From Kribbella jejuensis (GTDB lineage: Bacteria > Actinomycetota > Actinomycetes > Propionibacteriales > Kribbellaceae): a stretch of 64,000 bases of DNA. The stretch lies in NCBI RefSeq assembly GCF_006715085.1, contig NZ_VFMM01000001.1, positions 186,001 through 250,000 of the forward strand, given 5' to 3'. Below are positions 1 to 64,000 of the stretch, piece by piece. The position numbers and the translations under genes were made by a program. Positions within the stretch are counted from its first letter, which is position 1. Each line of letters opens with the position of its first letter. Below the pieces are notes generated by a model. The model searched no databases. It was not told the origin of the DNA and saw only the letters and a list, made by a program, of their open reading frames with translations.

Positions 1-1455
1 GGCGGCCGGCGCGGCGACGTGGTTCACCACCACGCGCGGGAGCACGCCGAACGCCACGCAACCGACTGCCAGCACCCCGAACGCGACCAGGGCGCCGGGC
101 CGCGTCCGCTCCAGCGGGTCGTACTCGTCGTCGCGCCGGCGGAAGAACGCCAGGTATGTCGCCCGGCCGAGTGCGGCCACTGTCAGCACTTGGGCAAGCA
201 GCACCGCGACGAACGCGGCGGGATGGTCCGAGCGGAGTGCGTCGTGGATGAGCCCCAGCGATGCGTAGCCGTTGAGCGGCGGCACGCCCGCGATCGACGC
301 CGTACCGAGCAGGAACGCTGCGGTCGTCAACGGCCGGTGGCGGGCCAGACCGCCCATCTGCGACAGCCTGGTCATCCCGGTGGCGTGCACGATCGCGCCG
401 GCGCAGAGGAACAGCAGCGTCTTGAACAGGGCGTGATCGACGAGGTGATAGACGAACCCGGTGACCGCCGTGAGCGAGCCGGCGCCGACGGCTGTCAGCA
501 GCACCCCCATCTGGGAGACGGTGTCGTACGCCAGAAGTCTCTTCAGATCGTCCTGGCCGAGCGCGAGAGCGGCACCGGCGATCGCGGAGAGCGGGCCGAG
601 GACGAGCAGGATGCCGGGCAGGGCGGTCCGGTGTACGGCGTACACGTCCAGGGCGACTCGTGCGATCGCGACCACGCCGAGGTTGACCATGAGCCCGGAG
701 AACATCGCTGACACGGGGCCCGGCGCAGCGGAGTGTGCGTCGGCCAGCCAGCCGTGGAACGGCATCAAACCGGCCTTCGTGCCGAAGCCCGCGAGGAGGA
801 GGGCAAGGGCGACCAGGTCCGCCCTACCGGCGTTTCCGGTCAGAGCGTGCTGCAGTTGGCCGAGATTCAGGGCGCCGTGCCGGGAGTACAGCAACGCGGT
901 GGCGACGAAGACGAAGAAGCCGGCGAGGTTGGTGAGCACCATCATCTTGAAGGTTGCCTCGAGCGCCCATGGCCGCTCGAGGAAGAAGCCGGCCAGCCCG
1001 TAACTGGCCAGCGCCGCGACCTCGAACCAGACGAACAGGTTGAGCAGATCGGCCGTCAGCGCCGTACCGATCATTGCTGCGAGCAACAGTTGCGCGAGGC
1101 ATGCGTACCAGCCTGCCTCGTGGGCGCCGAGGCCGCCGAGCTCCGACAAGCTGTAGAGCAACAGTAGCGTGCCGATCGTTGCGGTCAGCAACGCGTAGGT
1201 GAGGCCGAACGGTTCGGCGGTGACGGTGATCCCGAGCTGCGCGCCGTCGACCGGGCCGACGTGGCCTACTGCGTGACCTTGGAGCTGTCCGGCGTACACG
1301 TCTGTGGCGAACGTCAGCAGGATCGCGGATGCTCCGCCCAGAGCCAGTAGTGAGACGACCATCGGGGCGCGGGGCGAGAGCCTGCTGAGCAACGGCGCGA
1401 GTACGGCGCCACCGATCGGTAGCACCACCGGCAGCGGCAACAGCGCGGGATCCAC
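1..1455 (-). CDS. mnhD: Mrp antiporter subunit D (ND2/ND4/ND5-like), 3' end outside window
   Basis: This is the proton-translocating, NADH-dehydrogenase-like subunit of a multisubunit cation/proton antiporter in the cytoplasmic membrane. I read the minus strand from a GTG at 1455, two bases after the mnhC stop; the frame stays open to base 1 (about 485 residues seen). It is a chain of hydrophobic helices. The family's key residues are visible: a glutamate in FVWFEVAALASYG (near residue 145) and a lysine in GTKAGLMPFHGWL (near 225), as in ND2/ND4/ND5 proteins. It is the last visible gene of an operon in which every gene touches or overlaps the next. Related ND4/ND5-like antiporter subunits are hard to separate by eye, so the D assignment rests on position after mnhC. 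The C-terminus and any following gene lie outside the window. Confidence 0.9.
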   Translation of the reverse strand, partial: MDPALLPLPVVLPIGGAVLAPLLSRLSPRAPMVVSLLALGGASAILLTFATDVYAGQLQGHAVGHVGPVDGAQLGITVTAEPFGLTYALLTATIGTLLLLYSLSELGGLGAHEAGWYACLAQLLLAAMIGTALTADLLNLFVWFEVAALASYGLAGFFLERPWALEATFKMMVLTNLAGFFVFVATALLYSRHGALNLGQLQHALTGNAGRADLVALALLLAGFGTKAGLMPFHGWLADAHSAAPGPVSAMFSGLMVNLGVVAIARVALDVYAVHRTALPGILLVLGPLSAIAGAALALGQDDLKRLLAYDTVSQMGVLLTAVGAGSLTAVTGFVYHLVDHALFKTLLFLCAGAIVHATGMTRLSQMGGLARHRPLTTAAFLLGTASIAGVPPLNGYASLGLIHDALRSDHPAAFVAVLLAQVLTVAALGRATYLAFFRRRDDEYDPLERTRPGALVAFGVLAVGCVAFGVLPRVVVNHVAAPAA

Positions 1456-1457
1456 GG

Positions 1458-1826
1458 TCAGCCGCGCAGATCGCGGACCCGGTCCGCGTCCAGGGTCCGG
1501 TAGTGCTGAGCGATCCGCACCACGGTGACGAGCAGCACGGCAGTCACGGCGACACCGATCACGATCGCGGTCAGACAGACGTTCTGCAGCACCGGATCCG
1601 CAACGTTGCCCCGGGCAAGGTCTTGCTCCGATTGTCCTCCGGGCGGCTTCAGCAACACCGGCGCGGTGGATCCCCGGCGATAGGCCGCCGAGAGCAACAA
1701 CAAGTACCCCGAGGACTCGATCAACGACAACCCCATCACGATCTTGACCAGATTCCGCCGGGTCAGGATGACCGCGACGCCCAGCGCGAACACCACCACC
1801 CCGACGAGATAGTTGACAAGGATCAT
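1458..1826 (-). CDS. mnhC: Mrp antiporter subunit C (NuoK-like)
   Basis: Small membrane subunit of the Mrp-type antiporter, 122 residues, the usual size for MnhC. Three hydrophobic segments (about 5-25, 28-48 and 84-106) give the NuoK fold, and the family stretch NLVKIVMGLSLIESSGYLLLL is seen with its acidic residue in helix 2. Its start overlaps the stop of the preceding MbhE/MnhB gene by 4 bases (ATGA), so translation is probably coupled. MnhC is thought to sit beside the D-type subunit in the proton path. The assignment is firm from sequence and gene order together. Confidence 0.92.
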   Translation of the reverse strand: MILVNYLVGVVVFALGVAVILTRRNLVKIVMGLSLIESSGYLLLLSAAYRRGSTAPVLLKPPGGQSEQDLARGNVADPVLQNVCLTAIVIGVAVTAVLLVTVVRIAQHYRTLDADRVRDLRG

Positions 1827-2785
1827 CGACTGTCCTCCCCGTCACCCCCGGGTTGGGTCGAGTCTGCGGCATCGGGATTCGCTGGAGTCCAGTCGTGGCG
1901 GATCGCGAGGAACGAGAAGATGACGATGGTCAGGCCCGTACCTACCTCGATCAGCTCGGCTACGGAGAACGCCTGCATGGTGCCACCGCTGCGGAACGTC
2001 TGTTCCGGTGCCAACGGCAACCAGTTCGCGCCGAACGAACCTTTCAGTGCGAGCCCGAGCGCCAGCACGACGATCACCAGCAGTGCGCCGATCAACTCGA
2101 GCACCTCCAGCGGACCCGGGCGTACCAGTCTGGCGATCCGTCGGTAGCCGAACCCGGCGTACACAAGCAACACGACCCCCACGAGCACGACGCCCGCGGG
2201 GAACCCGCCACCCGGTGAGTATCCCTGCACGACCAGATACCCACCCGCGACAGCAAGCACCGGCAACACCCATCTGATCGCCACTCGCACCACGACCGTC
2301 ATCCCCTGCGCCGCCTCGGGCGCCGCGGTCCCCACCGGCTCCGCGTCCGGCGTCTCCGGCCGGCCGGCACTCGCCTCACCTGCGTTCGCCGCAGCATCAT
2401 CGTCTTCGCGGGTGTCGGCGGCTCGGGCGGTGCGTTCGGTCGGGCCGACGGGCTCGTCGCCAGGGTTCTGGTACCGCTGCTCCTCCTGCCCCGCCTCCTC
2501 CTCGCCGAAGTAGTCGTGCCGCCGTTCCCGATGCCGCGCGAGCAACAGCACACTGACCACCGCCGCGAGCAGCAGGAACGTCTCCCCGAACGTGTCGAAC
2601 GTCCGGGTCCCGTAGACAACCTCGCTGACCGGTTCCGTCGTACGCCAGTCAGGCAGCGCGACCGTCATCGCCTGCCGTGCGATGTGCGGCAGAGCGGCAC
2701 CTTCGCGCGGCAGGTCGACGACAGCCACACCGAGTACCCCCGCAGTCGCGACCGCGAACACCCATCCGACAACGGCTCTTCTCAT
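1823..2785 (-). CDS. mnhB: MbhE-like/MnhB fusion subunit of Mrp antiporter
   Basis: A 320-residue membrane protein made of two parts. Residues 1-85 carry an N-terminal helix and a second helix around FGETFLLLAAVVSVLLLARHR, matching the MbhE-type piece found at the C-terminus of classical MnhA. Residues 90-155 are a hydrophilic Glu/Ala/Pro-rich linker. Residues 160-310 are a MnhB domain with four helices and the family hallmark QGYSPGGGFPAGVV. In standard Mrp the first part belongs to subunit A; here it is fused to B. It overlaps the DUF4040 gene by 4 bases upstream and mnhC by 4 bases downstream. The unusually long linker is the odd feature. The role in the complex is inferred from the family. 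Confidence 0.85.
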   Translation of the reverse strand: MRRAVVGWVFAVATAGVLGVAVVDLPREGAALPHIARQAMTVALPDWRTTEPVSEVVYGTRTFDTFGETFLLLAAVVSVLLLARHRERRHDYFGEEEAGQEEQRYQNPGDEPVGPTERTARAADTREDDDAAANAGEASAGRPETPDAEPVGTAAPEAAQGMTVVVRVAIRWVLPVLAVAGGYLVVQGYSPGGGFPAGVVLVGVVLLVYAGFGYRRIARLVRPGPLEVLELIGALLVIVVLALGLALKGSFGANWLPLAPEQTFRSGGTMQAFSVAELIEVGTGLTIVIFSFLAIRHDWTPANPDAADSTQPGGDGEDSR

Positions 2786-3072
2786 GGCCGGTCGTCCGGA
2801 TCGTCAGCCGGCTCGCCGAGTTCGGTACGGTCCTCGACGTCGGTCCGGACCTTGCCGATCGCGATCAGGTACAGCGTCGGCAACGCGATCGCCCCGACCA
2901 CGATCTGCGCGTGCGCGTCGTCCGGTGCACCGAGTACGACGAAAAGCAATCCCAGCACGGTCCCGACCAGCGACAACGCCATCGCGGCACCGGCCAGATT
3001 GCGCAACCTGACCACGAGTACGGCACCGGTGAGCACGACGGCGAGGCACAGGTAGTCGAGCACCCAGAACAT
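2782..3072 (-). CDS. MbhD-like DUF4040 antiporter subunit
   Basis: A 96-residue membrane protein with three hydrophobic segments (about 3-22, 27-47 and 54-71) and an acidic C-terminal tail. It matches the DUF4040/MbhD module, which in classical Mrp operons is the C-terminal part of the large MnhA subunit and in archaeal membrane-bound hydrogenases is a separate gene. The start chosen is the ATG at 3072, which shares one base with the mnhG stop; a longer upstream frame would run back through mnhG and is not credible. Its acidic residues APDDAHAQ between helices are consistent with a cation or proton path, but that is inference. Confidence 0.82.
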   Translation of the reverse strand: MFWVLDYLCLAVVLTGAVLVVRLRNLAGAAMALSLVGTVLGLLFVVLGAPDDAHAQIVVGAIALPTLYLIAIGKVRTDVEDRTELGEPADDPDDRP

Positions 3073-3404
3073 CACGACCTCCCCCGCTCCCGCGGTTCGT
3101 CTGCGACCGCGCCGGACCATTGACGGATACCGGTCTTGTACGCCGCCCTGCCGAGCGCGTGTGACGCGGCCGGGTTCAGCACGAGCAGCAGGAACGCCAC
3201 GATCAGCGCGTGTACGCCGTACTGCGACAGCAAACCCTTGCTGACGGCAACCGCCAGCAAGGCCGGTATCGCTCCCATCGTGATGACCTTGGACGTGCAC
3301 TGGATGCGCGAGTACACGTCAGGCATCCGCAGGACCCCGATCGCCCCGGTGAGCGAGAAGAACAGCCCGACCAGCGACAGCACGACGACAAGTGCGGTTC
3401 TCAC
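3072..3404 (-). CDS. mnhG: Mrp antiporter subunit G
   Basis: A 110-residue protein with three hydrophobic segments. The MnhG signature is clear: GLFFSLTGAIGVLRMPDVYSR (residues 13-33), then a central helix beginning near TMGAIPALLAVAV. The GTG at 3404 is chosen because it overlaps the mnhF stop by 4 bases (GTGA), the coupling used throughout this operon. MnhG is a small structural subunit needed for assembly of the antiporter, as known from the family; its exact task is unclear. The C-terminal 25 residues are hydrophilic and probably cytoplasmic. Confidence 0.92.
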   Translation of the reverse strand: MRTALVVVLSLVGLFFSLTGAIGVLRMPDVYSRIQCTSKVITMGAIPALLAVAVSKGLLSQYGVHALIVAFLLLVLNPAASHALGRAAYKTGIRQWSGAVADEPRERGRS

Positions 3405-3661
3405 AACAGACCACGCTCCAGAAACCGCGCCCAGACGAGCGCACCGAGGTAACTGAACGACGCCATCCACAGTGCGACGTCGAGGTAGATCGTGCGGTCC
3501 GCGTACGCGGCGAAGAACAGCAACGACAAGGTCGCCTGGGTCGAGACCGCGTTCAGGGCAACGACCCGGTCAGTCACCGAGGGGCCCATTGCGAGCCGCA
3601 CCACCAGCAACCCGGCCACGGCCAACTCGAGGATTGCCACTAATCCCAAGATCTCAACCAT
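3401..3661 (-). CDS. mnhF: Mrp antiporter subunit F
   Basis: An 86-residue, three-helix subunit. The family segment GPSVTDRVVALNAVS (about residues 26-40) is present and carries the conserved Asp-Arg pair. The ATG at 3661 is preferred over an in-frame ATG at 3673 because a GGAG sits six bases upstream of it; this leaves an 8-base overlap with mnhE. It is followed by mnhG with a 4-base overlap. MnhF is an essential small membrane subunit of the complex in studied bacteria. Confidence 0.92.
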   Translation of the reverse strand: MVEILGLVAILELAVAGLLVVRLAMGPSVTDRVVALNAVSTQATLSLLFFAAYADRTIYLDVALWMASFSYLGALVWARFLERGLL

Positions 3662-4163
3662 CGACGTCTCCATACCCGGTTCGCGTGCGGGCGTCGATCC
3701 GGTGCTCCAGCGGGCCGATGATCTCGCCGTACCGCCAGCCTGCTGCTGGTACGGCGACGCAGTGGTACAGGAGTTCGCGGCGCGACCGATCCAGGTCGAT
3801 GAGCTGGTTGTCGACGATCAGCGAGCTGATGATCCCCACCGCGGCCACGCGGCTCTCGTCCTCGAAGCGCGTCGGCACGATCACCATTCCTGTTGCCAAA
3901 GGCAATGACAGCGTCCAGATCCGGCGCGCCAGCGAGAGGTTGGCCCGAAGTACCTTGAAGGCAACGAAACCGGCGAGCCGAAGCATCGACAGCGCCCGCC
4001 ACGGCCGAACAACTGAGCCCAGCGGCGCAAGCGACCAGGCAACCAGCAGGCTGACGACCGAGCCGGTGACAAGTGATTCAACGGTCAACAGTGAGGTCAG
4101 CGCCAGCCAGACGAGAAAACACCAGAACGTGAGCACTCCGACCGTCGTCGCACGCCTAGCCAT
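3654..4163 (-). CDS. mnhE: Mrp antiporter subunit E
   Basis: First gene of the antiporter operon, 169 residues. Two or three N-terminal hydrophobic segments (about 7-50) are followed by a helix and a soluble tail, as usual for MnhE. Family features seen are RPWRALSMLRLAGFVAFKVLRANL and the tail segment TRFEDESRVAAVGIISSLI. The ATG at 4163 is preceded by AAGGAG at ideal distance, so the longer upstream reading is rejected. A SigB-type promoter candidate lies 27-52 bases upstream. The complex likely exports Na+ or another monovalent cation in exchange for protons; the actual cation cannot be read from the sequence. Confidence 0.9.
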   Translation of the reverse strand: MARRATTVGVLTFWCFLVWLALTSLLTVESLVTGSVVSLLVAWSLAPLGSVVRPWRALSMLRLAGFVAFKVLRANLSLARRIWTLSLPLATGMVIVPTRFEDESRVAAVGIISSLIVDNQLIDLDRSRRELLYHCVAVPAAGWRYGEIIGPLEHRIDARTRTGYGDVDG

Positions 4164-4189
4164 CGGCACTCCTTCCGCCCCTTCGAGCG

Positions 4190-4215
4190 GTACCCGTGAA
4201 CGCGCCGGCACATTC
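4190..4215 (-). promoter_or_regulatory. SigB-type promoter candidate of the mnh operon
   Basis: On the minus strand, GAAT, 16 bases, then GGGTAC fits the actinobacterial SigB pattern GNNT-N14..16-GGGTAY. The -10 lies 27 bases before the mnhE start, leaving room for its AAGGAG ribosome site. The -35 box is weak, and a 20-bp dyad touches it. Confidence 0.5.
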
Positions 4216-4233
4216 GTTGCCTTATGACAACGA
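4214..4233 (-). promoter_or_regulatory. 20-bp dyad next to the -35 box (copy A)
   Basis: Minus-strand sequence TCGTTGTCATAAGGCAACGA has perfect 6-base inverted arms (TCGTTG/CAACGA) around 8 bases. An almost identical element (two central bases differ) occurs at 11771-11790, in the same place relative to another SigB-type promoter. It looks like a binding site for a dimeric regulator; the protein is unknown. Confidence 0.5.
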
Positions 4234-4639
4234 TGCCGTGTTGACGTGAGCACGAGCGAGGGGTGAGATGGGAGCGAACAGCCCTCCAACAGCAAGGGGC
4301 CGCCCCGTCCGGTCCGCTAGGACAGGTTGATGGACGTACTTCACGGCACTGCCGACCGCGACCTCCGTCGCGGCTCCCTCGCACGCCCGGCCGCCGCGAA
4401 GCACCTCATCAGGGCGGCCACGTCCCCTCGCACCCCCCGTCCGGCCGCACCCACCGGCGCCGGCTAACAGCTCGGTCGAGCCGGGAAGCGCCGAGTGCGG
4501 TCAGCAAGAAGACTGGGTCTCCCGCCTCCCGGCCCCACCGAGTAACCCTGCACGCCCGCGCCACCCCGGGCCTCTGCACCGCATTAGCACCCACGGGGAA
4601 CGCGCCCACGGGTCCCATAGGCACCTGAACGAGACGCAC
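4234..4639. other. Intergenic sequence without a supported gene
   Basis: About 400 bases upstream of the mnh promoter. Several short frames are open on both strands, but none has a ribosome site, recognisable protein or consistent codon use. It leads into the repeat array beginning near 4640. Confidence 0.6.
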
Positions 4640-4935
4640 GCCGGGCCCGTACGCGCCACATGTACTAACAACGGTTCGTACCCACGCCACCTGCACCCAC
4701 GAGCCCGCAGACACGGCACATGTACGCACGGCCCGTACCCACGACACGTGTACGCACGAGCCCCCACGGCACGTGTCTCACTAGCCCGCACAGGCCTCAC
4801 GTACTCACAATTCGTATGTGGCACACGCCCGTACGCGGCACATGTACGCACGCGCACCTACGGCACCTATACGCACGGGATCCAGGGCACCTGTGCTCAC
4901 GGTTCGTACACACGGCACGTGTACGCACGGGCTGC
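4640..4935. repeat. Degenerate ~28-bp repeat array (about ten units)
   Basis: Roughly ten imperfect units of 24-30 bases follow one another. The shared core reads GGCACRTGTACGCAC, usually preceded by GTTCGTACnCAC or a relative. The ends of units are marked by repeated ACGCAC or ACTCAC. Unit length varies and no unique spacers separate them, so this is a decayed tandem repeat rather than a CRISPR. The core contains the near-palindromes CACATGTAC and ACGTGTAC. Open frames across it give repetitive Cys/Arg/Tyr-rich peptides with no protein character. It lies between the antiporter operon and the small gene at 5023. Confidence 0.75.
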
Positions 4936-5022
4936 AGGCGCTCGGGCGCCACCCGAGGACGCATGGGGTGCCCGCGGGGCGGGAACCTGTATGCGGAGAG
5001 TGTCGTTCACGAGGAGGCTGAT

Positions 5023-5184
5023 ATGAGCACAGTCCCGTCACCCCAAGGTCCCATACCGCCGGTCGTCGACCCAGACCTGACCGACCCGGCCGCCCCACCA
5101 GACGATCCGGACATCTCCCCGGACCCCGACATCGAACCCAAGCCCGACGAGGACCCCGACGAGCAACTCCCCCGCGACACGTAA
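5023..5184 (+). CDS. Small acidic Pro/Asp-rich protein
   Basis: A 53-residue ORF starting at an ATG with a strong ribosome site (GAGGAGG, five or six bases upstream). The product is very acidic and proline-rich, with repeated D-P steps through the C-terminal half (residues 17-48, for example DPDISPDPDIEPKPDEDPDE). No hydrophobic segment, signal peptide or cysteine is present, so it should be soluble and disordered. I do not recognise a family. The good ribosome site and the contrast with the surrounding repeats support it as a real gene. No promoter was identified, and the hairpin at 5215-5304 could end its transcript. Confidence 0.55.
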   Translation: MSTVPSPQGPIPPVVDPDLTDPAAPPDDPDISPDPDIEPKPDEDPDEQLPRDT

Positions 5185-5214
5185 ACCGCCACACCCAGCA
5201 CCTAACCAAGCCCG

Positions 5215-5304
5215 AGTACTTCGGCCCGCGCACTCCGGCTCCTGGTACTTACGCCAACATCTGAGGCGCCAGTACCAGAACCGAAGAACGCGGGCCGAAG
5301 TACT
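5215..5304. repeat. Large inverted repeat (hairpin)
   Basis: A 16-base perfect arm AGTACTTCGGCCCGCG at 5215-5230 is matched by its complement at 5289-5304. Pairing continues inward with interruptions (CTGGTACT near 5251 against AGTACCAG near 5271), leaving a short loop around 5262-5266. Downstream of the 53-residue gene it could act as a terminator, though no T-run follows; it could also be a palindromic repeat element. Confidence 0.6.
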
Positions 5305-5410
5305 TGGGGACCACGCAGCCCCGATGCCGGGGCGGCTGTACCAAGCGGCGTATTCCAGGGGCGCACTTTGGCCAGAGCAGCTGGCGGCGCCGTACCCCTC
5401 CCAGCACCCC

Positions 5411-5500
5411 AGCCCCAGAGGCGTCGTACCGGGCCGCAATACCCCGGGAGGCGTCGTACCGGCCGCAGCACCCCGGGAGGCGTCGTACTGGTCGTAGTAC
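5411..5500. repeat. Tandem repeat, three ~29-30-bp units
   Basis: The 11-mer AGGCGTCGTAC recurs at 5419, 5449 and 5478, each copy embedded in a unit resembling CCGCAnnACCCCGGG followed by the 11-mer. Copies two and three are nearly identical; the first is more diverged. Confidence 0.75.
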
Positions 5501-5600
5501 TCCACGGGCGCAGGCCAGCCGCAGTACCCGGGAGAGGTCGTAGTGGCGGCAGTTCCGGGCGCAATGCGGTTCGCCGCGTCGGCGTACTTGTCCGGTGGCC

Positions 5601-5636
5601 CGGGGCGCAGTCCGGGGCGCAGTCCGGGGCGCAGTA
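5601..5636. repeat. 12-bp tandem repeat, three copies
   Basis: CGGGGCGCAGTC is repeated three times head to tail, the last copy ending in A instead of C. It is part of the repeat-rich, gene-free tract. Confidence 0.85.
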
Positions 5637-5928
5637 CTCGGCGGCGTCGAACCGGGCCTAGCGGCCGGGGCGCGGTCTTGGGCGTGGTGCTCTGGGTGCA
5701 GCATGCGGGTCGCTGTGGGCCATGGGCGTGGGACGGGGCTCGCAGTAGGTGCCGGGTGGGAATGGGGGCGGCTGCTGGAGAGGGGTGATCGGTCGCCGAC
5801 TGGTCACGGGATCGGCGACCGATCTGCTTGAGGCGGGTCGGGCCACGGTGGCGTGGCCACCGGGTTTCTGCGTTCCAACGTGGCTGGCGCGGTCGCGCTT
5901 CAGCGGCGGTCAGGTGCCCGTCGCGTTG
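5637..5928. other. Intergenic G-rich stretch without a supported gene
   Basis: About 290 bases between the 12-bp repeat and the 71-bp duplication. The plus strand is G-rich. Open frames exist but lack ribosome sites and recognisable products. Nothing further is seen. Confidence 0.5.
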
Positions 5929-6070
5929 TAGTGCTCGCCGGTGGCGGCGCAGCGTGGGTGGGCTGCGGAGCGGCTAGCGGTCGCCTCGGTTTGGGGCGCT
6001 AGTGCTCGCCGGTGGCGGCGCAGCGTGGGTGGGCTGCGGAGCGGTTAGCGGTCGCCTCGGTTTGGGGCGC
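5929..6070. repeat. 71-bp direct tandem duplication
   Basis: Positions 5929-5999 and 6000-6070 are identical except for one base. The second copy contains the last codons and the TAA stop (minus strand) of the gene ending at 6045. The single difference turns the matching position of the other copy into TAG. The duplication is therefore recent and copied a gene's 3' end together with about 45 bases downstream of it. Confidence 0.95.
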
Positions 6071-6635
6071 CGGGGTGGTTGGCTGGTGGGTTTTGGGCTG
6101 AGGTGGTGCGGGGTTCGTCTGGTGCGGTTTGGTCGCCGGGGCCGTCGTCGGTGGAGGTGCGGGCGCTAAGGTCGATGCGGCGGGTGCGGGCGAGGTACAG
6201 CGTTCCGCCGCCGATCAGGGCTGCTACGACCAGGACGCCCACGACGATCCATACCGCGCCCTTGTAGTCCTGGGGGCTTCCGTTGGCCGAGCCTGGCGGG
6301 TTCGGGGCCGGGGAGTTCTCACCGAGGGTCGGGGAAGGAGTCGGCGCCGCCTGAGCACGTGCCGAGCCAAGCGCGCCGACTTCGGCGGCTGCCGAGGCCA
6401 GCGTGCCGCCTACGGCGGCTGCTGAGCGGCTCGTGATGGCCCGAGTAGCCGACTGGTCGCGCATGCTGGCTCCAGTGGTCGAGGAGGTGCGGGCGCTGGC
6501 TCCCGTGGTCGAGGAGGTGTGCCTAGAGGCCGAGGCGGGTGTGGCTTGGGCGGTTGTTGCGCCGGTTGTGGCGGGTGCTAGTGCGAGCACCAGCAGAGCC
6601 GCTGCGGCGAGGGTTCGCGATGCTCTGCTCATCAT
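6045..6635 (-). CDS. Secreted/membrane-anchored Ala/Thr/Ser-rich protein
   Basis: A 196-residue exported protein of unknown function. Residues 1-32 form a signal peptide (ATG-ATG start, Arg, then an Ala/Leu core ending near ATA). Residues 33-120 are low-complexity Ala/Ser/Thr, with a repeated SSTTGASxR motif. One transmembrane helix follows at about 130-152 (GAVWIVVGVLVVAALIGGG), with a charged Pro-rich cytoplasmic tail. The ATG at 6635 is supported by a GTTT-N15-GGGCAC promoter whose -10 ends nine bases before it, so the mRNA would be leaderless. The stop codon lies inside the tandem duplication 5929-6070. It is divergent from the endonuclease gene. No catalytic motif is seen; a surface spacer or adhesion role is possible but unsupported. 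Confidence 0.75.
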   Translation of the reverse strand: MMSRASRTLAAAALLVLALAPATTGATTAQATPASASRHTSSTTGASARTSSTTGASMRDQSATRAITSRSAAAVGGTLASAAAEVGALGSARAQAAPTPSPTLGENSPAPNPPGSANGSPQDYKGAVWIVVGVLVVAALIGGGTLYLARTRRIDLSARTSTDDGPGDQTAPDEPRTTSAQNPPANHPGAPNRGDR

Positions 6636-6644
6636 GGGTTTCCG

Positions 6645-6669
6645 GTGCCCGGGATACATACCAGCAAAC
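6645..6669 (-). promoter_or_regulatory. SigB-type promoter for the exported protein
   Basis: Minus strand: GTTT, 15 bases, GGGCAC. The start codon pair ATGATG lies nine bases after the -10, implying transcription starts at or just before the ATG. Confidence 0.65.
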
Positions 6670-6689
6670 GAGCCGGGCACCACGGGAGC

Positions 6690-7325
6690 ATGCCTGACAT
6701 CGTTGATCTGATCATCGAACGGCACGGACGGACGTACGCCGACGAAGCCGGTATCACCCTCGCGGACAAGCCCTCGCCGCTGTTCCAACTGCTCGTACTC
6801 GCGTCCCTGCTCAGCGCACGAATAACGGCGGGCGTCGCCGTCGCCGCCGCTCGGGAGCTGTTCGCGGCCGGATACCGGACGCCGCGGAAGATGATCGATG
6901 CAGGCTGGCAGGCGCGCGTGGATGCGTTGGGGCGCGGTCATTACCGGCGGTACGACGAACGTACGTCGACCATGCTCGCCGACGCCGCCGAGCACCTTCT
7001 CGATCGCTGGAACGGCGATCTGCGCAAGCTGCACGACGAAGGTGGAGACGATCCTGATCGGCTGCGTCAGCTCCTGCAGGAGTTCAAGGGCATCGGCCCG
7101 TCCGGCGCGGACATCTTTCTCCGCGAGGTCCAGGCGGTCTGGCCGGGCATCGCGCCGTACGTCGACCCACGCGCCGAGCAAGGCGCACACCGACTCGGCC
7201 TGACGAAACCGCCGCGCGCCGACACCCCCGCCCGCCACGCATCCCTCGCCGCCGCGCTCGTCCGCCTCTCCCGCGACCAGAAGGCCGCCGACGACCTCAA
7301 GCGCCAGCTCGCTGAGCGCAGCTGA
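6690..7325 (+). CDS. Endonuclease III-like HhH-GPD protein
   Basis: A 211-residue, all-helical protein related to DNA base-excision glycosylases. The helix-hairpin-helix motif is visible at about residues 129-146 (LLQEFKGIGPSGADIFL). Upstream, PLFQLLVLASLLSARIT matches the N-terminal helix of the Nth/MutY family. The [4Fe-4S] cysteine loop of classical endonuclease III is absent, and the usual Lys/Asp catalytic pair is not obvious, so activity is uncertain. The ATG at 6690 was chosen because the protein aligns from there; an in-frame ATG at 6645 would overlap the divergent promoter. Likely cytoplasmic. Confidence 0.8.
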   Translation: MPDIVDLIIERHGRTYADEAGITLADKPSPLFQLLVLASLLSARITAGVAVAAARELFAAGYRTPRKMIDAGWQARVDALGRGHYRRYDERTSTMLADAAEHLLDRWNGDLRKLHDEGGDDPDRLRQLLQEFKGIGPSGADIFLREVQAVWPGIAPYVDPRAEQGAHRLGLTKPPRADTPARHASLAAALVRLSRDQKAADDLKRQLAERS

Positions 7326-7328
7326 GCT

Positions 7329-7354
7329 GTTCGCGGGAGCTGTCAGCCGGGCAC
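7329..7354 (+). promoter_or_regulatory. SigB-type promoter for the VOC gene
   Basis: GTTC, 16 bases, GGGCAC on the plus strand, ending ten bases before the ATG at 7365. This predicts a leaderless or nearly leaderless message. Confidence 0.5.
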
Positions 7355-7364
7355 AGGGGTAGGC

Positions 7365-7754
7365 ATGGTTACCAAACGTGGCGATGGTGTCGGGGATCTT
7401 CGGGTGGCGACGGTCTGCGTGAACGCGACCGACATGGAGCGCGCCGCCGACTTCTGGTCGGCGGCACTGGGGTATCGGCGACCGGAGCGGATCGGTGAGC
7501 AGGACCAATTCGCCAAGCTGGAGGATCCGGCGGGGACCGGGCCCGCGGTCCTTTTGCAACGTGCTGAAGCAATTCCTGCTGCGCCGACGCCGGTTCATCT
7601 CGACCTGTACACGTCGGATCGCGATACCCACATCGACCGCCTGGTGAAACTGGGCGCGACGCGGGCCGAGGATTGGTCGTACCCGGAGGAACACGAGTTC
7701 GTCGTACTCCGGGACACCGAGGGCAACGAGTTCTGCGTCATCAACGTCAACTGA
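7365..7754 (+). CDS. VOC-family (glyoxalase-like) protein
   Basis: A 129-residue single-chain VOC protein. The two beta-alpha-beta-beta-beta halves are visible: VATVCVNATDMERAADFWSAALGY (about residues 14-37) and VHLDLYTSDRDTHIDRLVKLGA (about 77-98), ending with the usual GNEFCVIN strand. Candidate metal or substrate ligands are His78 in VHLDLY and Glu123 in GNEFC. Family members include dioxygenases, glyoxalases and resistance proteins, so the substrate cannot be named. It is single, 39 bases downstream of the endonuclease gene, with its own promoter candidate. The start is fixed by the leaderless spacing from that promoter. Confidence 0.85.
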   Translation: MVTKRGDGVGDLRVATVCVNATDMERAADFWSAALGYRRPERIGEQDQFAKLEDPAGTGPAVLLQRAEAIPAAPTPVHLDLYTSDRDTHIDRLVKLGATRAEDWSYPEEHEFVVLRDTEGNEFCVINVN

Positions 7755-7795
7755 CGGCCCGTGCACGGAGGGTTTCGGGTGGGGGCCGCGCGGGC

Positions 7796-8298
7796 ATGGA
7801 CGAGAGATCGCAGGGGAAGCGGCCGCGGACCGTAATGGCGGGGCCGTACGGGCATCCGTTTCATCCGACGCTGGTCATGGTGCCGATCGGTGCCTGGGTG
7901 GCGAGTGTGGTGTTCGATATCGTTGCATTGGCCAACGGGTCGGACGAGAATGTGTTTGCCGAGGGCGCCTACTGGTTGATTGCCATCGGCATCGTCGGGG
8001 CGGTGCTGGCGGCGGTCTTCGGGCTGATCGATCTGCTCGCGATTCCGCGGAAGACGGCGGCATTCCGGACCGGGATCACGCACATGGCTCTCAATCTGAC
8101 CGTCTTGGTGTTGTTCCGATCGACTTCGCCATCCGCGCCGGGCGCGGGTACGAGTCGGCCGACGTCGTCGGGTTCGTGCTGAGCCTGATCGCGCTGGCGA
8201 TTCTCGGTGTCTCCGGCTGGCTCGGAGGGAAGCTCGCTTACCGGTACGGCGTTCGCGTCGCCGATGAGCAGACCCAACGCGAAGGCTTCGCCCACTGA
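7796..8298 (+). pseudogene. DUF2231 membrane protein, frameshifted
   Basis: A membrane protein with the DUF2231 hallmark GHPFHPTLVMVPIGAWVASVVFD near its N-terminus and four hydrophobic segments. The frame opened at 7796 runs through HMALNLTVLVLF (ending at 8116) and then becomes a Ser/Pro-rich nonsense tail that stops at 8182. The expected continuation, IDFAIRAGRGYESADVVGF and a last helix, is in the frame one base back and stops at 8298. A single missing base around 8115-8118 explains this. It may be a true mutation or a sequence error. The ATG at 7796 lacks a clear ribosome site; an in-frame ATG at 7835 is an alternative start. Confidence 0.8.
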
Positions 8299-8326
8299 GC
8301 CTGACAGCACGAAAAGTGGTGGCCTC

Positions 8327-8530
8327 ATGGAGTGGAGAGAGCTTAACTCCGACGACGGACCGGTTGCGCACGTACATGCCGTACTGGGCTTGTCGAACGG
8401 ACACGTCCGCGGCGGGCACCTGCTGGCCGGCGAGGTATTTCCGACGCTCGAGGTGATCGTCCACGAGTCCCCCGCGAGCCTCCGCAAGACCCAGCGTCCC
8501 GAGCTGGGCCTTGCGCTCATCGATCTCTGA
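8327..8530 (+). pseudogene. C-terminal remnant of a PPC/DUF296 protein
   Basis: A 67-residue ORF whose main part (PVAHVHAVLGLSNGHVRGGHLLAGEV and on to LGLALIDL) is the C-terminal half of the PPC domain (DUF296), which in bacteria usually spans about 140 residues. The N-terminal half, including the first conserved His region, is missing, and no matching frame is found upstream, where the DUF2231 gene ends at 8298. A deletion joining the two genes is likely. Translation from the ATG at 8327 is possible but the ribosome site is poor. It is best read as a remnant. Confidence 0.65.
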
Positions 8531-8567
8531 AACAGTTGCCGGAGGCCACCGCATACAGGCGCGATGG

Positions 8568-8984
8568 TCAGCTCGGCTCGGAGATCTCGCTGACGGTTCG
8601 GCCCGCTCGGCCCGGGGCTGCCTGGACCAGGTCCGCCTGGGCGAGCATCCCGACCAGTTCGTGGCCGTCGATCACCGGCAGGCGGCGTACCTGGTGGGCT
8701 TCCATGGTCTGCAGCGCCTCCTCGATCGAGTCGTCCGCGCCGATCGTCACCGGCTTGCCCTGAGCGAAGGTACCGGCTGTGGTCTGGTTCGGATCACCGC
8801 CCTCGGCGATGCACTTCACCACGATGTCCCGGTCGGTCAGCATGCCCTTCAACCGGTTGTCCTCGCCACAGATCGGCAGCGCGCCGACGTCCAGATCCCG
8901 CATCTTCCGGGCCGCGACAGTCAGCGTCTCGTTCTCGCCGACGCATTCCGCACCGGGCGTCATCAGGTCTCTTGCGACGGCCAT
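8568..8984 (-). CDS. Tandem CBS-domain protein
   Basis: A 138-residue protein made of two CBS domains (about residues 7-62 and 75-127). The repeated signature is visible: VGALPICGEDNRLKGMLTDRDI in the first and VRRLPVIDGHELVGMLAQADL in the second. Such stand-alone pairs bind adenine nucleotides or similar ligands and act as energy sensors or modulators; the partner here is unknown. It is a single minus-strand gene, convergent with the PPC remnant, and preceded by a perfect GTTT-N15-GGGCAC promoter about 45 bases upstream. The known role of many actinobacterial two-CBS proteins in hypoxia or stress fits that promoter, as inference. Confidence 0.9.
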   Translation of the reverse strand: MAVARDLMTPGAECVGENETLTVAARKMRDLDVGALPICGEDNRLKGMLTDRDIVVKCIAEGGDPNQTTAGTFAQGKPVTIGADDSIEEALQTMEAHQVRRLPVIDGHELVGMLAQADLVQAAPGRAGRTVSEISEPS

Positions 8985-9028
8985 GTTGGTTCACCATCCC
9001 GAGTAGGTTCGTCAGTACGCCGCGAGCG

Positions 9029-9053
9029 GTGCCCAGCACCACCTCCAGGAAAC
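9029..9053 (-). promoter_or_regulatory. SigB-type promoter for the CBS gene
   Basis: Minus strand: GTTT, exactly 15 bases, GGGCAC. The CBS gene starts 45 bases downstream of the -10. Confidence 0.65.
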
Positions 9054-9109
9054 AGCCCGCGACACCGGCTCTCAGGTTGACGTGCGTGGCGCCGGGGAAC
9101 TGGTTCGCC

Positions 9110-9493
9110 ATGAAGATGGTTGCCGTCTGTATCGGTTGCCTGCTGGTGGTGACCGGCTGCGAGTCGACCGCCGACCGGGTCCAGATCAACGCTCAGAGTC
9201 TGCACAGCGACGCCGTCGACGGCGCCACGCTGGCTGGTGAGATCATCGCCGGGCGGGCCGGAGCGACGTTCGCCCGCGCGCACGCCCAGGAACTGCAGGA
9301 CGACACCAGCCAGATCGACAAGAACGTCTACGACCAGCGGCTGCCGCGGTACAACGACCTGCAGCAGCTCGCGGACCAGATCGGTGCGGCGCTCGGGTCG
9401 ATGGCGGTCAAGCCCGACGACAAGTCGCTCGCCCAGAGCGCCCGCGCCACCCTGCTCCGGCTCGCCGACGACGCCCAGCGGATGACTTCATGA
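9110..9493 (+). CDS. Small lipoprotein preceding the Nramp-like transporter
   Basis: A 127-residue predicted lipoprotein. Residues 1-18 form a short signal peptide ending in the lipobox VTGC; the cysteine would be lipid-anchored on the outer face of the membrane. The rest is hydrophilic and helical, with many Ala, Asp, Gln and Leu residues. No family is recognised. The last codons overlap the transporter start by 4 bases (ATGA), so the two are translated together and the lipoprotein may help the transporter or sense its substrate. Two ATGs (9110 and 9116) could serve as start; the first is used. Confidence 0.75.
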   Translation: MKMVAVCIGCLLVVTGCESTADRVQINAQSLHSDAVDGATLAGEIIAGRAGATFARAHAQELQDDTSQIDKNVYDQRLPRYNDLQQLADQIGAALGSMAVKPDDKSLAQSARATLLRLADDAQRMTS

Positions 9494-10713
9494 AGAAGAT
9501 CTTCAGTGTTGCCCTCGGCATCATCGCGGCGCTCGGCGGATTCGTCGACATCGGTGAGCTGGTCTTCAACAGCCAGGCCGGCGCGCTCTTCGGCTACCGC
9601 ACGCTCTGGGCCGTGCTGATCGGCGTCATCGTGAGCGTGGTGCTCGCCGAGCTCAGCGGCCGGGTCGCGATCGTCGCGCACAAGGCGAACTTCGACCTGG
9701 TTCGCGAGCGCTACCCGCGATGGTTGTCCACGACAACGATGGTGGCGGGCCTGGCGGTCTGCCTGATCACGCTGTCGGCCGAGCTCGGCGGTCTCGGGCT
9801 GATCCTGCACTACGTGCTCGGCTGGAACGAGGGCTTCTTCACGCTCGTCGGCCTGCTGATCATCGTCGCCTCGAGTCTGCTGCTGTCGTTCAACACGATC
9901 GAGCGGCTCTTCGGGTACCTGGGCCTCGGCCTGGTCGTCTACCTGGTCGCCGTGTTCCACCACGGGCCGGCCTGGCACCAGATCGGTCGCGGGTTCCTGC
10001 CGAGCGGCGGCGGACCGCAGTACTGGTACTTCATCGTCGGGATGATCGCGGCGGCGATCATGCCGTACGAGATCTACTTCTACTCCTCGGGCGCGATCGA
10101 GGAGAAATGGACCACCGACGACCTGTCCGTCAACCGCGCCAACTCCGGCCTCGGATTCCCGCTCGGCGGGCTGATCGCGGCCAGCCTGACGATCGTCGCC
10201 GCCCAGCAACTGATGCCGCTGGGCATCACTCCGGACAGCCTCGGAACGGTGCTCCAGCAGGCGATGCACGAGCTCGGACCGATCGCCTTCTACGCGGCCG
10301 TGGTCGGGGCGTTCGCCGCGATCGCCGGCGCGACCATCGACAGCGCCTTCTCCTGCGGGTACGCGCTGGCCCAGCACCAGGGCTGGCCCTGGGGCGAAAC
10401 GAAGGGCATCCGCGGCGCGCCCCGCTGGTACATGACGATGCTCGCCGCGGCCGGGATCGGTTTCGCGATCGTCCAGACACGCGTGCACCCGGCCCAGCTC
10501 ACGGAGTACGCCGTGATCGCCTCGGCGGTCGCGATGCCGCTGTCGTTCTACCCGATCGTGCGGGTCTCGCACGACCGCGAGGTGATGGGCGAACACGCCA
10601 CCGGCCTCCTCGGCCGGCCGATGGCCTGGCTCTCGTTCGCGGTGATCTGCGTCGTCGCGATCGCCGGCCCGATCCTGATGCTCGTCACCCACATGGGCGC
10701 CCTGAAGCGATGA
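9490..10713 (+). CDS. Nramp-like divalent metal transporter with altered motifs
   Basis: A 407-residue membrane protein with about eleven helices and the Nramp fold. In helix 1 the canonical Asp-Pro-Gly-Asn metal motif is replaced by DIGE (near residue 20, GGFVDIGELVF). In helix 6 the canonical MPH is replaced by MPY (AAIMPYEIYFYSSG, near 190), although the Ala and Met ligands remain. True Nramps bind Mn2+ or Fe2+ through Asp, Asn and Met. The changed residues suggest a divergent subgroup whose ion may differ. It is coupled to the lipoprotein gene upstream and ends 4 bases before the convergent F420 gene stop. It acts in the cytoplasmic membrane. Confidence 0.82.
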   Translation: MKKIFSVALGIIAALGGFVDIGELVFNSQAGALFGYRTLWAVLIGVIVSVVLAELSGRVAIVAHKANFDLVRERYPRWLSTTTMVAGLAVCLITLSAELGGLGLILHYVLGWNEGFFTLVGLLIIVASSLLLSFNTIERLFGYLGLGLVVYLVAVFHHGPAWHQIGRGFLPSGGGPQYWYFIVGMIAAAIMPYEIYFYSSGAIEEKWTTDDLSVNRANSGLGFPLGGLIAASLTIVAAQQLMPLGITPDSLGTVLQQAMHELGPIAFYAAVVGAFAAIAGATIDSAFSCGYALAQHQGWPWGETKGIRGAPRWYMTMLAAAGIGFAIVQTRVHPAQLTEYAVIASAVAMPLSFYPIVRVSHDREVMGEHATGLLGRPMAWLSFAVICVVAIAGPILMLVTHMGALKR

Positions 10714-10717
10714 GTTC

Positions 10718-11677
10718 TCAGGAGAGTTCGCGCAGTGCCGGTCCGAGCTCCTTGGTGAAGAAGTCGAAGAACCCGGACGGATCCGGCCCGGCGTTGATCA
10801 GTGCAAGGTGGTCGTAACCAGCCTCGACGTAGGGGCGGGCGACCTCGAGATGCCGTTCGACGTCCGGGCCGCAGCCGAACTGCCCGCGCAGGTGTTCCGC
10901 GGTCACCAGCTCGGTCGCGGCGTCGAAGTTCGCCGGGTTCGGTAACTCCGACTGCACCTTCCAGCCGGCCAGCGCGAACCGGAACGACCGCCGCGCCGAC
11001 TCCGCGCCGTCCTCGACCGAGGAGGCCCACGCGAGTGGAACCTCGGCGTACTTCGGACCGTCCCCGCCCGCCTCCTCGTACGCGGCGACCAGGTCGTCGC
11101 GCGGCTCGGTCGCGAACAACGCGTCGCCGAGCTCACCGGCCAGTCGCGCTGCCTCCGGACCGCCGGCGGCGACCGCGATGCCCGGCAGCTCGTCCGGCAG
11201 GTCGAAGACGCGCGCGTCCTCCAGCCGCAGGTGCTTGCCCTCGTACGAGTGGTAGCCGCCGCTCCAGAGCAGCCGGATGATTTCCAGGGCCTCGCGCAAC
11301 ATCTCGTGCCGGGTCGCGACCGGCGGCCAGCCGGCGCCGACCACGTGCTCGTTGAGCCGCTCCCCCGCACCGACACCGAGCGTGAACCTGCCCCGGGACA
11401 GGATTCCGAGGGTCGCGGCGGCCTGCGCCACGATCGCCGGGTGGTACCGCACGAACGGGCACGTCACCCCGGTGGCGAGACCGATCGCCGAGGTCCGGGC
11501 CGCGATCGACCCGAGCATCGCGAACGCGAAGCCGGAGTGCTCGTGCTCACCCACCCACGGATGGAAATGGTCGCTGACCTCGACGAAGTCGAACCCCGCC
11601 TCCTCGGCGCGGACCGCCTGCTCGACGATCTCGGCCGGCCCGTAGGCCTCGGCGATCAGTTTGAACCCGATCTTCAC
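10718..11677 (-). CDS. F420-dependent luciferase-like oxidoreductase (TIGR03557-type)
   Basis: A 319-residue LLM-class flavin/deazaflavin enzyme with a TIM-barrel fold. The conserved beginning MKIGFKL...EQAVRAEEAGFDFVEVSDHFHPW and the segments LATGVTCPFVRYHPAIVAQAA and RFTLGVGAGERLNEH match the F420 glucose-6-phosphate dehydrogenase-like subgroup. The substrate is not predictable. Start is a GTG at 11677 with AGGGGTG just upstream. Expression probably comes from the GTTT-N16-GGGCAC promoter at 11742-11767, next to a 20-bp dyad. A paralogue of similar length lies at 34793-35770. Convergent with the Nramp-like gene. Confidence 0.9.
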   Translation of the reverse strand: MKIGFKLIAEAYGPAEIVEQAVRAEEAGFDFVEVSDHFHPWVGEHEHSGFAFAMLGSIAARTSAIGLATGVTCPFVRYHPAIVAQAAATLGILSRGRFTLGVGAGERLNEHVVGAGWPPVATRHEMLREALEIIRLLWSGGYHSYEGKHLRLEDARVFDLPDELPGIAVAAGGPEAARLAGELGDALFATEPRDDLVAAYEEAGGDGPKYAEVPLAWASSVEDGAESARRSFRFALAGWKVQSELPNPANFDAATELVTAEHLRGQFGCGPDVERHLEVARPYVEAGYDHLALINAGPDPSGFFDFFTKELGPALRELS

Positions 11678-11741
11678 GTGTCACCCCTCGTCGGACGATC
11701 GGCAGGCATGACGAACTGCGCTGCCACGGGTCAGCGGCCCG

Positions 11742-11767
11742 GTGCCCGGCAGCGGTCGCCGGCAAAC
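11742..11767 (-). promoter_or_regulatory. SigB-type promoter for the F420 oxidoreductase
   Basis: Minus strand: GTTT, 16 bases, GGGCAC, 65 bases upstream of the GTG at 11677. The 20-bp dyad at 11771-11790 lies three bases upstream of the -35. Confidence 0.6.
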
Positions 11768-11770
11768 GGA

Positions 11771-11790
11771 TCGTTGCCGCATGACAACGA
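11771..11790 (-). promoter_or_regulatory. 20-bp dyad next to the -35 box (copy B)
   Basis: Minus-strand TCGTTGTCATGCGGCAACGA, differing from the copy at 4214-4233 in only two central bases. In both places it lies directly upstream of a SigB-type -35 box. A separate near-perfect palindrome, TGTTGCCAATGGCAACA, follows at about 11866-11882, upstream of the GAF gene. Confidence 0.5.
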
Positions 11791-11902
11791 AAGTACGCTT
11801 GACGCGGCCTGGGTTCGGTTGTCTCATGGAGGCGGATCCTCAAACAGTGCGGGACCGTTCAACGCTGTTGCCAATGGCAACACCGCCATCCAGGGGATCG
11901 AG

Positions 11903-12415
11903 ATGCACGGTCAGCTCGCGCGCGAGTTCGCGGAGACGACGGCACGGTTACAGAACCGGAAGAGACCGGGTGAGCTGCTCGACGCGATCGTGGAGCTCGC
12001 CGCCCCGGCAGTCGGTTGCCGGCACGTCGGGCTGCTGCTCTGTGGGCGCGGCCGCACCCTGCGGCACGCACGGTCGACCGACGCGGAGGCGGCGGAGGCC
12101 GACCAGGTCCAGATCGCCGTCCGGCAGGGCCCGTGCTGGTCGTGTCTGGCCCGCCCGGACGGCCCGGCCGAGGTCCTTGTCGACGACACAGTCGACGATC
12201 CGCGCTGGCCGGCCTGGAACGGCCCGGTGGTCGAACTCGGCGTCCGGAGCGTGCTGAGCTCCCGCCTGGCCACAGCCGACCGGACCATCGGTTTCCTCAC
12301 CTGGTACGACGAACTGCCGCACGGCTTCGGCCCCGACTCCGTCGCGGTCGCCCATCTACTCGCCCTGCACGCCGCCGTACCCCTCGCCCACGCCCTCGAG
12401 CACACCCTGAACTGA
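11903..12415 (+). CDS. GAF-domain protein
   Basis: A 170-residue cytoplasmic protein: an N-terminal helix (1-25) followed by one GAF domain (about 30-160). The domain shows CRHVGLLLCGRGRTLRHARSTD, the RQGPCWSCL stretch typical of actinobacterial GAF sensors, and the closing VAHLLALHAAVPLAHA helix. No HTH, ANTAR or kinase domain is attached, so it may act through a partner. The start is chosen for AGGGGA six bases upstream. Its 3' end overlaps the convergent iron-containing redox enzyme gene by 60 bases. Confidence 0.82.
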   Translation: MHGQLAREFAETTARLQNRKRPGELLDAIVELAAPAVGCRHVGLLLCGRGRTLRHARSTDAEAAEADQVQIAVRQGPCWSCLARPDGPAEVLVDDTVDDPRWPAWNGPVVELGVRSVLSSRLATADRTIGFLTWYDELPHGFGPDSVAVAHLLALHAAVPLAHALEHTLN

Positions 12416-13429
12416 CTGAACTGACGCCGTCCTGTCAGCCAGGGCGTCCCACTTCGAGAGCAGGTGGGCAGCGAAGAGATCATCGACGACCAGCGCACAG
12501 CGAGCACCGAACAGGACGTCGCCGACCGCCTCGGGATGCTCCTCGACGTAGCTGCCGCACAGGTCATGCGCCGCGATCTGTTCGTGGACGGCATCCGCCT
12601 CCACATGCTCGGTGAAATAGCGGGCCTCGTCCTCGGACGCACCCAGCCGGATCGCGCCGGTCGCGTACTGCCGGTTCGGCAACGTGGAGGTCATCTCCAG
12701 CGCCGCCAGATGACCGACGAGCGCGCCCGTCCAGCGCTGATGCATCGCGAACAGCGACATCACGTTCGAGATGGCCAAGGTGACAGCCGGTACGTCGGGT
12801 ACGTAGTGCCCGTAGCTGTCGTCGAGCCCCAGCCAGCGCATCGTCGTACGGAACAGCTCGGAGTGCATCCGCTCGGGGCGGCCGCCGCCGTACTCGTCGG
12901 CCTCGATCTCGACCAGGGCCGCCTTCGCCGCACCGCTGAGCCGGGCGATACCGAAGCTGTGCGGATCGGCCTCCTTGAGCTGGTACACGGACCGGTTCAG
13001 CACGAACTCACGGAACTGCTCCTGTGTCGCGTGCCGCCTCAGGTACGGCGCCAGGCGCGGGCCGTCGGCGTTGTCGAGCAAGCACCGCAGCTGCACCGCG
13101 ACCGGTTGCGCACTCGGCGTCACCGAGCAGTTCGCCTTCAGCCATTGGATCCACGGCTGCTCCAGCCGCGTCCGGAAGGCAATGATCTCCGGATCCCACT
13201 GCCGGTCGGGATCGACGCCCTCGAAGCCGCGGTACTGCAGCTCGTAGGCGATCCACAACGCCAGCTGAACGTCGTCGTCGTACGGATCGGTCGTGGCGAC
13301 TGTCTCGCGAGGAACGGCGGCGCCGAGCGTGATGCCCTCGATCATCCGCGCACTGAGCGGACCGCGGGCCGGTGGTAGCTGCATGGCGGACCGGTACCCG
13401 GCCGGATACTCGTAGATTCGCCTGTCCAT
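12356..13429 (-). CDS. Iron-containing redox enzyme, heme-oxygenase-like
   Basis: A 357-residue protein with an N-terminal extension and a helical heme-oxygenase-like domain (about residues 120-330). The cluster EHVEADAVHEQIAAHDLCGSYVEE supplies Glu and His residues expected to bind a di-iron centre in this superfamily (HDO). Known relatives cleave or oxidise small substrates with oxygen; the substrate here is unknown. The start at 13429 is divergent from the CDGSH gene with only 15 bases between them, so the two may share control. The 3' end overlaps the GAF gene on the opposite strand. Confidence 0.8.
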   Translation of the reverse strand: MDRRIYEYPAGYRSAMQLPPARGPLSARMIEGITLGAAVPRETVATTDPYDDDVQLALWIAYELQYRGFEGVDPDRQWDPEIIAFRTRLEQPWIQWLKANCSVTPSAQPVAVQLRCLLDNADGPRLAPYLRRHATQEQFREFVLNRSVYQLKEADPHSFGIARLSGAAKAALVEIEADEYGGGRPERMHSELFRTTMRWLGLDDSYGHYVPDVPAVTLAISNVMSLFAMHQRWTGALVGHLAALEMTSTLPNRQYATGAIRLGASEDEARYFTEHVEADAVHEQIAAHDLCGSYVEEHPEAVGDVLFGARCALVVDDLFAAHLLSKWDALADRTASVQSVQGVLEGVGEGYGGVQGE

Positions 13430-13435
13430 GGGTAC
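13430..13435 (+). promoter_or_regulatory. GGGTAC -10 candidate before the CDGSH gene
   Basis: GGGTAC lies nine bases before the ATG at 13445, the same spacing as at the other leaderless candidates. No good -35 is found at 14-16 bases, and it overlaps the first codon of the divergent gene, so support is weaker. Confidence 0.35.
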
Positions 13436-13444
13436 CGCAAGGGC

Positions 13445-13645
13445 ATGACAGAGATCCGCGCCTACCCGGACGGGCCGTTGCTCGTCCGCGGCGAGTTCGA
13501 GCTGCTGGACGAGAACGGCGATCCGATCCCGGCGTCCCGCCGTACCATCGCCCTGTGCCGCTGCGGCCGGACCGCGATCCCGCCGCTCTGCGACGGTACG
13601 CACACGCTGCCGCTCAGCCGGTCGTCGGCGCGTTCGCCCGAATGA
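13445..13645 (+). CDS. CDGSH iron-sulfur domain protein
   Basis: A 66-residue protein with a CDGSH-type [2Fe-2S] site: CRCG at residues 38-41 and CDGTH at 49-53 supply three Cys and one His ligand. Small CDGSH proteins are redox-active electron carriers; partners are unknown. It is divergent from an iron-containing enzyme, which could be functionally related. The last ten residues come from DNA that also encodes the end of the convergent methyltransferase gene (32-base overlap), so the tail is probably not conserved. Confidence 0.88.
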   Translation: MTEIRAYPDGPLLVRGEFELLDENGDPIPASRRTIALCRCGRTAIPPLCDGTHTLPLSRSSARSPE

Positions 13646-14264
13646 CCGCCACTTCCTCCTCGACGAGGTGCGCGGGAATCGTCCCGGCGGCCTGTTGCGC
13701 GCGCATCAGCGGACCCAGCGGCCCGCGGACCCGATTCCGGATCTCGACGTTCACCAGACTAGCTCGGCGCAGCCGTTCGACGGTCTGGTCGAACCCGATC
13801 AGTGACGAGTGCACCAACAGCAGTACGCCGCCCGGGCGCAGATGAGCTGGTGCGCCGTCACACAGCGCATCCAGCACGATCCGGCCGTCATGTCCGGCTT
13901 CCCACGCCCGACAGGCGCCGAAATGCGGTACGTCGGGACGCGGCGACGGTACGTACGGCGGGTTGCTGACGATCAGGTCGAACCGCTCCCCCGCGACCGG
14001 CGCGAACGTGCGACCGCGCAGCGTCCGGACCCGCAGGCCGGCCCGGAACGCATTCAGCCGAACCGTGAGCAGCGCCCGCCGCGATACGTCGACAGCTGTC
14101 GTCTGGGCCCCGCACTCCGCCGCCGTCAACGCCAGCACACCACTGCCGGTGCAGATGTCCAGCGCTCGTGAGTGCGTCCCGAGGTTCTCCGCGCGGATCG
14201 CATCCGCCAGCATCCACGAGTCCGAGATCGGCGCGAACACACCCGGCAGGGTCAGCAATCTCAT
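13614..14264 (-). CDS. HemK/PrmC-like methyltransferase
   Basis: A 216-residue class I SAM-dependent methyltransferase. The SAM-binding motif ALDICTGSGVLALTAA is near residues 34-49, and the NPPY substrate motif appears as SNPPYVPSP near 99-107. NPPY enzymes modify amide or amino nitrogens of proteins or nucleic acids; this short form lacks the N-terminal PrmC domain, so it is not the housekeeping release-factor enzyme. Its ATG overlaps the stop of the upstream carboxylate-amine ligase (ATGA). It is the last gene of a minus-strand unit led by the topoisomerase. Confidence 0.82.
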   Translation of the reverse strand: MRLLTLPGVFAPISDSWMLADAIRAENLGTHSRALDICTGSGVLALTAAECGAQTTAVDVSRRALLTVRLNAFRAGLRVRTLRGRTFAPVAGERFDLIVSNPPYVPSPRPDVPHFGACRAWEAGHDGRIVLDALCDGAPAHLRPGGVLLLVHSSLIGFDQTVERLRRASLVNVEIRNRVRGPLGPLMRAQQAAGTIPAHLVEEEVAVIRANAPTTG

Positions 14265-15349
14265 CCGCTGAACACCTCCGCGAGCCAGGGCATCATCCGT
14301 TGCGGACCCAGCGAGCGGAGGTGGTCCACCGGCGGGTCGTCGATCAGTGCTCGTACGTCGTCCAGGCCGCCAGGTGCGTACGGCTCCGAAGCGTCGACGA
14401 GATCGTGCAGGCAACGCCCGGCCGGCCGCGCTGCGCCGGTGCGGAGGTCGAGGAGCTCGCCGTGAACGCCGTCCCGGAGCGCGATCCAACGGTTCTCGGC
14501 GATCCGCCAGGACGGCGCCGGCTCCGAGAGCTGGCCGAGGTGGTAGAGCTCTGTCAGCCGGGCGGACAGCGCGTACACGAACCGCACGATCGCCCCCGCC
14601 CGCTCGGTCGTCGCCGGTACGTCGAGAACCCGCAACTCCAGCGTGCCGAAACGGACGTGTGGGCGCAGCTCCCACCACCATTCCGACGGGTCCGTCACGG
14701 CGCCGCCGCGCACCGCCCACGCAAGGTCGTCGGCGTGCTGATCCCAGGAGGCGATGATCGGCGGCACACCTTGCCGCGGGAGCTGGCCGGCAATCACCGG
14801 CCGCACGGAGCAGAGCCCGGTGTCGCGGCCGCCCGCGAACGGCGCCGTACCTGCCAACGCGGCAAGCTCCGGCAGGAGATCCCGTAGCGCGTGGTAGATG
14901 GCCAACGTGCAGTCGGCGTCGCCGAAGGCGAGGTGGATCTGCAGCGACGACACCAGTTGGCGCTCGACGATTTCGCGGTACCGGCTGTCGAGGCCTGCCG
15001 CGCGCGAGGTCGCCGCCAACTCGACGGGCCCGTCGATCAGCGGATGCACCGCGGTGGCGACCACGGCACGATCCGGACCGCACATCGTGGACAACAGCGT
15101 CCGGCACTGCCGCAGCTCCTCGACCGCCAAGGACGGGTCCTTGTGCACGGAGGTCGCGATCTCGATCTGGCACGCGGGGAGCTCCGCCTTGATCCGCGGG
15201 TCGTCGACCGCGACCAGTACGTCCGCGGCTCTCGCCGGCAGCCAGCTCACCCGGTCCACCAGCAGGAGCTCCTCCTCCAGCCCGACGGTTCCGGGAACAG
15301 TACTCGCGAAGATCGCACCCAAGGATGAGCCGCTGACCACCGCCCTCAC
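14261..15349 (-). CDS. YbdK-type carboxylate-amine ligase (GCS2 family)
   Basis: A 362-residue glutamate-cysteine ligase-like enzyme of the GCS2 fold. Recognisable features are TVGLEEELLLVD (about 21-32, a metal/ATP-binding acidic cluster), AELPACQIEIAT (54-65) and SSLQIHLAFGDAD (134-146). YbdK-type enzymes have weak gamma-glutamylcysteine ligase activity, and actinobacterial relatives supply thiol precursors; the substrate is not settled. The GTG at 15349 directly follows the topoisomerase stop, and a later GTG (15340) is also possible. The methyltransferase downstream is translationally coupled. Confidence 0.87.
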   Translation of the reverse strand: MRAVVSGSSLGAIFASTVPGTVGLEEELLLVDRVSWLPARAADVLVAVDDPRIKAELPACQIEIATSVHKDPSLAVEELRQCRTLLSTMCGPDRAVVATAVHPLIDGPVELAATSRAAGLDSRYREIVERQLVSSLQIHLAFGDADCTLAIYHALRDLLPELAALAGTAPFAGGRDTGLCSVRPVIAGQLPRQGVPPIIASWDQHADDLAWAVRGGAVTDPSEWWWELRPHVRFGTLELRVLDVPATTERAGAIVRFVYALSARLTELYHLGQLSEPAPSWRIAENRWIALRDGVHGELLDLRTGAARPAGRCLHDLVDASEPYAPGGLDDVRALIDDPPVDHLRSLGPQRMMPWLAEVFSG

Positions 15350-16366
15350 CTACGTCCGGGCGTCCTGGTCGAGGATCCTGTTCACGGACCGTTCCACGCC
15401 CGCGCGGACGTCTTCGTCGCCGAGGTCGTCGCCGACCCGCCGGACCGTCTCGGCAATGGTGCGGCCGTGCTCGAACTGCTCGACGACGCGCGGATCGATG
15501 TACGACGAACGCGCCACCGCCGGCGTGTTGCCGAGGTGCTCGGAGACCTCCTCGAGCATCTCCTTCTCGGCCGCGACCAGAGCCTTCTTCGTTGTCGGCG
15601 GATCGGCCTCCGCGAGATCCACCGCCGCATGGACCGTCGCGGTCCAGGTGCGCAGGTCCTTGACGGTGAAGTCGTCGCCCACCAACTCGTGGAACCGCTC
15701 GTTGATCATGCTCGCGTTGATCTCGTGATACCCCTCGTCGTCGCGGTACACCAGCAGCCGCGGGCTCTTGTGCCGCCCGCGCTTCAGCGATCGCACCGCC
15801 GCGACCAGCTTGTCGTCGTCGAGTTCCGCGGTCCGGCGGATCCCGCCCTTCGCGCGGAAGTCGAAGACCAGCTTTCCTTTGCTCACCCGTACGTCGCGAC
15901 GCAGCAGCGTCGCAGCCCCACGACTGCCGTTCTGCTCGGCGTACCGGGTGTTGCCCGTGCGGAAGACGCCGTAGTCCAGCATGCGCAACGCGACCGCGAG
16001 CACCCGCCGCCGGTCCAGGCCGTCCCGGTCGAGGTCCAGGTCGACCGCCTCGCGGAACGCCGGGAGCTTGCGCGCCAGCTGCCGGACCCGGTCGTGTTTG
16101 CCCGCGTCCTGGGCGGCCCGCCAGTCGTCGTGGTACAGGTACTGCCGGCGCCCGGCCTCATCAGTACCGACCGCCTGGATGTGACCGTTCGGGTACGGGC
16201 AGATCCACACGTCCTTCCAGGCCGGCGGAATCGCCAGCGTCCGGATCCGCTCGAGCACCTCGGTGTCGTCGATCACGTTGCCCTCGGCATCGTGGTAGCT
16301 GAACCCCGAACCCCGCCGCCGGCGGCTGAAACCCTCGGCGTCGGGATGGCTGCGGCGCAGTCGCAT
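15350..16366 (-). CDS. DNA topoisomerase IB
   Basis: A 338-residue poxvirus/bacterial-type topoisomerase IB, which relaxes supercoils through a 3'-phosphotyrosine bond. The catalytic tyrosine is in VARSSYIDPRVV (near residue 300). The other active-site residues are expected in RRDVRVSKGKLVFDFRAKGG and the KDLRTW stretch. The N-terminal DNA-binding domain includes IPPAWKDVWICPYPNGHIQA. The ATG at 16366 is preferred to a TTG at 16375. It sits six bases after a nuclease remnant and just before the ligase gene. In actinobacteria this enzyme is accessory, not essential. Confidence 0.93.
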   Translation of the reverse strand: MRLRRSHPDAEGFSRRRRGSGFSYHDAEGNVIDDTEVLERIRTLAIPPAWKDVWICPYPNGHIQAVGTDEAGRRQYLYHDDWRAAQDAGKHDRVRQLARKLPAFREAVDLDLDRDGLDRRRVLAVALRMLDYGVFRTGNTRYAEQNGSRGAATLLRRDVRVSKGKLVFDFRAKGGIRRTAELDDDKLVAAVRSLKRGRHKSPRLLVYRDDEGYHEINASMINERFHELVGDDFTVKDLRTWTATVHAAVDLAEADPPTTKKALVAAEKEMLEEVSEHLGNTPAVARSSYIDPRVVEQFEHGRTIAETVRRVGDDLGDEDVRAGVERSVNRILDQDART

Positions 16367-16371
16367 GACAA

Positions 16372-16587
16372 TCAACCGACCGGCACGTCGGCGACGACGG
16401 CGTAGTGGTGCTCCGGTGCGTCCGGTGGTGTGTTCAGGTCACCGGCCACGATTACGTCATCACCACGGGCCTTCAGCTCGGACACCAGCTCAGCCAACGG
16501 CCCCCGCACCGTTTCGGCGATCGCCCGCTGCCGCCGCAGCCAGCGGTCGCCGAAGCGTCCCCAGACGTTCCACGTCATGAACCGCAC
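16372..16587 (-). pseudogene. Endonuclease/exonuclease/phosphatase remnant with internal deletion
   Basis: A 71-residue in-frame fragment of the EEP nuclease family. It begins normally (VRFMTWNVWGRFGDRW, whose Asn is the first metal-site residue). It then jumps from the first helix (RQRAIAETVR) to the late segment VIVAGDLNTPPD, which carries the catalytic Asp-x-Asn. Roughly 150 residues between these, including the catalytic Glu and His regions, are missing, so the product should be inactive. It has a GAGGAAGG ribosome site and a SigB-type promoter, and now acts mainly as the 5' end of the topoisomerase transcript. Confidence 0.75.
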
Positions 16588-16619
16588 TGGTTGCTCACCT
16601 TCCTCGGATCGTCCTTCCG

Positions 16620-16645
16620 GTACCCGCGACGAGGTGGCGACAAGC
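16620..16645 (-). promoter_or_regulatory. SigB-type promoter for the nuclease remnant/topoisomerase unit
   Basis: Minus strand: GCTT, 16 bases, GGGTAC, 33 bases upstream of the GTG at 16587, in the gap after the DUF1360 gene. Confidence 0.55.
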
Positions 16646-16654
16646 CGGTGAGAC

Positions 16655-17173
16655 CTAGCCCTTCTGCTCCGCGGCCTGCTGCAGCCACGCGTAGATCAGC
16701 TGCAGGTAGTCGGCGCCCGCGACGGCGGTCAGCGCGGACGCGGCGATCCGGGTGAAGCGCGGCGCGAACAGGAACCCGAGGCTGAAACCGGTCGCCACCC
16801 AGACCGACAGGCAGAACGGGCAGCTCACCAGCTCGCCGATCGCGTGCCGGAGCTGGCCGTCGGTCCGGACGTCCTCCATCACCTCGCCCGGTGCCCCGGG
16901 TTCGCGGTACCGCGTGAACGGCATCCGCAGCGGACTGGTGATCGCGTCCTTGCTGACCAGCCGGGAGAGCTTGTGCGTCCCAGCCGTCATCAGCAGCAGG
17001 TCGTACGGCGAGATCCGCCGGCCGTCCGTACCACGCAACGCCGCTACGACGCCCGCGACACCGACCAGCCCACCGAAGACCGTCATGACGACCGCGTATC
17101 CACCCAGCGGCCGATCCGCCCCCTGCCGGTACTCGCCGGCCTCCGACCGGACCGACTCCGAGACCTTCGTCAT
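16655..17173 (-). CDS. DUF1360 membrane protein
   Basis: A 172-residue membrane protein. Hydrophobic stretches lie at about 25-45, 55-70, 115-135 and 140-160. DUF1360 features seen are SPYDLLLMTAGTHKLSRLVSKDAITSPLRMPF and a conserved ELVSCPFCLSVWVA, whose two cysteines flank Pro-Phe. Function is unknown for the family; the CPFC pair may bind metal or be redox-active. It begins seven bases after the GH13 gene stop, with GAGGTGA as ribosome site, so it is the second gene of that unit. Confidence 0.88.
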   Translation of the reverse strand: MTKVSESVRSEAGEYRQGADRPLGGYAVVMTVFGGLVGVAGVVAALRGTDGRRISPYDLLLMTAGTHKLSRLVSKDAITSPLRMPFTRYREPGAPGEVMEDVRTDGQLRHAIGELVSCPFCLSVWVATGFSLGFLFAPRFTRIAASALTAVAGADYLQLIYAWLQQAAEQKG

Positions 17174-17180
17174 CACGCCA

Positions 17181-18776
17181 TCACCTCGTGTCGTCGTGTA
17201 CCCGCAGCCAGCGGTACCCATTGCCGGCCAGCATGACCGAGTCCTTGCGTGCCGGGTCGTAGCGGCTGTCGGCGAGCAGATCGGCACCGACGTCGTACGG
17301 AAGCCGCAGCCGTACCTCGTCGGTGGACAGGTTGGCCAGCATCAGCACCGAGCCGTCCGCGCGGTGATGCAGTACGCCGAACACCGCCGGGTGGTCGAAC
17401 GAGACCGGCTCGGACCGGTGGGACGGGAGTTCGCCCAGCTCGCGCCGGATCCGGACCAGCTGCGACACCCGGCTCAGCAACGAGTCCGACCGCAACTCCT
17501 GGTCCTCGACGTTGATCCGCGAGAACGCGAACGGGCCGGACCGGATCGGGCCCGGGCCGACCACACCGGGCGGCGCCTTGCTGAAGCCGCCGTTCAGCTC
17601 GGCGGACCACTGCATCGGCGTGCGGACCGGCATCCGGTCCGGCAGCGACAGGTCATCGCCCATCCCGATCTCGTCGCCGTACCGGACAACCGGTGCCCCG
17701 GGCAACGACTGGACGATCGCGTGCGCCACCGCGTTCCGGCGCGGGTCGCCGTCCAGCATCGGGGACAGCCGGCGCCGGACACCGCGGCCGAAGATCCGCA
17801 TCTCCGCGGCCGGTGCGAACGCCGCCAGCACCTCGGCACGCTCGTCGTCGGTGAGCCGGTCGAGGTCCAGCTCGTCGTGATTGCGCAGCCAGTTGACGTA
17901 CGTGCAGCCGTCCGGCGGATCCGGTTGCGCCCGCAACGCGCGCACCAGCGGCTCGGCCGAGCGGCGCGCGAGCGCGAGGAACAGCAGGTTGTTCGTCCAG
18001 AAGTCGAGTACGGCGTGCAACCGGTCGCCGGCGCCGAAGTAGTCGCCGTACTGGTCCGGCGATACGTCCGCCTCGCCCATCAACGGCGCGTCACCCGCCG
18101 CCGCGGCCAGTTCGGCGAGCAGCCAGTAGCCGTCGTCGTGCTCGTCGGCCAGCGCCGCCTGCCGGACCAGGTACGGCGCGGCGTCCACCCGGAAGGCGTC
18201 CACACCGCGGTCCAGCCAGTGCCGGATGATGCCGGCGATCTCCGCGCGGACCTCCGGCCGGCGGACGTCCAGGTCTGCCTCGTGCCGGTAGAAGGCGTGC
18301 CGGTAGTACCGGCCGGCGTGGTCGTCGTAGGCCCAGACGGAGTCCTCGACGCCCGGGAACACCGGCTCGGGCACCGCCGGGTCGTCGCGCGGCTCGGCCG
18401 CCCAGACGTAGAAGTCGCGGTACGGCGAGGCCGGGTCGTCGCGGGCCGAGCGGAACCACGGATGGTGGATCGAGGTGTGCTGGACGACGAGTTCGATCAG
18501 CACCCGCAGGTCGGCCTGGTGACACCGCTCGACCAGGTTCTCGAAGTCCGCCATCGTGCCGAACCGGGCGGAGACGTCGCGGTGGTCGACGATGTCGTAC
18601 CCGGCGTCGAGGTACGGCGACACGTAGAACGGCTGCAACCAGATCGTGTCGGCGCCGACCGCCCGGATGTGGTCGAGTTTGCGCTGGACGCCGTTCAGGT
18701 CGCCGACACCGTCGCCGTCGGAGTCGAAGAACGTCGCCGGGTCGAGCTGGTAGATCACCCGTCCATCGAGTCGCAT
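17181..18776 (-). CDS. GH13 alpha-glucan/trehalose-type enzyme (TreS-like)
   Basis: A 531-residue glycoside hydrolase family 13 protein with a full (beta/alpha)8 barrel. Visible catalytic elements are the nucleophile Asp in FRVDAAPYL (near 196), the acid/base Glu in MGEADVSPDQYGDYFG (near 232) and the transition-state Asp in NHDEL. The opening VIYQLDPATFFDSDGDGVGDLNGV and the calcium-type GYDIVDH loop resemble trehalose synthases and alpha-glucosidases, but typical TreS is 560-600 residues and the exact reaction is not certain. The ATG is nine bases after a SigB-type -10 (leaderless). A role in trehalose or glycogen metabolism under osmotic stress is inferred. Confidence 0.87.
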   Translation of the reverse strand: MRLDGRVIYQLDPATFFDSDGDGVGDLNGVQRKLDHIRAVGADTIWLQPFYVSPYLDAGYDIVDHRDVSARFGTMADFENLVERCHQADLRVLIELVVQHTSIHHPWFRSARDDPASPYRDFYVWAAEPRDDPAVPEPVFPGVEDSVWAYDDHAGRYYRHAFYRHEADLDVRRPEVRAEIAGIIRHWLDRGVDAFRVDAAPYLVRQAALADEHDDGYWLLAELAAAAGDAPLMGEADVSPDQYGDYFGAGDRLHAVLDFWTNNLLFLALARRSAEPLVRALRAQPDPPDGCTYVNWLRNHDELDLDRLTDDERAEVLAAFAPAAEMRIFGRGVRRRLSPMLDGDPRRNAVAHAIVQSLPGAPVVRYGDEIGMGDDLSLPDRMPVRTPMQWSAELNGGFSKAPPGVVGPGPIRSGPFAFSRINVEDQELRSDSLLSRVSQLVRIRRELGELPSHRSEPVSFDHPAVFGVLHHRADGSVLMLANLSTDEVRLRLPYDVGADLLADSRYDPARKDSVMLAGNGYRWLRVHDDTR

Positions 18777-18785
18777 GGCCTACCG

Positions 18786-18810
18786 GTACCCGCCCGGCAA
18801 CTCATGACGC
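18786..18810 (-). promoter_or_regulatory. SigB-type promoter for the GH13/DUF1360 unit
   Basis: Minus strand: GCGT, 15 bases, GGGTAC. The ATG at 18776 follows nine bases after the -10, so no leader or ribosome site is expected. Confidence 0.55.
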
Positions 18811-18821
18811 GCACGGTGCCT

Positions 18822-19994
18822 TCACGGGTGCAGCAACACCTTCACTACGCCGTCGGTCTTGTGCTGGAAGGTCTTGTACGCCGCAGGGCCTTCCGCGAGC
18901 GGCAGGTGGTGCGTCGCGAACGTGTCGACGTGCAGTGGATCCTCGTCGGTCAGCAGCGGCAGGATCTGGCCGCTCCAGCGGTGGACGTTGGCCTGGCCCA
19001 TCCGGAGCTGGATCTGCTTGTCGAACATCGTCAGCATCGGCAGCGGATCGGCGGCGCCGCCGTAGACGCCGATCAGCGAGATCGTGCCGCCGCGGCGGAC
19101 CACGTCGATCGCGAGCAGCAACGCCGCCATCCGGTCCACGCCGGCCTTCTGCATGAAGCCGCGCTGGATCGCGTCCGGCAACAAGCCGGCCGCCTGCTGG
19201 GCCAGCCGGGCGACCGGTGATCCGTGTGCCTCCATCCCGACCGCGTCGATCACCGAGTCGGGACCGCGCCCGTCGGTCAGGTTCCGGATCTCCTCGGCGA
19301 TGCCGCCGGAGTACTTCAGTGTCTCGACGCCGTTCGCCTCGGCCCGCTGCAAGCGGTCCGGCACCAGGTCGACGCCGATCACCCGGTGGCCGCGGTGCAG
19401 CGCGACCCGGCACGCCATGTCACCGATCGGTCCGAGACCCAGTACGACGACAGTGCCGCCGTCCGGGATCGCGGCGTACTCGACCGCCTGCCAGGCCGTC
19501 GGGAGTACGTCGGACAGGTAGACGAAACGGTCGTCCGGCGGACCCTCCGGCACCTTGATCGGGCCGTACTGCGCCTGCGGCACCCGGAGGTACTCTGCCT
19601 GACCGCCGGGCACCTGCCCGTACAGCTTGGTGTAGCCGAACAGCGCCGCGCCCATCCCCTGGTCACGGACCTGCGTCGTCTCGCACTGGGTCTGCAAACC
19701 CTGCGCACACATGTAGCAGGACCCGCAGGCGATCTGGAACGGTACGACCACCCGGTCCCCCGCCCGCAGTCCGCCGACCTCGGACCCGGTCTCCTCGACG
19801 ACTCCGATGACTTCATGGCCGAGTACGTCACCGACGTCCAGGAACGGGCCCATCACCTCGTACAGATGCAGGTCCGACCCACAGATCCCGCTCGATGTCA
19901 CCCGGACGATCGCGTCCGTCGGTTCCTCGATCCGCGGGTCCGGTACGTCGCCGTACCCGATGTCCCGTTTTCCCTGCCAGGTCAGGGCCTTCAT
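18822..19994 (-). CDS. Zinc-dependent alcohol dehydrogenase (formaldehyde dehydrogenase-like)
   Basis: A 390-residue medium-chain dehydrogenase. The catalytic zinc site is in SGICGSDLHLYE (about 35-46) and GHEVIGVVEE. The structural zinc site has four cysteines in ACGSCYMCAQGLQTQC (about 88-103). The Rossmann motif VLGLGPIGDMA binds NAD(P). The insertion containing QQAAGLLPDAIQRGFMQKAGVD resembles glutathione-independent formaldehyde dehydrogenases and related enzymes. The start at 19994 has GGAGA five bases away. Substrate is inferred only to be a small aldehyde or alcohol. Controlled by the promoter at 20028-20053. Confidence 0.9.
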   Translation of the reverse strand: MKALTWQGKRDIGYGDVPDPRIEEPTDAIVRVTSSGICGSDLHLYEVMGPFLDVGDVLGHEVIGVVEETGSEVGGLRAGDRVVVPFQIACGSCYMCAQGLQTQCETTQVRDQGMGAALFGYTKLYGQVPGGQAEYLRVPQAQYGPIKVPEGPPDDRFVYLSDVLPTAWQAVEYAAIPDGGTVVVLGLGPIGDMACRVALHRGHRVIGVDLVPDRLQRAEANGVETLKYSGGIAEEIRNLTDGRGPDSVIDAVGMEAHGSPVARLAQQAAGLLPDAIQRGFMQKAGVDRMAALLLAIDVVRRGGTISLIGVYGGAADPLPMLTMFDKQIQLRMGQANVHRWSGQILPLLTDEDPLHVDTFATHHLPLAEGPAAYKTFQHKTDGVVKVLLHP

Positions 19995-20027
19995 ATCGTC
20001 TCCTCGACAGCTCGCGGAAGCTCTCCG

Positions 20028-20053
20028 GTGCCCACTGGGCCGGCAACAGAACC
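20028..20053 (-). promoter_or_regulatory. SigB-type promoter for the zinc dehydrogenase
   Basis: Minus strand: GGTT, 16 bases, GGGCAC, leaving a 33-base leader with a ribosome site. It lies four bases from the -35 of the divergent promoter at 20058-20082. Confidence 0.5.
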
Positions 20054-20057
20054 GGTT

Positions 20058-20082
20058 GGTTATTCGACGCGCAGGCGGGCAC
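20058..20082 (+). promoter_or_regulatory. SigB-type promoter for the gene at 20092
   Basis: Plus strand: GGTT, 15 bases, GGGCAC. The ATG at 20092 is nine bases downstream of the -10, implying a leaderless message. Confidence 0.55.
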
Positions 20083-20091
20083 CGGTCGGGT

Positions 20092-20445
20092 ATGACTGTG
20101 AAGCTGAACGAGAAGGCGTTCGAGCACGCGAAGTCCCTGGTCGGCAAGGGACAGACGACCAAGGACGAGCGGGACGACTGGAGCGAGCACGCACCGACCG
20201 CGGCGGAGCAGAACGCGTACCTGGACAAGCACGGCTGGAGCGACTACGGCCTGTGGTTCCTCGGCGTCGACACCGAGATGGACGAGGAGACCAAGGGTCA
20301 CTACAAGTTTCCGTACGGCGACTTCCGGCGGGTGCACCGCTGCGGCGTGATCAGCGCCGAGTCACGGGCCGCGCAGAACGACCATACCGACATCCAGCAC
20401 GCACTGGAGGAGATCCACAAACTGCTGGACGGCGACCACGCCTGA
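20092..20445 (+). CDS. Conserved-looking small acidic protein of unknown function
   Basis: A 117-residue soluble protein that I do not recognise with confidence. It starts with a Lys-rich helix (KLNEKAFEHAKSLVGKGQ), then an aromatic, acidic middle (KHGWSDYGLWFLGVDTEMDEETKGHYKFPYGDF) and ends with a helix containing HALEEIHKLLDG. There is no signal peptide or membrane segment. Two His and one Cys fall in RRVHRCGVISAESRA. Proteins of this look occur in actinobacterial stress clusters, but no function can be stated. Start is fixed by the leaderless promoter spacing; the strong hairpin at 20460-20490 ends the transcript. Confidence 0.75.
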   Translation: MTVKLNEKAFEHAKSLVGKGQTTKDERDDWSEHAPTAAEQNAYLDKHGWSDYGLWFLGVDTEMDEETKGHYKFPYGDFRRVHRCGVISAESRAAQNDHTDIQHALEEIHKLLDGDHA

Positions 20446-20459
20446 CCGGCCGAACAGGG

Positions 20460-20490
20460 GTCGAGGCGCCCCGCAGCGGGGCGCCTCGAC
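20460..20490. terminator. Bidirectional intrinsic terminator-like hairpin
   Basis: Perfect 15-base arms (GTCGAGGCGCCCCGC and its complement) around a single base, in practice a 14-bp stem with a three-base loop. It lies between two convergent genes that end at 20445 and 20508, so it can serve both. No T-run follows, as is common in GC-rich actinobacteria. Confidence 0.85.
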
Positions 20491-20507
20491 GTGGTTGAAC
20501 GGGCGGG

Positions 20508-20651
20508 TCAGGTGAAGATGCTGACGCCACCAGGGCCGACCAGCAGGCCGATGACGATCAGTGCGATACCCCACAGCACCGCACCACGGAAGATCGTCAC
20601 GATTCCGGATACCACCAGGATCACCGCGATGATCCACAGAATGAATTCCAT
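20508..20651 (-). CDS. GPGG-motif small membrane protein
   Basis: A 47-residue protein with two hydrophobic helices (about 3-19 and 24-38) and a C-terminal GPGGVSIF motif. It resembles the small GPGG-motif membrane proteins of actinobacteria, whose function is unknown. The ATG at 20651 has AAAAGGA upstream. A perfect GTTT-N15-GGGCAC promoter lies about 65 bases upstream, interleaved with the divergent P450 promoter. The hairpin at 20460-20490 terminates it. Confidence 0.82.
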   Translation of the reverse strand: MEFILWIIAVILVVSGIVTIFRGAVLWGIALIVIGLLVGPGGVSIFT

Positions 20652-20715
20652 GGTCCTTTTCCCTTGAAGCGAGCCGGGAAGACCCGGCGGGACGATTCCC
20701 CGTGCGGACCATCCA

Positions 20716-20740
20716 GTGCCCGCGCCGACCGATCCAAAAC
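20716..20740 (-). promoter_or_regulatory. SigB-type promoter for the GPGG protein
   Basis: Minus strand: GTTT, 15 bases, GGGCAC, with a leader of roughly 55 bases that carries the ribosome site. Confidence 0.65.
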
Positions 20741-20767
20741 CGGTGCCAAACCGGTCTCGAACCGGTT

Positions 20768-20792
20768 GTTTCGCCGCGGTCTCGGCGGACAC
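20768..20792 (+). promoter_or_regulatory. SigB-type promoter for the P450-like gene
   Basis: Plus strand: GTTT, 15 bases, GGACAC (two differences from GGGTAC), with the ATG at 20802 nine bases downstream. The spacing match supports it despite the poorer -10. Confidence 0.45.
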
Positions 20793-20801
20793 CTGACAGG
20801 T

Positions 20802-22106
20802 ATGCCGACTCATCTGCCTTCCGCCTCCGCCCTGGACAGCGGACGAATCCTGCGCGACGTCCTCGGGCCCGTCGTGGCCCAGGGACCGATCCTCCGCCGG
20901 CCGCGGCTCGGCATCCTGGCCGAACGCCTGCACGCGGACGACCGCGCGCTCCGTCAGGTCCGGCGGCTGCGCCGCAAGTACGGCGAGGGTCCGGTGCTCG
21001 TGCACCTGCCGGGGCGCACGATCGCGCTCGTCCTGGCTCCCGAGGACGTGCATCGGATGCTCGCGGAGACACCCGAGCCGTTCGCGGCAGCGGCCGGTGA
21101 GAAGGTCGCCGCACTCACGCACTTCCAGCCGCACGCCGTCCTGGTCACCCATTCGGCGTTGCGTGGGCCGCGCCGGGAACTGAACGAGCAGGCTCTCGGC
21201 TTCCGGCAACCCGTCCACCAGCACGGGCACCGGTTCGTCGAGGTGGTGCGGGAAGAGCTCGGTGCGCTGTACGCGACGCTCAGTTGGGAGGACTTCCGCA
21301 CGATCTGGTCCCGGATCGTGCGGCGGATCGTCCTCGGCGACGCGGCCCACGACGACGTGGATCTCACCGCGCACCTCGACCAGCTGCGGGCCGACGCGAA
21401 CTGGGCCCAGTTCGGCCCGAACCACGACCAGCTCCGGAGCCGCTTCCTCGCGTCGCTCAAGGAGTACGTCGACAAGGCGGAACCAGGCAGCCTGGTCGAG
21501 TCGCTGGCCGGGCAACCCGAAGAGCTGGACCCGGCCGGGCAGGTGCCGCATTGGCTGTTCGCGTTCGACGCCGCCGGCATCGCGCTCTGGCGGTTGTTCG
21601 CCGTACTGGGGACCCGTCCGGCACTGCTCGAGCCGATCGTCGAGGAGGCACACCACCCGGAAGCCTCACCTTTGCTCGCGCAGGCCGGCGCCGCCGTGCA
21701 GGAGTCGGTCCGGCTCTGGCCGACGACCCTCGTCGTTCTCCGTCAGGCCGCTGAGCCGACCACGTGGCGGGACCGGACGGCGCCGGCCGGTACCGAGTTC
21801 GCGATCGTCAGTTCGGTGTTCCACCGCGACGACGAGGCACTCGAGTTCGCGAACGGTTTCGAGCCCTCGATCTGGCTGGACGGCCGGTCCGACGGGACGT
21901 GGCCGATCATCCCGTTCAGCGAAGGACCGGCTGCCTGCCCGGGGCGGAACGTCGTACTCCTCACGACCAGCACCGCGGTCAGCCATGTCGCCACGCACTA
22001 CGACCTCGATGTCGATCCGACCACCCGCGCGCGGCTGTCCGGTCCGATGCCCGGGACCTTCAACCACGCGACTGTCCGGATCGGTTTCTGGCCGCAGCAG
22101 CACTAG
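20802..22106 (+). CDS. Cytochrome P450
   Basis: A 434-residue P450. The haem-binding loop FSEGPAACPGRN (near residues 371-382) holds the axial cysteine, and the ExxR motif is ESVR (near 304). The I-helix segment FAFDAAGIALWRLF lacks the usual acid-Thr pair for oxygen activation, so the enzyme may be a peroxygenase-like or otherwise unusual P450. No ferredoxin or reductase gene lies nearby. The gene is probably leaderless. Its end overlaps the convergent enolase-family gene by four bases. Substrate unknown. Confidence 0.88.
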   Translation: MPTHLPSASALDSGRILRDVLGPVVAQGPILRRPRLGILAERLHADDRALRQVRRLRRKYGEGPVLVHLPGRTIALVLAPEDVHRMLAETPEPFAAAAGEKVAALTHFQPHAVLVTHSALRGPRRELNEQALGFRQPVHQHGHRFVEVVREELGALYATLSWEDFRTIWSRIVRRIVLGDAAHDDVDLTAHLDQLRADANWAQFGPNHDQLRSRFLASLKEYVDKAEPGSLVESLAGQPEELDPAGQVPHWLFAFDAAGIALWRLFAVLGTRPALLEPIVEEAHHPEASPLLAQAGAAVQESVRLWPTTLVVLRQAAEPTTWRDRTAPAGTEFAIVSSVFHRDDEALEFANGFEPSIWLDGRSDGTWPIIPFSEGPAACPGRNVVLLTTSTAVSHVATHYDLDVDPTTRARLSGPMPGTFNHATVRIGFWPQQH

Positions 22107-23179
22107 GCGACGCGATAGGCCGCGGCCGCGGACGGCCGCCAGGTCAGCCCGTGGCCCGGCGTGTCCGGCGGCGTCACGGCACCCTCGACAGGAGTCGGCA
22201 ACCCGTCGAAGAGCATCGACTCGATTCGCGTGTGGTCGTGGAACCACTCCAGGTGGCGAAGATTCGGTACGGCGGTCAGCGGGGCGATGTGCAGGCCTGG
22301 AGCGCAGTGCCCGGACAGCTGCAGGCCGTGCGCCTCGGCGACCGCGGCGATCCGGAGCAGCTCAGTGATCCCACCGCAGCGCGTGATGTCGGCTTGCAGG
22401 CAATCCACGGACCCGGACATCCGCTCGAAGTACACCAGGTCGTACCCGTACTCCCCTGCTGTCACGTCGATCCCGGTGTGGTCGCGTACCACCCGCAGCC
22501 CGGCGAGATCGTCCGATGACACCGGCTCCTCGAACCACGTCACGTCGTACTCCGTCAGCCGCGAAGCCACCCGGCAGGCCTGGCCGACCGTGTACCCGCC
22601 GTTCGCGTCGACGTAGAGGTCGGCGGTGCCGATCACCTTCCGCGCCTGCGCGACCCTGGCCAAGTCCCGGTCCTCGCACGTTCCGCTGCTCTCACCGATC
22701 TTGATCTTGACCCGCGGGATCCCCTCGTCGACCCACCCGGAGAGCTGCTCGGCCAGCTGCCGTTCGTCGTACGTCGTGAAGCCGCCGCTGCCGTACACCG
22801 GCACGCTGTCATGCACCGCGCCGAGCAATCGGTGCAACGGCAGGCCGAGCAGCCGCGCCTTCAAGTCCCACAGCGCGCAGTCCACGGCGGACATCGCCAT
22901 CCCGGCGACGCCCGGCCGGCCGATGTTGCGCAACGCCGCCCGCATCGCGTTCCAGGACCCGATGACGTCCATCGGGTCGCGGCCGGTGACCGCCTTGGCG
23001 AGATCACCGGTGACGACCGTGGCGCAGGCCGGCGAGCCGTACGTCCACCCGGTCCCGGTCACGCCGTCGGCCGAGACCTCCACCAGGACCAGCGTCGTAC
23101 TGTCCCAGGCGAAGGTCCCGTCGCCCTCCGGCCCGTCGGTCGGGATCGTGTACGCCGACGCCCGCACAGCTTCGATCAT
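22103..23179 (-). CDS. Enolase-superfamily (mandelate racemase/muconate lactonizing) enzyme
   Basis: A 358-residue enzyme with the capping domain at 1-120 and a barrel of the enolase superfamily. The base residues are visible in RVKIKIGES (KxK, near 156-160). The three metal ligands are in LYVDANGGY (Asp), WFEEP (Glu) and TAGEYGYD (Glu), and a second base candidate is in LQLSGHCAP (His). Members abstract a proton alpha to a carboxylate, as acid-sugar dehydratases or racemases. Being last in an operon with a D-2-hydroxy-acid dehydrogenase-like protein and a TPP enzyme suggests sugar-acid or hydroxy-acid catabolism (inference). Its start overlaps the TPP gene stop by four bases. Confidence 0.87.
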   Translation of the reverse strand: MIEAVRASAYTIPTDGPEGDGTFAWDSTTLVLVEVSADGVTGTGWTYGSPACATVVTGDLAKAVTGRDPMDVIGSWNAMRAALRNIGRPGVAGMAMSAVDCALWDLKARLLGLPLHRLLGAVHDSVPVYGSGGFTTYDERQLAEQLSGWVDEGIPRVKIKIGESSGTCEDRDLARVAQARKVIGTADLYVDANGGYTVGQACRVASRLTEYDVTWFEEPVSSDDLAGLRVVRDHTGIDVTAGEYGYDLVYFERMSGSVDCLQADITRCGGITELLRIAAVAEAHGLQLSGHCAPGLHIAPLTAVPNLRHLEWFHDHTRIESMLFDGLPTPVEGAVTPPDTPGHGLTWRPSAAAAYRVA

Positions 23180-24966
23180 GACTTGCCGGGCAGGAACTCC
23201 TGCACCTTCGACTTGACGCCTTCCTTGACCATCGCGACCCGGTCGCTGTCACCGCGGACGATCGACTCCAGCGCCTTCTCCATCTGGTCCCAGGTCGCGT
23301 GCGGCGGGATCGGTGGCACCGCCGGGTCGGTCCGGAACTCCACCACGCACGGCCGGTCGGCGCGCAGCGCCTCCTCCCAGGCCGGCACGACCTCCTCCGG
23401 CTTCTCCGCCGTCACGCCGTGCAGCCCGAGCAGCCTCGCGTACCCGGCGTACGGGAACTCCGGCAGTTCCTGGGAAGGCAGGAACTGGGGCGAGCCTCCC
23501 ATCGCCCGCAGTTCCCACGTCACCTGGTTGAGGTCGTTGTTGTGCAGTACGGCGACCACCAGCCGCGGATCGGCCCAGTCCTGCCAGTACTTCGCGATCG
23601 TGATCAGCTCGTTGATCCCGTTCATCTGCATCGCGCCGTCGCCGACCAGCGCGTACGCCGGCCGGTTCGGCTGCCCGAACTTCGCGCCGATCACGTACGG
23701 CACGCCCGGCCCCATGGTGGCCAGCGTCCCGGACAGTGAGCCGCGCATGTCGCCGCGGATCTTGATGTGCCGCGCGTACCAGTTCGCGGCCGAGCCGGAG
23801 TCCGACGCCAGGATCGCGTTCGCCGGCAACCGGTCCGACAGCTCGTGGAAGACCAACTCCGGGTTGATCGGGTCGGCGGACGTGTGCGCGCGCCGCTCCA
23901 TGACCTCCCACCAGCGCCTGACGTTGCTCTCGATCCCTTCCCGCCAGGACCGGTCCTGCTTGCGTTGCAGCAGCGGGATCAGCGCTTGGAGCGTCCGCGC
24001 GGCGTCGCCGACCAGGTTCACCTCGAACGGGTACCGCATCCCGATCATCGTCGGGTCGAGGTCGATCTGGATTGCCCGTGCCTTACCGAACTCCGGCAGG
24101 AACTGGGTGTACGGGAAGTTCGAGCCGACCACCAGCAAGGTGTCGCAGTCCATCATCAGCTCGTACGACGGACGCGTGCCGAGCAGGCCGATCGACCCGG
24201 TCACCCACGGGAGCTCGTCGGGCAGGACGTCCTTGCCCAGCAGGGCTTTCGCGACCCCAGCACCGGTGATCTCCGCGACCTCCGTGACCTCGTCGGCCGC
24301 GCCGCGCGCGCCCTGGCCGACCAGGATCGCGACCCGCGAACCCTCGTTCAGGATCTCCGCCGCGCGGTCGATCTGCTCCGCCGCCGGCTCCGGCAGCGAC
24401 CAGCTCAGGTCCGTGCTCGACGGCACCATCTTGAACGCGTGCGAGGGCGCGGTGTACTCGAGCTCCTGCAGGTCCGACGGGATGATCAGCGCGGTCACGG
24501 TCCGGCGGGAAGCAGCGATCCGGATCGCCCGGTCGAGCACGTTCGGCAACTGCTCCGGGACCATCACGGTCTCGCAGTAGTCCGACGCGACGTCCTTGTA
24601 CAGCGTATGCAGGTCGACCTCCTGCTGGTAGCTGCCGCCCATCGCGCTGCGGGCCGTCTGGCCGACGATCGCCACTACCGGGACGTGGTCGAGCTTCGCG
24701 TCGTACAGGCCGTTGAGGAGGTGGATCGCGCCGGGCCCGCTGGTCGCCGTACAGACGCCGACCCGGCCGGTGAACTTGGCGTAGCCGACCGCCTCGAAGG
24801 CCGCCATCTCCTCGTGCCGGGCCTGCACGAACCGGGGTTTGTTCTCCGCCTTCTGCCAGGCGGCGAGCAGCCCGTTGATACCGTCCCCGGCGTACCCGAA
24901 GACGTGGTCCACGTCCCACTCGCGCAGGCGCTGGAGTACGAAGTCGCCAACTGTCGTGCTGCTCAT
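23176..24966 (-). CDS. Thiamine-pyrophosphate enzyme (pyruvate oxidase-like)
   Basis: A 596-residue TPP-dependent enzyme with the standard three domains: pyrimidine-binding (about 4-170, with the catalytic Glu in ARHEEMAAFEAVGYAKFTG), central FAD/ADP-like (190-330), and TPP-binding (375-550). The TPP motif reads GDGAMQMNGINE and ends with HNNDLNQ. It resembles PoxB/YdaP-type pyruvate oxidases more than acetolactate synthases, judging by overall pattern. Substrates would be 2-oxo acids. It is the middle gene of an operon with 4-base overlaps on both sides. Confidence 0.87.
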   Translation of the reverse strand: MSSTTVGDFVLQRLREWDVDHVFGYAGDGINGLLAAWQKAENKPRFVQARHEEMAAFEAVGYAKFTGRVGVCTATSGPGAIHLLNGLYDAKLDHVPVVAIVGQTARSAMGGSYQQEVDLHTLYKDVASDYCETVMVPEQLPNVLDRAIRIAASRRTVTALIIPSDLQELEYTAPSHAFKMVPSSTDLSWSLPEPAAEQIDRAAEILNEGSRVAILVGQGARGAADEVTEVAEITGAGVAKALLGKDVLPDELPWVTGSIGLLGTRPSYELMMDCDTLLVVGSNFPYTQFLPEFGKARAIQIDLDPTMIGMRYPFEVNLVGDAARTLQALIPLLQRKQDRSWREGIESNVRRWWEVMERRAHTSADPINPELVFHELSDRLPANAILASDSGSAANWYARHIKIRGDMRGSLSGTLATMGPGVPYVIGAKFGQPNRPAYALVGDGAMQMNGINELITIAKYWQDWADPRLVVAVLHNNDLNQVTWELRAMGGSPQFLPSQELPEFPYAGYARLLGLHGVTAEKPEEVVPAWEEALRADRPCVVEFRTDPAVPPIPPHATWDQMEKALESIVRGDSDRVAMVKEGVKSKVQEFLPGKS

Positions 24967-27860
24967 GACAACCCTTTCTGCAATCCGGTGGCCAGCAGTT
25001 CGGCCAGATGTACGGCCCGCCGGTCGGTGGCTTGTTCTATTTGCGTACGGCAACTGAAGCCGTCGGCAACGATCACGGTGTCCTTGCTCGCGGCCCGGAC
25101 CTTCGGCAGCAGCACGCGTTCGGCGGCCGCCATCGACACGTCGTAATGACCGCGTTCGAAGCCGAAGTTCCCGGCCAGGCCACAGCAGCCGGAGTCCAGC
25201 TGCTCGCGGTCGATCCCGGCCCGTTCCATCAGGCCGGCGTCGGAGGACAGCACCGCGTGCTGATGGCAGTGCGTCTGCACCATCGCGTGCACGTCGAGCT
25301 GAGGTGGATCCCAGTCCTTCAGGAGCTCGCCGAACGTGACGAACTGCATCGACAGCCGCCGGATGTCCTCCTCGTCCGGCAGCAGCTCCGGGGCGTCCGA
25401 CCGGAACACCGCGCTGCACGACGGCTCGAGGCCGACGATCGGTACGCCGGCCCGGATCGTGTCCCGCAGTACGTTGGCGGTTCGCCGCAGTGCCCGCTTG
25501 GCGATACCGAGCTGGCCGGTCGAGATCCAGGTCAGCCCGCAGCACACGGGACGATCCGGGAGCGTGACCTCGTAGCCCGCGGCTTCCAGTACCTGGACCG
25601 CGGCCCGGCCGATCGACGGGTGGAAGAAGTTCGAGAAGGTGTCCGGCCAGAGCACGACCCGGCGGTCCGGTTCCTGCGGGCGCCGGCGCTGGGGTCGCTT
25701 CGCGAACCAGTCGGTGAACGGCTGCTCCGCGAACCTTGGCAGCTGTCGTTCGTCCGCGATCCCGCCCGCTCGTTTCAGCAGCTTGGCGAGCCTCGGCGCT
25801 TGGGTGACAGCATTCACAGCCCGCGGCGCACGACCGCCCAACTGGGCGGCGATCGGCAGCCACCCCATCGAGTAATGCGCCATCGGCCGCAACCGATGCC
25901 TGTAGTGGTGCGACAGGAACTCCGCCTTGTACGTCGCGACGTCGACCCCGACCGGGCAGTCGACCTTGCAGCCCTTGCAGGCCAGGCAGAGGTCCAGCGC
26001 GTCCCGGACCTCAGTCGATCGCCAGCCGTCCGGGATGACTTCGCCGCGGACCATCTCGAACAGCAGCCGCGACCGCCCGCGGGGCGAGTGCTCCTCCTCC
26101 CGGGTCACCAGGTACGACGGGCACATCACGTCGCCCTCGGCCGACGAGGACTGCCGGCACTTGCCGATCCCGACACAGCGCAACGTCGCCTTGCTGAACT
26201 TTCCGTCGTCGCGCGGGTAGCTGAACTCGCTCGGCAGCGGCGGATGGGCGAACCCGGTGCCGAGCCGCAGGTGCGAGTCGAGCGGGTTCGGATCGACGAT
26301 CTTGCCCGGGTTCATCCGGTTCCCTGGATCGAAGATCGTCTTGAACTCGCGGAACGCCTGGATCAGCTCCGGCCCGAACATCGTGGTCAGCAGCTCGCCC
26401 CGGGACTGCCCGTCGCCGTGCTCCCCGGACAGCGAACCGTCGTACCGCTTCACGAGTCGCGCAGCCTCCTCGACGAACTTGCGGTAGTGCGCGATGCCGT
26501 CGGCCGTCCGCAGCTCGAACGGAATCCGGGTGTGCACGCAGCCCTGCCCGAAGTGCCCGTACAGCGACGTCTCGGTCTCGTCGTACCCGAAGCTGTTGAG
26601 CAGCTCGCGCAGGTCGTGGAGGTAGTCACCGAGGTCGTCCGGATGGACGGCAGAGTCCTCCCAGCCTTCCCAGTTCTCGTGCTTCGCGGCCGGGTGGGCG
26701 GTCGCGCCGAGACCGGCCTCCCGGAGCTCGATCAACTGTTGCTCACGGCCCGGATCGTCCAGGTAGCGGATCGTTGCCTGATCGTCCTTCAGGTCGTCCA
26801 TCAGGCCTTTCGCGGCCCGGTCCGCCTCCTCGAAGGTGTCGCCGGCGAACTGCACGGTCAGCCAGCCGCGGCCTTCGGGCATCCGTTCGATCGCGGTGTC
26901 GACCTTGTGCTCCTCGTGCTCGAGATCGAGCAGTACCTGGTCGAGTCCTTCGAGCTGCCACGGCTTGTGCGGCAGAATCCGGCGTACGGCGTGACCGGCC
27001 TGCTCCAGGCTGGGATAGCCCAGGACGACCATCACCTGGTACTTCGGGACCTTGACCAGCTCGAGCTCCGCCTGCAGGACCGTGACCAGCGTCCCCTCGC
27101 TACCGACCAGCGCCTTCGCGAGATCGAAGCCGTTCTCCGGCAGCAGCGAGTCGAGGTTGTAGCCGGACACCCGACGCGGGATCTTCGGGAAGCCGGTCCG
27201 CAGCTCCGCGAGGTACCGGTCCCGGAGCTCGCGCACCTGGCGGTAGATCTCGGCCTGCCGGTCGTTGCCTTCGGCTACCTCATCCGTTGGGCCGACCCAC
27301 ATCCGGACGCCGTCGTAGGTCAGCACCTCGAGTCGCCGGACATTGTCGACGGTCTTCCCGTACGCCTGGGCGCTCGCACCGCACGAGTTGTTGCCGATCA
27401 TCCCGCCGATCGTGCAGCTCTGGTGCGTCGAAGGTTTCGGCCCGAACATCAACCCGTCCGGACCCAGCGCGCGGTTCAGGTCGTCGAGCGCGATCCCCGG
27501 TTCGACGACACAGGTCCGCTCGGCGGCGTTCACCGAGACCACGTGGTTGCAGTACTTGGTCCAGTCGATCACTACCGCGGCGTTCGTACTCTGCCCGGCC
27601 AGGCTCGTACCACCGCCGCGCGACAGAACCGGTACGTCAGCCTGCCGGCACACCTCGATGGCCGCCACAGCCGCATCCACCGTGTGTGGGACGACCACCC
27701 CGAGGGGTATCTGCCGATAGTTCGAGGAGTCGCACGAGTACGCCGCGAGCGACCCTGCATCGAACCGCACTTCACCGTCGACGGCCGCCGCCAGCGCGCC
27801 TGCCAGGCCATCGGGACCATCAGGCGTGCGGGAGCGGCCGATCTCTACGTCTACCGCCAC
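24963..27860 (-). CDS. FAD/Fe-S D-2-hydroxy acid dehydrogenase (YdiJ-like)
   Basis: A 965-residue fusion enzyme. An FAD-binding PCMH domain (about 40-260, RGGGTSLAGQST) is followed by an FAD-linked oxidase C-terminal domain (to about 520). Next is a [4Fe-4S] region with CVGIGKCRQ...CPSY and CLACKGCKVDCPVG, then two Cys-rich CCG repeats (PVCCGLTW, SGCCGLAGNFGFE). This layout matches YdiJ/D-2-hydroxyglutarate or D-lactate dehydrogenases that pass electrons to the quinone pool. The GTG at 27860 is chosen because GGAGG stands six bases upstream and the promoter at 27892-27916 precedes it; a longer frame would include that promoter. First gene of the operon. Confidence 0.9.
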   Translation of the reverse strand: MAVDVEIGRSRTPDGPDGLAGALAAAVDGEVRFDAGSLAAYSCDSSNYRQIPLGVVVPHTVDAAVAAIEVCRQADVPVLSRGGGTSLAGQSTNAAVVIDWTKYCNHVVSVNAAERTCVVEPGIALDDLNRALGPDGLMFGPKPSTHQSCTIGGMIGNNSCGASAQAYGKTVDNVRRLEVLTYDGVRMWVGPTDEVAEGNDRQAEIYRQVRELRDRYLAELRTGFPKIPRRVSGYNLDSLLPENGFDLAKALVGSEGTLVTVLQAELELVKVPKYQVMVVLGYPSLEQAGHAVRRILPHKPWQLEGLDQVLLDLEHEEHKVDTAIERMPEGRGWLTVQFAGDTFEEADRAAKGLMDDLKDDQATIRYLDDPGREQQLIELREAGLGATAHPAAKHENWEGWEDSAVHPDDLGDYLHDLRELLNSFGYDETETSLYGHFGQGCVHTRIPFELRTADGIAHYRKFVEEAARLVKRYDGSLSGEHGDGQSRGELLTTMFGPELIQAFREFKTIFDPGNRMNPGKIVDPNPLDSHLRLGTGFAHPPLPSEFSYPRDDGKFSKATLRCVGIGKCRQSSSAEGDVMCPSYLVTREEEHSPRGRSRLLFEMVRGEVIPDGWRSTEVRDALDLCLACKGCKVDCPVGVDVATYKAEFLSHHYRHRLRPMAHYSMGWLPIAAQLGGRAPRAVNAVTQAPRLAKLLKRAGGIADERQLPRFAEQPFTDWFAKRPQRRRPQEPDRRVVLWPDTFSNFFHPSIGRAAVQVLEAAGYEVTLPDRPVCCGLTWISTGQLGIAKRALRRTANVLRDTIRAGVPIVGLEPSCSAVFRSDAPELLPDEEDIRRLSMQFVTFGELLKDWDPPQLDVHAMVQTHCHQHAVLSSDAGLMERAGIDREQLDSGCCGLAGNFGFERGHYDVSMAAAERVLLPKVRAASKDTVIVADGFSCRTQIEQATDRRAVHLAELLATGLQKGLS

Positions 27861-27891
27861 CGGCGACCTCCAGACCTCGACCACCCGGCCG

Positions 27892-27916
27892 GTACCCGGG
27901 GCACTTTGCAGCAAAC
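27892..27916 (-). promoter_or_regulatory. Consensus SigB-type promoter of the redox operon
   Basis: Minus strand: GTTT, 15 bases, GGGTAC, an exact match to the SigB/SigF consensus. It lies 31 bases upstream of the GTG at 27860 and directs the FAD/Fe-S, TPP and enolase-family genes. Confidence 0.75.
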
Positions 27917-27985
27917 GCGTTTCGAGCGGTTCGCACCGGTCAACCGGGGAGGGGATACCGGATCGATCTAGGAGGCGCATTCGGC

Positions 27986-29416
27986 ATGGCGCCGCAGCAA
28001 GAATCGGCCGCCGGAGTACTCGATCACCTCGATACCCGGGTGCCGACCTCGTTCTACTGGTCGCTGACGTTGCTCGCGACCGTCGGCGGGTTTCTGTTCG
28101 GGTACGACACCGCGAACATCGGGTCCGTCGTCAACTTCCTGCCCTGGAACCTCGGCTCACTAGCGCTCGGCTACCTGGTGGCCGGCGCGTCCATCGGTGC
28201 CGCGGTCGGCGCGCTCGCCGCCGGCCCCACCTCGGACCGGCTGGGCCGCAAGTCGCTGCTGGTCGTCGACGCCGCCATCTACGCGCTCGGCGCGCTGCTG
28301 TCGGCGTTCGCGTGGGACGCCTGGGTGCTGCTGGTCGCCCGCACACTGATCGGCCTGGCGATCGGCGCCGACTCAGCGATCGCCACCGCTTACATCGCGG
28401 AGTACGCGCCCAAGGCGCGCCGCGGTGCGCTCGGCATCCTGCAGCAGTGGATGATCACGGTCGGGATCCTGATCTCGTACCTGATCGCGCTGGCCGTGCT
28501 GATCCCGCTCCCCCAGCACGTGCACTCCTTCGACTGGCGCCTGCTGCTCGGCCTCGGCGCCGTACCGGCTGTCTTCGCGCTGGTCCTGCGGACCCGGATG
28601 CCGGAGTCGCCGCGCTGGCTGATGCGCCAGGGCCGGTACGACGACGCCCACGACGCGCTCGCCAAACTCGACATCGACGTCAGCGCCGAGCAGATCGAGC
28701 GCAGCGCCCGTGAGGTCGACGAACGCGAGTCACAGGCGGGTCGCCCGGCCCGGAACTGGACCCGCGGCGTGAAGCGGGCGCTGATCGTGGTGTGCGTGTT
28801 CTTCGCGTTCCAGCAGATCACCGGCATCAACCTGCCCTTCTACTACGGGCCGAAACTGCTGCAGCCGTATCTGCAGAACGGCGGCGACAAGGTACAAGCA
28901 GCCGTCGCGGCCGTCGCGATCACGGCCGGGATGAGTGTGGTCAACGTCGTCGCGACGTACTTCGCGTTCAAGTTCATCGACCGGGTCGGGCGCCGCAAGC
29001 TCGCGCTCGGCGGGTACGCCGTGATGGCGGTCGCGATGCTGATCGGAGCGGCCGGTGTCGCGTTCACCGGCGGGCTGACCCGGATCATCCTGATCATGAT
29101 CGGGCTGAACGTGTTCATCGCCGCGTTCGCGATCGGCGTCGGCGGGACCGGCTGGCTGATCCAGGGCGAGTACTTCCCGACCGCCGTCCGCGGCCGCGCC
29201 GCCGCCCTCGGCGCGGCAGCCGACTGGATCGCGAACTTCGCGCTGATCCTGCTCGTCCCGACAATGCTGAACGGCTTCGGCCTGGCCTGGCTAATGGTCC
29301 TGTTCGCCGTCCTGTCCGCGGTCGCCCTACTGTTCGTGAACTCGTACATCCCCGAAACCAAGGAACTCTCCGTCGAAGAAATCACCGAAATCTTCGAACG
29401 CCAAGCCGCAAGCTGA
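27986..29416 (+). CDS. MFS sugar porter
   Basis: A 476-residue, twelve-helix transporter of the sugar-porter branch of MFS. Diagnostic motifs are GGFLFGYDTANIG in helix 1, the DRLGRK loop, PESPRWLM after helix 6, QQITGINLPFYYGP in helix 7, DRVGRRKLAL, and the C-terminal PETKELSVEEI. These predict proton-coupled uptake of a sugar or polyol; which one is unknown. AGGAGG lies ten bases before the ATG. The gene is divergent from the redox operon, and the two could serve one catabolic route. Confidence 0.9.
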   Translation: MAPQQESAAGVLDHLDTRVPTSFYWSLTLLATVGGFLFGYDTANIGSVVNFLPWNLGSLALGYLVAGASIGAAVGALAAGPTSDRLGRKSLLVVDAAIYALGALLSAFAWDAWVLLVARTLIGLAIGADSAIATAYIAEYAPKARRGALGILQQWMITVGILISYLIALAVLIPLPQHVHSFDWRLLLGLGAVPAVFALVLRTRMPESPRWLMRQGRYDDAHDALAKLDIDVSAEQIERSAREVDERESQAGRPARNWTRGVKRALIVVCVFFAFQQITGINLPFYYGPKLLQPYLQNGGDKVQAAVAAVAITAGMSVVNVVATYFAFKFIDRVGRRKLALGGYAVMAVAMLIGAAGVAFTGGLTRIILIMIGLNVFIAAFAIGVGGTGWLIQGEYFPTAVRGRAAALGAAADWIANFALILLVPTMLNGFGLAWLMVLFAVLSAVALLFVNSYIPETKELSVEEITEIFERQAAS

Positions 29417-29671
29417 CAGCCGGACGACCTGCGGGCGCGCATCTTGACGATTGGGTGACGAAAGCCTGTGCGGCGGTTCGGGTGGGTTTTTCGGCGGTCC
29501 CACGGGGGTACAGACCGGAGGCGCTCATCCTGCCGGCTGGGTCCGGAGAACCGGGAGAGTGAGTGCACGAACTCGAGGTTCGCAACGATCCTGTGCCGCG
29601 GCGACGGGGGCCACGACGCTTCCCGGGTCCGCGCGGACGCCACGTCGGCCAGTGGACAGAGGTGAATCAGC
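29417..29671. other. Intergenic region before the ABC importer
   Basis: 255 bases with no supported gene. It probably holds the promoter of the importer, but no convincing -35/-10 pair or operator was identified. Confidence 0.5.
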
Positions 29672-31015
29672 GTGGCTTCCGATCGTTCGAAGATGTCGGC
29701 CGGGTTGTCCCGGCGCTCGTTCCTCGGTGGTCTCGGAGTGGCCGCGCTCGGCGCGACCACCGGGTGCAGCGTGCTGGGTGCCGGCGTCGCGGGCACTGAA
29801 GTCGCACCTGGAACGGTGACGTACTGGAACCTGTTCGGTGGCGGTGACGGTGCCCGGATGCTCGTCATGGAGGACGCCTACCGAGCCGGTCCCGGATCAC
29901 CGAAGTTGCAGGCGGCGACCTTCACCTGGGGCAACCCCTATTACACGAAACTCTCGCTGGCAACGATCGGTCAGGTCCCACCGGACGTCGCGATCTCGCA
30001 TCTGACCCGTTCGGCGAACCTGGCGCGCGCCGGACTCATCAGCGAGATCACCGAGGAGACACTCGGAATGGTCGGGCTCAGTCCCGGTGATTTCAGCGAG
30101 AAAGCGTGGAAAGCGCAGCAACTCGACGGTAAGAACTATGCCATTCCGTTGGACACGCATCCCTTCGTCCTTTACTACAACGCCGAGGTCTGCGAGAAGG
30201 CGGGTCTGCTCGATTCGGCGGGCAACTTGAAGCCGATCAACGGGACCAAGGGATGGGAGGCTGCCCTCTCGGCCGCCAAGCAGGTCACCGGAGCGTACGG
30301 GGCTTCGGTAGCGACGATCGGCGACCAGGCGACCAGTTGGCGCTGGTTCCAGACGCTGTACCAACAGCATGAGGGAGCGACGCCTTGGCTTGCCGACACG
30401 GGCCGCACGCTGAGTTACAACCGCGAGATCACGTTGGACACACTGGCGTACATCCAGTCACTGACCAAGAAGGGCCTGATGCCCGCGGACACCGACTACG
30501 CGGGGTCGCAGACGCTGATGTTCACCGGGAAGTCCGGCTTCTATCTCCAAGGCGAATGGGAGATCACAACGGCCCAGAGCATCAAGGGACTGAAGTTCGG
30601 CATGGTCCCGGTCCCCACGCTGTTCGACCGGCCCGCTGCGCAGGGCGACTCCCACACCTTCGTGCTTCCTGCCAGGAGCCGAACCGACGAGCAGCTTCGC
30701 CGCGCGATGGGGTTCGTCAAGTCGATGCTCGACCAGAGCCTCACCTGGGCCAAGGGCGGTCATATCCCGGCCTACCTGCCGACGCTGCACAGTCAGGCAT
30801 ACAAGGAGCTCAGTCCCCAGTCCAACTACGCGTCCGCGGCTGACACCGTCGTGTACGACGCACCGGCCTGGTACTCCGGTTCTGGTTCGACGTTCGAGAA
30901 CATCGTCGGCGCCCAGATCGGACTGGTGCAGCAGGGGCTTGCCTCACCGCAGGCAGCGCTGGCCCGGGCGCGGTCGCAGCTGCTCACTTATGCCAACACC
31001 CCGAGTCCGCTATGA
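29672..31015 (+). CDS. Sugar ABC transporter substrate-binding lipoprotein
   Basis: A 447-residue family 1 (MalE-like) solute-binding protein. Residues 10-32 form a Tat-type signal (LSRRSFLGGLGVAALGA) ending in the lipobox TTGC, so the mature protein is lipid-anchored outside the cell. The mature part starts with VTYWNLFGGGDG and contains YAIPLDTHPFVLYYNAEVCEKAGL, typical of sugar binders. The GTG at 29672 has GAGGTGA six bases upstream. Two permease genes follow; no ATPase gene is present, so a shared MsiK-type ATPase is likely. The sugar is unknown. Confidence 0.9.
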   Translation: MASDRSKMSAGLSRRSFLGGLGVAALGATTGCSVLGAGVAGTEVAPGTVTYWNLFGGGDGARMLVMEDAYRAGPGSPKLQAATFTWGNPYYTKLSLATIGQVPPDVAISHLTRSANLARAGLISEITEETLGMVGLSPGDFSEKAWKAQQLDGKNYAIPLDTHPFVLYYNAEVCEKAGLLDSAGNLKPINGTKGWEAALSAAKQVTGAYGASVATIGDQATSWRWFQTLYQQHEGATPWLADTGRTLSYNREITLDTLAYIQSLTKKGLMPADTDYAGSQTLMFTGKSGFYLQGEWEITTAQSIKGLKFGMVPVPTLFDRPAAQGDSHTFVLPARSRTDEQLRRAMGFVKSMLDQSLTWAKGGHIPAYLPTLHSQAYKELSPQSNYASAADTVVYDAPAWYSGSGSTFENIVGAQIGLVQQGLASPQAALARARSQLLTYANTPSPL

Positions 31016-31058
31016 GCGGCACCCGGCCTTCGCGTTCAGCCGGACAGGAGGACCGATC

Positions 31059-31151
31059 ATGACGACCCAGTTCTAAACGGCGGCGCCGCCGGACACAACC
31101 GGTCCGAAGCAGCGAGAACCTCGCGGGCGCAGGTCGGCCAGGGCGGCGTGG
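31059..31151 (+). other. N-terminal codons of the permease cut off by an in-frame TAA
   Basis: An ATG at 31059 with an excellent ribosome site (ACAGGAGG) opens the same frame as the permease but meets TAA after five codons (31074-31076). Beyond the stop the frame continues with a Pro/Arg-rich cytoplasmic lead typical of such permeases and joins the ORF at 31152. This points to a nonsense mutation, a sequence error, or a short leader peptide. Confidence 0.7.
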
Positions 31152-32006
31152 ATGTTCGTCGCGCCGTTCGGGATCTTCTATCTCGTCTTCCTTATCTGGC
31201 CGGTCGTCTACATGTTCATCACGAGCCTGTTCGACACCAGTCTGGTCAAGCACGGGTTCGGCCCCTTCGCCGGCTTCGCCAACTACCGGGAGATGTTGAC
31301 CAAGCCGGAATTCTGGTCGGCGATGTGGCACACGATCCAGTTCACCCTCTACACCGTGCCACCGCTGGTCGTCCTGGCCTTCGTCTTCGCCGTCCTGGCG
31401 AACCGCATCGGAGGACGGTCCGAATGGCTTTTCCGACTGGCCTTCTTCGTGCCCTTCATCTTGCCGTCGGCAACCATTGCGCTGATCTGGTCGTTCATCT
31501 ACACCCCGTCGACCGGCCTGTGGAACTCGTTCCAGAAGCTGCTCGGAGCCGCCGACCCGGCACCGGTGCTCGGCACGCCTGACCTGGCCATGGTCGGCAT
31601 CGCGGTCACCACCGTCTGGTGGACCATCGGCTTCAACTTCATTCTCTACCTGGCCGGGCTGCAGGACATTCCGCGGGAGCTCTACGAGGCAGCCGCGGTC
31701 GACGGGGCGAGTCAGTGGCAGCAGATCCGCTCCATCACGATTCCGCTGCTCAGCCGGACCACGACCCTGGTCCTGCTGCTGCAGATCATCGCGAGTCTCA
31801 AGATCTTCGACCAGGTCTATCTGATGACGGCCGGCGGACCGGGCATCTCCACCCAGGTCGTACTCGGACTGGTCACGACCACCGCCTTCACCGATTACCG
31901 GGTCGGCGCCGCGGCTGCCGCATCGGTCCTGCTCTTCATCGTCATTCTGGCGATCACCGTCGTACGTCCGCTGATCGAACGCATCCAGCAGCGAAGGGAG
32001 GCCTAG
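31152..32006 (+). CDS. Sugar ABC transporter permease 1
   Basis: A MalF-type inner-membrane permease, 284 residues from the ATG at 31152. It has six hydrophobic helices and the EAA loop (EAAAVDGASQWQQIRSITIP, near residues 178-197) that docks the ATPase. The ATG lies at the beginning of helix 1 and has no ribosome site. The proper start appears to be the ATG at 31059, whose frame is broken by a TAA at codon six. If that stop is real, production depends on re-initiation and the importer may be weak or dead. The second permease follows directly after the stop codon. Confidence 0.8.
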   Translation: MFVAPFGIFYLVFLIWPVVYMFITSLFDTSLVKHGFGPFAGFANYREMLTKPEFWSAMWHTIQFTLYTVPPLVVLAFVFAVLANRIGGRSEWLFRLAFFVPFILPSATIALIWSFIYTPSTGLWNSFQKLLGAADPAPVLGTPDLAMVGIAVTTVWWTIGFNFILYLAGLQDIPRELYEAAAVDGASQWQQIRSITIPLLSRTTTLVLLLQIIASLKIFDQVYLMTAGGPGISTQVVLGLVTTTAFTDYRVGAAAAASVLLFIVILAITVVRPLIERIQQRREA

Positions 32007-32936
32007 ATGTCCAGCGACAACGGCAGAGCGGTCAAGCAACGGTCCCGCAACGGCGTGTCGGCGGCAGCGCCGGCGCCCGCGCCCGCCGGCGGCAACGTAT
32101 CGGCGAGGCGATCGGCGGGACGCATGTTCACCGTGGTGTCCTGGATCGTCCTCGTCGGCTTCGCCGCCTTGTGGATCATCCCGAGCCTCTGGGCGATCAA
32201 AACCTCGCTGACCCCGAACTCGGTCTCGGCGGTCGGGGCCGGGCCGATCCTGCGGAACTGGAACCTCACGATCGACTCCTACCGGACGCTGCTCAACGGC
32301 GGCAACATCTGGAACTGGTACCTGGCCAGCGTCGTCACCTCGGTGGTGACCGTGGCGCTCACCATCTTGTTCGCCTCGATGACCGCCTATGCGCTCTCCC
32401 GGCTCAGATTCCGCGGACGCCATCTCGTGTTCCTGCTGATGATTGCCGGCATCATGGTCCCCGCGCAGGTCCTCATCGTTCCGATTTTCCAGGAGCTGAA
32501 CGCGTTCGGGCTGCTGAACACCTACTGGGCGGTCATCCTTCCGCAGGTGCCGGCCGTGATCGCGGTGTTCGTCTTCAAGCAGTTCTTCGACGGACTGCCG
32601 CAGGCGTTCGAGGAGTCCGCCCTCATCGACGGCGCCGGATACTGGCGGATCTACTGGTCGATCGTCATGCCGATGTCCAGACCGGTCATCGGCGCGATGT
32701 CGATCGTCACCTTCGTCGGCGTCTGGAACAACCTGATCCTGCCGTTGTTCGTCCTGTCCAACCCGAATCTCATGACAATTCCGGTCGGCCTCGCCACCGT
32801 CCAGGGGTCCTACGGGCAGCAACTGTCCGACATCCAGGCCTCCTCCATCCTCGGAGCGCTACCGCTGGTCGTTCTGTTCCTCATCTTCCAGAAACGGATC
32901 GTCGAAGGCGTCGCCGGAACAGGCCTCAAGGGATGA
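32007..32936 (+). CDS. Sugar ABC transporter permease 2
   Basis: A MalG-type permease of 309 residues. It has an Ala/Pro-rich cytoplasmic lead (1-32), six helices, and the EAA loop EESALIDGAGYWRIYWSIVMP near residues 203-223. The ATG follows the stop of permease 1 without a gap, with GGGAGG nine bases upstream, so the genes are co-translated. It forms the membrane channel with permease 1. Confidence 0.92.
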   Translation: MSSDNGRAVKQRSRNGVSAAAPAPAPAGGNVSARRSAGRMFTVVSWIVLVGFAALWIIPSLWAIKTSLTPNSVSAVGAGPILRNWNLTIDSYRTLLNGGNIWNWYLASVVTSVVTVALTILFASMTAYALSRLRFRGRHLVFLLMIAGIMVPAQVLIVPIFQELNAFGLLNTYWAVILPQVPAVIAVFVFKQFFDGLPQAFEESALIDGAGYWRIYWSIVMPMSRPVIGAMSIVTFVGVWNNLILPLFVLSNPNLMTIPVGLATVQGSYGQQLSDIQASSILGALPLVVLFLIFQKRIVEGVAGTGLKG

Positions 32937-33048
32937 CGCAGCATCCGTAGCTGACCCGTACGCGGTTTACATTTGTATTACTGGTGGTGAGGCCCGGACC
33001 TGGCACCGCGGAGTTCTCCAGGAGCCGATGGTGAGATGAGGGGGATAG

Positions 33049-33762
33049 ATGGCCGACGTACCGTGGGTGCCCGTCGGCATGTTTGTTACAGCGATGGTTC
33101 TAGCGGTGGTGACCAGGCTCAGGCCACACAAACCGAAGCCGGAGATCGCCCTGCTGGCGCAGCGGCTCGGGCTGCGGTACACCGCTCGCGACTACGAAAT
33201 CGGCGAGCTGGTGGCCGGCCTGCATCCTCGCGGCCGGTTCAGGCGCGCGAACGATGTCGTTCACGGTGACTTCTTCGGCTACCCGGTAACGGCTTTCACC
33301 TACACCAGTCACGAGGAAGGACGCGACAGTGAACGAGCCCATCGCAACGGATACCATCACGGCTATATCTGGATAACGCTGCCGGTCGAACTGCCGCGCC
33401 TCGACATTGACAGAGGTATCCCGGATGTCGCTGGATTCGCCCTCGGCTGGACACCGGTACGAACGGAGAGCGGAGAATTCAACCAGCGGTTCAATCCGCG
33501 GGCTGCCGACGACCGCTTCGCGCACGCCGTACTGCATCCGCGAATGATCGAGTTCCTGCTCGCCAGGAATCCTCCCGACTTCCGCATCGTCGGTAATCGG
33601 GTGGGCTTCGACCGCCTCGGCGGCGGATATTCGCCCGCCGAGATCTGGTGGTCGGTCCATTTTCTTCGTGAGTTCGTCGATTTGATCCCGGCATTCGTTC
33701 GCCGCGATTTCGCCGTTCAGCGCCCGACCGTCGCGGACCGGGCGTGGCCGGCGTCGTCGTAG
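33049..33762 (+). CDS. Hypothetical protein with one N-terminal membrane segment
   Basis: A 237-residue protein that I do not recognise. A hydrophobic segment at about 6-23 (VPVGMFVTAMVLAVVT) anchors it, and the rest is soluble, rich in Arg, Phe and aromatic residues. HPRGRFRRANDVVHGDFFGYPVTAFTYTSHEEG looks like a beta-rich domain of the kind seen in unassigned actinobacterial membrane-anchored proteins. GAGGGGG lies a few bases before the ATG. Upstream, an AT-rich patch (about 32966-32985, TTTACATTTGTATTA) may be its promoter. Codon use matches its neighbours. Confidence 0.7.
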   Translation: MADVPWVPVGMFVTAMVLAVVTRLRPHKPKPEIALLAQRLGLRYTARDYEIGELVAGLHPRGRFRRANDVVHGDFFGYPVTAFTYTSHEEGRDSERAHRNGYHHGYIWITLPVELPRLDIDRGIPDVAGFALGWTPVRTESGEFNQRFNPRAADDRFAHAVLHPRMIEFLLARNPPDFRIVGNRVGFDRLGGGYSPAEIWWSVHFLREFVDLIPAFVRRDFAVQRPTVADRAWPASS

Positions 33763-33796
33763 GTGGCTCGGCCGGCGAAGACTTCGTCCATGGGGG

Positions 33797-34678
33797 TCAG
33801 CGGGTTCGGCTGAGCGGTGGGGCCTCGAGGATTCGGTTGAGTTCGGTGGCGAGGTGCGGCGCCGTGCGGGACACGTAACGGTGTTGGCCTGACGGATCGG
33901 GGTCGAAGGTGGACCAGCCGGTCGGGTCGATGCGCAGCCGGCCCGGCTCGCTGAGTTCGTAGTAGCGGTCCGCGCCTTCCAGGGCGAGGTGCACGGTGAG
34001 CAGGTCCCAGCTGGCCCGGCCGACGCCGGGGCCGCTGTAGTGGCGGTACGCATCGCCGATCACGTCGCCGGTCCGGGTGGAGATCGCCTTGCCCGTGATG
34101 ACCTCCGCGCCGGCCTCCCAGCCCAGGAACTCGATCGGCGTCGGCCATCCCGCAACGACAGCCCGCGCACTGTCCGGCTCCTCGACGATGTTGAACTCCC
34201 GACCCTGCGGGAACGTCCCGGCCATCGCGACCAGCTTGCCGACCTTCGCCTCGACGAGCTGCCGGCCGGTCAGCGGCGAGATGTCGTCCGGCAAGGACTC
34301 GAGCAAGCCCTGGAGATTGCCGAAGAATCCCAACGACACAACAGTCACCGAACGATCAGGGGCCCCCGCCAGCGCCCGCCGATGCGTGACCACCGCGGAC
34401 TCCGGCGGGTCCTGCGTACGTCCGTACCGCTCGGCGAGGTACTTGGCGTAGTCCTGCTCGAACACCGAATCGTCAAGCGGTTCGAGAACGCCGACCGGTA
34501 CGTCGCGGCCGTACCAGTCGTTCACCACCCGCGCGGCCTGGTACCCGTACCGGCTCGGGGTGTTGACGCCGATCGACAGGATCTCCGCCCGGCCCAGGTC
34601 GGCGTAGTGGTGCGCGACCGCGAGGGCGCCGACATCGTCCACGTCGCTGTAAAGGTCCGTCTCGATGACAAGTCTCAT
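33797..34678 (-). CDS. Nucleoside hydrolase
   Basis: A 293-residue inosine-uridine-preferring nucleoside hydrolase family protein. The N-terminal calcium-binding aspartate cluster is present in slightly altered form as ETDLYSDVDDVGALAVAHHYA (residues 6-26). A central VSLGFFGNLQGLLES resembles the TNVA-type loop. The family cleaves the N-glycosidic bond of ribonucleosides. The ATG at 34678 is at the start of the first strand; longer reading frames upstream are not supported. Convergent with the preceding hypothetical gene. Specificity not predictable. Confidence 0.85.
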   Translation of the reverse strand: MRLVIETDLYSDVDDVGALAVAHHYADLGRAEILSIGVNTPSRYGYQAARVVNDWYGRDVPVGVLEPLDDSVFEQDYAKYLAERYGRTQDPPESAVVTHRRALAGAPDRSVTVVSLGFFGNLQGLLESLPDDISPLTGRQLVEAKVGKLVAMAGTFPQGREFNIVEEPDSARAVVAGWPTPIEFLGWEAGAEVITGKAISTRTGDVIGDAYRHYSGPGVGRASWDLLTVHLALEGADRYYELSEPGRLRIDPTGWSTFDPDPSGQHRYVSRTAPHLATELNRILEAPPLSRTR

Positions 34679-34792
34679 GCTGTTCCCGGGAGCTCGGCGG
34701 ACCATACCAGAGGGTAACCGCGGCTGGACACGAATGCACGGCGTGGCTGCGGGCACCCGGGAGGGTGACCGATTGATTCGGAGGGTTTCAGC

Positions 34793-35770
34793 GTGAAGAT
34801 CGGATACTTCCTGTCCAGCGAGGAGTACAGTCCCGCCGAGCTGATCGAGCAGGCCCGGATGGCCGAGGAGGCCGGGTTCGACGGGCTGTGGATCAGCGAC
34901 CACTTCCATCCGTGGAACGACGAGCAGGGGCAGAGCCCGTTCGTCTGGTCGACGATCGGTGCGATCTCGCAGGTGTGCGAGCTGCCGGTAACGACGGCGG
35001 TCACATGCCCGACGGTCCGGATCCATCCGGCCGTGATCGCGCAGGCGGCGGCCACCAGCGCGGTGCTCCTGAACGGGCGGTTCCGGCTCGGTATCGGGAC
35101 CGGCGAGGCGCTGAACGAGCACATCCTCGGATCCGTCTGGCCGACCGTCGACGTACGGCTGGAGATGCTGGAGGAAGCCGTCGAGATCATGCGCCGGCTG
35201 TGGACCGAGGACGGGTTCGTCAGTCACCACGGCAAGCACTACACCGTCGACACCGCCCGGATCTACACCAAGCCCGACCAGCCGTTGCCGATCTACCTGT
35301 CCGGATTCGGGCCGGAGGCAACCGATCTCGCAGCCCGGATCGGCGACGGGTACATCACCACGGCGCCCGACGCGGACCTGCTCCGCCGGTTCCGCGACCA
35401 CGGTGGCGGCGACAAGCCGGCCCAGGCCGGGTTCAAGGTCAGCTACGCGCCGACCGCGGAGGAAGGCGTCGAGCAGGCGCACCGGATCTGGGCGAACTCC
35501 GGCCTGCCCGGCGAGCTCTCCCAGGTGCTCCCGTCACCACGGCACTTCGAGCAGGCCTCGCAGCTGGTGACGAAGGAGTCCACGGCCAAGTCGGTTGCCT
35601 GCGGCCCCGACGCGAAGACGCACCTCGAGGCGTTTACGCCGTACGTCGAGGCGGGCTTCGACGAGGTGTACGTCGGGAACATAGGACCGCACAGCGTCGA
35701 CATGATGAACCTCTACCGGACCGAGGTACTGCCCGAACTGCGGCTGCGGAAGGAGCAGGCCCATGGGTGA
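34793..35770 (+). CDS. F420-dependent luciferase-like oxidoreductase (TIGR03557-type)
   Basis: A 325-residue paralogue of the enzyme at 10718-11677, with the same layout (MKIGYFLSSEEYSPAELIEQA, GLWISDHFHPWND, FRLGIGTGEALNEHILG). It probably uses reduced or oxidised F420; the substrate is unknown. The GTG at 34793 has GGAGGG upstream. It is first of a three-gene operon: its end overlaps the SRPBCC gene by eight bases. Confidence 0.9.
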   Translation: MKIGYFLSSEEYSPAELIEQARMAEEAGFDGLWISDHFHPWNDEQGQSPFVWSTIGAISQVCELPVTTAVTCPTVRIHPAVIAQAAATSAVLLNGRFRLGIGTGEALNEHILGSVWPTVDVRLEMLEEAVEIMRRLWTEDGFVSHHGKHYTVDTARIYTKPDQPLPIYLSGFGPEATDLAARIGDGYITTAPDADLLRRFRDHGGGDKPAQAGFKVSYAPTAEEGVEQAHRIWANSGLPGELSQVLPSPRHFEQASQLVTKESTAKSVACGPDAKTHLEAFTPYVEAGFDEVYVGNIGPHSVDMMNLYRTEVLPELRLRKEQAHG

Positions 35771-36191
35771 CTACGAAGCGTCCACGATGGTCGACGTCGC
35801 ACCGAACCTGGTGTTCGACCGGCTGTCCGATCTCGGCAAACTGCCCACGTACATCCCCTGGCTCACCTCGCTGCGGCCGACCGCCGTGCCGGCCACCGCG
35901 CAGGGCGCCGAGGCGCGGCGACCGCACGAGGCCGTGCACGAGGACGTCGACGTCACGGTCGGCGGCGGGCACCGCGACGGCTGGATCGAGCTGGTCGACG
36001 AGGAGCGCACGCTGCGTTGGGGAATGGACGGTGGGCACAGGTACGGCGGGGAACTGGTCGTCGACTTCGTTGCCGACGGCACCTCGAAGCTGACCGTGCG
36101 GCTGCACACCACCGAGCCCACCGGCGTCGACGAGGAACTCGACCGGACCCTGACCACCATCAAAGCGATGCTCGAGAAGGAGCCCTCATGA
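35763..36191 (+). CDS. SRPBCC (polyketide cyclase/lipid-transport-like) protein
   Basis: A 142-residue START-like fold protein. The opening YEASTMVDVAPNLVFDRLSDLGKLPTYIPWL matches the SRPBCC pattern of a first strand followed by a helix that closes a ligand cavity. Conserved Trp/Gly residues in WIELVDEERTLRWGM follow. It would bind a hydrophobic ligand, perhaps a substrate for the coupled F420 enzyme (inference). Overlaps both neighbours (8 and 4 bases), so all three are translated together. Confidence 0.85.
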   Translation: MGDYEASTMVDVAPNLVFDRLSDLGKLPTYIPWLTSLRPTAVPATAQGAEARRPHEAVHEDVDVTVGGGHRDGWIELVDEERTLRWGMDGGHRYGGELVVDFVADGTSKLTVRLHTTEPTGVDEELDRTLTTIKAMLEKEPS

Positions 36192-36745
36192 GTGTGGACG
36201 TCGTCGATCTGATCATGCAGGACCACCGGGAGGTGGAGCGGCTGTTCGAGGCGTTGAAGAACGAGCCGGACAAGCGCCCGAACCTGCTGCCGGTGCTGAC
36301 CACCCTGCTGACGGCGCACAGCCGGGCCGAGGAGGCCGAGGTGTACCCGGTGGCCGCGGCGGAGGCCGGCGAGAAGGAGGAGGTGTCGCACAGCCAGCAG
36401 GAGCACATCGAGGCCGACCAGCTGCTCGCCAAGCTGGCCGCCACCGACCCGACGTCGCCCGACTTCGACCAGGTCCTGCAGAACCTGGTCGACGCGATCA
36501 CCCACCACGTCGAGGAGGAGGAGACCAAGGTCCTGCCGGGCATGCGGTCCAACCTCTCCGACGAACGCCGCGCCGAGCTCGGGGACGCCTTCGCCGCCAG
36601 CCGCAAACAGCACCTCGGGGAACAACCCGGCGACCAGACCCGCGAAGAACTCTCCCAGCAGGCGAAGAACGCCGACATCCCCAACACCTCGGGCCTGTCC
36701 AAGGACGAGCTCGAGAAGGAGGTCCAGAAGCACGCCGACCGGTAG
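36188..36745 (+). CDS. Hemerythrin HHE-domain protein
   Basis: A 185-residue protein with an HHE cation-binding domain (about 5-135). The expected iron ligands are in MQDHREVERLFE, LTAHSRAEEAEVYP, SQQEHIEADQLL and THHVEEEETKVLP, giving paired His and Glu residues for a di-iron site. The C-terminus (150-185) is charged and ends with SGLSKDELEKEVQKHAD, a small helical piece resembling Rho-N/SAP-like tails. Roles known for the family include oxygen, NO or iron sensing. It is last in the F420/SRPBCC operon and is followed by a hairpin. Confidence 0.9.
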   Translation: MSVDVVDLIMQDHREVERLFEALKNEPDKRPNLLPVLTTLLTAHSRAEEAEVYPVAAAEAGEKEEVSHSQQEHIEADQLLAKLAATDPTSPDFDQVLQNLVDAITHHVEEEETKVLPGMRSNLSDERRAELGDAFAASRKQHLGEQPGDQTREELSQQAKNADIPNTSGLSKDELEKEVQKHADR

Positions 36746-36761
36746 GTCTTCGAGCGGCTCC

Positions 36762-36790
36762 AGCCCAGCCGGGCCCTGTCCCGCTGGGCT
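36762..36790 (+). terminator. Terminator-like hairpin after the hemerythrin gene
   Basis: AGCCCAGCCGGG pairs with CCCGCTGGGCT across a six-base loop, with one bulged base. It begins 17 bases after the stop. Confidence 0.6.
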
Positions 36791-36843
36791 TCCGCGCGCC
36801 ATGAGCGGGAATAGGCCGATCGATCCCGGCTGTTGGTCCGTTC

Positions 36844-37689
36844 ATGGCTGATTCTCGTCGGACGGCGGCTCGGTACGACCTCGGCGGGCTGCATCACCGC
36901 ACGCTCAGCGCGAACGCTCCGATGCGCGTGCCCGGTCCGGTGTGGTTCCTGGTGCTCAGCGGTACGGCGTACCTCGAAACCGCGCGCGGTGTCACCGCGC
37001 TCGCCGCCGGCGACGCCGTATGGGTCGACGCGCGGACCGCGTTCGTCGTGGACGGCGACGCCGAGCTCGCGCTCGGAGATCTCCGCGCGGTCGTCGCGGC
37101 CGGACCCGTCCCGAGTCCGCTGGTGGTCCGTGGCTTCGCGGACCGGCATCCGGGCGTCGCCGAGCTCGTCCGCAGCTGCCCTCTGGACGGCGCGTGCCGG
37201 GGGTCGGTCTTCGCCGAGGGCTACGGAACCCTGATCGGCGCCGCGATGACGGACTCGTTCAACGACCAGGGCGCTCCGGACGAGGACGGTGATCCGCTGG
37301 TGGCCCGCGTACTCGACGCGGTGCTCGCCGACCCCGCGCAGAAGTGGAGCGTCGAGTCGCTCGCCGGTCTGGTTCACCTTTCCCGCTCCGCCCTCAGCGC
37401 ACGGTTCCAGAAGGCGGTCGGCCGGAGCCCGGTCCGCATGCTGCGGGAGGTCCGGATGGGCGAGGCCCGCCGGCTCTTGTCCGAGCCCGGCCTTCCGGTC
37501 GAGGCAGTGGCGGTCCGCTGCGGGTACGGCTCGATCGCCGCGTTCAGCCGGGCGTTCGCGGCCGATCATGGTTTGTCCCCACAGGCCTGGCGGACCGCCG
37601 TACTTCAGGAAGGACGCAGGACGGCGAACCCGATCCCGCTGAGCAGTGCGCAGACGGCTCCCAGCACAAGGGTCGCCGCGACACCGTGA
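36844..37689 (+). CDS. AraC-family regulator with cupin N-terminus
   Basis: A 281-residue regulator. Residues 10-140 form a cupin-like sensor (PVWFLVLSGTAYLETARGVTALAAGDAVWV). Residues 155-255 contain two AraC-type HTH motifs, including WSVESLAGLVHLSRSALSARFQKAVG and GLPVEAVAVRCGYGSIAAFSRAFAADHGLSPQAWR. Regulators of this kind often control a neighbouring exporter; the convergent MFS gene is the obvious candidate. The last ~25 residues are encoded over the end of that gene (85-base antisense overlap) and look like a tail gained after loss of an earlier stop. Confidence 0.88.
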   Translation: MADSRRTAARYDLGGLHHRTLSANAPMRVPGPVWFLVLSGTAYLETARGVTALAAGDAVWVDARTAFVVDGDAELALGDLRAVVAAGPVPSPLVVRGFADRHPGVAELVRSCPLDGACRGSVFAEGYGTLIGAAMTDSFNDQGAPDEDGDPLVARVLDAVLADPAQKWSVESLAGLVHLSRSALSARFQKAVGRSPVRMLREVRMGEARRLLSEPGLPVEAVAVRCGYGSIAAFSRAFAADHGLSPQAWRTAVLQEGRRTANPIPLSSAQTAPSTRVAATP

Positions 37690-38741
37690 TCGTCCACGAA
37701 CGCGCCGCCGACCGCTGAGCCGACCGTGATCGCGGTCTGGAACGCGGTCACCTGCAGGCTCATCGCCGACTCGGTGTGTTCACGTTCGGCGGTCGCGACC
37801 CACAGCTGGGTCACCACCGGCATCATGCTGAACGCCAGCCCCCAGACGATCACGCCGGCCGCGAGCACGGGCACGCCGGCGGCGTACGCCGTGACCGCCA
37901 GGCTGACCGCCAACAGCAGCGGTGCCACCGCGGACGCGAGCCGCAACCGCGTCGCCAGGGCACCGGCCGTGAGATTGCCGAGCAGCCCACCGAGGCCCCA
38001 CGCGAACAGCAACCACGCCGAGTCCCCCGGCGCGACCCGCATGATCGCGAGCCGGATGTACGGGTAGGCGACGAAGTTGCCGAGGACGCCGAGCACGATC
38101 ATCACCAGGCCCGCGATCAGCAACGGATTACGCAGCGCGCTCCGCATCATCGTCAGCCCCGCGGACGGATGCGCCGGAACCGGCGGGAACACCAGTACGA
38201 GAAACACCAGGCTGACCAGCGTGAACGCGGCCGCCACGCCGAACACGACCCGCCAGCCGGCGGTGTCCGCCCCGATCGACGCGAGCGGTACGGCGACGAT
38301 CGTCGCGACGCTGACGCCGACCGACAGACTCGTCGACACCAACCGCTCCCGACCGGGCAAGGCATGCACCCCGGCGACGAAGGCGAACGACCAGTACCCG
38401 GCGATCGCGACGCCGAGGATCAACCGGCTCAGCAGCACCACCAAGAACCCGGGCGCCAACGCCACCGCCAGATCGGAAACGGCCGCGACCAGCAGCAACC
38501 CGACAAGCACCAGCCGCCGATCCGCCTTGGGCAGCACCATCGCGATCGAAGGCGCCGTCACCGCACCCGCGATCGCGGTCGCGGCCACCGCCAACCCGGC
38601 GGTCCCTTCCGACACGCCGAGGTCAGCGGCCATCCGCGGCAACACGCTGGCCGGCAGGAACTCACTCGCCACCAGCAGACAGATCCCCAGATCCAGCGCA
38701 ACCAGGGCAGCGACGGAGGTCCCCAGGCGCGGAGATTTCAC
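37605..38741 (-). CDS. MFS drug/efflux transporter
   Basis: A 378-residue, twelve-helix MFS protein of the YdhP/Bcr-like efflux type. Motif A is weak but visible around LPKADRRLVLVGL, and motif C lies near GYWSFAFVAGVHALPGRERLV. It probably exports a small organic compound by proton antiport. Two GTG starts are possible: 38753 (12 bases further out) and 38741. The latter is used because AGGGG lies at a better distance. Its 3' end overlaps the AraC gene by 85 bases on the opposite strand. Confidence 0.85.
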   Translation of the reverse strand: MKSPRLGTSVAALVALDLGICLLVASEFLPASVLPRMAADLGVSEGTAGLAVAATAIAGAVTAPSIAMVLPKADRRLVLVGLLLVAAVSDLAVALAPGFLVVLLSRLILGVAIAGYWSFAFVAGVHALPGRERLVSTSLSVGVSVATIVAVPLASIGADTAGWRVVFGVAAAFTLVSLVFLVLVFPPVPAHPSAGLTMMRSALRNPLLIAGLVMIVLGVLGNFVAYPYIRLAIMRVAPGDSAWLLFAWGLGGLLGNLTAGALATRLRLASAVAPLLLAVSLAVTAYAAGVPVLAAGVIVWGLAFSMMPVVTQLWVATAEREHTESAMSLQVTAFQTAITVGSAVGGAFVDDHGVAATLVLGAVCALLSGIGFAVLRPS

Positions 38742-38820
38742 AGTAGAAGACACCCCTCAACCCTGTACGCCGAACCGGCGGCCCGCTTGATCCGCCGTCG
38801 CGGCCACTTGATCGGACGGC

Positions 38821-38841
38821 TTGACCTTGACGCAGGGTCAA
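38821..38841 (+). promoter_or_regulatory. MerR-type operator/promoter of the ABC exporter
   Basis: TTGACC, nine bases, GGTCAA is a perfect dyad 19 bases upstream of the ATP-binding gene start. Its left arm doubles as a -35 box. MerR regulators bind such dyads between or over the promoter boxes. The MerR gene at 40380 in the same operon is the likely ligand, making an autoregulated circuit. Confidence 0.6.
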
Positions 38842-38859
38842 CCCTTCATCCTGATCGGC

Positions 38860-39609
38860 ATGAGTGCGATTCGGGTGCAAGGACTGCGGAAGTCCTATGG
38901 GAAACAGGAGGTGCTACGTGGGGTCGACTTCGACGTGGCACCAGGGAGTATCTTCGCGCTGCTCGGGTCGAACGGGGCCGGCAAGACGACCACGGTCCGG
39001 ATCCTCGCGACCCTGTTGAAACCTGACGCGGGGACCGCCTCGGTGAACGGTTTCGACGTCGCGACGCAGGCCGCGGACGTGCGGAAGTCGATCAGTCTGA
39101 CCGGTCAGTTCGCGGCCGTCGACGAGATCCTGACCGGGCGGGAGAATCTCGTCCTGGTCGCCAAGCTCCGGCACCTGGCTGATCCCGGCGCGATCGCGGA
39201 CGACCTGTTGGCGCGGTTCTCGCTGACGGACGCGGGCGCGCGCAAGGTCGCGACGTACTCCGGTGGGATGCGGCGCCGCCTCGACATCGCGATGAGCCTG
39301 ATCGGGGACTCGCCGGTGATCTTCCTGGACGAGCCCACCACAGGCCTCGACCCGGAGGCGCGGATCGAGGTCTGGACGATGGTCAAGGAGCTCGCCGGAT
39401 CCGGTACGACGGTGATGCTGACCACGCAGTACCTGGACGAGGCCGAGCAGCTCGCGGACCGGATCGCGATCCTGCACCAGGGCCGGATCATCGCCAACGG
39501 CACGCTCGCCGAACTCAAGCAGCTCTTCCCGCCCGCCCAGGTCGAGTACGTCGAGAAGCAGCCCAGTCTCGAGGAGATCTTCCTGGCGATCATCGGAGAC
39601 CGCAGATGA
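38860..39609 (+). CDS. ABC exporter ATP-binding protein (daunorubicin-resistance type)
   Basis: A 249-residue ATPase. Walker A is GSNGAGKTT (near 36), the signature is YSGGMRRRLDIA (near 134), and Walker B is VIFLDEPTTGLDPEA (near 154). GGM in the signature and the short C-terminal tail (VEYVEKQPSLEEIFLAI) are typical of DrrA-like exporters. It would pair with the permease encoded next, which it overlaps by four bases. The start chosen gives a near leaderless message from the upstream MerR-type promoter; an in-frame longer start would run into the operator. Confidence 0.92.
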   Translation: MSAIRVQGLRKSYGKQEVLRGVDFDVAPGSIFALLGSNGAGKTTTVRILATLLKPDAGTASVNGFDVATQAADVRKSISLTGQFAAVDEILTGRENLVLVAKLRHLADPGAIADDLLARFSLTDAGARKVATYSGGMRRRLDIAMSLIGDSPVIFLDEPTTGLDPEARIEVWTMVKELAGSGTTVMLTTQYLDEAEQLADRIAILHQGRIIANGTLAELKQLFPPAQVEYVEKQPSLEEIFLAIIGDRR

Positions 39610-40364
39610 ACACGTACTTCTTCAGCGACACCGTCGCTCTGACGGTCCGGACGTTGCGGCACATCACCCGCAGTCTCGACACGATCATCACGACCGTGCT
39701 CACTCCGGTCGCGCTGATGCTGATGTTCGTGTACGTGTTCGGCGGGGCGATCTCGACGGGGACGAAGTACATCAACTTCATGCTGCCGGGGATCCTGCTG
39801 ATCACGATCGCGTCCGGCATCTCCTACACCGCGTTCCGGCTGTTCATGGATCTGAAGAGCGGGATCCTGGAGCGTTTCCAGTCGATGCCGATCGCCCGGT
39901 CGGGCCTGCTCTGGGCGCATGTCGTCACCTCGATGGTCGCCAACGTGATCGCGCTCGTGATCGTCGTCGGGGTCGCGCTGCTGATGGGCTTCCGCTCGAG
40001 TGCCGGCGTACTGGCCTGGCTCGCGGTGACCGGCATCCTGTTGCTGTCGACGCTCGCGCTGACCTGGCTGGCCGTGATTCCCGGGCTGACCGCGGGATCG
40101 GTGGAGAGCGCGGGCGCGTTCGCGTACCCGCTGATCTTCCTGCCGTTCGTGAGTTCGGCGTTCGTGCCGACGCAGACGATGCCCGGACCGGTGCGCTGGT
40201 TCGCCGAGCATCAGCCGGTGACGTCGATCGTCAACACGATCCGCGCGCTGTTCGCGGAGCAGCCGGTCGGCAACGACATCTGGACGGCGCTGGCGTGGTG
40301 CGTCGGCGTGCTCGTCGTGGCGTACGCGCTGGCGATCGTCGTCTATCGCCGGAAGTCCGCCTGA
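39606..40364 (+). CDS. ABC-2 type exporter permease (DrrB-like)
   Basis: A 252-residue ABC-2 membrane subunit with six helices (first at about 25-48). Family features are FMLPGILLITIASGISYTAFRLFMDLKSGILERFQSMPIARS and the late PLIFLPFVSSAFVPTQTMPGPVRWFAEHQPVTSIVNTIR. Together with the ATPase it should extrude a hydrophobic drug or metabolite. It is followed after 15 bases by the MerR gene. Confidence 0.92.
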   Translation: MNTYFFSDTVALTVRTLRHITRSLDTIITTVLTPVALMLMFVYVFGGAISTGTKYINFMLPGILLITIASGISYTAFRLFMDLKSGILERFQSMPIARSGLLWAHVVTSMVANVIALVIVVGVALLMGFRSSAGVLAWLAVTGILLLSTLALTWLAVIPGLTAGSVESAGAFAYPLIFLPFVSSAFVPTQTMPGPVRWFAEHQPVTSIVNTIRALFAEQPVGNDIWTALAWCVGVLVVAYALAIVVYRRKSA

Positions 40365-40379
40365 GGCAGGCTTGGGTTC

Positions 40380-41219
40380 ATGCTCACCATCAGCCAGCTG
40401 GCGGCGTACGCCGGTGTGACGGTGCGGGCCGTACGGCACTACCACAAGATCGGGCTGCTGCCGGAGCCTGGACGGGACCGTTCCGGCTACCGGTCGTACA
40501 ACTCGGGCGCCGTTGTCCGGCTGATCCGGATCCACACGCTGGCCGACGCCGGCGTACCGCTGGCCCGGGTGCAGGAATTGCTCGACGCGGAGCCGGACGA
40601 GTTCGAGGACGGCGTACAGAAGATCGACAAGGAGCTGCGCGCGGAGATCCGCCGGCTGCAGGACAGCCGCCGGCGGCTCGCCCGGCTCGCGGCGGGCGAC
40701 CACCTCGCACTGCCGCCGAGCGTCCTGGGCTATCTCGACCTGCTCCGCGCGCACGGCGTCAGCGAGCGGTACATCGAGATGGAGCGCGACGCCTGGATCA
40801 TGATCGCCGCGCAGGTGCCCGAGCTGATCGACGTCATCATCGCCGCAAAGCACAAGGAGCTGGACGATCCGGACGCGCAGAAGCTGTACAGCCTGGTGAG
40901 CGAGGCGGTCGACCACCCGAACGGCGAGGAGTTGCTGTACGAGATCGCCGACCTTCTGGAACGCATCTACAGCCGTGCCTACGAGGCCGGTCAGCTGGGT
41001 GTCGACCCGTTCGACGAGAAGCTTGTCGAGCTGCTGGACTCGGTGATGATCGAGTCCGCGCCCGAGGCCGCGCGGCTCCTCGAGATCATGGAAGAACGCG
41101 GCTGGAAGGGCTGGACCCGGATCGAACAGGTCCCTACCGAAAGGCTCGGACTTCAAGCCTCGGTAAAAGCCGTTCCAGGGCACGCCGTGGCGGGTGTCGG
41201 TGACGCCCTGGAGGGGTAG
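40380..41219 (+). CDS. MerR-family regulator
   Basis: A 279-residue transcription factor. The N-terminal winged helix (1-70) reads LTISQLAAYAGVTVRAVRHYHKIGLLPEPGRD. A coiled coil (75-105) and a long C-terminal helical domain (110-260) follow, presumably the ligand-binding part. MerR proteins twist promoters with a long spacer. Its gene closes the exporter operon and the dyad at 38821-38841 is the likely site. The ligand cannot be inferred. Confidence 0.9.
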   Translation: MLTISQLAAYAGVTVRAVRHYHKIGLLPEPGRDRSGYRSYNSGAVVRLIRIHTLADAGVPLARVQELLDAEPDEFEDGVQKIDKELRAEIRRLQDSRRRLARLAAGDHLALPPSVLGYLDLLRAHGVSERYIEMERDAWIMIAAQVPELIDVIIAAKHKELDDPDAQKLYSLVSEAVDHPNGEELLYEIADLLERIYSRAYEAGQLGVDPFDEKLVELLDSVMIESAPEAARLLEIMEERGWKGWTRIEQVPTERLGLQASVKAVPGHAVAGVGDALEG

Positions 41220-41303
41220 GGTCGAGGTGCCGGTGTCACGGTCTGTTGTGCGCCGGTTACGATGACACATCGGTACCGGACCCGCAGTACGAATGGGATA
41301 TTG

Positions 41304-42143
41304 ATGGCTGATTCGCAGGACGTCGACCCGGGGATGTACGAGAAGCTGAACCTGGACCGGCCGCACCCTGCCCGGGTGTACGACTACTTCCTCGGCGGCA
41401 AGGACAACTTCGAGGTCGACCGGCAGGCCGCCGAGCATCTGCTCAAGGCGTTCCCGGGCTTCCGGACCGCCGCCCTGTCGAACCGGATGTGGATGCACCG
41501 GGCCGCGAAGTACGCCGCGGAGCAGGGCATCACGCAGTTCCTCGACATCGGCACCGGCATCCCGACCGAGCCCAACCTGCACGAGGTCGTCCAGGAGATC
41601 GTCCCGTCGGCGCACGTGGTGTACGCCGACAACGACCCGATCGTGCTCGCGCACTCGCGCGCGCTGCTGGTCAGCAAGCCGGAGGGCAGGACGGCCTACC
41701 TCGAGGCCGACGTCACCGACCCGCAGGGGATCCTCGGCGCCGACGAGGTCAAGGAGCTGATCGACTTCAGCAAGCCGGTTGCGCTCAGCATCGTCGGCGT
41801 CTTCCACTACCTCCCGGACCACCTGCAGCCGTACGACCTGGTCCGCCAGCTCCTCGAGCCGCTGGCGTCGGGTTCGCTGCTGATCTTCTCGCACTGCACG
41901 CCGGACTTCGCGCCGGAGCTGTGGGAGCGGGCGATGGTCGTCTACAAGGCCGACGGCGGCGAGGCGCAGGTCCGCAGCAAGGAAGAGGTCACCCGCTTCT
42001 TCGACGGCACCGAGCTCGTCGAGCCCGGCGTGGTGTCCCCGTTCCGCTGGTTCCCCGACGAGGAGACCGAGCAGTACGTCGAGCGCGGCGAGTTCACCGA
42101 CATCATGTGCAGCCTCTGGGTCGGCGTCGGCCGCAAGCCGTAG
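41304..42143 (+). CDS. DUF574 SAM-dependent methyltransferase
   Basis: A 279-residue protein of the actinobacterial DUF574 methyltransferase family. Diagnostic are the opening RPHPARVYDYFLGGKDNFEVDR, SNRMWMHRAAKYAAEQGITQFLDIGTGIPTEPNLHEV (SAM motif I) and VVYADNDPIVLAHSRALL. Substrate and role are unknown; the family is large in streptomycetes and relatives. The ATG at 41304 is chosen because the family begins near this point; the region upstream has no clear ribosome site. A strong hairpin ends it. Confidence 0.9.
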   Translation: MADSQDVDPGMYEKLNLDRPHPARVYDYFLGGKDNFEVDRQAAEHLLKAFPGFRTAALSNRMWMHRAAKYAAEQGITQFLDIGTGIPTEPNLHEVVQEIVPSAHVVYADNDPIVLAHSRALLVSKPEGRTAYLEADVTDPQGILGADEVKELIDFSKPVALSIVGVFHYLPDHLQPYDLVRQLLEPLASGSLLIFSHCTPDFAPELWERAMVVYKADGGEAQVRSKEEVTRFFDGTELVEPGVVSPFRWFPDEETEQYVERGEFTDIMCSLWVGVGRKP

Positions 42144-42153
42144 CCGTACCTTC

Positions 42154-42192
42154 ACGGCCCTGTCCCCCGGCTTGCCGGGTGGATGGGGCCGT
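42154..42192 (+). terminator. Intrinsic terminator after the DUF574 gene
   Basis: A long imperfect stem pairs ACGGCCC near 42154 with GGGCCGT ending at 42192, with CCCGGC/GCCGGG at the inner end. A T-rich tail (TTCCGTTTGTTGTTA) follows. Confidence 0.8.
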
Positions 42193-42251
42193 TCCGTTTG
42201 TTGTTACCTTTTCAGCGAGGGCTTTCCAGATCAGCAGTGGAGGACGAGCCG

Positions 42252-43298
42252 ATGAGCGCCGGCGGACACGGGCACGGTCACGGGCACGGACACGGTCATG
42301 GGCACGGTCATGGGCACGACGGCGGTTTGCTCGGGAAGGTCAAGGAGATCTTCGTGCCGCACTCGCACGACAGTGCGGACAAGGTCGACTCGGCCTTGGA
42401 GGCGAGCCAGGAAGGGATGCGCTGCCTGAAGATCAGCTTCGGCGGTCTGATCCTGACCGCGCTGATCCAGACGGTGATCGTCGTCTACACGAACTCGGTG
42501 GCCCTCCTCGGCGACACCCTGCACAACTACGCCGACGCGCTCACCGCGATCCCGCTCGCGATCGCGTTCGTCGTCGGCCGCCGGCTCGCCACCCGCAGCT
42601 ACACGTACGGTTTCGGCCGCGCCGAGGACCTGGCCGGCATCGTTGTCGTCGTACTGATCGCGCTGTCGTCGGCGTACGCCGGGTACGAGGCGATCAGGCG
42701 CTTCGTCCACCCGTCGGACGTCAAGCACCTCGGCGTACTCATCGTCGCCGGGGTGGTCGGGTTCCTCGGTAACGAGATCGTCGCGCAGTACCGGATCCGG
42801 ACCGGCCGGCGGATCGGTTCGGCCGCGCTGGTCGCCGACGGGCTGCACGCCCGTACCGACGGGTTCACCAGCCTGGCCGTGGTGCTGAGCGCGATCGGTG
42901 CCGGGCTCGGTTTCCGGCTGGCGGACCCGATCGTCGGTCTGCTGATCACGGTGGCGATCCTGTTCGTCCTGCGGGACGCGGCGCGCGAGGTGTACCGCCG
43001 GCTGATGGACGCGGTCGATCCGGCGCTGGTCGACCAGGCCGAGCAGGTCATCCGCGCCACGCCGGGGGTCGTCGACGTCCAGGGTGTCCAGCTCCGCTGG
43101 CTCGGGCACAGCCTGCGCGCCGAGGCCCGGATCACCGTCGACACGGACACCTCACTCGTCGAGGCCCACCGCCTCAGCCACCAGGTCGAGCACGAACTGA
43201 TCCACGGAGTCCGGCGCCTCACGTCCGCCACCATCCATCCCGAACCGCCGGCCGTCGAGGCCGGCCATGCCCACGACCTGGTTGCCCACCACCGCTGA
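42252..43298 (+). CDS. CDF cation-efflux transporter with His-rich N-terminus
   Basis: A 348-residue member of the cation diffusion facilitator family. Residues 5-22 are a run of alternating Gly-His, a metal-binding lead. Six helices follow. The transport-site HxxxD motifs are in GDTLHNYADAL (helix 2) and GLHARTDGFTS (helix 5). The C-terminal cytoplasmic ferredoxin-like domain ends with another His-rich tail (HAHDLVAHH). It exports Zn2+, Co2+, Mn2+ or Fe2+; the ion is not decidable. GGAGG precedes the ATG. An iron-box-like site overlaps its stop codon and probably belongs to the next gene. Confidence 0.92.
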   Translation: MSAGGHGHGHGHGHGHGHGHGHDGGLLGKVKEIFVPHSHDSADKVDSALEASQEGMRCLKISFGGLILTALIQTVIVVYTNSVALLGDTLHNYADALTAIPLAIAFVVGRRLATRSYTYGFGRAEDLAGIVVVVLIALSSAYAGYEAIRRFVHPSDVKHLGVLIVAGVVGFLGNEIVAQYRIRTGRRIGSAALVADGLHARTDGFTSLAVVLSAIGAGLGFRLADPIVGLLITVAILFVLRDAAREVYRRLMDAVDPALVDQAEQVIRATPGVVDVQGVQLRWLGHSLRAEARITVDTDTSLVEAHRLSHQVEHELIHGVRRLTSATIHPEPPAVEAGHAHDLVAHHR

Positions 43299-43314
43299 GG
43301 TTCGGCTCACCTTC
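43296..43314 (+). promoter_or_regulatory. Iron-box-like (IdeR/DmdR) site 1
   Basis: TGAGGTTCGGCTCACCTTC matches 14 of 19 positions of the actinobacterial iron box TTAGGTTAGGCTAACCTAA. It lies 91 bases upstream of the VIT gene. Confidence 0.5.
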
Positions 43315-43370
43315 GTTGCCGCGACGTCCTTTTGCTGCCTACGCTGGCGTAACAGGTGCTGCAATCCGAC

Positions 43371-43389
43371 TGAGGTAATGCTCACCTCG
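43371..43389 (+). promoter_or_regulatory. Iron-box-like (IdeR/DmdR) site 2
   Basis: TGAGGTAATGCTCACCTCG matches 13 of 19 positions of the same consensus and shares TGAGGT and GCTCACCT with site 1. It lies 16 bases before the VIT start. IdeR acts as an activator of iron-storage genes in mycobacteria, often through paired boxes. Confidence 0.5.
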
Positions 43390-43405
43390 GTAGGGAGGAC
43401 GGACG

Positions 43406-44119
43406 ATGACCGCGCAGCTCGCGGAACCCGAGATCCACCACTCGCATCGCGACGTCACCGGCGGATGGTTGCGTCCGGCAACCTTCGGGGTGATGGACGG
43501 CCTGGTGTCGAACTTCGCGCTGGTCGCCGGTGTGGTCGGCGGCGGCGCGACCGGCAAGGTCGTGCTGATGACCGGACTGGCCGGCCTGGTCGCGGGCGCG
43601 TGTTCGATGGCGTCCGGCGAGTTCACCTCGGTCTCGTCGCAGACCGAGCTGATGCAGGCCGAGATCGCGATCGAGAAACGCGAGTTGGAGATTCACCCGG
43701 TCGAGGAGGAGCGCGAGCTCGCGCTGATGTACGAAGCCAAGGGGCTGCGTCCCGAGCTGGCCGCCGAGGTCGCTCGCGAGCTCACCGCGAACCCCGAGGT
43801 CGCGCTTGACGTCCACGTCCGCGAGGAACTCGGCGTCGACCCCAACGACCTGCCGTCGCCCTGGGTCGCGGCCGGCTCGTCGTTCGCCGCCTTCGCCGTC
43901 GGCGCGATCATCCCGCTGATCCCGTTCGTCGTCGGCGCCACCACGATCCTGCCCGCCCTGCTGCTCAGCGCCCTCGGCCTGGTCGTCACCGGCGGCATCG
44001 TCGGCAAGATCACCGCCCGCCCGTTCTGGTACGGCGGCGGCCGCCAACTCCTCCTCGGCGGCCTCTCCGCAGCGGTGACCTTCGCCATCGGCCTCGCCGT
44101 CGGCACCGGCCTGTCCTAG
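43406..44119 (+). CDS. VIT1/CCC1-family Fe/Mn transporter
   Basis: A 237-residue membrane protein. Helix 1 carries the transport-site sequence PATFGVMDGLVSNFALVAGVVGGG, and helix 2 continues with GACSMASGEFTSVSSQTE. A cytoplasmic, Glu-rich helical domain (about 80-145, EIAIEKRELEIHPVEEERELALMYEAKGL) should bind metal. Three more helices end the protein. Family members export or sequester Fe2+ and Mn2+. GGGAGG lies upstream, and the two iron-box-like sites are consistent with iron-dependent control. Overlaps the convergent rhamnosidase stop by four bases. Confidence 0.92.
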   Translation: MTAQLAEPEIHHSHRDVTGGWLRPATFGVMDGLVSNFALVAGVVGGGATGKVVLMTGLAGLVAGACSMASGEFTSVSSQTELMQAEIAIEKRELEIHPVEEERELALMYEAKGLRPELAAEVARELTANPEVALDVHVREELGVDPNDLPSPWVAAGSSFAAFAVGAIIPLIPFVVGATTILPALLLSALGLVVTGGIVGKITARPFWYGGGRQLLLGGLSAAVTFAIGLAVGTGLS

Positions 44120-46614
44120 AAGGTGAAGTGTCCCGGCGAGAGCTTCACGGACTCGCCGTTCGGAAGCGTGACCTCGGCTGTCGAGTCGGGCGGGACTTCG
44201 ACGGTCAGGTTCTCCTGGTCCCAGGAGACCGCGATCCGGCCGCGGGGGCTGGTGAAGGTTCCTTCGGCGTGGGTGATGGCCGGGTGACGGGCGGGGGCGA
44301 CGACGAAGGATTCCCAGGCCACGGAACCCGGCGCCTGGCGCAGGCCCAGGACGTGGGTGTGGAGGAAGTGCGCCACAGCGCCTTTGGTGTAGTGGTTGAG
44401 CGAGTCGTGCGGGATTCCGTCGGCGTCGACGCCGTCCCAGTTCTCCCAGATCGTGGTCGCGCCGCGGTCGAGCATCGCCAGCCAGGACGGGGACGTGCGC
44501 TGGAACAGCAGTTCGTACGCGACGTCGGCGTACCCGAACTCGGCGAGGACCGGGAGTAGGTTGCCGGTGGAGAGGAATCCGGTGCCGAGGTGGGTGCCGG
44601 CTTCGCGGATCAGGTGCACGAGTCGTTCTACGGCGAGACGCTGCAGATGCTCCGGGATCAGCTCGAAACCGAGCGCGCGGACGTACCCGGCCTGGGTGTC
44701 GCCACTGGTCCGTCCGTCGTCGCGGAGGAACTCGTCGCGCCAGGCGGCGCGGACACGTTCGGCGATCTCGGCATAGCCGGTGGCTGCCTCGTCACGACCC
44801 AGGATGTCCGCGATCCGTGCAAGCATTGCGGTCGATCGGTAGAGGTACGCCGTACCGACCTCGCCATGGTCGTCGGATTGCTGCCGCCCCGGCGTCTGAG
44901 GCTCGCACCACTCGCCCCAGTGGTAGGTGCCGTCCCAGATGTACTCCCGGTTCGGACGCGACGGATGGTGATGGGTGCGGGCCGCTTCGAGGGCCCAGTC
45001 CACCCAGCGGACCATCGCCTCCCAGTTCTCGGACAGCACCGCACGGTCGCCGTACGTCTCGTAGAGCTCGACCGGTACGGCGACGATCGCGTCGCCCCAG
45101 CCGGCGGAGCCCGTCGTCCTCGCCAGCCGGTCCTCGAGGTTGAGCTTGGTACGGCGGCCGTCCGGGGAGAAGTTCGCGATCCGGCCGTCGGGCAACTGGT
45201 CGTCCCGGACCGAGCGCAGCCACTTCCGGCTGAAGCCGAGCACGTCGTACAGCCGGGCGGCCGTCGGCGCGAAGACCTGGTAGTCGCCCGTCCACCCGAG
45301 CCGCTCGCGAGTCGGGCAGTCGGTCGGTACGTCGACAGCGTTGCCGCGAAAACTCCACACCGCGACCTCGTGCAGCCGGTTGAGATCCTCGTTGCTGCAG
45401 GCAAACGTCGCCGTCGGCACCAGATCGGTGTGCACCACGTGCATCCTGAGGTTCTCGGCAGGACCGCGGACCCGCGCGTAGCGGAAGCCGTGCACGGTGT
45501 GCCGCGGTTCGAACCTTACCCCGTGGCCGCCGACAACCTCATCGCGCTGCACGAACGGATCCTCCATCGCACCCGGCAGGAACATGTCGAGATGTTCCGT
45601 CGTCAGATCACCGCGGGGCCACGCGAACTCGCCATGGTCCACGACGGTCCTGCTACCGGCCGGGCCTGGATCGAACGAGATCCAACCGGAAGCATTCTGC
45701 CCGAAGTCGGCCAGGACCGTCTCCGCGTCGACCTGCCTGAGCGACGAAGGCGGCCTGGACGAGATCCGGCGCACCGGCGGCGCCGGGGACCAGTCGATGC
45801 CAGGCGCAACCACCTGGTCGACGAGCACCGGCCGCGGCGCACCGGGCGGCCTGCCCAGATCGACGGCCTGGCCGTCCATCAGATCGGCCCGGACGATCTG
45901 GGAGCCGGCGCTCGCCCAGTCCTCGCCGGTCCGGACGATCCGGCGCGAGCCGTCGCGCAGCCAGAGGTGGAGTTCGGCACGAGCGGCAGTCGTCGTACCC
46001 CAGCCGGACGGCAACCGGAACCCGCCGGTCCTGCCGCGGTACCAACCGTCCGACAGCAACAGTTCGAGCCGATTCGGGCCGCGCTGCAGGGATTCCGTGA
46101 CGTCCATCGCCTGCGCGTAGAGCGTGCGGTCGTAGGACGTGGACCCCGGCGTCAACTCCGCCGTACCGGCGCGCCGACCGTTCACGAAAGCCTCGTAAAC
46201 CCCGAGCGCCGTCGCATACAGCCGCGCAGACTCCACTTCGACCGACAATTCGAACCCGGTCGAGAGCACGTACGCCGGCCGGTTGCCGTAGCCGGGGTCG
46301 TCAGCTTCGTACGGCGAGATCCACCGCGCCGACCAGTTCTCGTCGAGCAGCCCGACCTCGAAGCTGCTCGGCTCCGACCAGTCCGCTCCGCGGACGCGCC
46401 ACGACACGCGCTGACAGCTCCGAAGCGGTTCCCACGGCCAGTCGACGTACAGGTACTCGTTGCGCACCGCAACATGTCGTACGCCGTCAATCGTTGCCTC
46501 GAGCTCGTACGCCGACGCCCCCGTCGGCTGCCACGACAACCGCGGTGCCGGACCCGACACCGTGAACTGGTCTCCCCCGTAGTCGATCCGCAGCCCGTGT
46601 GGGACCGCGCTCAC
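44116..46614 (-). CDS. Alpha-L-rhamnosidase, GH78
   Basis: An 832-residue glycosidase of family 78. N-terminal beta domains (1-330) are followed by an (alpha/alpha)6 catalytic barrel (about 400-730) and a C-terminal beta domain. The GH78 hallmark DVPTDCPTRERLGWTGDYQVFAPTA is near residues 420-445 and holds the catalytic acid region. There is no signal peptide, so it should act inside the cell on imported rhamnosides. It overlaps the LacI gene by four bases and ends a five-gene operon with an ABC importer. It removes terminal alpha-L-rhamnose from glycosides (family knowledge). Confidence 0.9.
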   Translation of the reverse strand: MSAVPHGLRIDYGGDQFTVSGPAPRLSWQPTGASAYELEATIDGVRHVAVRNEYLYVDWPWEPLRSCQRVSWRVRGADWSEPSSFEVGLLDENWSARWISPYEADDPGYGNRPAYVLSTGFELSVEVESARLYATALGVYEAFVNGRRAGTAELTPGSTSYDRTLYAQAMDVTESLQRGPNRLELLLSDGWYRGRTGGFRLPSGWGTTTAARAELHLWLRDGSRRIVRTGEDWASAGSQIVRADLMDGQAVDLGRPPGAPRPVLVDQVVAPGIDWSPAPPVRRISSRPPSSLRQVDAETVLADFGQNASGWISFDPGPAGSRTVVDHGEFAWPRGDLTTEHLDMFLPGAMEDPFVQRDEVVGGHGVRFEPRHTVHGFRYARVRGPAENLRMHVVHTDLVPTATFACSNEDLNRLHEVAVWSFRGNAVDVPTDCPTRERLGWTGDYQVFAPTAARLYDVLGFSRKWLRSVRDDQLPDGRIANFSPDGRRTKLNLEDRLARTTGSAGWGDAIVAVPVELYETYGDRAVLSENWEAMVRWVDWALEAARTHHHPSRPNREYIWDGTYHWGEWCEPQTPGRQQSDDHGEVGTAYLYRSTAMLARIADILGRDEAATGYAEIAERVRAAWRDEFLRDDGRTSGDTQAGYVRALGFELIPEHLQRLAVERLVHLIREAGTHLGTGFLSTGNLLPVLAEFGYADVAYELLFQRTSPSWLAMLDRGATTIWENWDGVDADGIPHDSLNHYTKGAVAHFLHTHVLGLRQAPGSVAWESFVVAPARHPAITHAEGTFTSPRGRIAVSWDQENLTVEVPPDSTAEVTLPNGESVKLSPGHFTF

Positions 46615-47642
46615 GAGCTCCGCCGCGCGGTGCTTTCGCGGACCACCAGGCGATGCGGCACGATCGTCGCCTGCGCCGCGGCCTCGCCGTTCAACTGGAG
46701 CATCAGCTGCTCGACCGCCAGCCGGCCGTGATCCGCGTCGTCGACCTTGATCGTGGTGAGCGGCGGACGGAAGAAGTCCGAGCCCGGCGCGTCGTCGAAA
46801 CCCGCTACGCTGATGTCCTCGGGGATCCGGCGCCCGGCCCCGGCGAGCGCGTTCAGGACACCCAGCGCCATCTCGTCGTTCGCCGTGAAGACCGCCGTCA
46901 CTGACGGATCCGCCGCCAGCCGCCGACCGGCCTCGTACCCGGAGCGGGCCGTCCAGTCACCGGCCACCGGCTCGACGACCTCGGCTCCCGCCTTGCGCAG
47001 CGCGCGTTCCCAGCCGGTACGCCGGAGTTGGCTCGACATCCAGTCGCCCGGCCCGGCCACGTGGTGGACCGTCCGGTGCCCGAGCGACAGCAGGTGATCC
47101 ACCACGTCCGCGGCCGCCTGGGCCGCGTCCGCATGCACGGTCGGACCGTCGTACTCCGGGACCTCACTGGTCGACACCATCGGCAGCGTGGTGTCCAGGG
47201 CACGCAAGGTCTTCGCGGCGGACACCCACGGGGCCATGAAGATCACGCCGTCGCAGCCCGCCTGCGCGAGTCGGCCGATCCCGTCCTGCAGGGTCGCCGG
47301 ATCGAACCCCGCGAAGGTGGCGAGGCTGACGCCGAGCCCGAGTTCGGCGGCCGCCTGCTCGACACCGATCATGATCGACACGGCACCGAGCCCCATCTGC
47401 CGGTCGGTCAGCTGATGGGTGAGTAAGCCGATCACCCGGCCCCGGCCGGTCGACAGCGCCCGCGCGACCGGGTCCGGGCGGTATCCGAGCTCTTCGATCA
47501 CCCGGCGTACCCGGTCCGCGGTCTGCGCGTTCACGTCCACGCCGCCGCGGGCCACCCGGGACGCCGTCTGGCGGGAAACCCCCGCGACCCGTGCGACATC
47601 AGTGAGCGTGGCTCGCACCACGGGCACCTTCTTCCCGGCCAT
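46611..47642 (-). CDS. LacI-family regulator of the rhamnoside operon
   Basis: A 343-residue repressor with an N-terminal LacI HTH (TLTDVARVAGVSRQTASRVARGG, residues 12-34) and hinge (PDPVARALSTGRGRVIGLLT). A periplasmic-binding-like effector domain follows, closing with ISVAGFDDAPGSDFFRPPLTTIKVD. It lies inside the operon it should control, after the permeases and before the rhamnosidase. The two identical GTTACCGGTAAC sites upstream of the operon have the central CG expected for LacI proteins. The effector is presumably a rhamnoside or rhamnose. Confidence 0.9.
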   Translation of the reverse strand: MAGKKVPVVRATLTDVARVAGVSRQTASRVARGGVDVNAQTADRVRRVIEELGYRPDPVARALSTGRGRVIGLLTHQLTDRQMGLGAVSIMIGVEQAAAELGLGVSLATFAGFDPATLQDGIGRLAQAGCDGVIFMAPWVSAAKTLRALDTTLPMVSTSEVPEYDGPTVHADAAQAAADVVDHLLSLGHRTVHHVAGPGDWMSSQLRRTGWERALRKAGAEVVEPVAGDWTARSGYEAGRRLAADPSVTAVFTANDEMALGVLNALAGAGRRIPEDISVAGFDDAPGSDFFRPPLTTIKVDDADHGRLAVEQLMLQLNGEAAAQATIVPHRLVVRESTARRSS

Positions 47643-47673
47643 CTGTTCCCACCTCCCTCCGAATCACGGCAGC

Positions 47674-48495
47674 CTACTTGACCGCTCCGCTGCTGATGCC
47701 CTGGACGACTTGCCGTTGCGCGAACACGTAGAACACCACCACCGGCAGCACCGAGATCGCCGTCGCGGCTAGGAGGATGTTCTGCACCGGGGTCTCGGCT
47801 GAGACGAAGTTCGTCAGGCCGCGCTGGATCGGCATCAGCCGGTCGTCGTCGAACAGCACGAGCGCCAGCAGATACTCGTTCCACACCGCGAGGCCCTGGA
47901 TCACCGCGACTGCGATCAGGCCCGGTCGGGCCAGCGGCAGGATCACCCGGGCAAAGGTGTTCAACGCCGTACTGCCGTCGATCGCCGCCGCTTCCTCGAG
48001 GTCCTTGGGCAGGTTCGCGAAGAACCCGCGCATGATCAGCGCCGACAGCGGGACGCCCGCGGCGACCAAGATCAGTACGTATCCGACCCGGCTGTTGGTC
48101 AGTCCAAGCATCACCATCAGCTTGTACTGTGCGATGAACGAGGCGGGCGCGGGGATGATCATCAGCGCGAGTAGGGCGAACGTGACTGCGGACTTCCCAC
48201 GGAACTCGATCCGCGCCAGCGCGTAGCCCGCCATGCTCGACACCACCAGGATGCCCATCACCGCGGAGACCGTGTAGATCACGCTGTTCGGTAGATAGGT
48301 GCCGAGATCGCCGTCTGTCCAGGCGGTCACGTAGTTCGACCACTGCGGCTTGGCCGGCAGCAGCTTCGTCCCGCGGTACAGCTCGTCGCTTGTCTGCAAC
48401 GATCCGATCAGCAACCACGCGATCGGGAACAGCGCGCCGACGGCAGCCAGCACCAGCAATGCGTACAGACCGCCGCGGCCGGCCAATGCCTTCAT
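47674..48495 (-). CDS. Sugar ABC transporter permease (MalG-type)
   Basis: A 273-residue permease with six helices and the EAA loop EEAAAIDGSTALNTFARVILPL (near 166-187). It begins inside the end of permease 48492-49421 (4-base overlap) and is followed after 31 bases by the LacI gene. Together with that permease and the binding protein it forms the importer; the ATPase is encoded elsewhere. Confidence 0.92.
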   Translation of the reverse strand: MKALAGRGGLYALLVLAAVGALFPIAWLLIGSLQTSDELYRGTKLLPAKPQWSNYVTAWTDGDLGTYLPNSVIYTVSAVMGILVVSSMAGYALARIEFRGKSAVTFALLALMIIPAPASFIAQYKLMVMLGLTNSRVGYVLILVAAGVPLSALIMRGFFANLPKDLEEAAAIDGSTALNTFARVILPLARPGLIAVAVIQGLAVWNEYLLALVLFDDDRLMPIQRGLTNFVSAETPVQNILLAATAISVLPVVVFYVFAQRQVVQGISSGAVK

Positions 48496-49421
48496 TTCCG
48501 TCTCCTCGACAGCCAGAGATGCATCATCGCGAGCAGCACCAGGGCGCCGCCGAAGATCACCGACATCGCGGCGGCCGAGCCGAAGCGCGTGTTCGTGAAC
48601 GCCTCCTGGTAGATCCGCAGCGTCGGCACCATCGTGTGGTAGCCGGGACCGCCGTTCGTCAGCACCTGCACGGTGCCGAACACCTGGAGCGCGCCGAGCA
48701 ACGTCAGGAGCGACACGATCGCCGTCACCGGGAGCAGCTCGGGCCAGGTGACGTACCGGAACTTGGCCCAGCCGCGCGCGCCGTCCAGACTCGCGGCCTC
48801 GTACAGCTCGACCGGCAGATCCTGGAGTCCGGCCAGGTAGAGGATGAAGCCGAAACCCCAGTGGTACCAGAGGAACACCGCCGCGACGGCCGGTAGCGCC
48901 GTACCGGGGTCGCCGAGCCAGTTGTGCCCGGACATCCCGACGGTGGTGAGCATCCGGTTGAGAATGCCGGCGTTGGGCGCCAGCAGCCAGGAGAAGATCA
49001 TGCCGATGACCACGACCGAGAACACGCCGGGCAGGTAGAACGCCGTCCGGAAGAGGGCCTTGCCACGGTGTACCTTGTGGACCGCGATCGCCATGCCGAG
49101 GGACAGCGCGTTACCGAGGAGGAAACCGGCAACGCCGAAGATCAGCACGTTGCGCATCGAGGACCAGAACACGGTGTCGTGCAGAACGAACCGATAGTTG
49201 GAGAGTCCTACGAACGGGGTGGATTTGCTGACGCCGTCCCATTCCTGGAAGCTCAGCACGATCGCCTGGACGAACGGCAGCAGCGTAAAGATCGCGAGCA
49301 GGACCGCCGCCGGCAGCAGGAACAGGTACGCCATCAGCTCACGCCGCCGGGCCAGCGGGCTCCGGCGCCGGGTCGCGGGTCGCGCCTGGACGACTGCGAC
49401 TTGCACCGAACCCACGGTCAC
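48492..49421 (-). CDS. Sugar ABC transporter permease (MalF-type)
   Basis: A 309-residue permease with a 30-residue cytoplasmic lead, six helices and the EAA loop YEAASLDGARGWAKFRYVTWPEL (near 209-231). The GTG start overlaps the binding-protein stop by four bases. Confidence 0.92.
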   Translation of the reverse strand: MTVGSVQVAVVQARPATRRRSPLARRRELMAYLFLLPAAVLLAIFTLLPFVQAIVLSFQEWDGVSKSTPFVGLSNYRFVLHDTVFWSSMRNVLIFGVAGFLLGNALSLGMAIAVHKVHRGKALFRTAFYLPGVFSVVVIGMIFSWLLAPNAGILNRMLTTVGMSGHNWLGDPGTALPAVAAVFLWYHWGFGFILYLAGLQDLPVELYEAASLDGARGWAKFRYVTWPELLPVTAIVSLLTLLGALQVFGTVQVLTNGGPGYHTMVPTLRIYQEAFTNTRFGSAAAMSVIFGGALVLLAMMHLWLSRRRK

Positions 49422-50749
49422 TTGGCCCTCTTCTGGGCCGCGTCCATCTCGCCGAGCACCTGGTCCACGGTCTTCTCCTTCAGCACGAGGCTTTGGACGC
49501 CGCTGATCAGCGCCGTCCGGGCATCGCTGCTGAACGGGCTCGGAGCGATCTCGATGGCGTCGGCAAGGGAGGCGAAACCGGCGACCTGCGGCGGCAGGTC
49601 AGTCGCGGCGACCTTCGGGTTCGCCGGGATCAGCCCGACCACGTCGACGAACACCTTCGCCTGCTCGGGTTCGGTCAGCCATTGGACGAACTTGACCGCC
49701 GCGTCGACGTTCTTGCCTTTCGGGTTGATGCACGCGCCCTTGCCGACGCCGCCGTACACCCTTGGCTTCCGCGTGCCGCCGGTGGCCTTCGGGATCCCCA
49801 TCGAGACGTAGTCGGTGAAGTCCGGGGCGGTCGCCCGGGCGACACCGATCGCGACTGACGCGTCGAAGATCGCCGGTGTGTCCTGGACGTTGAAGAAGCC
49901 CTTCTCCACCGTCGGGTTGTCGCCATCCCCGCCGGGAAGCGTTTTGTTGACGATCAGACCGGCGTCGCGCAGGTCGGCCAGCAACTTCAGGCCGTTGCGC
50001 CAGCCGTCCGACGTCCAGCTCGCCTTGCCCGCGAGGGTCGCGTCGATCTCGGCGTCGGTCAGCCAGTTCGATGCGTGGCTCAGCAGGAATCGGTCGGCGA
50101 GCGACGCGGCCATCAGGAACGCACCGTTGCCGGTCTTGGCCGAGACCTTCTTCAACTGCTCGATCCACGCGGCGGTGTCGGTCGGTGGGGTGTTCGGGCC
50201 GACCCCGGCCGACTCGAACGTCTTGGTGTTCAGCAGCAGACCCATGGTCTGGATCTCCCAGTGGGCCGAGTAGATGCCGGCGTCGAGTCCATTGACCGTA
50301 CCGGCCTTCACCGTGGTGAGGTCCAGCGCGATCGGCGAGAAGTTCGCCTTCCAGTCCCCGGTCAGCTTCGGTCGCAGGTTCATCGCCCAGCCGGCCTTGT
50401 AGTACGGGATCATCTCCGGCAGCGTCAGCGTCGAGTAGATGTCCGGCATGTCGCCGGACTGCGACTTCGCCTGCAGCTTCGCCGGGAAGTTCGCCGGGCC
50501 GGGGCTGTCGACCGTCACCCGGACGCCGGTCTGCTGCTCGTACCTCCCGACCAGCTTCTCGAGGGCCTTGACCTGACCGCGGGACTGGTTCATGAAGGTC
50601 AGCGAGGTGGATCCGCCGCCCTTGGCCGAGTCCTGGCCACAACCGGTCAGCAACGGGCCGGACGCGACCACTCCCGCCGACGCCGCCGCCAGCCCGAGCA
50701 GCCCGCGGCGCGTCATCCGCACCGGGCCGCGAACACCTGATGTGGGCAT
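49418..50749 (-). CDS. Sugar ABC transporter substrate-binding lipoprotein
   Basis: A 443-residue family 1 solute-binding protein. Residues 1-37 carry a Tat-like signal (MTRRGLLGLAAASAGVVASG) ending in the lipobox LTGC. The mature part begins with SLTFMNQSRGQVKALEKLVGRYEQQTGVRV and shows the usual GDMPDIYSTLTLPEMIPYYKAG motif. It should bind a rhamnose-containing glycoside, by its operon partners. First gene of the operon; AGGAAGGAAGAC precedes the ATG and the LacI-controlled promoter lies at 50804-50833. Confidence 0.92.
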   Translation of the reverse strand: MPTSGVRGPVRMTRRGLLGLAAASAGVVASGPLLTGCGQDSAKGGGSTSLTFMNQSRGQVKALEKLVGRYEQQTGVRVTVDSPGPANFPAKLQAKSQSGDMPDIYSTLTLPEMIPYYKAGWAMNLRPKLTGDWKANFSPIALDLTTVKAGTVNGLDAGIYSAHWEIQTMGLLLNTKTFESAGVGPNTPPTDTAAWIEQLKKVSAKTGNGAFLMAASLADRFLLSHASNWLTDAEIDATLAGKASWTSDGWRNGLKLLADLRDAGLIVNKTLPGGDGDNPTVEKGFFNVQDTPAIFDASVAIGVARATAPDFTDYVSMGIPKATGGTRKPRVYGGVGKGACINPKGKNVDAAVKFVQWLTEPEQAKVFVDVVGLIPANPKVAATDLPPQVAGFASLADAIEIAPSPFSSDARTALISGVQSLVLKEKTVDQVLGEMDAAQKRAK

Positions 50750-50774
50750 TGTCTTCCTTCCTCACCGACAAGAC

Positions 50775-50788
50775 TGTTACCGGTAACA
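50775..50788 (-). promoter_or_regulatory. LacI operator O1
   Basis: TGTTACCGGTAACA, a perfect palindrome with the central CpG usual for LacI-family operators, 26 bases upstream of the binding-protein start. Confidence 0.8.
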
Positions 50789-50803
50789 ACCGGCATGGCC
50801 AGC

Positions 50804-50833
50804 ATCTTGTTACCGGTAACAGAACTCTGTCAA
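50804..50833 (-). promoter_or_regulatory. Promoter of the rhamnoside operon with operator O2 inside
   Basis: Minus strand: TTGACA at 50828-50833, an 18-base spacer and CAAGAT at 50804-50809. The second TGTTACCGGTAACA (50808-50821) fills the spacer and touches the -10, so bound LacI would block RNA polymerase. O1 and O2 are 33 bases apart, three helical turns, allowing cooperative binding. Confidence 0.75.
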
Positions 50834-50868
50834 TGTCCCACCGCGGGCTGTCCGGATCCGGACTCGGG

Positions 50869-51504
50869 TCAGGTGGTCCAGCGGGTGATGGCTCGGTCGA
50901 GGTAGGTGGCGACCAGGTCGGGGAGGTCGATGTCGGCGCCCAGTAGCCACTGGAGCTCGAGGCCGTCGAGGACGGCGACCAGGGTGCGGATCTCGGCGTC
51001 GATCTGGGCGTCGGTGAGAGGGGCGATCTCGCCGTCCTCGACCGCCTCGCGGAGCTTGCCGGTCCACAGTTCGCGGCCGGTCAGGTAGCGCTGCTGGATG
51101 AAGTCGCGCGCCGGGTGACCCGGGTTGGTGGCCTCTGCGGCCAGCGTGATGAACAGTTCGAGCCGGCCGCGGTGCTCGACGTGAAACTCCATCAGCCCGC
51201 GCATCTGCCGGAAGTACGCGAGCCCGCGGACGTCCTCGGGCATCGAGGAGCGCTTGGTCTGCGCCGTCCAGTCCTCGAGTACGGCGGTCAGCAGGCCCTC
51301 TTTGCTGCCGAAGTACTGGATCAGGGTCGCGGGCGACGCGCCGACCCGGTCGGCGATCGCGCGCAGCGAGCCGCCGAGATACCCGAGCTCGCCGAACACG
51401 TCGGCCGCGGTCCGGATGATCCGTTCCCGTCGCTGGACACCCTTGCGGTACGGGCCGCGGACCATCGACGGTGCCTCGTTCGCCGCATGCCCTCCCGGTG
51501 TCAC
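50869..51504 (-). CDS. TetR-family regulator
   Basis: A 211-residue TetR repressor. The HTH (about 25-72) reads RERIIRTAADVFGELGYLGGSLRAIADRVGASPATLIQYFGSKEGLL. The C-terminal helices (80-211) resemble the ligand domain of TetR proteins of the BetI/AcrR group. Both a GTG at 51504 and an ATG at 51465 are possible starts. The gene is flanked by the rhamnoside operon and a kinase gene; no own operator was recognised and its target is unknown. Confidence 0.85.
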   Translation of the reverse strand: MTPGGHAANEAPSMVRGPYRKGVQRRERIIRTAADVFGELGYLGGSLRAIADRVGASPATLIQYFGSKEGLLTAVLEDWTAQTKRSSMPEDVRGLAYFRQMRGLMEFHVEHRGRLELFITLAAEATNPGHPARDFIQQRYLTGRELWTGKLREAVEDGEIAPLTDAQIDAEIRTLVAVLDGLELQWLLGADIDLPDLVATYLDRAITRWTT

Positions 51505-51543
51505 GTTCCCTGTGCGAAACCTTATCAGGCGTTTACGTTTGCC

Positions 51544-52866
51544 TCAGGGGGTCGGCAGGTTCGACGGTGGTGGGGTCGTCGAACCCGTCGGAGTCGACGT
51601 GGTCGTCGGCGGTGTGGAGGTCGGCGTACGCGACGGGGTCGGTGAGGACGGTGTCCTCGTCGGCGTTGTGGTCGGCGTCGACGACGGTGTGGTTGTCGGA
51701 GTGGTCGTCGGCGTGGCGGTCGGCGTCGTGGTGGGGGTGGTGCTCGGCGTTGAGGTCGGCGTGGACGACGGGGTGTTCGTCGTACGCCGGGTGGGCTGGC
51801 TCGTCGTCGTGGTGCTGGAGGGTTCGGTCGTCGGTGTCGTGGTCGGCGTACCGGTGGTGCTCGGTCGGGGGCCGATGTCGACGGTCGGTGGAGTGTTGTT
51901 GCCGGTGTTGTGCAGTACGACGCCGGTCGTCACCGCGGCCGCGACGGCCAGCAGGGCGAGCGCGGTGATCACGATCGGCCTGTTGGACTTCGGGGCCGGG
52001 CGTTCCGGGGCCGGGATCGGTGCGACGAGCGGCTGGGTCACGACCGGTGCCGTGGCGGCGAACCGGTCGGCGGCCGCGCGGACATTGGTCAGGTCCGCGG
52101 CGGTCGGGCGCTCCGCCGGGTCCTTCGCGAGCATCCGCAGCAGCAGGCCCTCGAACGGGCCCGCCAGCTCCGGGCGCAGCCGGCTGGGCGGGACGGGCTC
52201 GGCGTCGACGTGCTGGTACAGCACCGCGGTCGGGTGGTCGCCCATGAACGGCGGCCGGCCCGTGATGAGCTGGTACAGCACGCAGCCCAGCGCGTACACG
52301 TCGGACTCCGGGCCGCCCTTGAGACCGCGGGCGCGCTCAGGGGACAGGTAGTACGGGCTGCCGAGGATCTGTCCGGTCATCGTCAGCTCGTGGGTCTCGG
52401 CGCCCGGCAGTACGGCGATGCCGAAGTCCGCGACCTTCACGACGCCGTCCGCGGACACCATCAGGTTGCTGGGCTTGATGTCGCGATGAACGACGTTCTC
52501 CGCGTGCGCGACCGCGAGACCGGCCGCCGCCTGCTCGATGATCTCGACCGCCCGCTCCCAGGGCAGCGGGCCGTCGTCATCGACCTCCCGAGCGACCGAA
52601 CGGCCCTCGACCAACTCCATCACGAGATAGAAGTTGTCGTCGTCCTGCCCGAAGTCGTAGACCGCGACGATGTGCGCGTCGCTCAGCCGCGCGGCGGCCC
52701 GCGCCTCGCGCTGGAACCGTTCGGCGGCGGCGGGGTCCTGGCCGGACCGCAGCATCAGCTTGACCGCGACCTCACGACCGAGCAACTCGTCGGTGGCCCG
52801 GAAGACCTCTCCCATCCCACCACGCCCGAGGGACTCCCCCAGCCGGTACCGCTCCGCAATCAACAT
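51544..52866 (-). CDS. Ser/Thr protein kinase with extracellular Thr/Pro-rich tail
   Basis: A 440-residue PknB-type receptor kinase. The kinase domain spans about 5-265: Gly loop GRGGMGEVF, VAVKLM lysine, HRDIKPSN catalytic loop, DFGIA, and SPERA activation segment. One transmembrane helix lies near 300-320 (IVITALALLAVAAAVTTGVVL). The rest, about 120 residues, is a low-complexity Thr/Pro/Ser tail (many TPTTTP repeats) outside the cell, with no PASTA domain. This tail could be glycosylated and wall-spanning. The ATG at 52866 is used because the kinase fold begins right after it; an in-frame start at 52899 exists. Confidence 0.92.
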   Translation of the reverse strand: MLIAERYRLGESLGRGGMGEVFRATDELLGREVAVKLMLRSGQDPAAAERFQREARAAARLSDAHIVAVYDFGQDDDNFYLVMELVEGRSVAREVDDDGPLPWERAVEIIEQAAAGLAVAHAENVVHRDIKPSNLMVSADGVVKVADFGIAVLPGAETHELTMTGQILGSPYYLSPERARGLKGGPESDVYALGCVLYQLITGRPPFMGDHPTAVLYQHVDAEPVPPSRLRPELAGPFEGLLLRMLAKDPAERPTAADLTNVRAAADRFAATAPVVTQPLVAPIPAPERPAPKSNRPIVITALALLAVAAAVTTGVVLHNTGNNTPPTVDIGPRPSTTGTPTTTPTTEPSSTTTTSQPTRRTTNTPSSTPTSTPSTTPTTTPTATPTTTPTTTPSSTPTTTPTRTPSSPTPSRTPTSTPPTTTSTPTGSTTPPPSNLPTP

Positions 52867-53011
52867 CCGTCCCCGTACCCAAGCCGTCCGCCAGTTCAAC
52901 CGTCAAGGCTACTCGCTATACAAGCCGTGACACGCCATGCACCCCGAGCTATCGACCGGGCCGGAGGTACCGACGGGTGGTGCGCTGATCCTGGGCGAGC
53001 ATCTGAGGTTT

Positions 53012-53626
53012 CTACACGTGGACCTCGGACAGGTACGGACCGACCGCGCGGAGTGCCATTGCGACGTACTCGTCCTTCTCGCCGACCGGGGCCACGTAGT
53101 GCATGGCGTCGTGCGCAGCCTCGGCAGTGTGCAGCTTGGTGATCGTCCATGCGGCCAAGTAGGACGACGCGAGACAGCCGCCCGCGGTCGCAAGGTTGCC
53201 GCGGGCAAAGAACGGCTGGTTGAGGACCTCAACGCCCGCGGCCAGGACCCAGGGCTTGGAGGTCAGATCGGTGCAGGCGGGTACGCCGTCCAGGTGGCCG
53301 AGCTTGGCCAGGACGAGCGTTCCGGAGCATTGCGCGGCCAGTAACTGGCGGTCCGGATCGAGGCGGCCCAAGGTCGCCATGATGGCTGGGTCCTCGACGA
53401 CCTCGCGGGTCTTCCGGCCGCTGCCGACGATCACCGCGTCGGCCTCGCAGGCCTCGTCCAGGTCGATCATCGCGTCGATGGTGACACCGTTCATCGATCG
53501 GACACGGGGTGTGGGGCTCGCGATCGACACCCGCCAGCCGGGTGCGCTGACCCGGTTCAGGATGCCGAGGGCGATCAGCGAGTCGAGTTCGTTGTAGCCG
53601 TCGAAGGTCAGAATCGCGGTGTGCAT
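53012..53626 (-). CDS. DJ-1/PfpI-family protein
   Basis: A 204-residue cytoplasmic protein of the DJ-1/PfpI (class I amidotransferase-like) fold. The start HTAILTFDGYNELDSLIALGIL has the conserved Asp/Glu positions. The nucleophile elbow LLAAQCSGTLVLAKLG holds the likely catalytic Cys near residue 98. Relatives act as isonitrile hydratases, deglycases or AraC-linked sensors; the exact role is unknown. It is divergent from the MocR regulator gene, which may control it. Confidence 0.88.
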   Translation of the reverse strand: MHTAILTFDGYNELDSLIALGILNRVSAPGWRVSIASPTPRVRSMNGVTIDAMIDLDEACEADAVIVGSGRKTREVVEDPAIMATLGRLDPDRQLLAAQCSGTLVLAKLGHLDGVPACTDLTSKPWVLAAGVEVLNQPFFARGNLATAGGCLASSYLAAWTITKLHTAEAAHDAMHYVAPVGEKDEYVAMALRAVGPYLSEVHV

Positions 53627-53652
53627 GGATGTCAGGCTAGGCGGATTCATGC

Positions 53653-53683
53653 ATGACAGTCGAAGAATTGTCCTGGATACAAT
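53653..53683 (+). promoter_or_regulatory. Promoter and inverted-repeat operator before the MocR gene
   Basis: ATGACA (53653-53658), 16 bases, GGATAC (53675-53680) makes a plausible promoter for the MocR gene. Over its -10 lies ATTGT, seven bases, ACAAT (53667-53683), a perfect inverted repeat suitable for a MocR dimer. Confidence 0.5.
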
Positions 53684-53689
53684 CGCGGC

Positions 53690-55021
53690 GTGAGAGTGCC
53701 GAAGTACAAGGCGGTCGTCGACTCGCTGGCCGCCGAGATTCGCAGCGGACGGTTGGCGGCCGGGCATCGGCTCGCGACGCACCGCCAGCTGGCGGTGAAC
53801 GAAGGGATCGCGATCGTCACGGCCTCGCGGGTGTACGCCGAACTCGAGGCGATGGGACTCGTCAGCTCCGAGCAGGGCCGCGGCACGTTCGTCCGCGATC
53901 TCGCCGCGACAACGGCCGAAGGGACCGACCAGCGCGCGGTGGCCGCCGATGCGATCGACCTGAACTTCAACGCACCGTCGGTCCCCGGCCAGGCCGAACT
54001 GCTCCGCCAGGCACTCCGAGAGCTCGCGGGCGCCGGTGACCTGGAATCGCTCCTGCGGTACCAACCGCACCTCGGCCGCGCCCAGGACCGCGCCGCTGTC
54101 GCCGATCACCTAGCGCGCCGCGGACTAAGCGTCGGCCCGGAACGCGTGCTGATCACCAACGGCGCCCAACAAGGACTGGCCGTCACCGCGATGGCACTCT
54201 TCCAACCCGGCGACGTGATCGCGGTCGACGCCGTCACCTACCCCGGCTTCCTCGTTCTCGCGCGCACTCTCGGACTGGAGCTTGCCCCGCTGCCGGCGAG
54301 CGGCCCTGATCTGGATGCGCTCGACCAGCTGTGCCGCCGACGCCGGGTCCGTGGCGTGTACGCGATGCCGACGCTGCACAACCCGCTCGGCTGGGTGTAC
54401 GACGAGTTCCAGCGCGAACGTCTCGCCTCGATCGCCACGCAGTACGACCTGACGATCGTCGAGGACGCGTCGTACGCCTACCTCGTCGAGGACGCCCCGC
54501 CGCCGGTGGCCGAGTTCGCCCCCGACCGCACCGTCTACGTCTCGGGCCTGTCGAAGAGTGTCGCGCCGGGTCTCCGGATCGGCTTCGTCGCCGCACCCTC
54601 GACGATGATTCCCGCGCTGGAGCGCGTCATCCGCGCAACAACCTGGCACACGCCGGCCATCACCGCAACCATCGCAACCAATTGGCTGAACGACGGCACC
54701 GTCGCGCGCCTCGAGCAGCAGAAGCGCGAAGACGCCCGCCTCCGCCAATCGATCGCCGCGGAGGTCCTCGACAGCCTGCCGTACCTGAGCCACCCGTCGT
54801 CGTACGTGATCTGGCTCCCCCTCCCCCAGGACGCCCGCCCCGACCGCATCACCACAACCCTCGCCACCAAAGGCATCGCCACCTCCACTGCCGCCCCCTT
54901 CGCCGCCACCCCCACAATCCCCCAAGCCCTCCGCCTCGCCCTGGCCTCGGTCCCCCTCCCCACCCTCCACCCCACCCTCCAAACCGTCCGCCAAGAAGCC
55001 ACCCAGGACGCGCTCCGCTGA
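53690..55021 (+). CDS. MocR/GntR-type regulator with aminotransferase domain
   Basis: A 443-residue fusion of a GntR winged helix (1-70, PKYKAVVDSLAAEIRSGRLAAGHRLATHRQLAVNEGIAIVTASRVYAELEAMG) and a fold-type I PLP domain (about 95-440). The PLP lysine is in YVSGLSKSVAPGLRIGF (near 284). MocR proteins sense amino acids or vitamin B6. The GTG at 53690 follows the promoter by about nine bases. It is divergent from the DJ-1-like gene, its probable target. Confidence 0.9.
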   Translation: MRVPKYKAVVDSLAAEIRSGRLAAGHRLATHRQLAVNEGIAIVTASRVYAELEAMGLVSSEQGRGTFVRDLAATTAEGTDQRAVAADAIDLNFNAPSVPGQAELLRQALRELAGAGDLESLLRYQPHLGRAQDRAAVADHLARRGLSVGPERVLITNGAQQGLAVTAMALFQPGDVIAVDAVTYPGFLVLARTLGLELAPLPASGPDLDALDQLCRRRRVRGVYAMPTLHNPLGWVYDEFQRERLASIATQYDLTIVEDASYAYLVEDAPPPVAEFAPDRTVYVSGLSKSVAPGLRIGFVAAPSTMIPALERVIRATTWHTPAITATIATNWLNDGTVARLEQQKREDARLRQSIAAEVLDSLPYLSHPSSYVIWLPLPQDARPDRITTTLATKGIATSTAAPFAATPTIPQALRLALASVPLPTLHPTLQTVRQEATQDALR

Positions 55022-55077
55022 ATCCTGTCGGTGCCGACTGGTAGACCTTGTCGCCCAGCGAGCCGAGGGAGACGACG

Positions 55078-55869
55078 ATGCCGGAGCGACCGCGGGTGGT
55101 GGTCAGCGTCGAGGCCAGTGCTGACGGAAAGGTCGCGTTCGCACGCGACGCACTGCTGATGCACCAACCGAGTTCGGACTTGTGGGCAGCGATGAAACCG
55201 CAGGCGTCCGACCCGGTGGATGTGCTCGAGGTAGTGCGCCGCCAGTACGGCTGCAACGCAATCCTGGAGGGCAGCGGCAGCCTGGTGGCCGAGGATCCGG
55301 CCGAGCTGCCACCGCACGACGGTGTCCTCGACGGGCACTTCCTTCCGGCGGAAATCACCCGTCAGCTGTCGCCGCCGCACATGTGGTTCACGGTGGTCGA
55401 CAGCCGGGGCCGGGTTCGGTGGACAGAGAAGCATGCCGACTGGGATCCGCTGGTACTGGTCTCGCGGTCGACGCCGGCCGACTATCTCGGGTATCTGCGG
55501 CGCGAACGGATCTGCTATCTCGTCGCCGGTGACGACCGGGTTGATCTGTGGCAGGCGCTGGAGTTGATGAAGAGCGAGCTGGGGATCACCTGTGTGTTGT
55601 CGACTGCGGGCGGCGGGTTGAACGGTGTGTTGCTCAGAGCGGGCCTGATCGACGAGCTGTACCTGACGGTCCTACCTGCGCTGATCGGTGGGCTGGGTAC
55701 GCCCTCGGTGATGGACGGGCCGCCGCTCGCCGTTGGCGAGGCTCCTACGCCGTTGGAGTTGTTGTCCGTCCACACCGACACGAGCGGATCGGTTCGGCTG
55801 CACTATCGGAGTACGGCGGATAGTAGGTCTGGGCCGAGGGATGTGAGGTCGGGGAGGTTGAGGGTGTAG
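55078..55869 (+). CDS. RibD C-terminal-like (dihydrofolate-reductase fold) protein
   Basis: A 263-residue protein with the RibD C-terminal reductase fold. Features are RVVVSVEASADGKVAF at the start, AILEGSGSLVAEDP, and LSTAGGGLNGVLLRAGLIDELYLTVLPALIGG near 175-206. It would reduce a pyrimidine- or folate-like substrate with NADPH, but no riboflavin genes are near. GAGGGAGA precedes the ATG. The last ~20 residues are encoded over the end of the opposite ArsR gene and look like an acquired tail. Confidence 0.87.
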   Translation: MPERPRVVVSVEASADGKVAFARDALLMHQPSSDLWAAMKPQASDPVDVLEVVRRQYGCNAILEGSGSLVAEDPAELPPHDGVLDGHFLPAEITRQLSPPHMWFTVVDSRGRVRWTEKHADWDPLVLVSRSTPADYLGYLRRERICYLVAGDDRVDLWQALELMKSELGITCVLSTAGGGLNGVLLRAGLIDELYLTVLPALIGGLGTPSVMDGPPLAVGEAPTPLELLSVHTDTSGSVRLHYRSTADSRSGPRDVRSGRLRV

Positions 55870-56870
55870 CGGACGTAGCGGCCCTGGCGTTGGGAGGTTA
55901 GGAGGCCGGCTTGGCGGAGGACTGTGAGATGGCGGGAGACTTCGGGTGGGGTCAGGTCCCAGGCGGCGGCGAGTTCGCCGGTGGTGTGGGGGCCTCGGGC
56001 GAGGGTGCGGAGGAGGCGTAGGCGGACGGGGTGGGCGAGGGCCTCCAGCCTCAGCGTGATCGTTTCCAAGGAGACCGAGGGAGCGGGCTCGGCGACGGGG
56101 TACTGGACGACTGGTTGCCAGCCTGGCGCGTGGACCGCGACCAGGTGCGGACGGCCGAAGACGGTCGGAAGAAAGGTGACGCCCGCGCCGGTGGTCGCGT
56201 TGTCCTGGAGCTTGTCGACGATGATCGAGTTGCCGTCGAGGGCCACCGCGCTCGAGACCGCGGCGAGGGCCGCACCGATTCCCTGGCGTTTCAGCAGGTC
56301 GTTCTTCACCCGCAGATCGGTCGCCAGCTGTACGGCGACGCCCGCCCAGGCCGCGTCGAAGAAGGCCTCGGCGCATTGCGAGAGAGTCTCGCGTACCCGC
56401 GCCCGCACGGCTGCCGGATCGGCGAGCAGCCGTTCCGCGAACGCCTCCTGAAGAGCACCACGAGCCTGCGCGAGGTCCAGCGCCCGATCGCGCGCCGAGG
56501 CGTCGACGAGCGGTGACGGCGTACCGAAGTGGACGCGGTTGCTGCCGCACGTGGTGACGAGCGCCGCGGTCACATAGGTCTCGTCGTCGATCCGGTCCAC
56601 GTCGTCCAGTTCCTCGGCGAGCGTCGCCCGCGGACGAGCCGGTACCAAGAAGTCCGCCCGCGACGAACGCCAGAGGAACTCCGCCTCGCGCAGCCGCTCG
56701 GCCAGCTCCGGCCGCAGCCCGGCCCAGACGTCGGCCGCCCAGCCGGCAAGTTGAGGATGATGCCCCGGTTCGGCCAGCGCGTGCAGCATCGCCGTCAGCT
56801 CGGCCAGCGGCGACGCGGCGAACCGCAACCGTTCGGGCGAGGACCCGCCGAGGTCGATCCGCAACGTCAT
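55803..56870 (-). CDS. ArsR-type regulator with large N-terminal domain (DUF5937-like)
   Basis: A 355-residue regulator. An N-terminal domain of about 250 residues (RIDLGGSSPERLRFAASPLAEL...) resembles DUF5937 regulators. The C-terminal winged helix reads RLEALAHPVRLRLLRTLARGPHTTGELAAAWDLTPPEVSRHLTVLRQAG (about 269-317). The N-domain is presumably the ligand sensor. The ATG at 56870 is preferred over a GTG at 56906, which would lie inside the palindrome 56903-56937. That palindrome, between this gene and the divergent MFS gene, is the likely operator. The 3' end overlaps the RibD-like gene by 67 bases. Confidence 0.87.
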   Translation of the reverse strand: MTLRIDLGGSSPERLRFAASPLAELTAMLHALAEPGHHPQLAGWAADVWAGLRPELAERLREAEFLWRSSRADFLVPARPRATLAEELDDVDRIDDETYVTAALVTTCGSNRVHFGTPSPLVDASARDRALDLAQARGALQEAFAERLLADPAAVRARVRETLSQCAEAFFDAAWAGVAVQLATDLRVKNDLLKRQGIGAALAAVSSAVALDGNSIIVDKLQDNATTGAGVTFLPTVFGRPHLVAVHAPGWQPVVQYPVAEPAPSVSLETITLRLEALAHPVRLRLLRTLARGPHTTGELAAAWDLTPPEVSRHLTVLRQAGLLTSQRQGRYVRYTLNLPDLTSLGPDLLSAVLR

Positions 56871-56902
56871 GTCCTCATTGTTGCTGGCCCGCCCAGCACC
56901 AC

Positions 56903-56937
56903 CCACGACAGTTGACGAAGACCGTCAACTGTCGTGG
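56903..56937. promoter_or_regulatory. Perfect 15-bp-arm palindrome between arsR-like and MFS genes
   Basis: CCACGACAGTTGACG, five bases, and its exact complement. TTGACG appears on both strands inside it and could be the -35 of each divergent gene. It is the only strong dyad in the gap. Confidence 0.85.
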
Positions 56938-56969
56938 TGCGCCCGCCGTACGAACGCACCGTTGGCTCC

Positions 56970-58178
56970 ATGACCAAACTCACGGCGCAAGCCCTCGTCC
57001 GCGCCTCCGGCGGGCCCCGGTACGCCGTTGCGCTGACCGTCGACGCGCTCGGCACCGGCCTGCTCCGGCCCTTCCTGCTCCTGTACGGCGTGACCGTACT
57101 GCGGCTGTCCGCGACCGCCACCGGGATCGCGATGACGGCCGGCGTCGTCGTCGCACTGGTATGCATGCCCGGCGTCGGCCGCTGGCTGGACCGGGGCGCC
57201 CGCAGTACGGTCGTCGCGGCCTCCATGCTGATCCGGGTCGTCGGTGTGGCGCTGCTGCTGGCCACGCGGCCCGGACAGGTCTGGCTGTTCGCGGCCGCGG
57301 TGCTCTTCCTTGGCATCGGCAACCAAGCGTGGCCGGCCGCCCACGCAGCTCTCGTCGCCACAGTCGCCCAAGGCCGCGACCGCGACGCCGCCCTCGCGGC
57401 CGGCCGTTCCCTCCGCAACGCAGCGCTCGGCGTCGGCGCACTCCTCGCCACGGCCTGCCTGGCAGGCGGCCCCACCGCGCTCCATGCGATGGCGGCCGCG
57501 ACCGGGCTCGCCTACCTGGTCGCCGCCGCCCTGGCGTGGTCGGTCCACGTCCAGGCGCCTCCGACGAAAGGCGCAGTCCCGACCGACGCGCCCCCGATGC
57601 TCACGCTCCTCGCGGCCAACGTCATCTACGTCTTCTGCCTGAGCGTCCCGGAGATCGCGATCCCGGTGGTCATCGTGACCCAACTGCACGCCTCCCCCGC
57701 ATGGTCGGCGGCGATCTTCGTCGCCAACACGGTTCTCGTCGTCACCCTGCAGGTCCCGGTCACCATCGCGATGTCGCGCTTCTCCCGGCGCACCGTGCTC
57801 GCCTTCGCAGGCGTCGTACTGGCCGTGTCCTACCTGGGCTTCCTGGCCGCGACGTCGCTGGCCCCGGGATGGCGGGCCCCCGCCGTCGCCGCTGTCTCCA
57901 TCCTCTGCACGCTAGGCGAAGTCATGTACGCCGGCAGCGCCACCGCTCTCGTCGCCGCGGAAACGCCGCCTCAGCTCCTAGGCCGCGCCCTGGCCCGCTT
58001 CCAGCTCTCGACCGGCTTCAGCCTCGCCGTCTCCCCCGCCGTCATCACCACCCTCGCCGCCCGCAGCGAGGCCACTGTCTGGCTGACCCTCACCACCACA
58101 ACTGTCCTGGCCGCCACGGCGATCGCTACCGAGCCGGGTAGGCAGCGTCGACCTCGACCTCAACCAGCCAGCCGCTGA
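56970..58178 (+). CDS. MFS transporter
   Basis: A 402-residue MFS protein with twelve helices of the MdtG/efflux-like type. The first helix follows RYAVALTVDALGTGLLRPFLLLYGV; the loop between helices 2 and 3 carries GRWLDRGARSTVV, a motif-A relative. The ATG at 56970 is used; an in-frame start at 56934 would sit in the palindrome. Divergent from the ArsR-type gene, which probably represses it; the substrate is unknown. Its end overlaps the convergent RidA gene by 53 bases. Confidence 0.88.
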   Translation: MTKLTAQALVRASGGPRYAVALTVDALGTGLLRPFLLLYGVTVLRLSATATGIAMTAGVVVALVCMPGVGRWLDRGARSTVVAASMLIRVVGVALLLATRPGQVWLFAAAVLFLGIGNQAWPAAHAALVATVAQGRDRDAALAAGRSLRNAALGVGALLATACLAGGPTALHAMAAATGLAYLVAAALAWSVHVQAPPTKGAVPTDAPPMLTLLAANVIYVFCLSVPEIAIPVVIVTQLHASPAWSAAIFVANTVLVVTLQVPVTIAMSRFSRRTVLAFAGVVLAVSYLGFLAATSLAPGWRAPAVAAVSILCTLGEVMYAGSATALVAAETPPQLLGRALARFQLSTGFSLAVSPAVITTLAARSEATVWLTLTTTTVLAATAIATEPGRQRRPRPQPASR

Positions 58179-58779
58179 CCGGCAGGTTCTCGATCTCCAA
58201 GGCGAAACGCGACGGACGGGCCTTGTTCACCACGAACGGTTTCGCCGGTGGCGCCGTCCCCAGCGGGACCGGCACGTACGCGCCGGTGCTGAGGTCGGTG
58301 TTCGCGAAGTACTGGCGGTACGCGCGGTTCCAGCCGGCGAAGTCGGCGGTTGCCGCACCGGTCGGATTCTGCAGGAAGACGCGCATCGTATAGACGTCGG
58401 CGTACGACAGGCCGACCGCGGCCAGGTTCTCGCCGATGCGCCGCAGTACGTTGATTCCTTGGGCTTCGGTGATCGTGACGCCCGCGGGCAAGTTGCCGCC
58501 GGGGAAGATCGCGGTGTCGACGTACGACGCCTCGCTGCCGGCCGGGGCACCCGTGTTCAAGGCCGACGGGCCGATCCCGCTCGTCTTGTAGACCGGCGTG
58601 TTCGCGCCGATACCGACACCGGTCGCGATCAGCGGATTCGACTGACCGGCCGGCAGCGCGGGGACGACGGTCCCCGGTCGCGGCGGCTTCGGCCGGTCCC
58701 ACCAGCCCGCCGCCGTACCTGCGCCGGCCGTGAACGAGACGACCAGCGCGACAACTCCGGCGATCAAGCGTGTCTTCAT
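58126..58779 (-). CDS. Exported RidA-family protein
   Basis: A 217-residue protein with a signal peptide (1-25, KTRLIAGVVALVVSFTAGAGTAAG) followed by a RidA/YjgF domain (about 60-210). Domain features are AIFPGGNLPAGVTITEAQGINVLRRIGENLAAVGLSYADVYTMRVFLQN and a C-terminal LVEVEVDA strand. RidA proteins hydrolyse reactive enamines and imines to 2-oxo acids and ammonia, normally in the cytoplasm. Here the export signal and the 4-base overlap with an exported amine/amino-acid oxidase suggest it removes the imine made by that enzyme outside the cell. The catalytic Arg is plausibly in YTMRVFL. Confidence 0.88.
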   Translation of the reverse strand: MKTRLIAGVVALVVSFTAGAGTAAGWWDRPKPPRPGTVVPALPAGQSNPLIATGVGIGANTPVYKTSGIGPSALNTGAPAGSEASYVDTAIFPGGNLPAGVTITEAQGINVLRRIGENLAAVGLSYADVYTMRVFLQNPTGAATADFAGWNRAYRQYFANTDLSTGAYVPVPLGTAPPAKPFVVNKARPSRFALEIENLPVSGWLVEVEVDAAYPAR

Positions 58780-60356
58780 CGGCCCGCCACCACCCGGCTG
58801 TGCAGCGCGGTCACGGTCGCCCGCGCCGACGTCATCGCGCCGTGCTGCCAGGCGATCGCATGCGACAGGTGGTCGCCGGCGAAGTAGATGTTGCCGGTGG
58901 CATCGAGCAGCCGCGCGTAGATCCCGTCGGTCTGCGACGGCCAGCTGACCCAGGACCCCTCGGAGTACTTCGTACCCAGCCAGTTCACCGAGAACGAGGC
59001 CTTCACGTCCTTCGTGTACACGTCGCCGTGCATCTTCGCGCCCTGCATCAGTGCCCGCTGCAGCCGCGCCGCGGGCGTCAGCGCGCCGTACGTGTTCGCA
59101 TTGGTGCCGGTGTTGTAGTAGCCGATGACCGTCCCGCGTTCGCCGTGGAAGTTGTACGACGGATACCAGGTGTTGACCGTGTCCAGGCTGCTGTTGGTGA
59201 TGCCGCCGTAGATCCGGTGGTCCTCCTCCCACCACCGCCGACCGTACTCGATGCCGATCTTGCCCGCGTTCGTCGGCCGCGCGTACTTGAGCGCCTCCGT
59301 GATCGCCGCGGGCAGGTTGGACGGGACCTTCGCGGCCAGGTGCGGCGGCAGGGCGCAGATCGCGTAGTCCGCGGTGATCACCCGGGATCGGGTGCCGGTC
59401 TTGTACGTCACCTCGACGCCCGCGCCGGTGTTCCGCAGGGCGGTCACCTCGGCGCCGTACCTGATCTTCTCCTTGCCGATCGCGCGCTCGAACGCGTACG
59501 GGATCCGGTCCATCCCACCGACCGGCTGGAACATCATCATCGCCTGGTCCCAGCCGAACTCGAACGAGAAGTAGTTGCCGACACCGCTGGCGAAGACGTC
59601 GCTCAGCGCGTACGGCGCGGCCGTCGTACCGCCCTCGAGACCGGCGCCGGGCTCGACGGTGTAACCGCGGCGGCCGTCCGTGCCGGTGTAGGCGAAACCG
59701 GACGCCTTGTTGCCGATCGATCCGAAGCTGCTCAGGAAGCTGATCAACGCCTGCTTGTCGGTCTCCGTCAGCAGTGCGTCGAGGGCGCCTTGGTCGGTGG
59801 CGGTCGCGAGGAGCTCGGCGACGTACCCGTACACGTCGGCTTTCGCGGTCCGGTGCCGGATCGGCTTGTTGGAAAGGGCTGTGTTGCCCTCGCGGTACAG
59901 ATATGCGTCCGCGTTCTGGTTGACGAACGGCTCGATCGCCACGCCGAGCTCGCGGCAGTAGTCCAGCGTGACGTGATGCTGCGGCAATCGGGCCGGGCCG
60001 GCATTCATGTACTGGCCGGGCGAGAAGGTCGCCCGCTGCGTGTTCCCGGCCAGGTCGGTCTCGACCGTCCCGCCGCGGACCGTCCAGTTCCGGCCACCCG
60101 GGCGGTTGCGGGCCTCGAGCAACGTCACTTTGTAGCCGGCCTTGAGCAGCTCGTACGCCGAGGTGAGACCGGCGATGCCGGCGCCGAGGATCACGACGTG
60201 CTTGTTCCGCCCGTTCAGCTCGACCCGCGACGGCGCGGCGTACGCGGGGGTGTCGGCCACGCTCGTCAGGCCGAGCGCCGACATCGTGGAGTACAGCACA
60301 CCGGCCCCACCGGTGATCCCGACCTGCTGCAGAAACTGACGTCTGGTCTGCGCCAT
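58776..60356 (-). CDS. Exported flavin amine oxidase (L-amino-acid oxidase-like)
   Basis: A 526-residue FAD-dependent amine oxidase. A Tat signal (QTRRQFLQQVGITGGAG, residues 3-19, cleavage near APAYAA) precedes the FAD domain. The dinucleotide motif is VVILGAGIAGLTSAYELLKAGYKVTLLEARNRPGGR (about 54-89), and the C-terminal FAD motif is IYFAGDHLSH. This is the monoamine/L-amino-acid oxidase fold: it forms an imine and hydrogen peroxide. The RidA gene overlaps its end by four bases. Substrate is likely an L-amino acid or amine. The 5' gap of about 230 bases holds the iron box of the divergent ZIP gene. Confidence 0.92.
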   Translation of the reverse strand: MAQTRRQFLQQVGITGGAGVLYSTMSALGLTSVADTPAYAAPSRVELNGRNKHVVILGAGIAGLTSAYELLKAGYKVTLLEARNRPGGRNWTVRGGTVETDLAGNTQRATFSPGQYMNAGPARLPQHHVTLDYCRELGVAIEPFVNQNADAYLYREGNTALSNKPIRHRTAKADVYGYVAELLATATDQGALDALLTETDKQALISFLSSFGSIGNKASGFAYTGTDGRRGYTVEPGAGLEGGTTAAPYALSDVFASGVGNYFSFEFGWDQAMMMFQPVGGMDRIPYAFERAIGKEKIRYGAEVTALRNTGAGVEVTYKTGTRSRVITADYAICALPPHLAAKVPSNLPAAITEALKYARPTNAGKIGIEYGRRWWEEDHRIYGGITNSSLDTVNTWYPSYNFHGERGTVIGYYNTGTNANTYGALTPAARLQRALMQGAKMHGDVYTKDVKASFSVNWLGTKYSEGSWVSWPSQTDGIYARLLDATGNIYFAGDHLSHAIAWQHGAMTSARATVTALHSRVVAGR

Positions 60357-60519
60357 GCCTTACTCCTCACTGGGCAACGGATAGCTGACCAGAAAAGTAA
60401 GGACTTGATGTTTTCGGACCGTGTCAGCACCGTAACAGCAAGACACTCGTACTGGTAGGTAGGTTTCAGCGGGCTCTCAGACTCCGCCGAGTGACGAAGT
60501 TCCCATCGCTCAGGGGTTG

Positions 60520-60538
60520 TTAGGTCAGCCTTGCCTCT
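60520..60538 (+). promoter_or_regulatory. Iron-box-like (IdeR/DmdR) site before the ZIP gene
   Basis: TTAGGTCAGCCTTGCCTCT matches 13 of 19 positions of TTAGGTTAGGCTAACCTAA, with a perfect left half (TTAGGT). It lies 51 bases upstream of the ZIP start. IdeR/DmdR normally represses uptake genes when iron is plentiful. Confidence 0.5.
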
Positions 60539-60588
60539 CCTACCCTCCATCCTGTAATTGGGTGTTCAACCACGTCTCGGAGTCCTTC

Positions 60589-61419
60589 ATGTCCAGCTCC
60601 CAGGTCGCCGTGCTCGGTGCGATCGCCGGCTTCACCATTTACCTCGGGCTCCCGATCGGCCGGTTGCGGGCTCCGGCGCCGCGACTCAAGGCGGGGCTGA
60701 ACGCGCTCGCGATCGGCATCCTGGTCTTCCTGTTCTGGGACGTCCTGACGCACGCGTGGGAGCCGATCGACGAGGCGCTGGCCGGCAAGCACTGGGGTAC
60801 GTCGCTCGGCAACGGCCTCGTCCTCGCTGCCGGACTGGCGATCGGGCTGCTCGGGCTCGTGTACTACGACCGCTGGACCGCGCGCCGCCGTGCGACCGCG
60901 TCGAGCATCGGTCCCGGCGCCGCCTCCACCGGCGATCCCGCGCTGAAGCCGCAGGCCAAGTCCGCCGCGGCCGGGCTGGCACTGATGATCGCGACCGGGA
61001 TCGGGCTGCACAACTTCGCCGAAGGTCTGGCGATCGGCAACTCCGCCGCCACCGGTGAGGTGTCGCTCGCGGTGCTGCTGATCATCGGCTTCGCCCTGCA
61101 CAACGCCACCGAGGGCTTCGGGATCGTCGCACCGCTCGCGGCGGCCGGTGAACGGCCGAGCTGGACGACGCTCGCACTCCTCGGCCTGATCGGCGGCGGC
61201 CCGACCTTCGTCGGAACCCTGGTCGGCCAGCGGTTCGTCAACGACTCGATGTCGATCGCGTTCCTCGGCCTCGCCGCCGGCTCGATCCTGTACGTCGTGA
61301 TCGAGTTGCTCTCCGTGGCCCGCAAGGCCGGCCTCAAGGAGCTCACCACCTGCTGCATCCTGCTCGGCCTCCTGGCCGGCTTCGCCACCGACGCCATCGT
61401 CACCGCTGCGGGCGCATAG
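60589..61419 (+). CDS. ZIP-family metal transporter
   Basis: A 276-residue protein with eight helices. The metal-binding motifs of ZIP helices 4 and 5 are HNFAEGLAIGNSA (near 151) and HNATEGFGIVAP (near 182), each with His, Asn and Glu. A cytoplasmic loop follows helix 3 (about 95-130). ZIP proteins import Zn2+, Fe2+ or Mn2+. GGAG lies seven bases before the ATG, and the upstream iron-box-like site hints at Fe control. Its end overlaps the convergent GyrI-like gene by 20 bases. Confidence 0.92.
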   Translation: MSSSQVAVLGAIAGFTIYLGLPIGRLRAPAPRLKAGLNALAIGILVFLFWDVLTHAWEPIDEALAGKHWGTSLGNGLVLAAGLAIGLLGLVYYDRWTARRRATASSIGPGAASTGDPALKPQAKSAAAGLALMIATGIGLHNFAEGLAIGNSAATGEVSLAVLLIIGFALHNATEGFGIVAPLAAAGERPSWTTLALLGLIGGGPTFVGTLVGQRFVNDSMSIAFLGLAAGSILYVVIELLSVARKAGLKELTTCCILLGLLAGFATDAIVTAAGA

Positions 61420-61864
61420 GCTCCAACAGGTGCACGACGGTCGTCTCGGTGCCCGCGGGGTCGGGCGTCGGGTCGCCGTAGATCTCCCACGTACATCCCG
61501 CGGATTCGCGGTGGTTCGAGGCCATCCAGCGGGTCATCGCGTCGTAGGCCTCGGTCAGGTCGTACGAGCCGCGGTGAACGGCGACCGCGACCTCGCCGCC
61601 CGGCGTCTGCGTCGGGCACACCTCGCCGGCCGCGTCGAAGGTCCGCGTCACCTCGACGCCGAACTCGCAGAGCAGCGGCGCGCCGGGGCGATGGTGGTAC
61701 ACGAAGACGTTGTGGCCGTCGGTCCACAGGCCCGGCTGCGTGCGGACGAAGTCCCAGACCAGGTCCAGCGCCGGGCGCCAGGCCGAGCCGACTTCGCCCG
61801 CCGCAACCTCTCGTCGTACCGCCGCCAACCGGCGCGGGCCCACAGTCCGTACGTCGACATCCAT
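61400..61864 (-). CDS. GyrI-like small-molecule-binding protein
   Basis: A 154-residue protein of the GyrI-like/AraC effector-binding fold. The two half-domains are visible: DVRTVGPRRLAAVRREV at the start, and PGGEVAVAVHRGSYDLTEAYDAMTRWMASNHRESAG with a later WEIYGDP. Such proteins bind drugs or other small molecules, or hydrolyse cyclopropane-type substrates. It follows the VOC gene by 20 bases in the same unit. The ATG at 61864 lacks a strong ribosome site; coupling to the VOC gene is likely. Confidence 0.85.
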   Translation of the reverse strand: MDVDVRTVGPRRLAAVRREVAAGEVGSAWRPALDLVWDFVRTQPGLWTDGHNVFVYHHRPGAPLLCEFGVEVTRTFDAAGEVCPTQTPGGEVAVAVHRGSYDLTEAYDAMTRWMASNHRESAGCTWEIYGDPTPDPAGTETTVVHLLEPMRPQR

Positions 61865-61884
61865 CCGTCGATCGTAAGGCCGCG

Positions 61885-62508
61885 TCAGTGGCTCGAGGTC
61901 GCGCGAACCGGTTCCCAGCTGAAACCGTCCGGGTCGGTGAACGTGGTGCCGTCGGCGAGCAGCGTGATCCGGTGCGAACCGGTCCCGTCCACCGGTACAC
62001 CGGCGTCCTTGGCCAGCGCCTTGCGCCCGTAGAGCGCGAGCTTCACCCGGCCGTCGCCGTCGAACTCGACGTACTTGCGCCCGAAGCTCTTCGCCACCGT
62101 CAACCCCTGCTCGACGTAGAACTTCTTGCTCGCGGCAACGTCCTGGCAGCCGAGCAGCAGTGCGACCGAATCGATCGCCCGGGTCGCCGGGCCGGTGTCC
62201 TTCTTCTCCGACGTGGCGATCTTCCAGATCGTCCCGTCCGGGCCCTGCACGGTACCGCCGTACCCCCACAGGGACTTGGCCACCGGCTTGATCACGCTCG
62301 CACCGGCCTCGACCGCCGAGTTGAACAGCGAGTCGACCGTACTCGGCTGACCCACGATGAGCGACAGCGTGAACGCCCGGAACCCACTGGTCTCCGCGGC
62401 GCCCGAACGCACCCGCACCTGCCCGGTCAGCCCGAAGGCGTCACCGAGGAACTTTTCGGCCGCTGCAACGTCGGCCGCTTCCAGAACCACACTCTGAAGG
62501 TTTGTCAT
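61885..62508 (-). CDS. Two-domain VOC protein
   Basis: A 207-residue protein with two VOC modules: residues 5-95 (VVLEAADVAAAEKFLGDAFGL) and 110-205 (IDSVALLLGCQDVAASKKFYVEQGL), closing with DPDGFSWEPV. These folds include dioxygenases and glyoxalase-like resistance proteins. It starts a two-gene unit with the GyrI-like protein, divergent from the lipoprotein at 62615. Substrate unknown. Confidence 0.85.
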   Translation of the reverse strand: MTNLQSVVLEAADVAAAEKFLGDAFGLTGQVRVRSGAAETSGFRAFTLSLIVGQPSTVDSLFNSAVEAGASVIKPVAKSLWGYGGTVQGPDGTIWKIATSEKKDTGPATRAIDSVALLLGCQDVAASKKFYVEQGLTVAKSFGRKYVEFDGDGRVKLALYGRKALAKDAGVPVDGTGSHRITLLADGTTFTDPDGFSWEPVRATSSH

Positions 62509-62614
62509 GCCTCAAACCTAGAAACCGAAGCCGCACCTACGCTTCTTGATTCCTGACCGACTCAGCGAGCTGTCAGGTCCTGCTGCCTAGCATGCACGCG
62601 GAAGGAGGCGGTGG

Positions 62615-64000
62615 ATGCGGGGCACGAAGGTGCTGGCGGCCGCGGCGTTGCTGCTGGCACTGCTCAGCGGCTGCACGCGCACAGCCGGGTCGGGTTCACC
62701 GCTCGAGGGCCAGCAGCAGGACACACTCGGGGGCCAGTACTTTCCGGGCAGCAGAGCGTGGCAGATCCCCGCGGACCTGGTCGCCGGCCCGATGGAGCTC
62801 GCCGGGTACGCCGACCACGTCAGCGTCCGCAGCGGCGAACCGTTCCGGCTGTTCGTCACCTCGTCCGACGGCGCGTTCACCGTCCGCGCGTTCCGGATCG
62901 GCTGGTACGGCGGTGCCGGCGCGAAACTGATCTGGACCTCGGCGAAGATCCCGGGCACGCACCAGCCCCTGCCGCTGCTGACGCGGAACAGGATGATCAC
63001 CGCCACCAACTGGACTCCGTCGCTGACCGTGCAGACCAAGGACTGGCCGCCCGGCAGCTACCTGTTGTTGCTCCGGGCATCGACCGGCAAGGAGAAGTAC
63101 GTCCCGATCGTGGTCCGCTCGGACAGCGCCCGCGACGCCGTCCTGATCGTCAGCGCGGTGAACACCGACGAGGCGTACAACGCCTGGGGCGGCTACTCGC
63201 TCTACCACGGCCCGCGGCGCAAGCCGGCCAAGCGGTCGCTGATGGTCACCTTCGACCGTCCGTACGACGTGGACGGCGCGCGCGGCGTGTTCAACGACAA
63301 CCTCCCGCTGGTCCAGTTGGCCGAGCAGAGCGGCGTACCGGTGGCGTACGCGACCAGCGTCGACCTGCAGGCCGATCCGGGCCTCGCCGACGGCGCCCGA
63401 GCGATCGTCTTCGGCGGACACGACGAGTACTGGTCGACGCGGATGCGGCAGGTCGTCACCGCCGCCCGCGACGCCGGCACGAACCTGGCGTTCCTCGGCG
63501 CGAACGCGGTCTTCTGGCGGGTCCGGTACGCCGCCGACGGGCATGGGCCGAACCGGATCATGGTCGGCTACAAGGACGCGACGCTCGACCCGGTCCACGA
63601 CTCCCCCGAGACCACGGTGCACTGGCGGGCCACGCCGTACCCGGATCCGGAGAACAGCCTGACCGGCATGCTGTACGAGTGCTCCGACGCGACCGGCGCC
63701 TTCACCGTCCTCGACCCGAACTTCTTCCTGTACGCCGGCACCGGCGCGGGCCTGGAGTCGTCCTACCCCGGCCTGATCGGCGACGAGGCCGACCGCGCCT
63801 ACCCGATCGCCGGTACGCCGTCCGACCTGCAGGTCGTCGCGCACTCGCCGGTGACCTGCCACCGCAAGCACTCGGTCTCGGACGCGAGCTACTACACGAC
63901 CGATTCCGGCGCCGGGGTGTTCGACACCGGAACCATCGAATGGGTCCGGGCGTTGGAGAGTCCGGACCCGGCGAACCACGTCGGCCCGGACTCGGTGGCC
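62615..64000 (+). CDS. Lipoprotein resembling N,N-dimethylformamidase large subunit, 3' end outside window
   Basis: The first 462 residues of an exported protein. A short signal peptide (1-20) ends in the lipobox LLSGC. The rest resembles the DmfA2-type large subunit: IGWYGGAGAKLIW, PGSYLLLLRA, AYNAWGGYSLYHGP, RPYDVDGARGVF, IVFGGHDEYWSTRMRQVV and a later YECSDATGAFT. Known members of this fold bind iron and hydrolyse N,N-dimethylformamide with a small partner subunit; many actinobacterial relatives are uncharacterised cell-surface proteins. AAGGAGG lies seven bases before the ATG. The end is beyond the window. Function is inferred from resemblance only. Confidence 0.8.
   Translation, partial: MRGTKVLAAAALLLALLSGCTRTAGSGSPLEGQQQDTLGGQYFPGSRAWQIPADLVAGPMELAGYADHVSVRSGEPFRLFVTSSDGAFTVRAFRIGWYGGAGAKLIWTSAKIPGTHQPLPLLTRNRMITATNWTPSLTVQTKDWPPGSYLLLLRASTGKEKYVPIVVRSDSARDAVLIVSAVNTDEAYNAWGGYSLYHGPRRKPAKRSLMVTFDRPYDVDGARGVFNDNLPLVQLAEQSGVPVAYATSVDLQADPGLADGARAIVFGGHDEYWSTRMRQVVTAARDAGTNLAFLGANAVFWRVRYAADGHGPNRIMVGYKDATLDPVHDSPETTVHWRATPYPDPENSLTGMLYECSDATGAFTVLDPNFFLYAGTGAGLESSYPGLIGDEADRAYPIAGTPSDLQVVAHSPVTCHRKHSVSDASYYTTDSGAGVFDTGTIEWVRALESPDPANHVGPDSVA

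Follow-up and report, generated by a model that had tools for sequence, protein, structure and literature searches.

Organization of the oxidase-rid locus

The 64,000-nucleotide stretch of DNA analyzed here (the window), from the soil-dwelling actinobacterium Kribbella jejuensis, carries, on the minus strand, a gene for a predicted roLAAO-like Tat-type flavin L-amino acid oxidase (58776..60356, 526 aa, ATG start) and a gene for a predicted exported Rid3-type protein (58126..58779, 217 aa, ATG start; some of the Rid queries comprised 58132-58779, i.e., 216 of the 217 residues). As stated in the preliminary description of this DNA, the two genes overlap by four bases, the oxidase stop and the Rid start sharing ATGA (58776..58779). 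The oxidase gene is preceded, 6 nt upstream of its ATG, by a Shine-Dalgarno-like GAGGAG (60363..60368, minus strand), which is kept across the upstream regions of 14 aligned relatives. We found that the pair is flanked by genes of the MFS_1 and Zip families, and no cytochrome c gene was detected between or beside the oxidase and Rid genes at the window locus.

A DtxR/IdeR-like box upstream of the pair was considered as its regulator and rejected. It matches the consensus at 15 of 19 positions in the window and at 11 to 14 positions in the 14 relatives; the count suggests another, equally good site elsewhere in the window, and the box was left out of the module.

Family assignment of the two proteins

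The downstream protein belongs to the Rid family (PF01042, E 1.2e-9, 38.7 bits with a cut-off of 27.3), as originally claimed, but it is not an archetypal RidA. The NCBIfam model of the latter, TIGR00004, reaches 22.8 bits, far below its cut-off of 106.25 bits, and neither of the two NCBIfam matches listed for Rid exceeds its family cut-off. According to the part of PMC4433059 consulted, Rid3 proteins keep the catalytic Arg and the Glu of RidA, while Tyr17 is replaced by Ile. Precisely this combination was found here: R191 (codon 58207..58209, minus strand), the counterpart of E. coli RidA Arg105, and E207 (58159..58161, minus strand), the counterpart of Glu120, are each present in 80 of the 80 rows reaching the respective column, and the position of Tyr17, where archetypal RidA has Tyr or Phe, is taken by I51, with Ile in 81/81 actinobacterial rows and in the 6/6 others aligned. 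The closest solved structures, both by sequence and by fold, are Rid3 proteins (VIA Z 16.2 and 13.7, the next match being 11.2). In a tree from which Rid1, Rid2 and Rid4-Rid6 were deliberately left out, Rid groups with PFL1385 and PSPTO3006 on one side of a branch (99/99). The partner is thus placed, from its sequence, in subfamily Rid3, and imine deaminase activity is predicted for it.

The actinobacterial Rids, of which the window protein and 28 of 80 relatives were aligned as set A1, retain two inserts, one of 15 residues (89-103; 58471..58515, minus strand) and one of 22 (163-184; 58228..58293, minus strand), which are absent from the aligned E. coli, Metabacillus and proteobacterial rows. 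Such conserved inserts could be docking surfaces, which would fit a Rid that serves the exported oxidase chiefly as a structural or protective subunit, or as a chaperone against peroxide damage, instead of as an enzyme; the Chlamydomonas periplasmic LAAO/RidA complex, cited in the consulted part of PMC5053998, contains a RidA that is described there as a non-catalytic subunit. Yet a purely structural protein would not need the catalytic Arg and Glu that are kept throughout the 80 rows, and we regard this role as unlikely.

The preliminary description also recognized a Tat-type flavin amine/amino-acid oxidase, and this identification is now specified. The N-terminus, MAQTRRQFLQQVGITGGAGVLYSTMSALGL, is of the twin-Arg type, the motif being followed by a hydrophobic stretch as in Tat substrates, and the signal region covers about residues 1-40 (60237..60356, minus strand). 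The protein matches PF01593 (E 6.1e-48), and its residues 52-523, nearly the whole mature chain, match the L-amino acid oxidase of Rhodococcus opacus (roLAAO, PDB 2jae; E 1.3e-167), which places both enzymes in one family. Among the 25 of 104 NCBIfam matches listed for the oxidase, no family exceeds its cut-off. In the 19-row oxidase alignment (set A2, which combines the window oxidase with 18 of its 78 relatives), the glycines of the FAD motif and R123 are invariant; we take R123 to correspond to the substrate-carboxylate-binding Arg84 of roLAAO. By full-length homology and this conserved Arg, the oxidase is a close relative of roLAAO and is predicted to oxidize L-amino acids with O2. Aligned with related oxidases, the protein shows an identity to roLAAO near 50% (Rhodococcus rows, 50-54%). 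Since substrates differ among flavin amine oxidases, the pair might act on another amine or amino acid derivative than ordinary L-amino acids and handle a different imine. We consider this somewhat less likely still than a structural Rid, as the nearest solved relatives of the enzyme are L-amino acid oxidases, with roLAAO first, and the presumed carboxylate-binding Arg is invariant.

Export signals and conservation of the pair

The Rid N-terminus, MKTRLIAGVVALVVSFTAGAGTAA followed by GWW, has the features of a Sec-type signal peptide of about 24 residues (58708..58779, minus strand), in agreement with the signal peptide proposed earlier. Signals were judged by our own crude hydropathy and motif rule rather than by SignalP. 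The N-terminal 12-residue hydropathy of this Rid is 2.84 vs. at most 1.33 for the six other PF01042 proteins of the same genome, taken over the start codons listed for them. Signal-like N-termini were detected in all 80 related Rids (one of which, L026, ends at a contig end at 175 aa, and another, L056, extends to a later stop at 280 aa), which rules out that the signal is an artefact of start choice. In Rhodococcus, Prescottella and Pseudonocardia the Sec-type signal is replaced by a lipobox, and the mature Rid is free of Cys in 80/80 rows. We infer that the Rid encoded in the window is a soluble secreted protein. A signal that goes unused, leaving the protein in the cytoplasm like ordinary RidA, could be argued from the crudeness of the rule but is very improbable, given that Sec-type signals and lipoboxes interchange while the domain stays and that the six other Rids of the host lack such N-termini.

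A scan with six peptides of the query turned up 156 relatives, of which the best 80 make up these loci and are therefore orthologues by construction; adjacency to an oxidase was no criterion. In each of the 78 loci with flanking DNA the Rid gene adjoins that of a twin-Arg oxidase, the motif being recognized by script in 72 and by inspection of the start in six. Together with the 80/80 signal-like N-termini, this indicates that the signal and the pairing at the window locus are not due to chance. The two genes are co-directional in 53 of these loci and divergent in 25, and the 4-nt overlap recurs in 24 of the 53 co-directional ones, with starts as chosen by the script. Single-linkage clustering of the neighboring frames yielded one component of 854 frames that spans all 81 loci and consists of oxidase, Rid and shadow frames, possibly with another merged gene; among the 15 other components listed, none occurs in more than 20 of the 81 loci.

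The pairing is likewise supported by the survey of 245 genomes of the host's order, where 35 encode both proteins, two the oxidase only (G412 and G423, out of 37 with oxidase), none the Rid only and 208 neither; the 35 genomes are not independent, since 26 of them share one genus, a kinship that the Fisher p-values computed for this survey disregard. In the phylum sample of 396 genomes, Rid and likewise the oxidase were found only in the window's own genome, which provides no co-occurrence information and shows that the pair is rare in an even sample. Outside the phylum, Metabacillus (Bacillota) exhibits the gene order oxidase-Rid-tatA-tatC, and proteobacteria encode related oxidase/Rid pairs with cytochrome c. 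On plasmids, 16 of the 36 records with an oxidase match and 15 of the 23 with a Rid3 match were examined, seven of the latter being retrieved additionally; of the 16 plasmid loci with an oxidase, 7 lack Rid within the retrieved stretch, and these 7 come from proteobacteria or Deinococcus. These loci and the two oxidase-only genomes imply that the oxidase can do without Rid. As computed here, the pairing, the co-inheritance and the conserved signals and residues support that the pair stays together despite changed gene order and species, with export signals conserved over genera and phyla, and suggest that oxidase and Rid are inherited as a unit.

Relation to known systems and proposed role

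The combination of an extracytoplasmic LAAO with RidA is not new as an idea (PMC10805672, PMC5053998, as far as consulted). In Chlamydomonas reinhardtii, the consulted part of PMC10805672 places an extracytoplasmic LAAO (LAO1) and a putative RidA (LAO2/RIDA) in one gene cluster, with both proteins periplasmic; this pair is eukaryotic and is likened to ours by description. Similarly, the lao-cccA-ridA operon of Gluconacetobacter diazotrophicus combines a Tat-type LAAO with a RidA gene, yet it includes a cytochrome c gene, which the window pair lacks, and export is predicted for the LAAO but not for RidA (PMC5053998, the part consulted). Clustering of RidA, and sometimes Rid3, genes with FAD amine oxidase genes was described and the same chemistry proposed in PMC4433059, in the text of which "periplasm" and "signal peptide" do not appear and "secret" occurs once. 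In the literature searched, which covered few subscription journals, we did not find an exported, periplasmic, secreted, extracellular or lipoprotein RidA, nor anything in print on a bacterial oxidase partner that is itself exported or is a Rid3.

The oxidase at one locus of our set (L060) is identical to 2jae over the 485 residues shown, and a Rid gene lies 29 nt downstream; its product is a predicted lipoprotein, in contrast to the predicted soluble secreted Rid of the window. No work on roLAAO together with its neighboring Rid was found in the literature searched. The solved Rid3 proteins PSPTO3006 and PFL1385 (PDB 9bka, 9bkc) share the Arg, Glu and Ile marks with the window Rid but differ from it and from other actinobacterial Rids, which possess the two inserts. 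The deposited PFL1385 sequence contains, ahead of the domain, LLFAASSSWAAG, which looks like a signal peptide; PMC5619798, on Rid3, makes no mention of signal, export, secretion, periplasm, extracellular or N-terminal. The same source reports that Rid3 proteins deaminate LAAO-made imines in vitro, with a venom oxidase as the imine source, and thereby lower semicarbazone formation.

Taken together, we think it probable that the two genes encode one extracytoplasmic amino-acid-deaminating unit, in which the oxidase would make an imine and the Rid3 protein would hydrolyze it; this imine chemistry is well founded by homology, while export, catalysis and role are predictions. Judging from the signals, the oxidase would fold with FAD inside the cell and exit via Tat, and Rid would exit via Sec. 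Outside the membrane, the oxidase would convert L-amino acids to 2-imino acids and pass the electrons to O2, yielding H2O2; O2 is the expected acceptor in view of roLAAO and of the missing neighboring cytochrome c gene. The released imine would then be hydrolyzed by Rid3, via R191 and E207, to a 2-oxo acid and ammonia. The pair would most likely serve to obtain nitrogen from free amino acids, releasing ammonia fast and sparing the envelope some of the damage that imines cause, and peroxide may be a by-product or a weapon. Imines also hydrolyze unaided, and therefore the gain from Rid may be small.

A wider reading, for which we see even chances, is that Rid3 represents the extracytoplasmic branch of the Rid family, i.e., secreted or lipid-anchored imine deaminases mostly partnering Tat-exported LAAOs, the signal peptide of PFL_1385 having gone unnoticed, and that the two actinobacterial loops dock Rid on the oxidase so that the imine is handed over outside the membrane. 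If the partner is fixed and co-exported, the substrates of Rid3 would be imines made outside the membrane, and the control of metabolite damage would reach as far as the cell surface. For roLAAO, whose structures have been solved, it would mean that a natural partner may have been overlooked.

The oxidase and Rid genes and their neighbourhood

The flavin oxidase gene (58776–60356, minus strand, 526 residues) is followed by a gene for a Rid-fold protein (58126–58779, minus strand, 217 residues), and the oxidase stop and the Rid start are joined in ATGA, which bears out the 4-base overlap claimed in the preliminary description. The oxidase matches PF01593 (6.1e-48) and, with residues 52–523, the L-amino acid oxidase of R. 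opacus (2jae; E 1.3e-167). Its N-terminus is of the twin-Arg type, that of the Rid protein (PF01042, 1.2e-9) of the Sec type. The nearest relatives in our scan are Kribbella species (93% Rid identity). Locus L019, in a genome labelled Streptomyces sp. SID13031, also has the pair in a Kribbella-like form, with 84% Rid identity; this genome may be a mislabelled Kribbella.

Two transporter genes flank the pair: one of the MFS type (PF07690) and, in divergent orientation, one of the ZIP type (60589–61419; PF02535). The ZIP gene is preceded by a DtxR/IdeR-like box at 60520–60538 (15 of 19 matches to the consensus), which an upstream alignment found not to be conserved before the oxidase in relatives. 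A motif near ACAGGTTCGTTAACCCGAAACATACCTGTC, conserved approximately 120 nt 5' of the oxidase in related loci L009–L022 and located at about 60445–60475 in the window, where it is weakened, is in part an inverted repeat and may be an operator. Fifteen related loci, 14 of them labelled Kribbella and one Streptomyces, were examined for what lies 5' of the oxidase; 12 have a same-strand gene for a trypsin-family protease with a GDSGG motif (e.g., L011:1542–2303), and PF00089 was found for the single one tested. Such a protease would fit a peptide-to-ammonia route, though the window lacks it and carries the ZIP gene in its place.

Subfamily and export signals of the Rid protein

The partner had been described as RidA; the Rid fold stands, yet the subfamily is Rid3, as judged by active-site residues, structure matches and phylogeny. 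In an alignment of 81 sequences (the window and the best 80 of 156 relatives), R191 and E207, counterparts of E. coli Arg105 and Glu120, are kept in 80/80 rows reaching these columns, while I51, at the position of Tyr17, is Ile in all 81 rows and in 6/6 rows from other phyla. This is exactly the set given for Rid3 in excerpts of PMC4433059: Arg and Glu retained, Tyr replaced by Ile. The best predicted model (mean pLDDT 82.2; five models 53.8 to 82.2 with a 29-row alignment) has its nearest structures in PSPTO3006 (Foldseek E 7.0e-10; VIA Z 16.2) and PFL1385 (6.5e-8; 13.7), the next VIA Z being 11.2. A 99/99 branch in a 30-protein tree separates PSPTO3006, PFL1385 and 19 exported Rids from nine others (six from the window's genome); the tree includes two known Rid3 proteins, other Rid subfamilies being left out by design, and its inner order is unsure because Metabacillus and several of the nine have long branches. 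The deposited sequence of PFL1385, a Rid3 model protein (PDB 9bkc), has LLFAASSSWAAG ahead of the domain, and LLFAASSSWAAG looks like an unprocessed signal peptide.

Signals were called by a hydropathy and motif rule, not by SignalP. As proposed earlier, the Rid protein carries a predicted signal peptide: its Sec-type N-terminus has hydrophobic, signal-like counterparts in 80/80 actinobacterial loci (best 80 of 156; best 12-residue mean 1.96 to 3.07). A loose lipobox pattern occurs in 19/80 and a strict one in 4/80; 17 of the 19 belong to Rhodococcus, Prescottella and Pseudonocardia, with Cys placed as in a lipoprotein, and the lipobox is doubtful in the remaining two (Kribbella L017 and L018). 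Cys after residue 45 was found in none of the 80 relatives.

The survey suggested in the preliminary description, for signal-peptide Rids beside flavin oxidases, found them both in actinobacteria and in other phyla (Metabacillus, Sulfitobacter, Paracoccus, two Microvirga, Ketogulonicigenium). A Sphingomonas Rid with a signal lies ~3 kb from the oxidase. As annotated, the Rid of a Comamonas odontotermitis plasmid (L099:5746–6204) has no signal; its start looks to be placed too far downstream, and translation from an in-frame ATG 5' of it would give an N-terminus with a lipobox. Some Rid3 genes lack an oxidase match in the surrounding 3.5 kb. Among these, signals are clear in Proteus and Cupriavidus and plausible in Bosea, whereas the open frame in Azospirillum, with an IS element upstream, has none; thus, predicted export holds for some Rid3 proteins without an oxidase too, with one case against. 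Three further copies of this group are damaged: one from Komagataeibacter and two from Sulfitobacter, of which one retains a remnant of the oxidase.

Pairing, co-inheritance and plasmid loci

Loci were selected without regard to oxidase adjacency. The oxidase is present in 78/78 loci holding DNA of the expected site (among the best 80 of 156 relatives), in co-directional (53) or divergent (25; gap 304 to 376 nt) order. All 78 oxidases share the twin-Arg motif (72 by script, six by inspecting the start), in agreement with the Tat-type export proposed for the window's enzyme. The oxidase encoded at the R. opacus ATCC 51881 locus (L060) shows no difference from 2jae over 485 residues; the deposited chain starts at residue 46 of the precursor, as expected if the signal was removed or the construct cut there, and the Rid gene starts 29 nt 3' of the oxidase (script's start choice).

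In 245 genomes of the order, searched with profiles of the window's protein and 28 of 80 Rids (E≤1e-10) or 18 of 78 oxidases (E≤1e-100), Rid was found in 35 and the oxidase in 37, including all 35 Rid genomes; in the other two (G412, G423), no Rid lies in the 10 kb around the oxidase. The 38 genomes listed under the window's genus have both genes (26) or neither (12).

Of 16 plasmid oxidase loci, nine have Rid in the fetched stretch and seven do not (Paraburkholderia, Deinococcus, Mesorhizobium, R. gallicum, Roseinatronobacter, Dinoroseobacter, Thiodictyon). A cytochrome c gene adjoins the oxidase in 6/6 annotated Rid-free loci (L105–L107, L109–L111); thus, the oxidase there is tied closer to cytochrome c than to Rid, and a dehydrogenase-type variant is suggested. 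The oxidase genes of the window and of Metabacillus, by contrast, are followed by Rid and have no cytochrome c gene with them. We infer that the cytochrome c kind feeds the respiratory chain and the Rid kind uses O2. On the Metabacillus dongyingensis plasmid (L098:3474–6737), the order is oxidase, Rid, tatA and tatC, the last two being a dedicated export system moving together with the pair.

Precedents and proposed function

The principle of an extracytoplasmic LAAO with RidA is already known: excerpts of PMC10805672 describe it for Chlamydomonas, and those of PMC5053998 report that in G. diazotrophicus a Tat-type LAAO is encoded in a lao-cccA-ridA operon, whose cytochrome c gene has no counterpart in the window's pair. 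The text of PMC5619798, on Rid3 activity, contains none of the terms signal, export, secret, extracellular, N-terminal or periplasm, that of PMC4433059, on Rid gene clusters, neither periplasm nor signal peptide, and phrase searches of the literature found nothing on exported RidA. Given this silence, export of the bacterial partner, its Rid3 identity and the strict pairing in actinobacteria appear unreported in the literature searched.

According to excerpts of these two papers, less semicarbazone forms from the imines of a venom L-amino acid oxidase when Rid3 proteins are present (PMC5619798), and amine oxidase genes cluster with RidA, sometimes Rid3, genes (PMC4433059). Our computations cover gene pairing, co-inheritance, and conserved signals and residues. 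In the function we propose, both proteins would be exported, the oxidase would oxidise external L-amino acids and the Rid protein would hydrolyse the imines outside, probably for nitrogen scavenging.
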